A DNA stretch of 35,785 nucleotides from Dehalococcoidia bacterium (lineage in GTDB: Bacteria; Chloroflexota; Dehalococcoidia; GIF9; UBA5629): NCBI GenBank assembly GCA_028716085.1, contig JAQUQM010000009.1:1-35785 (forward strand). The letters run 5' to 3'. Within the stretch, counting starts at the first letter, position 1. The number at the start of each line of letters is the position of its first letter. The notes under the pieces are model-generated. The model made no database searches. It saw only the letters and a program-made list of their open reading frames with translations, and had not been told where the DNA came from. Shown piece after piece: positions 1 through 35,785 of this stretch. A program made the translations under genes and the position numbers.

Positions 1-538
1 TTTCATCTATAGAATACGGTTTGGAAACTTTAACAGGCACCGGAATTTTGTATTTGTGGGCATATTCTATGGTTGCTTCCCTGGTCATTCCCCATTCTCT
101 TGCCGGGGCAATGATCTTTAACCCGGGTCCAAGGGCAAAAACGCTCACATCGAAGCGCACCTGGTCATTACCTTTGCCTGTAGAGCCGTGAGCAACAGCA
201 ACGGCTCCCTCTTTCTGAGCAGTTTCAACAAGCAACTTGGCTATCAGGGGACGCCCCAACGCCGTCGCTAGAGGGTACTGCCCTTCATATAGAGCATCGG
301 CTTTGAGCGCACGGAAAACATAATCATTGATAAAGGTTGCCTTGGCATCCACCGCAATAGCCTTTACTGCACCCACTTTCTCGGCTTTCTTTAAAATGCC
401 GGAGACATCTGCAACACCACCGATATTCACAGTCAGGGCAATCACATCCATATTGTATTTCTCAGCCAGCCACTTGATGGCTACCGAGGTATCCAATCCG
501 CCGCTGTACGCAAGAACAACTTTGCCTTTGCGAGCCAT
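1..538 (-). CDS. argG: Argininosuccinate synthase, N-terminal part (cut by window edge)
   Basis: Joins citrulline and aspartate with ATP to form argininosuccinate, the penultimate step of arginine synthesis in the cytoplasm. The first 179 residues are visible. They begin MARKGKVVLAYSGGLDTS, with the N-type ATP-pyrophosphatase loop SGGLDTS at about residues 12-18, followed by the family segment AHGSTGKGNDQVRF that binds citrulline and aspartate. The ATG at 536-538 is the natural start because it sits directly before this family N-terminus, 2 bases after the argD stop. The gene is the last visible member of the argJ-argB-argD-argG run and is probably cotranscribed with it. The C-terminal half lies outside the window. 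Identification is secure from the motifs. Confidence 0.96.
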   Translation of the reverse strand, partial: MARKGKVVLAYSGGLDTSVAIKWLAEKYNMDVIALTVNIGGVADVSGILKKAEKVGAVKAIAVDAKATFINDYVFRALKADALYEGQYPLATALGRPLIAKLLVETAQKEGAVAVAHGSTGKGNDQVRFDVSVFALGPGLKIIAPAREWGMTREATIEYAHKYKIPVPVKVSKPYSIDE

Positions 539-540
539 AG

Positions 541-1737
541 TTATTTCCTCTCTTTCAAAACTTTATCGAGTATTTCCACTGCCTTATCCACATCGTTGTC
601 AGTGGCAATTAGTGGAGGAATAAAGCGAAGTGAATTCGGTTTTACATTATTAACCAGTAATCCTGCCTCCAGGCATTTCAACATGACATCTTCTGAAATA
701 TCCGCATTGAAACCGATCGCCAGCAGCAGGCCTTTGCCCCGCACTTCATTTATGCAATCGTATTTTGCAGCCAGCTTCTTCAATTTATCTACGAAGTATT
801 GGCCTACAACTTTTACATGGTTGGAGATATTATTTTCAATAACGTAATTAAGGACAGCAACAGCAACAGAGCACACCAGCGGGTTGCCACCGAAAGTAGT
901 TCCATGCTCCCCCGGCTTGAAAACCGTGACGTTCTCCTTGGAAAGAAAAGCTCCTATAGGTACGCCGCCGCCAAGGCCCTTGGCCAGTGTCATGATATCG
1001 GGTTCTATGCCATATTGCTCATAGGCAAACAAAGTCCCGGTCCGTCCGATACCTGTTTGCACCTCGTCAAGTATCAGTAATATGCCCTTCTCATTGCACC
1101 AGTCTCGGACTTTCTTTAAATAGTCATCATCAGGTACGTTTACACCACCCTCTCCCTGAATGGGTTCGAGCATAATAGCGCAGGTTAACTCATCTGTAGC
1201 CGCTTTGATAGCCGAAATATTGCTGTAGTCAACGTTTACAAACCCGTTTGGAAGCGGAATATACGGTTCCTGGAATTTAGCCTGACCGGTAGCCGCGGTT
1301 GTAGCCAACGTTCTGCCATGAAAGGATTCATGAGTCGTGATAACCTTATATGCCCCGTTGAGCTTAAGCTTTCCATAGCGTCGGGCAAGCTTTATCGCGC
1401 CCTCGTTGGCCTCAGCGCCACTGTTACAGATAAAAACTCTATCCAGGCAACTGGTCTTAACCAGTAGTTCTGCCAGCTGTGTTTGAGGAACAGTATAAAA
1501 CAAGTTGGATGTCTGGATCAGAGTATTCGCCTGCTCTGTAAGAGCCTCGACTACTACCGGATGGCAATGACCCAGGCAGTTAACAGCCAGGCCTGCAAAG
1601 AAGTCCAGGTATTCCTTACCGTTCGAGTCCCACACTTTCATACCGCTTCCGCGGACAAGCGTCACCGGCAAACGTTTAAAGGTCTGCATATATACTTTTT
1701 TTTCTAGTTCCGGCCAGTTAACATTAGATGCTGACAA
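541..1737 (-). CDS. argD: Acetylornithine aminotransferase
   Basis: PLP enzyme converting N-acetylglutamate semialdehyde to N-acetylornithine with glutamate as donor. It is a class III aminotransferase. Visible marks are NSGAEANEGAIKLAR for phosphate and cofactor binding, the LDEVQTGIGRTG stretch with the PLP-contacting Asp, and the Schiff-base Lys in LAKGLGGGVP. The open frame extends up to an ATG at 1782, but neither that ATG nor the one at 1770 has a Shine-Dalgarno. It would also overlap argB by 59 bases. I prefer the TTG at 1735-1737, which has a purine-rich AAGGAAAAGG about 8 bases upstream and a 14-base overlap with argB; this choice is inference. The product is then about 398 residues, normal for ArgD. 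A second role as succinyldiaminopimelate aminotransferase is possible for this family. Confidence 0.93.
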   Translation of the reverse strand: MSASNVNWPELEKKVYMQTFKRLPVTLVRGSGMKVWDSNGKEYLDFFAGLAVNCLGHCHPVVVEALTEQANTLIQTSNLFYTVPQTQLAELLVKTSCLDRVFICNSGAEANEGAIKLARRYGKLKLNGAYKVITTHESFHGRTLATTAATGQAKFQEPYIPLPNGFVNVDYSNISAIKAATDELTCAIMLEPIQGEGGVNVPDDDYLKKVRDWCNEKGILLILDEVQTGIGRTGTLFAYEQYGIEPDIMTLAKGLGGGVPIGAFLSKENVTVFKPGEHGTTFGGNPLVCSVAVAVLNYVIENNISNHVKVVGQYFVDKLKKLAAKYDCINEVRGKGLLLAIGFNADISEDVMLKCLEAGLLVNNVKPNSLRFIPPLIATDNDVDKAVEILDKVLKERK

Positions 1738-2515
1738 TTGTTGTACCTTTTCCTTTTCCTTCAATTTCATCGATAAGCGCATGAGGAACCCTGCCGTCGG
1801 TTATACGTGTCAGAGACACCCTTTTAGCTGCGATGATGCCTGCCTCCAGCTTGGCCACCATCCCTCCGGAAGCAGCACCTGAGTTGATCATAGATTTGGC
1901 AGTGTTAGAATCAATATGTGCAATCACTTGCTTCGACCCGTCATAGATACCCGGGACATCGGTCAAAAATATAAGCTTCCGCGCGTTTAATGCCGCGGCT
2001 ATCTCCGCTGCGATGGTATCGCCATTGACATTTAACAAATTAGTTTCCTCTCGGCCGTCTAAATTTGCGTTCATACATATGGGCGCCACCACGGGAATGT
2101 ATCCGTAGTTAAGCAATAATTTCAGGAGTCTTGTATCTACGGTCAACTGTTCCGCAGTAAGACCCAATTCGGGATTTATATTCTTACCAAGCACAATTGC
2201 GCCATCCGCGCCGCTCAGGCCGATTGCCCTGCCTCCCAGCCGATTGATTTCCGATACAAGTTCCTTGTTAACCATCCCCGCCAGGACCGCTGTAACAACC
2301 TTTAGAGTATCCTCATCGGTTACTCTGAGCCCGTGAACAAAGCGAGTTGATATATTTAGTTTCCCCAACCAGTCTGTGACAGTGTTCCCGCCGCCATGGA
2401 TGACAACAAGCGGCACTTTCTTTTTTTGTAGCAAGACCAGGTCTTCGAAGGTAGTATCGTTTTGCCCCAGGGTACTGCCGCCGATTTTTACAACTATTAT
2501 TTTTGATTTAGACAT
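1724..2515 (-). CDS. argB: N-acetylglutamate kinase
   Basis: Phosphorylates N-acetyl-L-glutamate with ATP, the second step of arginine synthesis. It is an amino-acid-kinase fold protein of 263 residues, the usual ArgB length. The N-terminal KIGGSTLG supplies the ATP phosphate-binding Lys and Gly residues. HGGGNTVTDW and GLRVTD bind substrate, and the C-terminal part holds VNGDTIAAEIA and FLTDVPGIYDG. The frame opens with TTG at 2518 directly before ATG at 2513-2515; the ATG is taken as the start. It lies 3 bases after the argJ stop and its 3' end overlaps argD, so the genes are translationally coupled. I cannot tell from sequence alone whether arginine inhibits it. Confidence 0.95.
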   Translation of the reverse strand: MSKSKIIVVKIGGSTLGQNDTTFEDLVLLQKKKVPLVVIHGGGNTVTDWLGKLNISTRFVHGLRVTDEDTLKVVTAVLAGMVNKELVSEINRLGGRAIGLSGADGAIVLGKNINPELGLTAEQLTVDTRLLKLLLNYGYIPVVAPICMNANLDGREETNLLNVNGDTIAAEIAAALNARKLIFLTDVPGIYDGSKQVIAHIDSNTAKSMINSGAASGGMVAKLEAGIIAAKRVSLTRITDGRVPHALIDEIEGKGKGTTIVSI

Positions 2516-2518
2516 CAA

Positions 2519-3718
2519 TCAACTCGTATAGTCGCTATTTATAGTAACATACTCTTCCGAAAGGTCACACCCCCATGAGGTAGCTTTTCCCCTGCCAATA
2601 TTGAGGCAGACCTTGATTAACACTTTGTCCGTGTTCAGACGCTTGCTCAGCATATTTTTATCCATAGCCAGCGGCAGGCCGTTCTTCATTACAGCAATAT
2701 TCTGCAGATAGACTTCCAGATTGTCCTCCAGCATATGCGCACCACTTCTGCCCAGCGCCGCCACAATCCGTCCCCAGTTGGGATCATTGCCGTGAATAGC
2801 CGCTTTTACCAGTGAAGACCCGGCGATATTTCTGGCTATCTTTCTCGCTTCGGCAACATTTCTGGCTCCTTCGATATCAACCTGAATAGCTTTTGTGGCA
2901 CCCTCGCCATCGGCAGCTATACTGCAAGCGAGGTATTGACATACCCGGTTCAGCGCTTCCTGAAAAACTCTGCCATTTGTGGAGTTAAGTTCTTCATTGG
3001 CCGCTGCACCGTTAGCCATGATCGATAACATGTCATTAGTGCTGGTATCGCCGTCAACCGTGATCATATTAAAGCTGGCATCTGCCGCTTTTTTCAATGC
3101 TTTGCGCAGGAAATCTCTTTCTACAAGGGCATCGGTCGTCAGGAAACAAAGCAGTGTGGCCATATCGGGATGGATCATACCTGCCCCCTTGGCTATGCCA
3201 CCGATCGTGTATTTGCCTGTACTATCCTCTACAAGCAAGGCAATTTCCTTTGGTCTGGTATCGGTGGTCATTATCGCCGCAGCCAATGCATGACCTCCAT
3301 CTGGCGACAGCTTAAGTTTTTCAATCCCATGCTTCATTTTTCCCATAGGCATATGGGTGCCGATAACTCCGGTACTGGCTACCAGAACTTGCTCACGCGG
3401 GATGCCCAACTTATCAGAAACCAGCTTTGTAGTTTCAATAGCATTGCTCATACCAGTATCACCGGTACATGCGTTGGCACAGCCGGAGTTGACTGCAACC
3501 GCTCTGACCTTGCCATCTTGAACATGTTTCATGGATAAGATAACAGGAGCTGCCTGTACCCTGTTATTGGTAAAAACAGCCGCAGAGATACAGGGCCGTT
3601 CGGAAAACAAAATTCCGACATCCAGTCTCCCATCATACTTGATGCCGGCCTCAACAGCGCCGGCCAGGAAACCCTGCGGAGATGTGACTGTCCCCTGTAT
3701 AATCTCGGTTATCTTCAT
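2519..3718 (-). CDS. argJ: Glutamate N-acetyltransferase / ornithine acetyltransferase
   Basis: Transfers the acetyl group from N-acetylornithine to glutamate, recycling acetyl and bypassing the need for a deacetylase. Some ArgJ proteins are bifunctional and also use acetyl-CoA. The 399-residue proenzyme carries the self-cleavage region KGAGMIHPDMATLLCFLTTD, where the Thr after Met-Ala becomes the N-terminal nucleophile of the beta chain. HGNDPNWGRI near the C-terminus is another family signature. No argA or argE is visible nearby, which fits the cyclic pathway. No Shine-Dalgarno precedes the ATG at 3716-3718. A TGGTATATT element about 20 bases upstream could be an extended -10 promoter, but that is weak. 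Confidence 0.96.
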   Translation of the reverse strand: MKITEIIQGTVTSPQGFLAGAVEAGIKYDGRLDVGILFSERPCISAAVFTNNRVQAAPVILSMKHVQDGKVRAVAVNSGCANACTGDTGMSNAIETTKLVSDKLGIPREQVLVASTGVIGTHMPMGKMKHGIEKLKLSPDGGHALAAAIMTTDTRPKEIALLVEDSTGKYTIGGIAKGAGMIHPDMATLLCFLTTDALVERDFLRKALKKAADASFNMITVDGDTSTNDMLSIMANGAAANEELNSTNGRVFQEALNRVCQYLACSIAADGEGATKAIQVDIEGARNVAEARKIARNIAGSSLVKAAIHGNDPNWGRIVAALGRSGAHMLEDNLEVYLQNIAVMKNGLPLAMDKNMLSKRLNTDKVLIKVCLNIGRGKATSWGCDLSEEYVTINSDYTS

Positions 3719-3794
3719 ATCAGTAAAGCAGAAAATATACCACTTTTTGAGAGATACCGCTACTTTTTAAGCCTTACCGCAGGTATATAACCTG

Positions 3795-6383
3795 CTATTC
3801 TGCATTACGTTTTGCTCTTTTTTTTAGCTCATACAGCTTATTAATCGCATCGATGGGAGTCATTTCATCGATATTAAGTGTATTAATTTCCTGCTCTATT
3901 TCGGACTGCTTGCCGAATATTGAAAGTTGCAGTGATTGATTGTCCGCCTTGTTTTTAATCTCCCCTTTTTTATTCTGATTTCTCTCCAGATCATCAAGTA
4001 TCTCTTCCGACCGGTGAACAACAGCTCTGGGCAATCCGGCAAGCTGCGCTACATGGATACCGTAGCTTTTATCCGCACCGCCATGTATGACTTTGCGCAG
4101 GAAAATCACCTTCCCTTTCTCTTCAGTAACGGCAACATTAAAATTCTTCACTCTGGGCAGTAACGTTGCCAGCTCTATTAATTCGTGGTAATGCGTGGCA
4201 AAAAGCGTCTTCGCTCTCAATTTAGTATTATTATGAATATATTCCACTACCGCCCAGGCGATGGAAAGACCATCGTAAGTGCTGGTGCCTCTTCCCACTT
4301 CATCAAGTATCAGCAGGGATTTGGCAGTGGCATTGTTTAATATATTGGCCACCTCAATCATCTCAACCATAAAAGTAGATTGCCCCGCTGCAATATCTTC
4401 CTGTGCGCCAATACGTGTAAATATGCGGTCAACAATGCCAATGACAGCCGAATCGGCGGGAACGAAACTACCAATCTGCGCCAGCAATACAATAAGGGCA
4501 ACCTGTTTAAGATATGTAGATTTACCGGCCATATTTGGGCCGGTAAGCACAATAAGCTGCGTATCTTTGTTAGCCAGATACGTGTCGTTGGGAACAAAGA
4601 TTCCTTTGCCCAGCGCATTCTCCACCACCGGATGTCTTCCACCCCTGATAACAATAGCGTCTTCCTCGTTTAATTCAGGCCGGACATAGCCATTTCTGGT
4701 AGCTATCTCGGCCAATCCTGAAAAGACATCGATATTAGCTACGGCTGCAGAAGTAGCCAGTGTTCTCTCCCCGGAGAGTGCGATCTGCTGGCATACCTGG
4801 TTAAAAAGAGATTTCTCAAGCTCGACCATCCTTTCCTGTGCGTTTAAAATAAGTGATTCATATTCTTTCAACTGCGGAGTGTAATATCGTTCTCCGTTGG
4901 CTAATGTCTGCCTGCGTATATAATCCTGCGGCACGAGGTTGAGGTTTGCCTGTGACACTTCAATGTAATATCCGAATACCCTGTTGTAGCCAAGCTTCAG
5001 GGATTTAATTCCTGTACGTTCCCTTTCCTGTTTTTCCAGGCCGGCCAAAAATTGCCTGGCATCCATGGCAATGAGCCGGACCTTGTCAAGCTCCTCAGCA
5101 AAACCCTGCCTGATAATACCGCCATGGTCGAAATTGGCAGCCGGTTTATCCGAGATGGATCGAGAGATCAATTCAACCACCTCGGGACAACGCTTCAATT
5201 CACAAAGCAACTGTTCCGGCGCTTTGTTTGCAGTCATGGCTGAATAGATACCGTCCACCTTTTCCAGGCTTGATTTCAGGGCGATAAGGTCTCGAGGTGT
5301 GGCAGTATTGCTTCGAATGCGGTTTATCACCCTTTCCATATCGGAAATGTCGGCCAGTAACACCGTTATGGAACTGCGAACCAGTGTATTCTGGTAAAAC
5401 CATTCGACGGAATCCAACCTTAAGTTGAGCTCGTTCACATTAAGCAAAGGCTGGCCTAAAAATCTTTTCAACAAGCGGCCGCCCATGGCAGTTTTAGTCA
5501 GGTCAATCACAGCCAGCAGGGAATCAGATGGATTGCCCCAGCGCAAGTTGTTGAAAAGCTCCAGATTGCGGCAGGTATGCATATCCAATGTCATAAAGGA
5601 TCCTGTTGAATACGTAGAAAGCCGATTCAATAAACCCAGCGCGATTTTTTGATTTTCTCTGATATAACCCAGGATGGCCCCGGCAGCTCTGATTGCCAGC
5701 GGTAACCTCGCACAGCCGTAACCTTCAAGGGATGATACAGAAAAATGTTCTAACAGCGCTTGAGCCGCAACATCGGCATCAAAAAAATAATCGTCAAATT
5801 GGGTGACATTGCGTATATTGACGCATTCCTTATATTTATCCGATTTGGGAACTATAACCTCGGCGGGATTTAACCGTCCGATTTCATCCGCGACCTGCAA
5901 ATCAGAAATTTGAGTAGTGGCAAATTCACCGGTCGTAATGTCGACGTAGGCTATTCCTGCCTGTCCTTTATTAATAAACAGGCTGACCAGATAATTGTTG
6001 TTTTTCTCGTTGAGAAGCCCTGGTTCAATCACCGTGCCTGGTGTTACAACTCGTATTACGTCCCGATCAACAAGCCCTTTGCCGGGCGGACTCAATTGTT
6101 CACAAATAGCAACTTTATAACCGCGGTTAATTAGCTTTGCAAGGTAATTGTCGAGCGCATGATAAGGAATGCCGGCAAGGGGCACTTTCTGTCCCTTACC
6201 CATTTCCCTGGATGTCAGCACAATTTCAAGTTCTCGGGAAGTTATTCTGGCATCTTCGTCAAACGTCTCATAGAAATCACCCAGCCGGAAAAATACGATG
6301 GTGCCGGGATACCTTTGCTTTATGCGGAGATACTGTTTGCGCAGCGGGGTAACAGTCATATCACGTGTTTGCTTCTTTCCCAT
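3795..6383 (-). CDS. mutS: DNA mismatch repair protein MutS
   Basis: Recognises base mismatches and small loops and recruits MutL. At 862 residues it is a full-length MutS1. The mismatch-reading Phe-x-Glu motif is FYE at residues 37-39 in domain I. The connector, lever and clamp domains fill the middle. The ABC-type ATPase has Walker A GPNMAGKST at 615-623, Walker B LLILDE at 690-695 and the signature region STFMVEM at about 669-675. The C-terminal tail after the helix-turn-helix is short. No clear Shine-Dalgarno precedes the ATG at 6381-6383. The gene sits between a GH57 gene (19-base gap) and argJ (76-base gap), an unusual neighbourhood for mutS, which often accompanies mutL. No mutL is in the window. 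Confidence 0.97.
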   Translation of the reverse strand: MGKKQTRDMTVTPLRKQYLRIKQRYPGTIVFFRLGDFYETFDEDARITSRELEIVLTSREMGKGQKVPLAGIPYHALDNYLAKLINRGYKVAICEQLSPPGKGLVDRDVIRVVTPGTVIEPGLLNEKNNNYLVSLFINKGQAGIAYVDITTGEFATTQISDLQVADEIGRLNPAEVIVPKSDKYKECVNIRNVTQFDDYFFDADVAAQALLEHFSVSSLEGYGCARLPLAIRAAGAILGYIRENQKIALGLLNRLSTYSTGSFMTLDMHTCRNLELFNNLRWGNPSDSLLAVIDLTKTAMGGRLLKRFLGQPLLNVNELNLRLDSVEWFYQNTLVRSSITVLLADISDMERVINRIRSNTATPRDLIALKSSLEKVDGIYSAMTANKAPEQLLCELKRCPEVVELISRSISDKPAANFDHGGIIRQGFAEELDKVRLIAMDARQFLAGLEKQERERTGIKSLKLGYNRVFGYYIEVSQANLNLVPQDYIRRQTLANGERYYTPQLKEYESLILNAQERMVELEKSLFNQVCQQIALSGERTLATSAAVANIDVFSGLAEIATRNGYVRPELNEEDAIVIRGGRHPVVENALGKGIFVPNDTYLANKDTQLIVLTGPNMAGKSTYLKQVALIVLLAQIGSFVPADSAVIGIVDRIFTRIGAQEDIAAGQSTFMVEMIEVANILNNATAKSLLILDEVGRGTSTYDGLSIAWAVVEYIHNNTKLRAKTLFATHYHELIELATLLPRVKNFNVAVTEEKGKVIFLRKVIHGGADKSYGIHVAQLAGLPRAVVHRSEEILDDLERNQNKKGEIKNKADNQSLQLSIFGKQSEIEQEINTLNIDEMTPIDAINKLYELKKRAKRNAE

Positions 6384-6402
6384 TTAAGTACAAAAAAGCA
6401 GT

Positions 6403-8541
6403 TTACTTATTTATATTCCAGGAATAACTGAATTTGAATATTTGCCCCGGTTCCATATGTAGCGGCAATAATAAAACCACGCAACTGCACTGGTAAATTT
6501 TTTCAATGCCTCCCTCGGAATTAGAAACAGTTTCAACAGGGAACCGCCACACAGTTAAAGGTCTGTTGACATTCAGCTCTACCTCTATGCCAAGCTGCCT
6601 GTTCCCCATTATCAAGCAACTGCAATTATCAAACTTGCCTTGTGAGTCCAGGCTGGTTTCATCCATTACAGAACCGGGCAGGCGGTAATAAGCATTGCTG
6701 TTATGCCCGCCTCCGAGAAGATTAATATTCCATTCATTGCCGAAGATTATATCGATGAGAGTACTACCTGTGTTTGTGAACCGATAGTCGAACTGTAGCT
6801 TCTCATTTTGATTGGACAGAACGATTGATTTTTCCAGGAGCAAATCACCAGTTTCCCTGTCAGAATTCACTGCCGCATGCCGTTTCATTTTCACATTTAG
6901 CTCAGGCCCTTTATTTTCAACCTGCACGTCATATACTTTGCCCGCGAACTGGCCGAACTCAACGTATTGATTTGTCTCCAGTTTTTCGAGCGTTGTCTCC
7001 CTGCTAAAAAAACGATCGATCAAACTGCTTCTCGGCAAATTATCGTATATCAGATATTCCGTAAAGTCGCTATCTTTAACTCTGATCTTATCGTGAATGC
7101 TGGCAATTTCTTTGTCATCCGCTGAATTGTAACTTTTGTTGTCCTTTTGCAGGATAGCTTTGTGATATGCTTCCGGTTTTCTCGATAATGAGCACAGCAG
7201 GTTATATGCAGGGTTGCGCAAATCCCATTCAAAAATACTGCCTCCCTCTTCAGCGCTTAAATACAGATTAAAATTACGGCCCTCAATTAATATTTCCTGC
7301 CTGCCGTCACCGTCAAAATCGGTCTGCTGCCAGTTAAAGCCCCTGCCAAAACTATGCAAGATTTTATCCGCCTTATTCTCCGCTTGAATAAGGTGCGTAT
7401 AAGTTATTGCCCTGATATCAGTTAAATAAATACCACCGAAAACACCGTGCCAGTATGGGCAGTTACACTGTGACTTCCACAACTCATCAAGTCCGCAATC
7501 AGATTTGTGGCGGGAACGCGCACGATAAACCTTATCGTGAACATACAGCATCTTTTTGTGCATGCGGTTTATCTCCGGGTATTTCACAAGGAAATTACGC
7601 CAGAATCCGCAATATAAAAATTGTTTTATCTCCGAATCCTGCTCTTCATCCAATCTATGTTTTAACTTGGAATATGCCCAGGATTTCTCAGCCGGCAAGG
7701 ACCATTCCATCATCTCGTCATACGATGCGCAGGGCAGATAAATCCTTCCCGCCGGAGAGTGAGACCGGGCATATTCACCGAGTTTCGTTACATGCAACCA
7801 GTCCAGGTTGTCTTCAACGGCATTAAAAAAGTCCTCAACCCAGCCTTTCTCCCAGCAATGCTCATATGTCTCCGGCCAGATACCGAATTTCTCTCCGTCA
7901 TCTCCCAGCACAGCTATTCTATCCTGCGATTCTGAAGCTTCTTTCATAAAATATTCGATCAAGTTTGTCACCCTGTGCCACGGGATGGCATAACGCAGAT
8001 ATTTGCTGATGGGAAATATTTTGATGTAGGTACCCTGCTCCTCGGTATTGAAATAACCGAACAGGTCCTCGTCATTCATACCCACCATCTTAAAAGCAGT
8101 GTCATCGATGAGCGTCCACTTTACTCCCGCTTCCGACAATACCCTAACGAGTGAAGGTTCCCAGACACGCTCGGACAGCCACATTCCATCCGGTTTACAG
8201 CCAAATTCCTCATTGACAAAGACACTCATTTTTTCTATCTGGCCTGCTTTATCCGCATCTGGAATTGCCGGCAATATCGGCTCATAATAGCCCCCACCCA
8301 GAATTTCTATCTGCCCTCTGTGCAACAACATTTTAAGCAAAATAAAAAATTCAGGATGTTTTTGTTGAAGCCAGTCAAACAGGCATCCGCTGTAATGAAG
8401 GGACATGTTAATCCGGGGGTGTTTTTCCAGCGCTTCCAGCATAGGCAAATACGCCTGCTTAAAAGCGTCTTCAAAAACCCAGGGAAAATTGCCCAGCGGT
8501 TGGTGATTGTGGATGGCCAGTCCGAGGTATATCTGTTTCAA
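6403..8541 (-). CDS. GH57 4-alpha-glucanotransferase-type enzyme
   Basis: Predicted to cleave and transfer alpha-1,4-glucan segments, acting with the neighbouring glycogen enzymes. The GH57 barrel occupies roughly the first 300 residues. It contains HNHQP at 11-15, GGGYYEPIL at 82-90, the nucleophile Glu124 in WLSERVWEP and the acid/base Asp214 in GDDGEKFG. These positions match the archaeal Thermococcus 4-alpha-glucanotransferase (E123, D214), as does the 712-residue length. The C-terminal half (about 400-712) fits the beta-sandwich DUF1925/DUF1926 domains of that type. Translation appears to start at TTG 8539-8541, since the next residues KQIYLGLAIHNHQP are the usual family N-terminus. An alternative activity is alpha-amylase, which some members were first named. 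No signal peptide is seen, so it should be cytoplasmic. Confidence 0.9.
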   Translation of the reverse strand: MKQIYLGLAIHNHQPLGNFPWVFEDAFKQAYLPMLEALEKHPRINMSLHYSGCLFDWLQQKHPEFFILLKMLLHRGQIEILGGGYYEPILPAIPDADKAGQIEKMSVFVNEEFGCKPDGMWLSERVWEPSLVRVLSEAGVKWTLIDDTAFKMVGMNDEDLFGYFNTEEQGTYIKIFPISKYLRYAIPWHRVTNLIEYFMKEASESQDRIAVLGDDGEKFGIWPETYEHCWEKGWVEDFFNAVEDNLDWLHVTKLGEYARSHSPAGRIYLPCASYDEMMEWSLPAEKSWAYSKLKHRLDEEQDSEIKQFLYCGFWRNFLVKYPEINRMHKKMLYVHDKVYRARSRHKSDCGLDELWKSQCNCPYWHGVFGGIYLTDIRAITYTHLIQAENKADKILHSFGRGFNWQQTDFDGDGRQEILIEGRNFNLYLSAEEGGSIFEWDLRNPAYNLLCSLSRKPEAYHKAILQKDNKSYNSADDKEIASIHDKIRVKDSDFTEYLIYDNLPRSSLIDRFFSRETTLEKLETNQYVEFGQFAGKVYDVQVENKGPELNVKMKRHAAVNSDRETGDLLLEKSIVLSNQNEKLQFDYRFTNTGSTLIDIIFGNEWNINLLGGGHNSNAYYRLPGSVMDETSLDSQGKFDNCSCLIMGNRQLGIEVELNVNRPLTVWRFPVETVSNSEGGIEKIYQCSCVVLLLPLHMEPGQIFKFSYSWNINK

Positions 8542-8575
8542 GGAATTATCCGTCCAAATGCAGTTCAGGTCAGAT

Positions 8576-8797
8576 TTATGTCTTCTTTATCTTATCAACC
8601 GTCGTCCGTAAGACGACTCTATCGCCCATTTTATCTATATCAGATATTGGAATAGTCAGTTTTTTTATAAATCCTGCTTTCACTATAATGCCTGATACAA
8701 CCCATTTTTTTTCATCGATTTCAACATCTTTAATATATCCAACGATTTTAGCATCTGCATCAATGACCTCTTTGCCGAACAGTTCCTTAACCTTCAT
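8576..8797 (-). CDS. PRC-barrel domain mini-protein
   Basis: A 73-residue protein consisting of one PRC-barrel-like domain: MKVKELFGKEVIDADAK, then a KDVEID strand and a hydrophobic beta-rich remainder. The frame runs on to an upstream ATG, but ATG 8795-8797 has a strong AAGGAGGG Shine-Dalgarno 8 bases before it and is chosen. PRC-barrels occur as small RNA- or protein-binding modules (as in RimM) and as stand-alone proteins of unknown role in archaea and Chloroflexota-like bacteria. It lies between two GH57 genes and is probably cotranscribed with them. It is a clear paralogue of the protein at 15035, sharing the LxGKEVI opening and the same length and layout. The function is not known. Confidence 0.85.
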   Translation of the reverse strand: MKVKELFGKEVIDADAKIVGYIKDVEIDEKKWVVSGIIVKAGFIKKLTIPISDIDKMGDRVVLRTTVDKIKKT

Positions 8798-8843
8798 ATG
8801 CCAATCCCTCCTTGATCCGGTACAGATAATCAAACCAAACTGA

Positions 8844-10145
8844 CTAATCTATATAAAGGTAATCTGTTACCTGCTCGAATATATGCCGGGCTGCCACAAC
8901 CCTGTAATAATATTCTTGTTTGACTGACGGTTCACAACCGCTCAGGGAGATAGCTTTATATGCATTGAGCAGTACCTCGCGTTGCATAGCCAATCCGCGG
9001 TAAATCATATTAATATTCCACATCGGTCGTTTACTGGCCCACCAGAACTGGCAACTGTGGAGAGCAGCATCCAAAGTATTTCTTGCCCGGGTAGCGAATT
9101 CCCGGCTGACCTGGCTATCCGCTACCTCTTCTGCCTTTCGGGAAACCGCCATTGTGAGGTCAAGGTGCTCCCATTGCTTGGTGTGCACCGGATTGTTCTT
9201 GTCTTTCCAGAGAGGATAGTAATTCTGCATTTTTATATCGTCAGCGGAAGTGCTCCATGAAGACGGCCTAGGACTTATTTTGGGTCCGCGGGGGAAGATG
9301 TCCAGTAATTCGCTAATCTTAACGATCTCAATTTCCTTTTGCGCACCTGTCGATTCATATTCAAATAGCTTGCGATGCTGTTCCGCCAGCGGCTTTTGTT
9401 CACGCATAACCCTTGTCGAGTCTTTCTGAGGCGTTAGCGTTTCATAAACCTCTCCAAGGAACAGCTTGTCCCAGTGCTGAATATGATGTCCGAATGTTTC
9501 AGCATCCATGGCAGTGATGACATAGATATCTCCCTCTCCCTGATGCAATTGCTTCAGATGCTCAATAAAACCCTGTCCGTCAAGATCTTTGAAGCTGATT
9601 TTATTACTCAAAATGTCATCGCGGAAAAAGACGGCGATGTCACCATCAATATCATCGATACCATGAATTACATCCATCGGCCACGATACAGGACATGCAA
9701 TGCCGCTTACAATTATCCATTCATGGCGGGATTCTACGATAGGGCTTACGATATCCCGGGAATAACACATCTCGGGAGGGAAAAACCCTCTTGGCATGTA
9801 AGAATCACCAAGATATTGCCTGTTGGTTATATAGTTAAGCCTGATTTGCCGCTCAACTTCCGCCTTAGGTATCAGCGGCAGAATAGGATGGTATTTGCCC
9901 GAACCTGTAAATTCAATCTGGCCCCTCTCGGCCAGTTTGCTCATCCTGTTTAAAATGTCCGTATATCCATAAAGACCGAGCATTTCGGACAGCACACCGT
10001 TTATATTAAAGGTGGCTTTGGCATGCGGAAATTCATCAAACACATCCAGGATGGGGCGGTAAGACTCATTACTGACTTTCATCAAAATCGATGGAGTTTG
10101 AGTTGGCGGTTGATAAAAATGAAACAGAGGCGCCCAGTAAATCAT
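8844..10145 (-). CDS. GH57 family glycoside hydrolase (amylase/amylopullulanase-like)
   Basis: A second, shorter GH57 enzyme of 433 residues, only distantly related to the one at 6403. It shows the family's YQPP at 11-14 in place of HQP, GKYHPILPLI at 83-92, a candidate nucleophile Glu125 in FFPPEMCYS and a candidate acid/base Asp214 in TAMDAETFGHH. The remainder is a helical C-terminal domain ending near QVTDYLYID. It lacks the DUF1925/1926 beta-sandwich of its neighbour. The substrate is probably an alpha-glucan, given the glgA, glgC and sugar-kinase neighbours. Whether it hydrolyses, debranches or branches cannot be read from sequence. There is no signal peptide. The ATG at 10143-10145 begins the typical family N-terminus and lies 9 bases after the ROK kinase stop. 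Confidence 0.85.
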   Translation of the reverse strand: MIYWAPLFHFYQPPTQTPSILMKVSNESYRPILDVFDEFPHAKATFNINGVLSEMLGLYGYTDILNRMSKLAERGQIEFTGSGKYHPILPLIPKAEVERQIRLNYITNRQYLGDSYMPRGFFPPEMCYSRDIVSPIVESRHEWIIVSGIACPVSWPMDVIHGIDDIDGDIAVFFRDDILSNKISFKDLDGQGFIEHLKQLHQGEGDIYVITAMDAETFGHHIQHWDKLFLGEVYETLTPQKDSTRVMREQKPLAEQHRKLFEYESTGAQKEIEIVKISELLDIFPRGPKISPRPSSWSTSADDIKMQNYYPLWKDKNNPVHTKQWEHLDLTMAVSRKAEEVADSQVSREFATRARNTLDAALHSCQFWWASKRPMWNINMIYRGLAMQREVLLNAYKAISLSGCEPSVKQEYYYRVVAARHIFEQVTDYLYID

Positions 10146-10154
10146 CTTTTTTAT

Positions 10155-11123
10155 TTAACTCCGCTCATGAGATACATAGCAAGCTGCACCCAGCAGGCCG
10201 GCGTCGGTCCCCAAGCGTGACCTGATCACCTTCACGTCACGTGCGGGCAGCTTGAAAGCATATTTTTTCATGTATATTCTGGCGGGTTTAAGTATCATGT
10301 TCCCCATTTTGGATACACCACCGCCTATAACAATTACATCGGGATTAAAGATGTTAACCACATTTGCCAGACCAATTCCTAAATAATGCGCGGCGGTCCG
10401 GATTGCCTCACATGCCACAATGTCACCCTGCCGGGCTGCTCTGGTCACATGCTCTGCCGTGACAGCATCGATATACCCATCGGTCATCTGAGTTAGCAGG
10501 CTTTTCCGCCCTCTTTTTAATAAATCCTTTGCCGTGCGGGCAATAGCCGTGCCTGAAGCAAACGCTTCCAGACACCCTTTTTTACCACACTTACATTCAG
10601 GCCCATCGACGTCAATTATCATGTGACCTATTTCTCCGGCGCAGCCGCTACTACCTTCGTACAGGTTCCCGTTGATAATAATTCCACCGCCTATCCCTGT
10701 GCTCACCGTTAAATATATCAGGTTACTTACCCCGGCATACTTACCAAGCTCGTATTCTCCCAGCGCAGCCGCATTGGCATCATTTATCAAAGATACAGGT
10801 ATTCCAAATTCATTAAATAATATATCGCCGAGCCTGACATTGTGCCAGCGGGGAAGATTCGGCGATTCAACTACCACTCCATTCCTGATATCGATCGTGC
10901 CAGCCACTGCTACAGCTATCCTGCCTATATTTTGATTGCGGGCTTTATTTTTGATATTGTGCACTGAATTTACAAGCCGTTGGATAACCCTGGCAGGGCC
11001 TTCATCTGCAAGGGTATGGCAATACTGGCGAGAAATTATCCTCCCCCCGGGCTCGATTACAGCCGCAATGAATTTTGTTCCGCCGATATCTATAGCAATC
11101 ACCGGGTCATCTTTACGCTGCAT
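10155..11123 (-). CDS. ROK family sugar kinase (glucokinase type)
   Basis: Phosphorylates a hexose, most likely glucose released from glycogen, using ATP. The N-terminal phosphate loop is AIDIGGTKFIAAV. The ROK zinc-binding signature GHMIIDVDGPECKCGKKGC with the CxCGxxGCxE pattern is complete, and NDANAAALGEYELG carries the catalytic Asp. The frame extends to 11180, but ATG 11121-11123 is preferred. It gives MQRKDDPVIAIDIGG, the usual N-terminus, has GGAG about 10 bases upstream and overlaps the glgA stop by 11 bases, a common coupling. The longer form would add 19 residues with no family counterpart. At 322 residues it is a normal ROK glucokinase. It has no helix-turn-helix, so it is a kinase and not a ROK repressor. 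Exact sugar specificity is inferred from context. Confidence 0.92.
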   Translation of the reverse strand: MQRKDDPVIAIDIGGTKFIAAVIEPGGRIISRQYCHTLADEGPARVIQRLVNSVHNIKNKARNQNIGRIAVAVAGTIDIRNGVVVESPNLPRWHNVRLGDILFNEFGIPVSLINDANAAALGEYELGKYAGVSNLIYLTVSTGIGGGIIINGNLYEGSSGCAGEIGHMIIDVDGPECKCGKKGCLEAFASGTAIARTAKDLLKRGRKSLLTQMTDGYIDAVTAEHVTRAARQGDIVACEAIRTAAHYLGIGLANVVNIFNPDVIVIGGGVSKMGNMILKPARIYMKKYAFKLPARDVKVIRSRLGTDAGLLGAACYVSHERS

Positions 11124-12540
11124 TTCCGCTAAGCTCCAGTAATTTTTTATACAAAGTCTCGTACCTGGCCACCGGGTCACGCCACGTGAAGTCCTGTTTC
11201 ATGATACGCCTGACCGCTTTATCCCACGATCCCTTATTATTGAAATCCTGTGCAGCCCTTTTCAGGGTGGAAGTCAAAGCTTGAGCAGTATAATCTTCAA
11301 AAACGAATCCGGTGCCTTTGCCCAGATCTGAACTCAAATTACGCACGGTATCAACCAGGCCTCCGGTTGCCCGCACCAGAGGAACCGAACCGTAACGCAT
11401 CGCAATCAGCTGGCTCAGGCCGCAGGGCTCCCAGTTCGACGGCATCAAAAAAATATCGCTTCCCGCATAAATCAGATGCGCCATCGGGTTATCGAATGTT
11501 ATATATGTTTTAACATTATCCGGATACCTCTTCCCAAGCGCTTCCATGGCATTTTCATAGTAATCCTTTCCTTTTCCCAGAAAAACAAATTGAACGGGAA
11601 CTTTCGAAATAAAGCCAGGCAAAGCCTGAAGTATTATATCGAGTCCTTTCTGCTCATCCATTCTGGTAACCATGCCGATCAAAGGAACATCCATGTTTTC
11701 CCGCCAGCCGGATAGTTGTTGCAATTTTCTCTTGTTGACTGATTTACCATCCATTTCCCGGAAAGAATAATTAGCCGTGATTAATTTATCTGCCTCGGGA
11801 TCATATTCCTCGTACCCAAGGCCATTTCGTATTCCATAAAGGCTCCCTTTACGAAAATTCAGCAGATCCTGCAGGCCGCAACCATTCTCGTACGTCAATA
11901 TCTCCCGGGCAAAAGTTTCACTGACCGTGCTGACTACATCTGCCCAGAGTATACCCTGGCTCATGAAAGTTAACGGCACCTGCTGGTTCATGGGTAGCCT
12001 GGCATGCCAGTGTGCGGCAAGCCCCGTCTCATGTAAGAAATAGTGATCAAAATTTCCCTGGTATTTAATATTATGTATAGTAAAAACCGTTTTATAGTTG
12101 TATGCCTTGTTCCTGACCATGAGCGGTATAAGAGCCGCATGCCAGTCATGGCAATGTATAATATCTGGCTGCCATCCCAGATGAGGCAGGATGTCACTCA
12201 CCGCAGTACAGAAAACAAAGAACTTCTCAAGTTCGTTTTCGCCGTAAACCAGCGCTGAATCAGTAAAAATGTCATCACAGACGAGAAATGTTTCAACATC
12301 CTCAACAATAATCTGTTCAATGTGGATTTTGCGATATTTGCCAAGCGCAAGTACTGTGAAATCGTTGACTATCCGCTCTGTTTTGAAGTTTGAGAAATCA
12401 ATGAAGCCATATTTAGGAATAATGGCTCGAACATCATGACCGGCTTTGATAAGCTCTTGCGGCAAGGATCGCATCACATCAGCCAATCCACCTACTTTGG
12501 AAAGAGGAGCAATTTCAGCAGCGGCAAAAAGAATTTTCAT
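11113..12540 (-). CDS. glgA: Glycogen synthase (ADP-glucose, GT5)
   Basis: Adds glucose from ADP-glucose to the non-reducing end of alpha-1,4-glucan. It has the GT5 N-terminal domain with the ADP-glucose binding motif KVGGLADV starting at Lys15. The C-terminal GT-B half has MVTRMDEQKGLDII and MPSNWEPCGLSQLIAMRYG, the conserved glutamate-containing nucleotide-sugar site. The length of 475 residues is usual for bacterial GlgA. The ATG at 12538-12540 follows the glgC stop by 8 bases, so both are cotranscribed. The downstream ROK kinase overlaps its stop. Together with glgC and the two GH57 enzymes it forms a glycogen cassette with no classical GH13 glgB branching enzyme in view. Confidence 0.95.
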   Translation of the reverse strand: MKILFAAAEIAPLSKVGGLADVMRSLPQELIKAGHDVRAIIPKYGFIDFSNFKTERIVNDFTVLALGKYRKIHIEQIIVEDVETFLVCDDIFTDSALVYGENELEKFFVFCTAVSDILPHLGWQPDIIHCHDWHAALIPLMVRNKAYNYKTVFTIHNIKYQGNFDHYFLHETGLAAHWHARLPMNQQVPLTFMSQGILWADVVSTVSETFAREILTYENGCGLQDLLNFRKGSLYGIRNGLGYEEYDPEADKLITANYSFREMDGKSVNKRKLQQLSGWRENMDVPLIGMVTRMDEQKGLDIILQALPGFISKVPVQFVFLGKGKDYYENAMEALGKRYPDNVKTYITFDNPMAHLIYAGSDIFLMPSNWEPCGLSQLIAMRYGSVPLVRATGGLVDTVRNLSSDLGKGTGFVFEDYTAQALTSTLKRAAQDFNNKGSWDKAVRRIMKQDFTWRDPVARYETLYKKLLELSGNAA

Positions 12541-12548
12541 CCCCGATT

Positions 12549-13829
12549 TTATATCTGATATCTCCTCGGGATTTTACTTTTTACAACCTCCCCGCTTACG
12601 ATTGTCTTGGACAAAAAGTCGGAGGCTTCCACCCACGGTTCAATCTTGCAGTTCCGTCCGATAGTGACATCCGAGGGAATCCTGGCGCCCTTACCTACGA
12701 GCGTAATACCGCTTTTCAGATATTCGGGTTCTTCCTGATTAGGCGTATAATCGTCACCTTCGCCTATACGGCATCCCCGGCTGATCCAGACCTGCTTATC
12801 AATAATACTTTTATCTATGGAGGAACCACGGCCTATGGTCGTATCTTCGAAAATAATGGAATTTCTAACCACCGCATCCTCTTCAATAAAGACCCTGGGC
12901 GAGATAATTGAGTTGATTAAAGTTCCGTTGATAATGGCTCCGTTACAAACCAGCGCCCTGCTGATTTGGGCTTTGGGTCCCAATTTTACGGGAGGATATC
13001 CCTGGAAAACTGTACGTACCTCGTTATCAGGATTATAAAGGTTAAGATCAGGCAGATCGACTATTAAATCCATATTGGTTTGCCAGTAGGTTTCGATTGT
13101 CCCTACATCGCGCCAGTATCCGCGAAATCGATAGCCATAAACCTGGTATTTGCCTATCAGCTCGGGTAATACGTTATGACCGAAATCGAATCCTTCCTGC
13201 TTCCGAGCCATCTCCTCCAGCGCTTCGACCAGTACGCTTTTGTTAAACACGTAAATTCCCATGGAGGCAAGCCTGCTTTTGGCTACTTTGGGTTTTTCTT
13301 CAAAATTTACAATCCGTTCGTTATGGTCAACCGTGATGATGCCAAACCGTGAAGTTTCATCCTGGTCGACTTCATAAACTGCAACCGTAACATCCGCATG
13401 ACGGTTCCTGTGTGCGGTCAATAGCTGATCATATCTCATGTTATAGATATGATCGGCGGAAAGAACAAGAATCTCATCCACACGCTGGTCGATTATATAG
13501 TAAATATTCTGATATACAGCATCGGCAGTTCCCTTGTACCAGTCCCTTGCCGATCTGCTGAGGAAGGGCTGCAGGATCACGACCCCACCCTGAGCTTTAT
13601 CCATATCCCAGGGCCGGCCTACTCCAATATGCTGCGCCAGCGATCTCGGATTGAATTGGGTCAGGACAGCGACATTGTAAATCCCCGAGTTGGCGCAGTT
13701 GCTCAGCGTGAAATCGATAATGCGATATTTTCCGCCAAACGGTACAGCAGGTTTGGCACGCTCGGCAGCCAGAATACTGAGGCGTTCACTGGCACCACCT
13801 GCCAGGATTACAGCTAATACCCTCTTCAT
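12549..13829 (-). CDS. glgC: Glucose-1-phosphate adenylyltransferase
   Basis: Makes ADP-glucose from glucose-1-phosphate and ATP, the committed step of bacterial glycogen synthesis. The nucleotidyltransferase domain (about 1-270) begins MKRVLAVILAGG and carries ERAKPAVPFGGKYRIIDF and WYKGTADAVYQN, both diagnostic for GlgC. The left-handed beta-helix follows with hexapeptide-like repeats (about 290-420). The glycine-rich loop reads GGASERLSILAAERAKP where many enzymes have GGxGxRLxPLT, a departure in the loop but with the core residues retained. The length of 426 is typical. It lies upstream of glgA. The 83-base gap to holA could hold a promoter, but none is convincing. Confidence 0.95.
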   Translation of the reverse strand: MKRVLAVILAGGASERLSILAAERAKPAVPFGGKYRIIDFTLSNCANSGIYNVAVLTQFNPRSLAQHIGVGRPWDMDKAQGGVVILQPFLSRSARDWYKGTADAVYQNIYYIIDQRVDEILVLSADHIYNMRYDQLLTAHRNRHADVTVAVYEVDQDETSRFGIITVDHNERIVNFEEKPKVAKSRLASMGIYVFNKSVLVEALEEMARKQEGFDFGHNVLPELIGKYQVYGYRFRGYWRDVGTIETYWQTNMDLIVDLPDLNLYNPDNEVRTVFQGYPPVKLGPKAQISRALVCNGAIINGTLINSIISPRVFIEEDAVVRNSIIFEDTTIGRGSSIDKSIIDKQVWISRGCRIGEGDDYTPNQEEPEYLKSGITLVGKGARIPSDVTIGRNCKIEPWVEASDFLSKTIVSGEVVKSKIPRRYQI

Positions 13830-13912
13830 ATCCGAAATTTATACCTGCCTCAATCCAAATTTTATCCAAATATACGCTATTTGTCGATTGCCCTGCCCGT
13901 ACCTCGCAATCT

Positions 13913-14923
13913 TTAAGACCTGCACAATTCCGTGACCAGTAAATTCAAGGCTAATTCATCTTCATACTTGCCGGTTTTAATAGCAATATCTATTTCAAGC
14001 AAATAGTGAAATGCCTTCCTGATACGGGAAATCGAATAACTCTTGGCCTGCCTCAAAGTTTTCTCAATCGGGTACCTGGGATGCAGTCCGAGCTTCTCTT
14101 TAATCTGTGGCAACGGTGTATTATGGCTCATATCCTTGACCCTCAGTATCACTGCAAGCTGCCTTTCTATCATGGCAAGTATTTGCTGCGGCGCAGCACC
14201 ATATTTAAGCATCCTGTGCAGCATGAGCTGCGCATCCTTTACCTTACCCTCCAGGACAGAGTCGACAAGCGCAAAAATATTCTCCTCACGTGAAACAATC
14301 GATATTTCCCGTACATCGTTTTCAGTGATCTCCCTGTCTCCGCAGAACGTTGCCAGTTTATCTATCTCCCCACTCAATGCCCACAAATCACCACCCATAT
14401 ACTCAATGAGAAGGGCTATTGCTGAATTGGCCATTTTCCCGCCGCGTTCAGTTGCATATCCTCTCACCCAGGCCTGTAATTCTTTCCCTTTCAGCTCATT
14501 CAGTTGAAACACTTTATCCGCCAGCGGCGTCAGATTTTTGAAAAAAGCATTATGGCCTTTACTATCAAGGTCAGGATCGAAAAGCACCAGCACGGTTGTC
14601 GGTGTCATCCTCTTGATATAAGACGCAAGGTCCTGCCAGTCTTTATGCGGGTTGTTATTATCATTCGCAGTGTCTTCCCCGGCCCGGTTTTGTTTATCAC
14701 CCGATTGAAAGCGCTTCAATAGTCCCTCGACTATCACGAGCCGGTTAGGCAGCATAAAGGGAACGGCATCGCACACTTCTGTCAGGTCCTTCAATGCAAG
14801 CTTTCTTCCATCGAGCACCGTTGTATTTACGGCGAGCATATCACCATCCCCCAACCCCTTCTTTATATCCTGCAACGCCTTATAGCAGCTAAAATTGTCA
14901 TCGCCAGCAATTATGTAAAACAT
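13913..14923 (-). CDS. holA: DNA polymerase III subunit delta
   Basis: Clamp-loader subunit that opens the beta sliding clamp. The 336-residue protein starts MFYIIAGDDNFSCYKALQDI, matching the HolA N-terminus. It continues with NRLVIVEGLLKRF and, further on, LVLFDPDLDSKGHNAFFKNL, both usual delta landmarks. The C-terminal helical collar domain (about 210-336) includes ENIFALVDSVLEGKVKDAQ and LARQ-like contexts typical of the family. The N-terminal domain is divergent between species, as is normal for delta. GAGGGA lies about 7 bases before the ATG. It is the first gene of the long minus-strand run and is divergent from the PRC-barrel gene at 15035. No rpsT, which often follows holA, is present. 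Confidence 0.93.
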   Translation of the reverse strand: MFYIIAGDDNFSCYKALQDIKKGLGDGDMLAVNTTVLDGRKLALKDLTEVCDAVPFMLPNRLVIVEGLLKRFQSGDKQNRAGEDTANDNNNPHKDWQDLASYIKRMTPTTVLVLFDPDLDSKGHNAFFKNLTPLADKVFQLNELKGKELQAWVRGYATERGGKMANSAIALLIEYMGGDLWALSGEIDKLATFCGDREITENDVREISIVSREENIFALVDSVLEGKVKDAQLMLHRMLKYGAAPQQILAMIERQLAVILRVKDMSHNTPLPQIKEKLGLHPRYPIEKTLRQAKSYSISRIRKAFHYLLEIDIAIKTGKYEDELALNLLVTELCRS

Positions 14924-14960
14924 AAATCCCTCTACTGTATATTAGATATCCGGACAATCC

Positions 14961-14987
14961 TTGCTAAGTTTCCTTTAATTGTATAAT
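14961..14987 (+). promoter_or_regulatory. Possible sigma70-type promoter for the PRC-barrel/mrp/iscU genes
   Basis: TTGCTA (14961-14966) and a perfect TATAAT (14982-14987) are separated by 15 bases, shorter than the ideal 17. They lie in the 111-base divergent gap between holA and the plus-strand PRC-barrel gene. The -10 is convincing and the spacing is not, so the call is tentative. Confidence 0.35.
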
Positions 14988-15034
14988 AATTGTGATAACT
15001 GCTGCTTTTATTTCAATATTATAGAGGTGGAATA

Positions 15035-15271
15035 ATGCTGGTAAAGAAATTGCTCGGCAAAGAGGTTATAGGATCGCACGGAGATAAAATCGGCAAGGTT
15101 TCGGACATTGATATTGATTTATTCTCAGGAAAAATAAAAACAATTATTATAGGTGCAGGCATCGGCAAAAAATATAAAATCAAGCTGGATGATATCGTCA
15201 CAACGGGCGACACCATGATCATCCGGTTTAATACTGAAGAGCTCGCTAAAAAATCAAAAAAATCCGGATAA
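15035..15271 (+). CDS. PRC-barrel domain mini-protein
   Basis: A 78-residue stand-alone PRC-barrel protein beginning MLVKKLLGKEVIGSHGDKIG. VSDIDIDLFSGKI and a GxGIGKKYKI strand follow, and the tail is lysine-rich (KKSKKSG). It starts at ATG 15035 with AGAGGTGG 5 bases upstream. It is a paralogue of the protein at 8576-8797: same opening motif, a D-x-D acidic strand and a beta-rich C-terminal half, but with a basic tail that the other carries only as KIKKT. It is the first gene of the plus-strand run and precedes the Mrp-type ATPase by 121 bases. The role is unknown. Small PRC-barrels can act as adaptor or RNA-binding modules, but nothing in the context fixes that here. Confidence 0.85.
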   Translation: MLVKKLLGKEVIGSHGDKIGKVSDIDIDLFSGKIKTIIIGAGIGKKYKIKLDDIVTTGDTMIIRFNTEELAKKSKKSG

Positions 15272-15392
15272 ACCAATTCCGGCATCGATTAAAGTCAATA
15301 TTTCTCGCCCCGGGGAAGAGAGAAAATTAACCTGCGGCCGTTTTTCAGAGTATCATTTATACAGGTCATTTCTTCGCACTTGGAGGTAAAAC

Positions 15393-16388
15393 TTGCTGAC
15401 CAGAGATAAAATTGCAGAAGCCTTAAATGACGTCCTTGTACCCGGCATCACCTACAGCATTATACGTATGAATCTGGTGCAGGATATAACTATAACCGAA
15501 GCATCGGTTAAGATTGTCCTGGCATCTACAGCTCTTAACGAGAACGCCCAGGTTTGGATCAAAGAAAAAATATCTGAATTAATCAAGAAGCTGGACAAGG
15601 CTGTTGACATCGAGGTCGAATTCATTGAAAAAAGGCCTCTTGAACTTAACAGCGTTAATAACATAATCGCCGTTATGAGCGGCAAGGGAGGCGTGGGCAA
15701 ATCCCTGGTTACGGGTCTGACAGCCATAGCGTTATGCAGGCAGGGATACACAGTAGGGATTCTCGATGCAGACATCACCGGGCCCAGCATTCCCAAAATG
15801 TTCGGCATAAGCACCAATCCGCAGGGCAATGAAAGCGGGATTCTACCGGTGCTGTCAGCCAATGGCATAGAGATCATTTCCATTAACCTTTTTCTCCCCA
15901 GCGAGGACGAAGCAGTAATCTGGCGAGGCCCGCTGATCGGCAAGGCTATAACACAATTCTGGGAGGATGTGCTCTGGGGCAAACTTGATTATCTGCTGAT
16001 TGACCTTCCCCCCGGAACGGCCGATGCTCCGTTGACTGCTTTACAGGTATTGCCTGTGAGCGGGGCGATAATTGTTTTTACGCCGCAGGACCTGACCACA
16101 ATGATCGTTAAAAAAGCAGTAAAAATGGCGCAACAAATGAACAAGCCGGTCCTCGGTGTAGTGGAAAATATGAGCTACCTGTATGTACCGGAAATCCGGA
16201 AACAAATCGAGATCTTCGGTAAAAGCCGCGGAGATGAGATGTCAAAGGCGGCAGGCGCACCCTTACTGGCAAAGATACCCATCGATCCCAAGCTTGCCCT
16301 TCTCTGCGATGAAGGGCATATCGAGAGATATGACTCTGAGATACTTACCTCTTTTAGCAAGGCATTGCAGAATGCACTGCGCTCATAA
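15393..16388 (+). CDS. Mrp/ApbC/NBP35-type P-loop ATPase lacking the CPxC motif
   Basis: Member of the Mrp/NBP35 family of iron-sulfur cluster carrier ATPases. The N-terminal MIP18/DUF59-like domain (about 1-80) is degraded at its usual central motif. The deviant Walker A is GKGGVGKS at 97-104, with DADITGPSIPKMFG and the Walker B LLIDLPPGTAD following. Canonical carriers have a CPxC cluster-binding pair just after VENMSY. Here the segment after that motif (263-270) is LYVPEIRK, with no cysteine. The subclass may still use the ATPase as a chaperone or scaffold partner, but classical 4Fe-4S carriage through CPxC is not supported. It starts at TTG 15393 with GGAGG 7 bases before it. It precedes the IscU-like gene by 23 bases, so the two are likely cotranscribed. 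Confidence 0.9.
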   Translation: MLTRDKIAEALNDVLVPGITYSIIRMNLVQDITITEASVKIVLASTALNENAQVWIKEKISELIKKLDKAVDIEVEFIEKRPLELNSVNNIIAVMSGKGGVGKSLVTGLTAIALCRQGYTVGILDADITGPSIPKMFGISTNPQGNESGILPVLSANGIEIISINLFLPSEDEAVIWRGPLIGKAITQFWEDVLWGKLDYLLIDLPPGTADAPLTALQVLPVSGAIIVFTPQDLTTMIVKKAVKMAQQMNKPVLGVVENMSYLYVPEIRKQIEIFGKSRGDEMSKAAGAPLLAKIPIDPKLALLCDEGHIERYDSEILTSFSKALQNALRS

Positions 16389-16411
16389 AATACGTAATCA
16401 GCGGTTAATCT

Positions 16412-16861
16412 ATGGAAGAGAAATTCGATAAGCTGGACGAGTATGTTTTGGGCAATCCCCAGGGCAATTATTCCAGGACATATCTCGAGCATGCGCTGCA
16501 CCCCAGGAATGTGGGAAACCTCGAGGGAGCCAACGGCTTTGCAGCGGTCTCCGGACACGACGGAAACGTAATGGAAATATGGCTGAAGATCAATGATGAC
16601 ACCGTGGAGGATGCTTCATTCTGGACCGATGGGTGCGGGACTACCATTGCCTGCGGCAGCATAACCACCGACATTATCAAAGGTAAAAACATCGAGCAAG
16701 TACTGGGCATCGATGAAGAATATATTTCATCGGCACTGGACGGGCTGCCGGGTGAAGGCTGTGTCTGCGCCAGGCTTGCAGCTGATACACTGAAAGCCGC
16801 CGTCCTCGATTACATTACCTTCAGAAATGAACCCTGGCGGCGCAAGTATACCAGGACCTGA
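16412..16861 (+). CDS. IscU/NifU-N-like scaffold protein with variant ligand set
   Basis: Predicted iron-sulfur assembly scaffold of the NifU N-terminal family, 149 residues. The family frame is clear in YSRTYLEHALHPRNVGNLEG, TDGCGTTIACGS at 73-83 and EGCVCARLAADTL at 116-127. The conserved second and third cysteines are present (Cys75 and Cys117 or Cys119). The first conserved cysteine and the following aspartate, normally in a PCGDTME-type motif, are replaced: the segment reads GHDGNVMEI with Asp50 and Asn52 in those places. Whether such a variant still assembles a cluster is unknown. It follows the Mrp-like gene by 23 bases. No IscS, IscR or HscA is in the window. There is no convincing Shine-Dalgarno before ATG 16412. 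Confidence 0.85.
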   Translation: MEEKFDKLDEYVLGNPQGNYSRTYLEHALHPRNVGNLEGANGFAAVSGHDGNVMEIWLKINDDTVEDASFWTDGCGTTIACGSITTDIIKGKNIEQVLGIDEEYISSALDGLPGEGCVCARLAADTLKAAVLDYITFRNEPWRRKYTRT

Positions 16862-16911
16862 TATCCGTCACTCCGGCAATATTTAAGACATGCCGTAAAA
16901 GCTTATATACC

Positions 16912-16940
16912 TTGATTTTAACGCGGGTAAACTATATACT
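16912..16940 (+). promoter_or_regulatory. Sigma70-type promoter of the ferritin-like/pur operon
   Basis: TTGATT at 16912-16917, a 17-base spacer and TATACT at 16935-16940 form a good housekeeping promoter inside the 157-base gap after the IscU-like gene. Transcription would start near 16947, leaving a leader of about 70 bases before the TTG at 17019. I found no purine riboswitch in that leader. Confidence 0.6.
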
Positions 16941-17018
16941 CAATACGGCGTTTCTCTGATATAAAAGACAGGAATTAAATTTTCTCAGGCATACCGGCCT
17001 GCTTCCGGGAGTCGTTTT

Positions 17019-17276
17019 TTGGCTTATAATCCTTTTGAAGAAGAAACCGAAATCGAAGGTTCCATGGACCTCGAGATGATTCGTGATAACCTGATTTCGG
17101 AACTGAAGTCAATCAATGAATATGAGGCGCAGGTCGAGATGCTCGATAATGAAGAGGCGACAGATACGATCGAGCAAATTCTGGAAGACAAAAAAGTACA
17201 CGTGGCCAAATTAATTAAATTGATCAAACTGCTTGACCCCGTCCAGGCGGAAAAATTGAATGATGAATTAAGGTAG
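17019..17276 (+). CDS. Small ferritin-like (rubrerythrin/encapsulated-ferritin type) protein
   Basis: An 85-residue, mostly helical, acidic protein. It contains a single half-ferritin pattern: ISELKSINEYEAQ (Glu28, Glu34, Tyr35, Glu36) followed by LEDKKVHVAKLIKLI (His61). Small members of this superfamily pair to form a diiron site. The usual helix-2 signature is an acidic residue three before the histidine. Here that place is Lys58 (D-K-K-V-H), so one ligand seems lost. The start is TTG 17019, with GGGAG about 7 bases upstream and translation MAYNPFEEETEIEG. It is followed within 7 bases by the 32-residue ORF and then purD. A function in iron handling is inferred only from distant resemblance. 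Confidence 0.7.
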   Translation: MAYNPFEEETEIEGSMDLEMIRDNLISELKSINEYEAQVEMLDNEEATDTIEQILEDKKVHVAKLIKLIKLLDPVQAEKLNDELR

Positions 17277-17283
17277 AGTAAAA

Positions 17284-17382
17284 ATGGCACATAAACCTAA
17301 ACTAAAAGCGGCCAAAAAAAACCGCGGCAAAACCAAGAGCAGCAAGCGTAATATCGTTAAAAAGATAACCGCACAACAATAA
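17284..17382 (+). CDS. 32-residue lysine-rich basic peptide
   Basis: ATG 17284 to TAA 17380-17382 encodes a 32-residue peptide beginning MAHKPKLKAAKKNRGKTKS and ending NIVKKITAQQ. About a third of the residues are Lys or Arg and none is acidic. It starts 7 bases after the ferritin-like stop. A purine-rich AAGGTAGAG overlaps that stop at suitable distance, and the purD start lies 15 bases further on. The tight packing inside an operon and the plausible ribosome site support a real gene. The peptide resembles nucleic-acid-binding tails, but I do not recognise a family. Confidence 0.6.
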   Translation: MAHKPKLKAAKKNRGKTKSSKRNIVKKITAQQ

Positions 17383-17397
17383 GGGGGAAATGCCGGC

Positions 17398-18663
17398 TTG
17401 AAGGTATTGGTTATCGGCAATGGAGCGCGAGAACATGCCCTCACATGGAAAATATCGCAGAGTCCCCTTGTCGATAAGCTTTATGTGACCCCCGGCAATG
17501 CAGGCACTGCCGGTATTGCTCAAAACCTGAATATAGCTGCATCTGACGTAATTTCTATAGTTAAAAAAGCCAAGGAGTTGCATGCTGACCTGGTTGTCGT
17601 TGGCCCGGAAGCCCCACTGGCTGCCGGAATAGCCGACCAGCTTCAACAGGCAGGCATACCGGTCTTCGGTCCTTCACAAGCCGCAGCCCGCCTGGAAACC
17701 AGCAAAGCTTTTTCCCGCGAACACATGCAGAAATACGGCATACCCTACGCGGCAGGCAAAACATTCACCGACTACTCCGAGGCAAAAAGCTATCTCGAAA
17801 AGCAGGCCTTACCTGTTGTCGTCAAGGCTGACGGCCTGGCAGCCGGCAAAGGCGTAACCGTTGCTTCAACAAGGGAAGAAGCTTTCAATGCCCTTCAAGC
17901 GATTATGGAAACTAAAATATTCGGCAAGGCCGGTGATTCCGTAATTATCGAAGAATGCCTGTTGGGCAAAGAAGTCAGCCTCCTCGCCTTTACAGACGGT
18001 AAAACAGTTGTCCCCATGGTCCCCGCCTGCGACTATAAAAGGGTCTATGATAACGACCGCGGACCTAATACAGGCGGCATGGGAAGCTACAGCCCGCCGG
18101 GTTTTTTTGACTATGATATGATACTCAAGATTACCGAAGCCATTATCAAGCCGACCGTTTATGCCATGTCTCAAGAAGGTTCACCGTACAAGGGCGTTCT
18201 ATATACAGGATTGATTATGACCGATGCCGGGCCGAAGGTCCTTGAATTCAATGCCCGCTTCGGTGATCCTGAAACACAGGTTATCTTGCCCAGGTTGAAA
18301 ACCGACCTCGTCGACATTATGATGGGCGTGGTCAACGAAAAACTTGGCTCCACGCAGATAAAATGGACCAAGGACGCTTGCGTGGGCGTAGTTATGGCGT
18401 CGGGAGGATATCCGGGAGATTATATAACCGGTTTCCCGATTGAGGTTTCGTCCAAAGTGGACAAGGAAATCCATATATTTTATGCAGGCGCCAAAAAGCA
18501 GGATGGCGGAAGGATAGTAACCGACGGAGGCCGTGTGCTTACAGTCACAGCTACGGGCAAAACGATGAAAGAAGCAAGAGACAAGGTATACCGCAATATC
18601 CAACACATTCGCTTCGACGGCAACCACTATCGCAAGGATATAGCGGCAAGGGAGGTCACCTAA
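17398..18663 (+). CDS. purD: Phosphoribosylamine-glycine ligase
   Basis: ATP-grasp enzyme joining phosphoribosylamine and glycine (GARS), the second step of purine synthesis. The N-terminus MKVLVIGNGAREHALTW is the family signature. The ATP-grasp core shows VVVKADGLAAGKGV and the end of the grasp domain has LEFNARFGDPETQ, both hallmarks. The length of 421 residues is standard for the monofunctional enzyme. It starts at TTG 17398 with GGGGGAAA upstream. The stop overlaps the purE start by one base (TAATG), showing translational coupling. It is the first biosynthetic gene of purD-purE-purB-purC-purS. Confidence 0.97.
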   Translation: MKVLVIGNGAREHALTWKISQSPLVDKLYVTPGNAGTAGIAQNLNIAASDVISIVKKAKELHADLVVVGPEAPLAAGIADQLQQAGIPVFGPSQAAARLETSKAFSREHMQKYGIPYAAGKTFTDYSEAKSYLEKQALPVVVKADGLAAGKGVTVASTREEAFNALQAIMETKIFGKAGDSVIIEECLLGKEVSLLAFTDGKTVVPMVPACDYKRVYDNDRGPNTGGMGSYSPPGFFDYDMILKITEAIIKPTVYAMSQEGSPYKGVLYTGLIMTDAGPKVLEFNARFGDPETQVILPRLKTDLVDIMMGVVNEKLGSTQIKWTKDACVGVVMASGGYPGDYITGFPIEVSSKVDKEIHIFYAGAKKQDGGRIVTDGGRVLTVTATGKTMKEARDKVYRNIQHIRFDGNHYRKDIAAREVT

Positions 18664-19121
18664 TGGCAATGGTCGGCGTTGTCATCGGCAGTAAAACGGA
18701 CGAGCCTTACATACAACACGCGCTCAAGATCCTTGAAGAGTTTAAAATCGACTATGAATTATCCATTGTGTCGGCTCACAGGAAACCGGAAAAGGTACGC
18801 CAGTACGCCATCGAAGCCAAGGCCAAAGGATTCCTGATAATTATTGCGGCAGCAGGCAGCGCCGCCCACTTACCGGGCGTGATCGCTTCCTGGACAACGT
18901 TACCGGTTATCGGAGTGCCGCTGCCGACAAGCGAACTGAAAGGCGTAGATTCCCTTTATTCCATTGTGCAGATGCCGGGTGGAGTACCGGTAGCCTGCGT
19001 GGGCATCGGAGCATCGGGAGCTAAAAACGCCGCGCTCCTGGCAGCTCAAATCCTGGGTATAAAATATGAGAATATACACAGGACTTTCGAAGAATATAAA
19101 ACAAAACTGGCGGAATCGTGA
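18663..19121 (+). CDS. purE: N5-carboxyaminoimidazole ribonucleotide mutase / AIR carboxylase
   Basis: Catalyses the carboxylation-related step producing CAIR. The 152-residue chain has GVVIGSKTD near the N-terminus, SAHRKPEKV with the catalytic His, AAAGSAAHLPG and PVIGVPLPTS. The usual SDWP following GS is replaced by KTDEPY. Class I PurE needs PurK, and class II works directly on AIR and CO2. No purK is in this operon. If none exists elsewhere, a class II-like activity would be needed; the SAHR motif with its length of about 152 leans to class I. The start ATG overlaps the purD stop. Confidence 0.95.
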   Translation: MAMVGVVIGSKTDEPYIQHALKILEEFKIDYELSIVSAHRKPEKVRQYAIEAKAKGFLIIIAAAGSAAHLPGVIASWTTLPVIGVPLPTSELKGVDSLYSIVQMPGGVPVACVGIGASGAKNAALLAAQILGIKYENIHRTFEEYKTKLAES

Positions 19122-19134
19122 GGGCTGATAACAA

Positions 19135-20457
19135 ATGATTGAACGCTATTCCAGGGCCCGGATGAAAAAAATATGGTCCGACACCAACAAGTTCGATAAA
19201 TGGCTGCAGGTTGAAATAGCCGTTTGCGAATCATGGGCTGACCTGGGGCGGATACCGATAGAGGCTATTCCGGAAATCAAAAAGGCATCGGTGGATATGA
19301 ACCGCATGGCGGAGATACTTAAGGAGACCCACCACGATGTCACAGCGTTTTTAAACACCGTCAGCGAGAGCATCGGCGAAGAATCGCGTTTTATTCATCT
19401 CGGCCTTACGTCATCCGATGTCATGGATACTGCGCTTGCCCTGCAGCTTAAGGATGCCTCCGAATTACTGCTCGAAGGCGTTGTAACATTGATCAAGGTC
19501 CTCGAACAGAAAGCCCTCCTGTATAAAGACACCATTATGATGGGCCGCACGCACGGCGTTCATGCCGAGCCGATCACATTCGGACTCAAGCTGGCCCTTT
19601 GGGCACAGGAGATGAAACGCCATCATCACAGGCTTGAAGAGGCAAAAAAAGCGGTCAGCGTGGGCAAGATATCCGGTGTAGTGGGAACATATGCGGCGGT
19701 TCAACCTGAAATCGAGATTAAGACCTGTGCCCGGCTGGGTCTGTTGCCCGCTCCCGTCTCAAATCAGGTAATCCAGCGAGACCGCCACGCCCAGTTCGTC
19801 ACCACTCTCGCTATCATCGCCAGTTCTCTGGAAAAATTTGCCACGGAGATACGGGCCTTACAGAGAACCGAAATACTGGAAGCGGAGGAACCGTTTGCTG
19901 CTGGACAGACAGGTTCTTCGGCGATGCCTCATAAGCGTAATCCCGAGCTGTGCGAACGCGTCTGCGGCCTGTCCCGCCTGATCAGGGGCTACGCGTTAAC
20001 GTCAATGGAAAATATTGCCCTCTGGCATGAACGCGATATCAGCCATTCATCAAACGAGCGGGTGATCCTGCCTGATTCGTGTCTCGCCCTCGATTACATA
20101 CTTAATATTTTCACGGGCGTAATCAAGGGATTACAGGTTTATCCTCAGAACATGAAACGCAATCTCGAACTGACCCAGGGCTTGATATTTTCACAGAATA
20201 TTATGCTTGCGCTGGTGGGGAAAGGGATAAGCAGACAGCAAGCTTATGAGATAACTCAACGTAACGCTATGAAGGCCTGGCAGAACAGGACTCCCTTTAT
20301 AGATTTGCTCAAGTCCGACCGCGATGTCAAGGCTCTTCTTTCAGAAAAAGAACTCAAGGCCGCATTCGATTACCGGAGGTTCCTCAAATATATCGATAAA
20401 ATCTTTACAAGGCTGGGATTAACCGGTAAAAAACGCAGAAACACCAATAAAAAATAG
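19135..20457 (+). CDS. purB: Adenylosuccinate lyase
   Basis: Releases fumarate from SAICAR and from adenylosuccinate, acting twice in purine synthesis. The fumarase-superfamily signature SSAMPHKRNPE is at 261-271. TSSDVMDT at 92-99 and the catalytic-His loop RTHGVHAEP at 138-146 are also present. The length of 440 residues is normal for the bacterial short form. ATG 19135 follows purE by 13 bases. The lysine- and arginine-rich C-terminus (KKRRNTNKK) is slightly extended. Its position between purE and purC fits an operon. Confidence 0.97.
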   Translation: MIERYSRARMKKIWSDTNKFDKWLQVEIAVCESWADLGRIPIEAIPEIKKASVDMNRMAEILKETHHDVTAFLNTVSESIGEESRFIHLGLTSSDVMDTALALQLKDASELLLEGVVTLIKVLEQKALLYKDTIMMGRTHGVHAEPITFGLKLALWAQEMKRHHHRLEEAKKAVSVGKISGVVGTYAAVQPEIEIKTCARLGLLPAPVSNQVIQRDRHAQFVTTLAIIASSLEKFATEIRALQRTEILEAEEPFAAGQTGSSAMPHKRNPELCERVCGLSRLIRGYALTSMENIALWHERDISHSSNERVILPDSCLALDYILNIFTGVIKGLQVYPQNMKRNLELTQGLIFSQNIMLALVGKGISRQQAYEITQRNAMKAWQNRTPFIDLLKSDRDVKALLSEKELKAAFDYRRFLKYIDKIFTRLGLTGKKRRNTNKK

Positions 20458-20467
20458 GAGAAATCAC

Positions 20468-21379
20468 TTGTCTACAATTCTTCGTACTAAACTAAATCTG
20501 CCTTCGTTTGGACGGGGTAAGGTCCGGGACACATATCAAATTGGCGACAAGCTGTTGATAATAGCCACCGATCGCATCTCTGCTTTTGATGTTGTCCTGC
20601 CTTCTGGAATTCCTGATAAAGGCATCGTGCTAAACCAGATATCGGCGTTCTGGTTTGCCAGGACCTATCATGTAGTCCACAACCATATGGTTGAATCGAT
20701 TGAAAGCCCGAGGGCATTAAAAAAATATTCAACTCCCCGCTTTATCCTCCCTGAATCAGTGCTGGGGCGTTCCATGGTGGTATTTAAAGCCAAACGCATA
20801 CCTGTCGAATGTGTTGTGCGCGGCTACATAGCGGGATCGGCATGGTCCGAATACGCCAAGTCAGGCACCGTCAACGGTATAAAAGTACGCAAGGGTCTTA
20901 AAGAAAGCCAGGAATTACCCGAGCCGCTATTTACACCCACGACCAAGGCTGAGGCGGGCCATGACCTGCCGATGAGCAAAAAGGAGTTGGCGAACCTGGT
21001 GGGAAAGTCCGCCGCAGCCGGGCTTGAAGAGAAAAGCATCGCCTTATATCAATTCGCGCGTGATTTCGCCATTGAACGTGGCATTATCATTGCGGATACC
21101 AAGTTCGAGTTCGGCTATGTCGATGATGAGATCGTTTTGATTGATGAGCTGTTAACTCCTGATTCAAGCCGTTTCTGGGATGCCAGCCGTTACAAGGCCG
21201 GCCGCTCCCAGCCAAGCTATGATAAGCAATTTGTTCGTGATTGGCTGATCGCTTCAGGATGGGACCAGAAACCTCCGGCGCCTGCTCTCCCCAAGGATAT
21301 TATTTTGTCCACAGCCGAGCGTTATCGGCAGGCATATTTCCTGCTGACCGGGAGGATTTTGAAAAATGTATTTAGCTAA
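20468..21379 (+). CDS. purC: Phosphoribosylaminoimidazole-succinocarboxamide synthase
   Basis: Adds aspartate to CAIR with ATP to form SAICAR. It is the longer 303-residue form related to the yeast type. Landmarks are GKVRDTYQIGDKLLIIATDR near the N-terminus, SAFDVVLPSGIPDKG, VECVVRGYIAGSAW and IIADTKFEFGY. The start is TTG 20468 with AGGAGAAA 4 bases before it. The next gene, purS, overlaps its 3' end by 14 bases, indicating coupling. Many Gram-positive enzymes are shorter (about 240 residues), so the length marks this as the longer subgroup. Confidence 0.96.
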   Translation: MSTILRTKLNLPSFGRGKVRDTYQIGDKLLIIATDRISAFDVVLPSGIPDKGIVLNQISAFWFARTYHVVHNHMVESIESPRALKKYSTPRFILPESVLGRSMVVFKAKRIPVECVVRGYIAGSAWSEYAKSGTVNGIKVRKGLKESQELPEPLFTPTTKAEAGHDLPMSKKELANLVGKSAAAGLEEKSIALYQFARDFAIERGIIIADTKFEFGYVDDEIVLIDELLTPDSSRFWDASRYKAGRSQPSYDKQFVRDWLIASGWDQKPPAPALPKDIILSTAERYRQAYFLLTGRILKNVFS

Positions 21380-21623
21380 AGTCTATATAACGCTTAAACC
21401 AACGGTTAACGACCCGCAAGGGCTGACTATAAAAGGCGCACTGCATACGCTCGGATTTACCTCTGTACAGGATGTACGCGCAGGTAAATACATCGAACTG
21501 AAGATTAACGAGACTGAAACAGCCAAAGCGGAGCGGGAAGTCAACGAAATGTGCCGTAAGTTGCTCGCCAATCCCGTTATCGAAAATTTCCGTTTTGAGC
21601 TGCAGCCAGCCCAATCGGATTAA
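21366..21623 (+). CDS. purS: Phosphoribosylformylglycinamidine synthase subunit PurS
   Basis: Small subunit of the three-part FGAM synthase, bridging PurL and PurQ and helping ammonia pass between them. The 85 residues match PurS: AKVYITLKPTVNDPQGLTI, ALHTLGFTSVQDVRAGKYIEL and ANPVIENFRFEL. GGAGG lies 9 bases before ATG 21366. PurS is nearly always followed by purQ and purL, but here it is the last gene of the operon and the next gene is on the opposite strand 11 bases away. The partner genes must lie elsewhere if the pathway is complete. Confidence 0.93.
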   Translation: MYLAKVYITLKPTVNDPQGLTIKGALHTLGFTSVQDVRAGKYIELKINETETAKAEREVNEMCRKLLANPVIENFRFELQPAQSD

Positions 21624-21634
21624 TTAGCTTAGCC

Positions 21635-22810
21635 CTAGGGAACAGCATACTTTACTCTTAGCCTGGCATTATCCAGACATATAGAATCCGCTTTGCTATC
21701 CCAGTTTGTTGATGTGAACATCTGGATCCTGAACTGGCACCGCGTCTGTCCACTTTCCCGCAGACTCTGCACGATGTTATTGCCATTGCTGGCCGTGGTA
21801 ACATCCACACTTATCGGCGTACTCGAATCCCCGCTCAAGCGTAAACTGGTTACACTGGTCTGGGGCGATTCGTAAGCTATCCTGCCCGGGTCATCAAAAT
21901 TGGTATATTGTATGGTATAAATTTCCAGCGCTCCCATATTGCCCCATGATGCGCTGCTATAACTGGGATTGCCGTTTATCAGGTAATCGCCGAAATCCAA
22001 TACGGCTTCATTTATCACAGCGTTGGCCGGGATACCGGATATATCAAAACTTAAGAAAGCCCTGGTTGGCACGTTCCCTGCAGTATCCCCCGCACAGGCA
22101 CCTGTCTGCCTGGTATATGATGTGGAGTTCTTCACCAGGGAACCGCTCTCCTCAACCACTAAATTCAATACCAGGGGCTGTCCCGGCGCTGTCGATGATG
22201 GCGGTGGAGTTACGGAAGCAGGTGTTACTGTCACCGTCACGCTTTGTGTCACCGTTCCAGCCGAATTGCCGGCTGTAAGTATATATGTCGTGGTAGCTGT
22301 TGGAAAAACCGTTATGGAGATCTCCGGGTCGGCAGGTCCTATCTCCGGTGTAATGCTGATATTCGTTGCTCCCGTGATTTTCCACGCTAAAGTGGTGGAG
22401 CCGCCGGACGTGATCGAGGTCGGGCTGGCGGTGAAATAATGCATCACAGGTTTATCTACAGGTACCGATGGAAGGACGCTGGAGGGGCTGCCTGCTACCG
22501 AAACACGTGTAGTAGCCGTGCTCGTTCCGAACGAATTAGTAGCGGTTATAGTATAAACCGTGGTGGTTGCAGGTTTTACAGACGTTGCGCCGTTCAAGGC
22601 CACCGGGCCGACACCCTGGTCGATCGATGTACTGGCAGCTCCCAGTACGCTCCATGAAAGGGTGCTGAATTCGCCGGGTGACAATGTAGCGGGAGCCGCT
22701 GAAAACAGCTTGATGACGGGCTTATCGAGAACAACAACCCCGTCGTCGGAAACTTTAACGCATCCTCCCAGTAGGATCAATGCTAATACAACAAATAATA
22801 AGTTCTTCAT
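21635..22810 (-). CDS. Ig-repeat surface lipoprotein (paralogue A)
   Basis: A 391-residue predicted lipoprotein. The signal peptide MKNLLFVVLALILLGGC has a lipobox with the lipidated Cys17. Two Ig-like repeats follow (about 30-106 and 120-196). Each has a pattern of F-x-A-x-P, a central STLSW or TTLAW, then G-x-G, a TTT-x-Y-T stretch and TA-x-NS-x-G. A Pro/Ser linker (about 197-211) leads to a C-terminal beta-rich domain (about 212-391) containing FLSFDISGIPANAVI and ending LRVKYAVP. It starts at ATG 22810 with a strong AGGAGG. It is convergent with purS. The C-terminal domain recurs in the two neighbouring lipoproteins. Function is unknown; adhesion or surface binding is a guess. Confidence 0.85.
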   Translation of the reverse strand: MKNLLFVVLALILLGGCVKVSDDGVVVLDKPVIKLFSAAPATLSPGEFSTLSWSVLGAASTSIDQGVGPVALNGATSVKPATTTVYTITATNSFGTSTATTRVSVAGSPSSVLPSVPVDKPVMHYFTASPTSITSGGSTTLAWKITGATNISITPEIGPADPEISITVFPTATTTYILTAGNSAGTVTQSVTVTVTPASVTPPPSSTAPGQPLVLNLVVEESGSLVKNSTSYTRQTGACAGDTAGNVPTRAFLSFDISGIPANAVINEAVLDFGDYLINGNPSYSSASWGNMGALEIYTIQYTNFDDPGRIAYESPQTSVTSLRLSGDSSTPISVDVTTASNGNNIVQSLRESGQTRCQFRIQMFTSTNWDSKADSICLDNARLRVKYAVP

Positions 22811-22839
22811 TTTTTACCTCCTCGCGGTAAACCACTAAT

Positions 22840-22883
22840 AAAAAGCCCGTCCTGCTTGCAGCCGCCTGCAGCTAGGACGGGCT
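22840..22883 (-). terminator. Rho-independent terminator after the second lipoprotein gene
   Basis: The 10-bp arms AGCCCGTCCT (22844-22853) and AGGACGGGCT (22874-22883) form a stem around a loop that itself contains a small CTGCAG-type pairing. On the minus strand the stem is followed by TTTTTATT. It lies 15 bases after the stop of the gene at 22898, so it should end that transcript. Confidence 0.8.
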
Positions 22884-22897
22884 TGATTCATGCTGAA

Positions 22898-24574
22898 TTA
22901 ATCGTTATAAGTAATGGTCAACAGGGCGTTACTGAAGTTTATGTAATCGGCAAGGTTATCGCTATTGGTCTCGGTGGCAAAATGCAACCTCACCTGATAG
23001 CGCTGATTACTCGCCAGTACGGCGCTTTTCACCGAACTGGTAATGTTCATCTCTACCGGAGGCGAGGCCAGGGCAGAGGTGAACGGTGAACTGGCAATGC
23101 TGTAATCAGACGCCTGCAAAGGACCTATTCCATAGCTGACTTTGCCAACCCATAAACCACCCAGGTGAGCGAATGGATCGCGCACTATGTTATTAACGGT
23201 AAAATTGAGTTTTGCGCTGGTAACGTCCTTGCCTGCCAGGGCCGAGATATCATAACTGAAATAGCAGCGGATAGACGAATTGGCGCTGGTATCTCCTACG
23301 AATTTTGTGCCGGTAGCCACCGAGCCATCCTTGTACACTGCTCCGGTCTCCGAAGCCACAGGGCTAAGTGTAACAGTATGGCTGGCCGCCGGAGGCGGTT
23401 CCACGTTGAAAGTCCTCACCGGCGACCAATCGCTCCAGATTCCGACGTTATTCTGTGCCCTGACTTTCCAGGTCCAATTGTTTAAATAAGCGGATGTTAT
23501 AGCGCCTCCCACCGTTTTACTGTAGTTGGAAGACGCCGTATACGTGTCTATCACCGGGCTGCCTGCACCGGCCCTGATCACGTAAATATGGTATTGCTGA
23601 ATACCGCTTTCAACATCTGTGGAATCCGACCAGTCAAAGCTCCATGGAGAGCTGGGTTGCGGAAGAGTGGCGCCCTCAACCGGCGTTAACTGTATGGGGA
23701 TACTGGGCGCCGTAGTATCGGCCCCGCCTCCACCCACGACAACGGATATTGTCTTCGATACCCAGCCGCTGGAGTTAGTAGCCTGCAGCGTAAATGTAGT
23801 GGAGGCAGCCGGCGTTGTCACCAGGTTCCCCGAAACATCCACAACTGCCATCGATCCGCCACCCGAGATAATGTTCACAGTCGTTGCATTGGATGTATTC
23901 CAGCTAAGGGTAGTTGACCCGCCGAAAGGTATAATGTTTGGATTAGCTTCGAAGTACGTAATCACCGGCAGGCCTTCCGCCGGAGCAGAGCCCGCCACAG
24001 CCAGGGTAATATGTGAGGGAACGCTGCCGGCCGAGTTCGTCGCCGTCAAGACATATGTGGTGGTACCGGCAGGTGTTACTGCCCGTGTGCCGGATATGGC
24101 ATTAACACTGCCGATGCCCGGCTCGATAGATGCAGAGTTGGCGCCGGAAATATTCCAGTTAAGCACGGCACTGCCGCCGCTCGAAATCGTATCGGGAGTC
24201 ACGGTAAATGAAATTATCGAAGGCAATGAGCCCGACGGCGTTGAAGTCCCGGTAACGATTACCTGAGCACTGGCTGTCGACGTTCCATACATGTTGCTCG
24301 CAGTCAGAGTATAGGTCGTTGTAACAGAAGGTATCACCGTCCTAGTGCCTCTCAGTGCCACAGAGCCTATATCATTGTCAATGGTAATAGACCGGGCGCC
24401 CGTTATAGCCCAGCTCAACTGCGACCTGCTTCCCGGAGATATGGCATCCGGGCTGGCGCTGAACGTTGTGATAATCGGTGGCTGACCTGTATCGCTCTCG
24501 GATCCGGCCGGCAGATACACACAGCCGGTTGTAATTAACAAAATGACCAGTGAAGCCAATAAAAACTGCCGCAT
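22898..24574 (-). CDS. Ig-repeat surface lipoprotein with fibronectin-like domain (paralogue B)
   Basis: A 558-residue predicted lipoprotein with lipobox ITTGC and lipidated Cys18. Three Ig-like repeats occupy about 32-107, 118-194 and 202-280, each with a SxLSW or TTLSW core and a TTT-x-Y-x-L-TATNS-type strand. A fibronectin type III-like domain (about 288-392) follows, recognisable from QYHIYVIRAG, WTWKVRAQNNVG and WSDWSPVRTF. The C-terminal beta-rich domain (about 398-558) with YFSYDISALAGKDV is shared with the neighbours. GCGGAGG lies 7 bases before ATG 24574. The terminator at 22844-22883 separates it from the next lipoprotein gene, so each seems independently transcribed. Binding or structural surface role is inferred from architecture only. 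Confidence 0.85.
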   Translation of the reverse strand: MRQFLLASLVILLITTGCVYLPAGSESDTGQPPIITTFSASPDAISPGSRSQLSWAITGARSITIDNDIGSVALRGTRTVIPSVTTTYTLTASNMYGTSTASAQVIVTGTSTPSGSLPSIISFTVTPDTISSGGSAVLNWNISGANSASIEPGIGSVNAISGTRAVTPAGTTTYVLTATNSAGSVPSHITLAVAGSAPAEGLPVITYFEANPNIIPFGGSTTLSWNTSNATTVNIISGGGSMAVVDVSGNLVTTPAASTTFTLQATNSSGWVSKTISVVVGGGGADTTAPSIPIQLTPVEGATLPQPSSPWSFDWSDSTDVESGIQQYHIYVIRAGAGSPVIDTYTASSNYSKTVGGAITSAYLNNWTWKVRAQNNVGIWSDWSPVRTFNVEPPPAASHTVTLSPVASETGAVYKDGSVATGTKFVGDTSANSSIRCYFSYDISALAGKDVTSAKLNFTVNNIVRDPFAHLGGLWVGKVSYGIGPLQASDYSIASSPFTSALASPPVEMNITSSVKSAVLASNQRYQVRLHFATETNSDNLADYINFSNALLTITYND

Positions 24575-24662
24575 TGCCTAACCTCCGCATTGTTTTTTTG
24601 CGTTTATAAAGAAATAACGAAAACAGACCGTAATGGTTTATTCTGTTGCCGATACGCTATTG

Positions 24663-25835
24663 CTATTCCCCGGGGATAACGTAGCGGACGATCAATTTCG
24701 GTTTGCCTGACCCTACATCAAGATAGTTGGAGGGATTTTCCGGGTTCATTTTCTGCGCAGCGGAGGTATAGGAATAGTCGGCCCGCGGGTAGTAATAATA
24801 CTTTTCGAACTGCAACCTTAGCTGGTATCGGCTGCTGCGCGCATCCGCCTGTTTCTGGACTGTAACCACAAAATCAGGGGAGGAAAAAGGAGTCTGAGGC
24901 ATCATGGTCACTATGGAGTTGTAGTTCCAGCTGAAAACATAGCCGGCAGGATTTATAGTCTGGTAGCTAGCGGCCCTCAGGTTGCTTCCATACTGCTGAT
25001 TATAAATGAGTAGGGCGCCCTGCCAGGGAAACGGCGAGCCGTATATCGTGGAGTTCGAAATATCCAGCTCTACGCCCTTGATGATTGCATTGGGCGGTAT
25101 GGTGGTAATATCGAAGCTGAGGAAGCCCTGCATGGGCATTTGTAATTCGCTCTGTCCAACATAAACCGGATCGAGAACGACACGGTCCTTGCGCACGGTG
25201 CCGTCTTCGCCCTCGATAGAATAGGTAGTTAAAACATGTATGGGAGTGGCGCTCACGGCAACCTTGGCCGTCGCATTCACCACGCCCATATCATTGGTTG
25301 CTATCAATGTATACAGGGTATCCTTCATGGGACGCACCGTCCGGCTCCCGCTCAGGGATACATCTCCTACATCCGGATCGATTTTAACCCTGCCGGAACC
25401 CCCTACTTCCCAGGTAAGTGTGGTCAGTTCACCTTCCCTGATGGCAGGAGGAGAGGCGGTGAAATTCCTGATCACCATCTTGGTCGGCCCGCCGGGAACC
25501 AGCACTTCAACGTTAGTGCCTACTGGTATAGACCACGCGCCGTAATTATCCTGAACCTTGAACCAGACAGTATGCAAGCCCGCGCTCAGCACCGTAGTTT
25601 CGAAACTTGCCTGTGTGCTGAGGTCTCCGTTCATGCTGGAATTCCATGAGTAGGCCACGATTTCGCCCGATCCCGATACGCCGTGTCCGGCGAACGCGAT
25701 TTTATCGCCTACATAAATCTGCGGCGATGAAACCGAATCAATATAAGCCAAAGGAGGTAATTTAGTGGCGGCAGGCTTCGCACATCCCGCCATCGCCACA
25801 ATAAGTATCAGGATGGGTAAAGCCCATTTCTTCAA
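24663..25835 (-). CDS. PKD/Ig-repeat surface lipoprotein (paralogue C)
   Basis: A 390-residue predicted lipoprotein starting at TTG 25833-25835, which has GGAGG 7 bases upstream and gives MKKWALPILILIVAMAGC with lipidated Cys18. The open frame reaches an ATG at 25886, but that form puts 17 non-signal residues before the hydrophobic segment. A PKD-like domain (about 30-112: SWNSSMNGDLS, LHTVWFKVQDNYGAWS) is followed by one Ig-like repeat (119-194: FTASPPAIREGELTTLTW). The shared C-terminal domain (199-390) carries FLSFDITTIPPNAII and ends LIVRYVIPGE. It is the most upstream of three related minus-strand genes. Tyrosine-rich KYYYYPRADYSY near 335 is a local oddity. Function unknown. Confidence 0.85.
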   Translation of the reverse strand: MKKWALPILILIVAMAGCAKPAATKLPPLAYIDSVSSPQIYVGDKIAFAGHGVSGSGEIVAYSWNSSMNGDLSTQASFETTVLSAGLHTVWFKVQDNYGAWSIPVGTNVEVLVPGGPTKMVIRNFTASPPAIREGELTTLTWEVGGSGRVKIDPDVGDVSLSGSRTVRPMKDTLYTLIATNDMGVVNATAKVAVSATPIHVLTTYSIEGEDGTVRKDRVVLDPVYVGQSELQMPMQGFLSFDITTIPPNAIIKGVELDISNSTIYGSPFPWQGALLIYNQQYGSNLRAASYQTINPAGYVFSWNYNSIVTMMPQTPFSSPDFVVTVQKQADARSSRYQLRLQFEKYYYYPRADYSYTSAAQKMNPENPSNYLDVGSGKPKLIVRYVIPGE

Positions 25836-25903
25836 ATCGGCACCTCCGTAACTATCATGTTTTCCACAATCTAACATTGTATGCAAGGCTTGTCAACAAT
25901 TTT

Positions 25904-26686
25904 CTATTTGCCCATTCTCTTTTTTACATGGGCGAGCACCTTTTCCATGGTCTCACCAGCCCTGCCGTCGATGCGGACTGCAGCCTGCGCATCCATCGGC
26001 GTCGAGCCCAGGTTGATAATCACCAGCCTGGCCCCGGCGTCCCTGGCATACATGGGTATATAGGCAGCGGGATAGACGATCAGGGTTGAACCGATCACTA
26101 TGCAAAGGTCGCATAGACTGGCGCGCCTAGCAGCCTCGTTAAGTACGCCCTGCGGCAAAGCCTCTCCGAAAAACACGGCGTCCGGCTTCAGCATACCCCC
26201 GCAGTGCTCACATTCGGGTATCCCTTCTTTTTCCACCCGGACTATGATCTCCGCCATGGGAAAACGCTTGTTACAGCCCAGGCAGCGCACAAACTGCATA
26301 TTGCCGTGCAGTTCGAATACTATTTCCGGCGTGTTGCCGGCAACCTGGTGCAGGTTGTCGATATTCTGCGTGATCACACAGTCGAGCTTGCCCAGCCTTT
26401 CCAGCTCCACAATGGCGTAATGCGCGGCATTGGGCTTTGCTTCCTTGACCAGGCCGCCTTCCTCCAGCAGCTTCCACTGCATCTTGCGCACCTCCGGCCT
26501 GGCTACGAATTTCTGTATGGTAAAGTCGTCGGGGTCGTACTTGTTCCAGATACCGTCCTTCCCCCTGAAATCGGGTATCCCCGATTCTGTGCTGATGCCT
26601 GCGCCCGTGAATACGATAATGCGCTTCGCTTCTACGATCAGGCCGGCCACTTTTTCGGTCAAAACTTCGCTGTCGCGCCCGCTCAT
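25904..26686 (-). CDS. Sir2-family NAD-dependent protein deacylase
   Basis: Removes acetyl or other acyl groups from protein lysines using NAD. All core sirtuin residues are present in this 260-residue protein: GAGIS at 28-32, GIPDFRG at 36-42, TQNIDNLH at 107-113, catalytic His127 in ELHGN, and four zinc ligands Cys135, Cys138, Cys159 and Cys162. The single-domain length is typical of bacterial CobB. It starts at ATG 26684-26686 with GGAG 5 bases before it, overlapping the stop of a possible leader peptide by an ATGA junction. It is on the same strand as the lipoprotein genes but separated from them by 68 bases, and divergent from birA. A metabolic target such as acetyl-CoA synthetase is likely by family analogy only. 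Confidence 0.94.
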   Translation of the reverse strand: MSGRDSEVLTEKVAGLIVEAKRIIVFTGAGISTESGIPDFRGKDGIWNKYDPDDFTIQKFVARPEVRKMQWKLLEEGGLVKEAKPNAAHYAIVELERLGKLDCVITQNIDNLHQVAGNTPEIVFELHGNMQFVRCLGCNKRFPMAEIIVRVEKEGIPECEHCGGMLKPDAVFFGEALPQGVLNEAARRASLCDLCIVIGSTLIVYPAAYIPMYARDAGARLVIINLGSTPMDAQAAVRIDGRAGETMEKVLAHVKKRMGK

Positions 26687-26736
26687 GCCTCTCCGCCTGC
26701 TGAATTTTTTACCAAGCTATACATACGATTATGCAT
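26683..26736 (-). CDS. Possible 17-residue leader peptide coupled to the Sir2 gene
   Basis: ATG at 26734-26736 opens a 17-codon frame reading MHNRMYSLVKNSAGGEA. Its TGA overlaps the Sir2 ATG in the classic ATGA arrangement. AGAGGAG lies about 7 bases before the ATG, a better ribosome site than the one before Sir2 itself. The frame is short and could arise by chance. I do not recognise the peptide. Confidence 0.35.
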   Translation of the reverse strand: MHNRMYSLVKNSAGGEA

Positions 26737-26765
26737 AGTCCATCTCCTCTGATATATTATATCTT

Positions 26766-27545
26766 ATGAAACCGCAGCCGGATATAGAAAGGTATTTAAA
26801 ACAGCACATTAAAACCAGCCTGGTAGGCAGGGAGCTGCACTACCTGGAGAGTGTTACTTCCACACAGGATGTTGCCAGGGACCTGGCGGAAAAAGGATCT
26901 CCCGAGGGCACGGTTGTCATTGCCGGCACACAAAAAGCGGGCAGGGGCAGGCTGGGCAGGACCTGGTTCTCTCCCGAAGGCAGCCTGGCGCTGTCCGTCA
27001 TACTCAAGCCGTCAACGGATGAGATGCGCTTCCTTCCCGCCGTCTCTTCCCTGTCTGTGTTCCATGCCATCAACAGGCTCGGTGTGCCGGCGCAGATTAA
27101 ATGGCCCAATGACGTGCTTATCAAGGGAAAGAAGGTCTGCGGCATCCTCATTGAAAGCAGGCCGCAAGCCGGGGATTTTCACTGCGCCATTGTCGGTATA
27201 GGCATCAATGTCAGTTTCGATATCCGCAAATATCCCGAGATAGCGGAACTGGCCACCAGCATTTCTGCCCACTCCAGCCGGGAGGTGAGCGTGAATGAGG
27301 TAATCATTAATCTGATTGACGAGCTGGAAAGGCATTATCAGAAGATTGCGGATACGGACAGCCTGCGCAGTGAATGGCTCGCTAATATGGATACCATCGG
27401 CCGTCGAATCCGCGTCAACATGAACGGCAATATCGAGGACGGTGTGGCTGAAACCATTAACCGGGCAGGCAACCTGGTGCTGCGCCGGGACGACGGCACG
27501 GACCTGGAAATCGTTGCGGGCGATGTGACGATAGTTAAAGATTAA
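26766..27545 (+). CDS. birA: Biotin-[acetyl-CoA-carboxylase] ligase, monofunctional
   Basis: Activates biotin as biotinyl-AMP and transfers it to a lysine of carboxylase carrier domains. The 259-residue chain starts directly in the catalytic domain: ESVTSTQDVARDLA at about 28-41, the adenylate-binding loop GRGRLGRTW at 59-67, KWPNDV at 112-117 and CGILIE at 125-130. The C-terminal SH3-like domain begins near GRRIRVNMNGN. The N-terminal winged helix of bifunctional BirA repressors is missing, so it should not regulate transcription. ATG 26766 has no clear Shine-Dalgarno, and a TATATT lies just upstream, which suggests a very short or absent leader. It is divergent from Sir2. A REP-like inverted repeat follows the stop. 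Confidence 0.95.
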   Translation: MKPQPDIERYLKQHIKTSLVGRELHYLESVTSTQDVARDLAEKGSPEGTVVIAGTQKAGRGRLGRTWFSPEGSLALSVILKPSTDEMRFLPAVSSLSVFHAINRLGVPAQIKWPNDVLIKGKKVCGILIESRPQAGDFHCAIVGIGINVSFDIRKYPEIAELATSISAHSSREVSVNEVIINLIDELERHYQKIADTDSLRSEWLANMDTIGRRIRVNMNGNIEDGVAETINRAGNLVLRRDDGTDLEIVAGDVTIVKD

Positions 27546-27591
27546 AAGACGATCTTGCCGGAGTTCTTTCGAAGCGTTACGTAAATGAAAC

Positions 27592-27613
27592 GGGCGGGTC
27601 TGAAGACCCGCCC
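27592..27613. repeat. Perfect 10-bp inverted repeat (REP-like or terminator)
   Basis: GGGCGGGTCT and AGACCCGCCC flank a two-base loop in the convergent gap between birA (plus) and the stomatin gene (minus). On the plus strand it is followed by CTACATTATTTTT, so it may end birA transcription, though the T-run is about nine bases late. Very similar GC-rich dyads occur as dispersed repeats in many bacterial genomes (recollection, not checked). Only one copy was seen here. Confidence 0.7.
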
Positions 27614-27652
27614 CTACATTATTTTTCCCTTACATTATTTATTATATGAATG

Positions 27653-28417
27653 TTATTTTTTCTGTCCTTCGGACGGCTTGTTCAGCAGGGGCATGATCAG
27701 GTCGATGGGCAGGGGGAATACGATGGTGTTGGTTTTCTCTGTCGATATGGTGATAAGGGTCTGCAGGTAGCGCAGCTGCATGGCCTGCGGCTGGCCGGAG
27801 ATGATCCTCGCCGCCTCCGCCAGTTTCTCGGCAGCTTGTGCTTCACCGTCGGCATGCACGATCTTGGCCCGGCGTTCCCTCTCCGCCTCCGCCTGCGCCG
27901 CCATAGCCCTTTGCATGGTTTCGGGAAGCTGTACGTCCCTGACCTCCACCATGCTTACCTTAATGCCCCAGGGTTCGGTTCCCTCATCGATCATGACCTG
28001 AAGTTTCTCATTCACCTTGTCCCTGTGCCCCAGCAAATCTTCCAGGTCGCTCTGGCCCACTACATTTCGCAGCGTAGTCTGGCACAGCAGGGAGGTAGCC
28101 CTCATATACTGCTCTACATTGAGAACGGCCGACTCCGGTTTCATGACGCGGAAATAGACCACCGCGTCCACTTTAACCGTAACGGTGTCCATGGTGATGC
28201 ACTCCTGCTGCGGCACGTCCATGGTCACCACGCGCAATTCCACTTTAACCATGCGTTCGATAAACGGGATCAACAAAATAAGGCCCGGTCCCCTGACGCC
28301 CACGTATCTCCCCAGGCGGAAGACCACGCCGCGTTCGTACTCGTTAACGATCCTGATGGAAGACACCAGCACCATCAGGATAAAAATTGCCAGAACTATG
28401 ATTCCTACAAAGTCCAT
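27653..28417 (-). CDS. SPFH/stomatin-like (slipin) membrane protein
   Basis: A membrane-anchored band-7 protein of 254 residues. One N-terminal membrane segment (about 4-25: [16 protein letters not shown]) is followed by the SPFH domain with [22 protein letters not shown] and the diagnostic AVVYFRV stretch. A charged coiled-coil region (about 185-215: [20 protein letters not shown]) precedes the C-terminus. Bacterial slipins form oligomeric membrane scaffolds and are commonly paired with NfeD proteases, as here. AGGAGG lies 7 bases before ATG 28417. The nfeD stop is only 10 bases upstream, so the two are an operon. Substrate and role in membrane quality control are family-level inference. Confidence 0.93.
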
Positions 28418-28427
28418 GTTTACCTCC

Positions 28428-29735
28428 TCATTTCTTCCTGGTTACATATAACTTGAGATTGTCCACTTTCTGAATCACCACTTCTTCACCCGGCTGCGCG
28501 TTCCCGCTGTCCAGCTCCGCCTTCCACAATTCACCTTCGACAAGCACCATACCTTTAGGTTCCAGGGCTGTTTTTACGATGGCGGATTGCCCGATAATGC
28601 CCTCACGCCCCGTGGTTACCTTTCTCGTCTGCCCTCTTATGGTAGCCCATACCAAAAAGGCCACGAAGCCGGCGAAGAAAATGGCTGTAACGACAATAAG
28701 CCCTATATCTACCTGCATGGAAGCTTCACTCTCACTAAAAAGTATTAACGAGCCGATCACCAGAGATATTATGCCACCGGTGGTCAGTATACCATAGGCA
28801 GGTACAAAAATCTCAGTGATGAACAGGCCGACTGCCAGCAAAATCAATAACACCCCCGCCCAGTACGCGTTCAAAACGCCCAGAGCGTAGAAGGCAAAGA
28901 ACAGGCAGATACCGCCGATCACCCCCGGGAAGATCAGGCCGGGATTGGATATTTCAGTAATGATGCCTATGGACGCCACGGTCATCAAGATATAGGCCAT
29001 GTTGGGATGGCTGATCATGTGCAGGAAATTTTCCACACCGTTCATCTCGCTTCTGACGATAACCGCGCCATCTGTGTCGATGGTAACGGTACGTCCGTCG
29101 GCAAGGGTAACCGTTTTGCCGTCGATCTGCCTGATCACGCCGCCGAGGTCATCCGCGAGAAAGTCGACCAGCTTCGATTCAACGGCCTGTGAGGCTGTAA
29201 AGGACTTGCTTTCCCGTACCGCCGCCTCTACCAGCGCAGGGTCGCGACCGCGTTTCTCCGCTATGCTCTGTATCCAGGCCACCGAATATTCCGTGGCCTT
29301 TTTCTGGGTATCCGCGGGCATCTCCTCACCCACGCTCACAGGGTGCGCCGCACCTATGCTGGTGGCGGGCGCCATGGCCGAGAGATGGGCGGACACGGTG
29401 ATGAAAGTTCCCGCCGACGCCGCCCAGGCGCCGTGCGGATACACGTAAACTACTACAGGCACCCCTGCATTCATGATGCGGCGGACGATGTCCTCGGTGG
29501 AGTTGAGCAGCCCGCCGGGCGTATCCAGCTCTATGATGCAGGCCACGCTTCCCGCCTGCTCCGCCTCACTTATGCCCCGGCTGATATAGTCGGAGACCAC
29601 GGGGACGATATTGCCCTTGACCTGCAGCACGCGGATTTCGCGCCCGTCGGCGCTGACATTACCTCCGGTCAGGGAAAGTATCAGCCCCAGCGCCAGGCAG
29701 AGTAGATAAACCGTCCGCAATACCAGCCTGAACAT
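28428..29735 (-). CDS. NfeD-type membrane serine protease (ClpP-like, long form)
   Basis: Membrane protease of the NfeD/STOPP family, partner of stomatin-like proteins. In the chosen frame an N-terminal signal or anchor ([19 protein letters not shown]) precedes a ClpP-like domain. Its nucleophile Ser is in [10 protein letters not shown] (about residue 107), and the catalytic Lys is in QKKATEY (about 145-146), giving the Ser-Lys dyad known from the archaeal homologue. Several hydrophobic helices follow (about 230-370), then a C-terminal OB-fold NfeD domain ([28 protein letters not shown]). The frame is open to ATG 29783, but ATG 29733-29735 starts the hydrophobic segment and is preceded by GAGGTG. 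That ribosome site is very close, so the start is uncertain by some residues. Confidence 0.92.
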
Positions 29736-29787
29736 CACCTCTATATTGTATAACAGACGGCGCCGGGACGTTGAATAAATCAAGTAT

Positions 29788-29809
29788 GGGGGTGCGGTGC
29801 GGCACCCCC
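29788..29809. terminator. Inverted repeat between merR-type gene and nfeD gene
   Basis: GGGGGTGC and GCACCCCC form an 8-bp perfect stem around a six-base loop, 28 bases beyond the 3' end of the MerR-type gene. It could terminate that gene. However, no clean T-run follows on the minus strand, only a mixed AT-rich stretch, so the role is uncertain. Confidence 0.45.
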
Positions 29810-29836
29810 GTACTGCGTAAGAAGGAGAACCCGGTA

Positions 29837-30652
29837 CTACAAACCCGTGATGGGGAACTGGACTTCCGTGATATATTCTCTGGAATCCCGTACCTGCGCA
29901 GCTCCCCGTATATAAACCTCCCTGTTGGGAGCGGCAAGCCGGCAGCCGTTCCTCATCATCCAGGCGATGAGAATCTTATATGCCTCCTCGGATGTTTCAA
30001 CCGTTCCTTTAAAAGTGATGCAGGCCGCCTTTTCCACGCGGGGAAGGTCCTTTACTTTAATTCTGTCCGAAGAATCGACCCTGCCCTCATAGGGCATAGC
30101 CACCTCTACATCGACTTCCTTTTCCCTGTATCCCATATCATGAAAAATTGCCAGAGGCGAGGGGGTCATCTTCACCTGCCGGCTCACCATGTAACTGACC
30201 AGTTCGACAAAAAGAGGATAAATATCGGCATAGGTGGGCACAGTCTGCCTCAGCGATGCCACCGCCTGTGCTTCCAGCGGTTTCACCACAACTTCATTTA
30301 AGGGCGAGGCTTCCTCCTTCCCTATTTGCTTGACCCATTCCTCCATCAGGCCCAGGCGTATCCGGTAGTCACGCAGGCGACTGCTGAGCTCGGCCTGCTT
30401 CAAATTTAGCAGTTGGATAATGTTTTCGTCCGACAGGTTGTTATCAAGCAGCCCGGATACCTCCTCCAGGGAAAGCCCGAGACCCTTGAAAACAATTATC
30501 TTGTTCAACCGGGGCAACTGGTCTTCCGAGTAGTAACGGTAACCGGTATATTTATCTATTTCCGCCGGCTTGAGCAGCCCGATTTCATCGTAATAGCGCA
30601 GGGCCTTGATCGTTACATGCCCCAGCCTGGCGAACTTGCCTATCTTGAGCAT
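29837..30652 (-). CDS. MerR-family transcriptional regulator with GyrI-like effector domain
   Basis: A 271-residue regulator resembling the BmrR group. The N-terminal MerR helix-turn-helix (about 1-70) reads MLKIGKFARLGHVTIKALRY then YYDEIGLLKP and the wing YTGYRYYSEDQL. A dimerisation coiled coil follows (about 75-110). The C-terminal half (about 120-271) fits a GyrI-like small-molecule binding fold, including VAMPYEGRV and YITEVQFPI. The frame is open to 30682, but ATG 30650-30652 is preferred because it has GGAG about 9 bases upstream and the exact family N-terminus. The promoter at 30699-30729 has the geometry MerR proteins act on, implying self-regulation. No transporter gene, the usual target, is adjacent. 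The ligand is not known. Confidence 0.92.
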   Translation of the reverse strand: MLKIGKFARLGHVTIKALRYYDEIGLLKPAEIDKYTGYRYYSEDQLPRLNKIIVFKGLGLSLEEVSGLLDNNLSDENIIQLLNLKQAELSSRLRDYRIRLGLMEEWVKQIGKEEASPLNEVVVKPLEAQAVASLRQTVPTYADIYPLFVELVSYMVSRQVKMTPSPLAIFHDMGYREKEVDVEVAMPYEGRVDSSDRIKVKDLPRVEKAACITFKGTVETSEEAYKILIAWMMRNGCRLAAPNREVYIRGAAQVRDSREYITEVQFPITGL

Positions 30653-30698
30653 TTTAAGCTCTCCGTATAAATATTCCTCCATAAAGGCCTTTGCTTTT

Positions 30699-30729
30699 AG
30701 TATAAAGTCTCCCCCTAGGGTAGAGTCAA
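30699..30729 (-). promoter_or_regulatory. MerR-type promoter with 19-bp spacer and operator dyad
   Basis: On the minus strand TTGACT (30724-30729) and TATACT (30699-30704) are 19 bases apart, two more than normal. The spacer contains a dyad of the form CTCTACCC-TAGGGGGAG. This overlong spacer with a central palindrome is the hallmark of promoters activated by MerR-family proteins. It lies about 45 bases upstream of the MerR-type start codon, so the gene is likely autoregulated. Confidence 0.85.
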
Positions 30730-30732
30730 GGG

Positions 30733-30762
30733 GCGCCGTTGGTATCGGCGCTGAAATTTTTT
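30733..30762 (+). terminator. Hairpin with T-run, function unclear
   Basis: GCGCCG (30733-30738) and CGGCGC (30746-30751) pair around a seven-base loop and are followed after five bases by six Ts. It looks like a weak plus-strand terminator. No plus-strand gene ends just before it, so it may be chance or a block against transcription towards hisZ. Confidence 0.35.
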
Positions 30763-30860
30763 CTGCCGGTTTTTATTATGGGAAACTGGTTTTTCATTAA
30801 ATATCTTATCAGTTAGTTTATTTGAGCCATGCGGGTATGGTCTATTGCCAGGTATCATCC

Positions 30861-30995
30861 TATAATAGTGCACAAGGAGGTTTATTAAAACTGAATAAAC
30901 CTGACCCAACCCCCGGGGGTCCTCGCCTTCTCAATTGAATACGTTCCAGCGATGTGCAGCGGGCGCCACTACCAGGTGGCGCCTGCTGCATTTTA
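30861..30995 (+). ncRNA. Candidate structured short transcript or relic leader upstream of hisZ
   Basis: A perfect TATAAT at 30861-30866 without a convincing -35 is followed by AAGGAGG. A perfect 8-bp inverted repeat overlaps that ribosome site (GGTTTATT 30879-30886, AATAAACC 30894-30901). A 12-bp palindrome follows (30909-30920). The segment ends in a strong 14-bp hairpin (30956-30989, GGCGCCAC with GTGGCGCC extended by GCAGC and GCTGC, one G-T pair) followed by ATTTT. No ATG, GTG or TTG frame starts at the ribosome site. It lies in a 438-base gene-free stretch. It may be a small RNA of about 120 bases, an attenuator or a decayed gene; none is proven. Confidence 0.35.
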
Positions 30996-31032
30996 CGAAA
31001 GCTCTGTCACAGCCTTTTACTATTATGTCTAA

Positions 31033-31061
31033 TTGAAGCTAAGTACATATTGGTGTAGAAT
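31033..31061 (+). promoter_or_regulatory. Sigma70-type promoter of the his operon
   Basis: TTGAAG (31033-31038), a 17-base spacer and TAGAAT (31056-31061) precede hisZ with a predicted start near 31068 and a short leader. AGAGGA lies about 11 bases before ATG 31091. Because this promoter is downstream of the hairpin at 30956-30989, that hairpin would not attenuate transcripts from here. Confidence 0.65.
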
Positions 31062-31090
31062 TATCCAACTTCACAGAGGATATTTTTTAT

Positions 31091-32335
31091 ATGGAAAGCC
31101 AGAGGTGTAAAGGCGCGCGCGACCTGCTCGCGGAAGATATGGAACGCTTCCGCCAGGTGGAGGACGCCTTCCGTAACTCGTGTATCAACTGGGGCTACAG
31201 GGAGATCAAGACCCCCACCCTGGAATATATACACCTGTTCACCGCCGCGGGCACGCTTACGCCTGCCATGCTCAGCCGCGTCTATTCCTTCCTCGACTGG
31301 GACGGCTGGGGCGGAGAGCGCATCGTGCTGCGGCCTGACGGCACCATTCCCGCAGCCAGGCTCTACAGCGAAAATTTCAGCGGATCGAAGATCGCCCGCC
31401 TCTACTACGTAACCAACGTCTTCGCTTTCGAGGAAACGGGAAAGGAGAACCGCGAAAAGTGGCAGTGCGGCGTGGAGCTGCTGGGCGACGGCAACCCCAC
31501 CTCAGAGGCCGAGATCATCGGCCTGGCGCTGGAAGTGCTCAATACGCTGGGATTGGCTAAAGCCAGCCTCAAGCTCTCACACGCGGGCGTGCTCAAGGCG
31601 CTCATAGCGGAGCTCAAGCTGAATACCGAGGAGAAGGCCGACCTGCTTGACGAGATACTGGAGGGCAACTGGCAGGCGCTTTCCAAAGTCAACGGCAATA
31701 AAAAAATCGCCGCCGCTGTCTCCACACTGATGAACCTCAAAGGCAGGTCCAGCGGCTTCCTGGTGAACCTGGCGGCCATGCCCGGTCTTTCCCGCAGCAT
31801 CGTCCGCGAGCTGGAAGCCTTCGCTGGCGTCACCGGTCTCCTCGATACGCTGGGATATAAGTACGAGATCGACTTCACCTCCATCAAGGGCTTCGAGTAT
31901 TACACGGGCCTTTGCTTCAAGATACGCGCCAACAACACCAAGGTCTGCAGCGGTGGCAGGTACGACAACCTTGTCGGCCTGGTGGGCGGCGGCAATGTGC
32001 CCGCCTGCGGCTTCGCCCTGTACCTGGATGAACTGGCCGCGCAGGTCAGGCCCTGGTCGCGGCAGAAGGCGGAAAAGACCGTCATCGTCAGGGTGGACAG
32101 CGCAGGCGCCGAGTCCGTCAAGGAAGCCTTCAAGCTTTCCGCGGCTCTGCGCAGCGCGGGACTGATCGCGGAGCTCGACTTCCGCGGCAGCCAGCTCGAT
32201 GCGCGCTGGGAGATATCCGTCCAGGAAAAGAAACCGGGTTACACGGTTAAAGATAAAATTAAAAACCTGCAGAAGAAGGCCGCGGACACCAACGAGGTGG
32301 TCAATATAATCGGGGGTTTCGGGAAAGTTGGTTAG
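31091..32335 (+). CDS. hisZ: ATP phosphoribosyltransferase regulatory subunit
   Basis: A histidyl-tRNA-synthetase paralogue without tRNA-charging activity that partners short HisG in histidine synthesis. The 414 residues keep the synthetase fold: motif 1 region GARDLLAEDMERFRQVE, GFEYYTGLCF, and CSGGRYDNLVG then GFAL of motif 3. In motif 2 the position where HisRS has an FRxE arginine reads NVFAFEE, so the catalytic arginine is absent, which argues for HisZ over HisS. A C-terminal anticodon-binding-like domain (about 325-410: KTVIVRVDSAG) is retained. The gene overlaps hisG by 8 bases. Its co-occurrence with hisG is the other reason for the HisZ call. Confidence 0.9.
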   Translation: MESQRCKGARDLLAEDMERFRQVEDAFRNSCINWGYREIKTPTLEYIHLFTAAGTLTPAMLSRVYSFLDWDGWGGERIVLRPDGTIPAARLYSENFSGSKIARLYYVTNVFAFEETGKENREKWQCGVELLGDGNPTSEAEIIGLALEVLNTLGLAKASLKLSHAGVLKALIAELKLNTEEKADLLDEILEGNWQALSKVNGNKKIAAAVSTLMNLKGRSSGFLVNLAAMPGLSRSIVRELEAFAGVTGLLDTLGYKYEIDFTSIKGFEYYTGLCFKIRANNTKVCSGGRYDNLVGLVGGGNVPACGFALYLDELAAQVRPWSRQKAEKTVIVRVDSAGAESVKEAFKLSAALRSAGLIAELDFRGSQLDARWEISVQEKKPGYTVKDKIKNLQKKAADTNEVVNIIGGFGKVG

Positions 32336-33755
32336 CGGCGTAGCGCAGGATACCAGGCTGGCATTGCCCAAGGGCGTAATGCTCTCCCGGACCGCCGAGT
32401 TTTTAAACAGCATCGGCCTGGGATTCGAGGACTATACCTCTAAAACGCGTATTTACCGGCTGCGCTCGCAGACCATGCCCTCGCTGTGCGCCAAGATGCT
32501 CAACGAGAGGGACATCCCCGTACAGGTGGCCATCGGCAACTACGACTTCGGCATCTGCACCTCCGACTGGCTGCAGGAGCTTCAGGCGAGGTACCCCGCC
32601 AGTAACGTGGTTAAGGTGTGCGATCTGGAATACGATACCGCCGGCATCTTCCTGGCCTTCAGCCGCAATGCCTCATTTACTGAAGATACACTGCGGGACA
32701 GCGATAGCACTGTGCGCATAGTGACGCAATATCCCGCGCTGGCAGAGTCCGCCGCATATAAAATGAGATTGAAAAAGTTCCGCATCTTCCCGCTGTGGGG
32801 ATCGGCCGAGGCCTACCTGCCGGAGAACGCCGACCTCGCCGTCATCAGCGCCGCGGACGAGGCAGCGCTGGCTGCCATGAACCTGCGGGCGGTGAGGAAG
32901 ATAGCCGACAGCAGCGCCTGCATTATTGCACACAGGGAAGGATTGCAGACCGCCGACTTCAGCCGCATACTGGCGGTTTTTTCGTCGGCGTTCACCGGCA
33001 GCGGCAAATCCCGCGTTAAAACGCCCGCGCCCTCCAGCGTAATTGACAACGATTACGCACCCGCCGCCGCGAACGGCAATATCTGGCTGGCGCTGGCCGA
33101 CGGGCACCAGCAGGTGCACACTGCGGCCTTCCTGGAAAAGGCGGGCATCAAAATGCAGGGTTATTCCAAAGACGATATGCGGCGCCGGCCTGCGAGCAAT
33201 ATGGACGGCGTTAATATAAAGGTAATCCGGCCGCAGGACATGCCGCAGCAGGTGGCCAACGGCAACTTCGACCTGGCAGTCACGGGCAAGGACTGGCTGC
33301 TCGACCACCTCTACCAGTTCCCTTCCAGCCCTGTAGTGGAGCTGGCAGACCTGGGCTTCGGCAGGGTCAGGGTAGTCGCCGTGGTCGGTGAGGACGTCCC
33401 CGCCGATTCCATCGAAGGCATCAGGGAGCTGATCAAAAGCGGCAAACTAACGCCTCTCAGGATAGCTTCTGAATACGTCAATATCGCTGACAAGTACCTG
33501 CGCGACAGGCACATTGCGCGTTACCGGGTGATACCCACCTGGGGCGCCACCGAGGTTTACCTGCCCGAGGACGCCGACATGCTTATAGAGAACACGGAGA
33601 CGGGACAGACGCTGGCCAGGCACAGGCTCAAGATCATCGACACGCTCTTCGAGTCCACCGCCTGCCTCATCGGCAACCGCCTGAGCCTGGATTCAACCGA
33701 TAAGAGGGCCAAGATCGAGAAACTGGTTAAAATATTCCGCAGTATTGCAGGGTAA
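32328..33755 (+). CDS. hisG: Tandem (duplicated) HisG-like ATP phosphoribosyltransferase fusion
   Basis: HisG joins PRPP and ATP in the first step of histidine synthesis. Short HisG is about 210 residues and long HisG about 290. This product is 475 residues and contains two HisG-like copies (about 10-225 and 251-475) joined by a Pro/Ala-rich linker. Both copies have the GNxD motif (GNYDFGICTSDWLQE at 70-84; GNFDLAVTGKDWL at 312-324) and a W-G-x-x-E-x-YLPE segment (157-166; 405-414). Copy 1 keeps the N-terminal LALPKG (11-16) but lacks the PRPP loop (AVISAADEAAL). Copy 2 has LALADG instead, but keeps a PRPP-loop-like ENTETGQTL (421-429). The start is TTG 32328, overlapping hisZ. This is an in-frame fusion with no frameshift seen. 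Confidence 0.88.
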   Translation: MVSGVAQDTRLALPKGVMLSRTAEFLNSIGLGFEDYTSKTRIYRLRSQTMPSLCAKMLNERDIPVQVAIGNYDFGICTSDWLQELQARYPASNVVKVCDLEYDTAGIFLAFSRNASFTEDTLRDSDSTVRIVTQYPALAESAAYKMRLKKFRIFPLWGSAEAYLPENADLAVISAADEAALAAMNLRAVRKIADSSACIIAHREGLQTADFSRILAVFSSAFTGSGKSRVKTPAPSSVIDNDYAPAAANGNIWLALADGHQQVHTAAFLEKAGIKMQGYSKDDMRRRPASNMDGVNIKVIRPQDMPQQVANGNFDLAVTGKDWLLDHLYQFPSSPVVELADLGFGRVRVVAVVGEDVPADSIEGIRELIKSGKLTPLRIASEYVNIADKYLRDRHIARYRVIPTWGATEVYLPEDADMLIENTETGQTLARHRLKIIDTLFESTACLIGNRLSLDSTDKRAKIEKLVKIFRSIAG

Positions 33756-33762
33756 AATTGAA

Positions 33763-35064
33763 ATGAAAGTAATCAAGGACATTAAGCAGGCGAAGAAGCT
33801 GCTGCAAAGGGCGGTGACCCACGATGTCACGGCCAGGCCGGGAGTTAAGGCAGGCACGGTCGAGGACACCGTCAGGGAGATCATTGCCAGTGTCAGGAAA
33901 GAAGGCGACGCCGCCCTCTTCGAGCTCACCGAGCGCTTCGACGGCGCCAGGCTTAAGTCGCTGGAGGTCGGCGCGCAGGAAATGGCGGCTGCCCGCAAGG
34001 CGGTCGACCCCGACCTGCTCAAAGCTTTGAAAGTCGCTGCAGCCAGGATTGAAAAGTTCCATAAGACCTGCATGCGTAAATACGGCAAAGGGTTTTTCGT
34101 GGAAGGGCTGGGGCAGCAGGTGCTGCCGCTGGAACGCGTCGGCATCTACGTGCCGGGCGGCACGGCAGCCTATCCGTCCACGGTATTGATGACCGCCATA
34201 CCGGCCAAAGTGGCCGGGGTTAAAGAGATAATCATGACGACGCCCTGCGGCAAGGACGGCAGGGTGCCGATCAATACGCTGGCGGCCGCCGCAATTGCCG
34301 GGGTAAACCGGGTCTTCAGGCTCGGCGGGGCGCAGGCCATTGCAGCCCTCGCGCTGGGCACGGAATCCGTGCCTAAAGTAGACAAGATCTGCGGGCCGGG
34401 CAATATCTGGGTGATGACGGCCAAGAAGCTGGTCTACGGCATGGTGGATATCGATGCGCTCCAGGGCCCCAGCGAGGTGGTGATCATAGCCGACGGCTTT
34501 GCCGATCCCGCGCTGTGCGCGGCCGACCTCATCGCGCAGGCCGAGCATGACGCCATGGCAACCTCCATTTTTATTACAAACTCCGCTGCGCAGGCGGAAA
34601 AGGTGCAGTCGGAGCTCAGCAGGCAGCTGTCCAGGCTGAAACGCTACGATATAGCATCCAAGGCGTTGGAGACCAACGGCTATATTGTGATCGTGAAAAA
34701 CCTGGATGAGGCCATCGAGCTGTCCAACCTCTTCGCGCCGGAGCACCTTTCGATGATGGTGAGGGACGCCCGGGAATACCTGGGGCAGGTCACGCATGCC
34801 GGCTGTATCTGCCTGGGCGAGTTCTCGCCTGTGGTGCTGGGCGATTATATAGCGGGCCCCAGCCATGCCCTGCCCACGGGAGGCAGCGCGCGCTTTAGCT
34901 CGCCGCTCACGGTACAGGACTTTCTCAAGGTAAGCAGCGTCATCGCGCTGGACAACAATGCGATTAAAGTCCTCGGGCCGCACGCGCATATCATGGCCAC
35001 CAGGGAAGGGCTCACCGGCCATGCCCACGCGGTGCAGCTCAGGTTGAACAAGAAGAAGAACTAA
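33763..35064 (+). CDS. hisD: Histidinol dehydrogenase
   Basis: Oxidises L-histidinol to histidine in two NAD-dependent steps at a zinc site. The 433 residues show the family N-terminus then VGIYVPGGTAAYPST and LGGAQAIAALALGTESVP. KICGPGNIWVMTAKK, AEHDAMATSIFIT with the catalytic Glu-His, and EHLSMM with a second Glu-His follow. SHALPTGGSARFSSPL completes the C-terminal signature. The frame can be read from TTG 33745, overlapping hisG, but ATG 33763 gives the usual start and lies 8 bases after the hisG stop. AGGG is the only ribosome-like site. It is followed by hisC after one base. Confidence 0.97.
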   Translation: MKVIKDIKQAKKLLQRAVTHDVTARPGVKAGTVEDTVREIIASVRKEGDAALFELTERFDGARLKSLEVGAQEMAAARKAVDPDLLKALKVAAARIEKFHKTCMRKYGKGFFVEGLGQQVLPLERVGIYVPGGTAAYPSTVLMTAIPAKVAGVKEIIMTTPCGKDGRVPINTLAAAAIAGVNRVFRLGGAQAIAALALGTESVPKVDKICGPGNIWVMTAKKLVYGMVDIDALQGPSEVVIIADGFADPALCAADLIAQAEHDAMATSIFITNSAAQAEKVQSELSRQLSRLKRYDIASKALETNGYIVIVKNLDEAIELSNLFAPEHLSMMVRDAREYLGQVTHAGCICLGEFSPVVLGDYIAGPSHALPTGGSARFSSPLTVQDFLKVSSVIALDNNAIKVLGPHAHIMATREGLTGHAHAVQLRLNKKKN

Positions 35065-35065
35065 G

Positions 35066-35785
35066 ATGTTAACTGAAAAAGACGTTGAAAAAATGATACG
35101 CGCCAACCTCCGCAGCATGAAGGCTTACACACCCGTGGACCCGGCCGACGTGCTGAGGGGCCGCGCGGAGGTTCCCGCGGAGGAGACCGCCAAGCTGGAC
35201 GGAAACGAGAACCCCTACGGGTGCTCTCCTCGCGTGCAAAAGGTTCTGGCGGAATGCTTCTTATATAACAGGTATCCCGACCCCGACCAGCGCGAGGTAA
35301 GGAAGGCGCTGGCAAAATATACGGGGATGAAGCCGGAGTATATCGTGGCCGGCGCGGGCAGCGACGACCTCATCGATATCATCCTGCGCCTCTTCATCGA
35401 GCCCGGGAACAGGGTGATCAACTGCCCTCCCACCTTCGGCATGTACCCTTTCTGCACGGAGATAGCCGGAGGGAAGGTGGTCAAAGTGCCGCGAAAAAAG
35501 GACTTCTCTCTGGATATAGCGGCGATCAAAAAAGCGGTTGACGCTAAAACCAGGGTCATCTTCATCGCCTCGCCCAACAATCCCACCGGGAACCAGGCCG
35601 GTGAGGCCGAGATTAAAAAGCTGCTGTCGCTGGAGCTGATCGTGGTCGTGGACGAGGCCTATGTTGAGTTCAGCGGCAATTCGCTGATTTCGCTGGTGCC
35701 GCAGTATGCCAATTTGATTGTATTGCGCACCTTCAGCAAGTGGGCCGGACTGGCAGGGGTGAGGGGGGGTTACGGCGTATTCCCC
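35066..35785 (+). CDS. hisC: Histidinol-phosphate aminotransferase, N-terminal part (cut by window edge)
   Basis: PLP enzyme converting imidazole-acetol phosphate to histidinol phosphate. ATG 35066 follows the hisD stop by one base. The 240 visible residues contain KLDGNENPYGCSP for the substrate phosphate, YPDPDQREVRKALAKYTG, AGAGSDDLIDII, SPNNPTGN and VVDEAYVEFSG with the cofactor Asp and Tyr. The Schiff-base Lys is in TFSKWAGLAGVRGGYG. This order is diagnostic for HisC. The frame stays open to the last base, so roughly the last third is missing. It is the fourth gene of hisZ-hisG-hisD-hisC. Confidence 0.95.
   Translation, partial: MLTEKDVEKMIRANLRSMKAYTPVDPADVLRGRAEVPAEETAKLDGNENPYGCSPRVQKVLAECFLYNRYPDPDQREVRKALAKYTGMKPEYIVAGAGSDDLIDIILRLFIEPGNRVINCPPTFGMYPFCTEIAGGKVVKVPRKKDFSLDIAAIKKAVDAKTRVIFIASPNNPTGNQAGEAEIKKLLSLELIVVVDEAYVEFSGNSLISLVPQYANLIVLRTFSKWAGLAGVRGGYGVFP

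Follow-up and report, generated by a model that had tools for sequence, protein, structure and literature searches.

The window, a stretch of 35,785 nucleotides from a Dehalococcoidia bacterium, contains an uninterrupted 475-codon frame encoding a single 475-aa protein that holds two copies of HisG (TTG start at 32328, stop codon at 33753-33755). This is a real, conserved and apparently undescribed architecture of a known enzyme, ATP phosphoribosyltransferase. We consider it likely that the protein is a covalently joined pseudo-heterodimer of HisG whose single active site would lie in copy 2, be completed by an arginine of copy 1 and be regulated by HisZ.

Two HisG domains in one chain

An earlier note on this DNA had proposed that one frame held two HisG copies, and domain searches bore this out. 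Pfam PF01634 matched the whole protein in two stretches (1e-59), and both halves passed when searched separately (copy 1, 7.2e-21; copy 2, 1e-37). Each half also exceeded the TIGR00070 equivalog cut-off of 75.75 bits, with 102.8 bits for copy 1 and 133.4 bits for copy 2. The two copies share 29% identity across 226 residues (E 3e-31). In a Foldseek search against the PDB the best 50 matches were all HisG chains, as expected for the periplasmic-binding-like HisG fold; since both halves also pass the HisG cut-offs, an origin of the second half in another periplasmic-binding family is excluded. The tandem was the sole source of HisG matches in its genome, a 165-contig draft, so no second HisG that might do the work was found there.

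AlphaFold predicted the window protein with a pLDDT of 92.8 and a pTM of 0.90 (95 sequences), and a distant tandem member, from a different alignment of 26 deep-clade sequences, with a pLDDT of 91.1 and a pTM of 0.89. Loosely tethered halves would be unlikely to reach such pTM values, so a fixed arrangement of the halves is predicted. The halves are packed confidently in the prediction, presumably as in the canonical HisG dimer.

ATP phosphoribosyltransferase has been described in short and long forms only (PMC9734150, PMC10795190), and the tandem agrees fully with neither. With two HisG domains per chain it departs from the short form, which has a single catalytic domain of about 200-230 aa, but it resembles that form in having a HisZ partner gene and no HisG_C. 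The C-terminal HisG_C domain (PF08029) that defines the long form was not found in a Pfam search of the protein. The PRPP loop D/E-x-x-x-T-G-x-T/S-L that is typical of HisG is present in copy 2 but not in copy 1.

The his locus around the tandem

The gene order is hisZ, tandem hisG, hisD and hisC (Table 1). The hisZ frame overlaps tandem hisG by 8 nt, and its 414-aa product scored 213.9 bits with TIGR00443 and 224.2 bits with TIGR00442, both under the curated cut-offs. The true HisS is encoded by a separate gene that scores 492.8 bits in a comparison that gave the hisZ 223.8 bits, which excludes hisZ as HisS and agrees with the earlier remark that HisZ is still present. A hisZ gene lies upstream in 81/81 tandem loci with enough upstream DNA and is directly adjacent in 77; at the other four (L031, L045, L057 and L059) it is upstream but non-adjacent.

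For hisD, the ATG at 33763 is a likelier start than that of the listed TTG frame from 33745. No hisB (PF00475) was found in this genome assembly. Because relatives such as L030, in which the gene at the hisC position matches PF00155, have hisB right behind hisC, the missing gene probably sits in the assembly gap where the contig ends inside hisC (35785). A MerR-type regulator with a GyrI-like ligand-binding domain is encoded divergently upstream of hisZ (29837-30682, minus strand). Rfam gave no match within 26000-35785 and PHROGs gave no match; promoter and terminator scans gave scores weakly above those of shuffled sequences.

Table 1. Features of the tandem hisG locus in the window. Residue numbers refer to the 475-aa protein; PaHisGS, Psychrobacter arcticus HisGS.
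Feature	Position	Strand	Match or conservation
hisZ, histidyl-tRNA-synthetase paralogue, ATP phosphoribosyltransferase regulatory subunit	31091..32335	+	PF13393 1.7e-58
Tandem hisG, 475 aa, TTG start	32328..33755	+	
HisG copy 1, residues 9-222, site-dead half keeping the putative trans arginine	32352..32993	+	PF01634, TIGR00070
Copy 1 K15-G16-V17, KGR position (PaHisGS K30-G31-R32)	32370..32378	+	
Copy 1 R41-I-Y-R44; R41 equivalent to PaHisGS Arg56	32448..32459	+	
Copy 1 N59, ATP gamma-phosphate Arg73 position, lost	32502..32504	+	
Copy 1 degenerate PRPP loop, residues 172-184, V-I-S-A-A-D-E-A-A-L region	32841..32879	+	
Linker between copies, residues 223-250	32994..33077	+	pLDDT about 67-70 over most
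HisG copy 2, residues 251-475, putative catalytic half	33078..33752	+	PF01634 1e-37
Copy 2 D258-G259-H260, replacing KGR	33099..33107	+	invariant, 116/116
Copy 2 R286-R287-P288	33183..33191	+	R287 114/116, P288 113/116
Copy 2 R301, PaHisGS Arg73 equivalent	33228..33230	+	116/116
Copy 2 PRPP loop, E421-N-T-E-T425-G426-Q-T-L429	33588..33614	+	T425 and G426 116/116
hisD, histidinol dehydrogenase	33763..35064	+	PF00815 1.1e-158
hisC, histidinol-phosphate aminotransferase, cut by contig end	35066..35785	+	frame in sequence

Distribution of the tandem

The tandem had been thought possibly unique; it proved instead to be a widespread architecture within its class. A protein search of related genomes recovered it at full length in 18 of 21 relatives, and the same frame occurs in a relative with 85% identity. 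When each species was represented by one genome, a scan turned up 80 tandem loci, the records of which are named Dehalococcoidia, Dehalococcoidales, Dehalococcoidaceae or Chloroflexi/Chloroflexota. A survey of the class Dehalococcoidia found HisG in 280 of 294 genomes, about 160 of them with the tandem (hand count ~163) and the remaining ~117 with single HisGs, where a tandem was a match end-to-end or nearly so at 1e-60 or better and a single HisG a match at 1e-24 or worse. None of about 130 genomes from other Chloroflexota classes carried the tandem; only single HisGs matched there, nearly always to copy 2. Complete single-contig chromosomes carry the tandem, including 1.4-2.1 Mb genomes of one family (f14), which are probably those of Dehalococcoides and Dehalogenimonas.

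Two genomes, G118 (L131, L203) and G235 (L132, L204), have a tandem HisG with a weak copy 1 plus a separate single HisG. Six genomes of the same order (f3 g17: G018, G019, G181, G394, G406 and G418), 90-95% complete, gave no HisG match and are possible histidine auxotrophs; their congeners have the tandem.

Active-site residues are divided between the copies

An alignment was made of 116 distinct tandems together with PaHisGS and single-copy HisGs; the PaHisGS numbering was taken from PMC9734150 and verified against the residues named there. In PaHisGS, Arg56 extends from one subunit over the dimer interface to the PRPP pyrophosphate in the partner's site, and the R56A substitution causes a 42-fold loss of activity (PMC9734150). 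Arg32 also stabilises the leaving group; the two arginines partly compensate for each other, and both matter for catalysis (PMC9734150). Arg73 holds the gamma phosphate of ATP (PMC10795190).

The motifs quoted in the earlier note, LALPKG and AVISAADEAAL in copy 1 and LALADG and ENTETGQTL in copy 2, are present in the window protein. Copy 2 alone carries nearly all of the cis substrate residues (PRPP loop, R301 and TGxD). The TGx[TS] of the PRPP loop is found in 116/116 copy 2 sequences versus 2/116 copy 1 sequences (gone in 114), and the Arg73 position of copy 1 is arginine in only 20/116 (gone in 96). The D94 equivalent is present in 116/116 copy 2 and 87/116 copy 1 sequences. The halves are thus neither both intact nor both dead, so the complementary loss that had been proposed stands, and copy 1, without PRPP loop and ATP arginine, is probably the non-catalytic copy that had been suspected.

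The equivalent of Arg56, which acts in trans in PaHisGS, is found in copy 1. R41 is arginine in 104/116 tandems and is invariant in the deep clade (26/26); in the 12 tandems that lack it, the arginine three residues on is kept instead, and R41 or R44 is therefore present in 116/116. The R56 position of copy 2, two residues before R286, has been lost and is mostly G, L, A or V. Cis residues in copy 2 only, together with a trans R56 in copy 1 only, are expected if there is one live site; two identical sites are beyond the capacity of the tandem sequence.

At the KGR position copy 1 has K in 90/116, G in 116/116 and R in 65/116 sequences, the variants being KGR (65), KGK (15) and, across one whole sub-clade, [TAR]GD. 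The motif is not a good marker: more than half of the single-copy HisGs sampled in the class have Ser at the Arg32 position, copy 2 has DGH and a copy 1 sub-clade has [TAR]GD. The earlier proposal that the active site was split between LALPKG of copy 1 and the PRPP loop of copy 2 is not supported in that form, nearly all cis residues being in copy 2; the contribution of copy 1 is probably the trans arginine and not LALPKG. A mean-field analysis of co-evolution between the copies (Neff about 95) gave scattered top pairs, and the pair 43-428 seems explained by one sub-clade.

Origin by internal duplication, with probable long-form ancestry

In a maximum-likelihood tree with E. coli HisG as the root, every tandem copy fell within a single clade (100/98), in which the copy 1 sequences (100/99) and the copy 2 sequences (100/98) formed clades of their own; the stem of copy 1 is twice as long as that of copy 2 (1.03 versus 0.51). 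Both copies have loop lengths of 15 and 9 residues (116/116 each), a combination absent from the single HisGs sampled. Because the copies form one rooted clade and have these loop lengths in common, the tandem was produced by a single internal in-frame duplication, and a fusion of two unrelated HisGs is excluded.

The sister of the tandem clade (84/74) is L186, a single HisG with HisG_C. The wider clade around the two is supported at 99/98, and those of its members that were tested with Pfam are long-form HisGs with HisG_C; the domain was found in the nearest single-copy relatives L186 (48.8 bits), L166, L167, L169, L101 and L109. Single-copy HisGs of the same class that adjoin HisZ fall in a different clade. 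Since its nearest single-copy relatives are long-form, the tandem lineage seems to have exchanged a fused HisG_C domain for HisZ. L186 keeps both the R56 loop (DSRSYRP) and the PRPP loop (DNTTSGRT), and the losses in both tandem copies are therefore derived.

L186 itself (genome G063, contig C98, about 8990-9965) encodes a 325-aa HisG_L that resembles the pre-duplication form, and its PIGH motif is reminiscent of the PDGH of copy 2. No HisZ match was found near L186 within the DNA stretch examined. Loci such as L195 and L197, from further families of the class, encode a single HisG with a weak HisG_C match or a tail of 100-110 aa, and have just upstream a HisZ-like gene, often of 460-500 aa; this is an apparent long form with HisZ, unforeseen by the two-form scheme.

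Among 160 pairs with dS below 2, copy 1 had a median dN/dS of 0.16 and copy 2 one of 0.13. Purifying selection therefore acts on both, and copy 1 is functional, not decaying.

Proposed mechanism and alternatives

In the mechanism we propose, the fused pseudo-heterodimer would replace the HisG homodimer of HisZ-dependent ATP phosphoribosyltransferase. Copy 2 would bind PRPP and ATP at the sole functional active site; copy 1, which no longer has a PRPP loop or ATP arginine of its own, would persist as a fixed partner. R41 of copy 1, with R44, would cross the intramolecular interface to the PRPP pyrophosphate in the copy 2 site, a role modelled on that of Psychrobacter HisG Arg56 from the neighbouring subunit. 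There would be one active site per HisG chain and two per HisZ tetramer, and HisZ would set activation and histidine inhibition. The arrangement goes back to one in-frame duplication, and the closest single-copy relatives now living of the ancestor in which it occurred are long-form HisGs. We infer the trans role of R41/R44, the competence of copy 2 for catalysis with DGH, and the stoichiometry of one site per chain. Because KGR is replaced by an invariant DGH, catalysis by copy 2 must differ somewhat from that of other HisGs, though a general loss of function appears unlikely. Arginine donation may not be the whole role of copy 1, since its KG is kept in most sequences.

One alternative is that copy 1 is a structural scaffold or HisZ-docking half, its R56-loop conservation being incidental and copy 2 using its own R286/R287. 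In an alternative alignment these arginines of copy 2 may stand for R56, which would weaken the complementarity, and R287 and P288 beside the R56 position are highly conserved (Table 1); a dimeric platform is also needed, since HisG dimers lie on either side of HisZ in solved complexes (PMC9734150). P288, however, aligns without gaps to the Pro that single HisGs conserve, and L186 and copy 1 likewise have an arginine at the R287 (R59) column, which makes it appear ancestral, not compensatory. With R41 or R44 retained in every sequence and the deep clade invariant at R41, we think this reading improbable.

It is equally doubtful that copy 1 is a ligand-sensing regulatory domain, with a periplasmic-binding-like cleft of HisG origin for histidine, AMP or another effector, that controls copy 2 in place of HisG_C. 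HisZ, the known histidine sensor of the HisZ-dependent forms, is upstream at every testable locus and makes a second sensor unneeded, and the preserved R56 equivalent would be left unexplained, whereas donation of an arginine in trans explains it. What speaks for a sensor is that the nearest single-copy relatives carry HisG_C and the tandem does not, and that copy 1 has many invariant or near-invariant residues absent from copy 2 (E60, N71, Y72, C77, E84 and R147).

Catalysis or substrate binding in both clefts, with copy 1 performing a divergent half-reaction or keeping a second site, is very improbable given the near-universal loss of its PRPP loop and ATP arginine, despite the retention of K15 and of the overall fold and the strong purifying selection. 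We know of no HisG that binds PRPP without the PRPP loop. An assembly artefact, a recent duplication or a decaying pseudo-domain, which the draft state of the window genome might have suggested, is refuted by the occurrence of the frame in about 160 genomes, complete chromosomes among them, by the low identity of the copies and by the dN/dS of copy 1.

Comparison with known systems

On balance we favour the view that the tandem is a third architecture of ATP phosphoribosyltransferase: an asymmetric fused HisG with a single composite site, in which the dead copy would be a built-in trans-activator alongside HisZ, derived from a long-form-like ancestor. It would give a textbook allosteric enzyme a third form, fixed across much of one bacterial class, with cultured dechlorinators probably among its bearers. 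Through the fusion the HisG dimer loses its two-fold symmetry, and either copy can be mutated without the other. Since the cis and trans residues lie in different halves of one gene, activation by HisZ via the trans arginine would be directly testable. No paper on hisG in Dehalococcoidia or Dehalococcoides was found, and the accessible part of a survey of histidine gene fusions that includes two Dehalococcoidetes genomes does not mention a tandem HisG (PMC1963479). In line with the earlier note, no description of one was found in the accessible portions of the literature searched, including that on pseudo-dimers.

The tandem resembles the short-form HisG_S that works with HisZ in Psychrobacter arcticus and Acinetobacter baumannii (PDB 5M8H, 8OY0) in its HisG fold without HisG_C (Foldseek TM 0.8-0.89, normalised by the matched short-form chain), its neighbouring hisZ, and its Arg56-type loop, PRPP loop and Arg73. 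Unlike the HisG_S homodimer, which has two identical sites in a 4+4 hetero-octamer, it is fused and has one intact PRPP loop; its putative catalytic copy has DGH for KGR, and the tree places it nearer the long form. Long-form HisG_L proteins are its nearest single-copy relatives, with similar loop letters in L186 (PPDDAE / NTTSGRT), but the tandem lacks HisG_C and uses HisZ, and where they have a regulatory domain it has a second HisG copy. The role proposed for copy 1 is akin to that of HisZ, a dead paralogue of HisRS by which HisG is activated and regulated. The two differ in descent and in linkage: HisZ comes from HisRS and forms its own chain, while copy 1 comes from HisG and is part of the fused protein.

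Gene elongation by in-tandem duplication and fusion is known for hisA/hisF, hisB and hisD, where it is ascribed to the time before LUCA, and no internal repeats were found in other histidine enzymes (PMC7284861). The tandem hisG, likewise a two-module protein made by duplication and fusion, qualifies that statement; unlike those elongations it is clade-restricted, and a single-copy sister survives. In another group of proteins, pseudo-dimeric fused enzymes, are the two-domain yeast glyoxalase I, pepsin-type proteases and monomeric LAGLIDADG endonucleases; to our knowledge no such fusion is known for ATP phosphoribosyltransferase. As in those enzymes, a homodimer appears to have been fused into a single chain and then specialised asymmetrically, and the tandem HisG offers a clean example, in which complementary residues were lost after fusion and the single-copy sister L186 keeps both.
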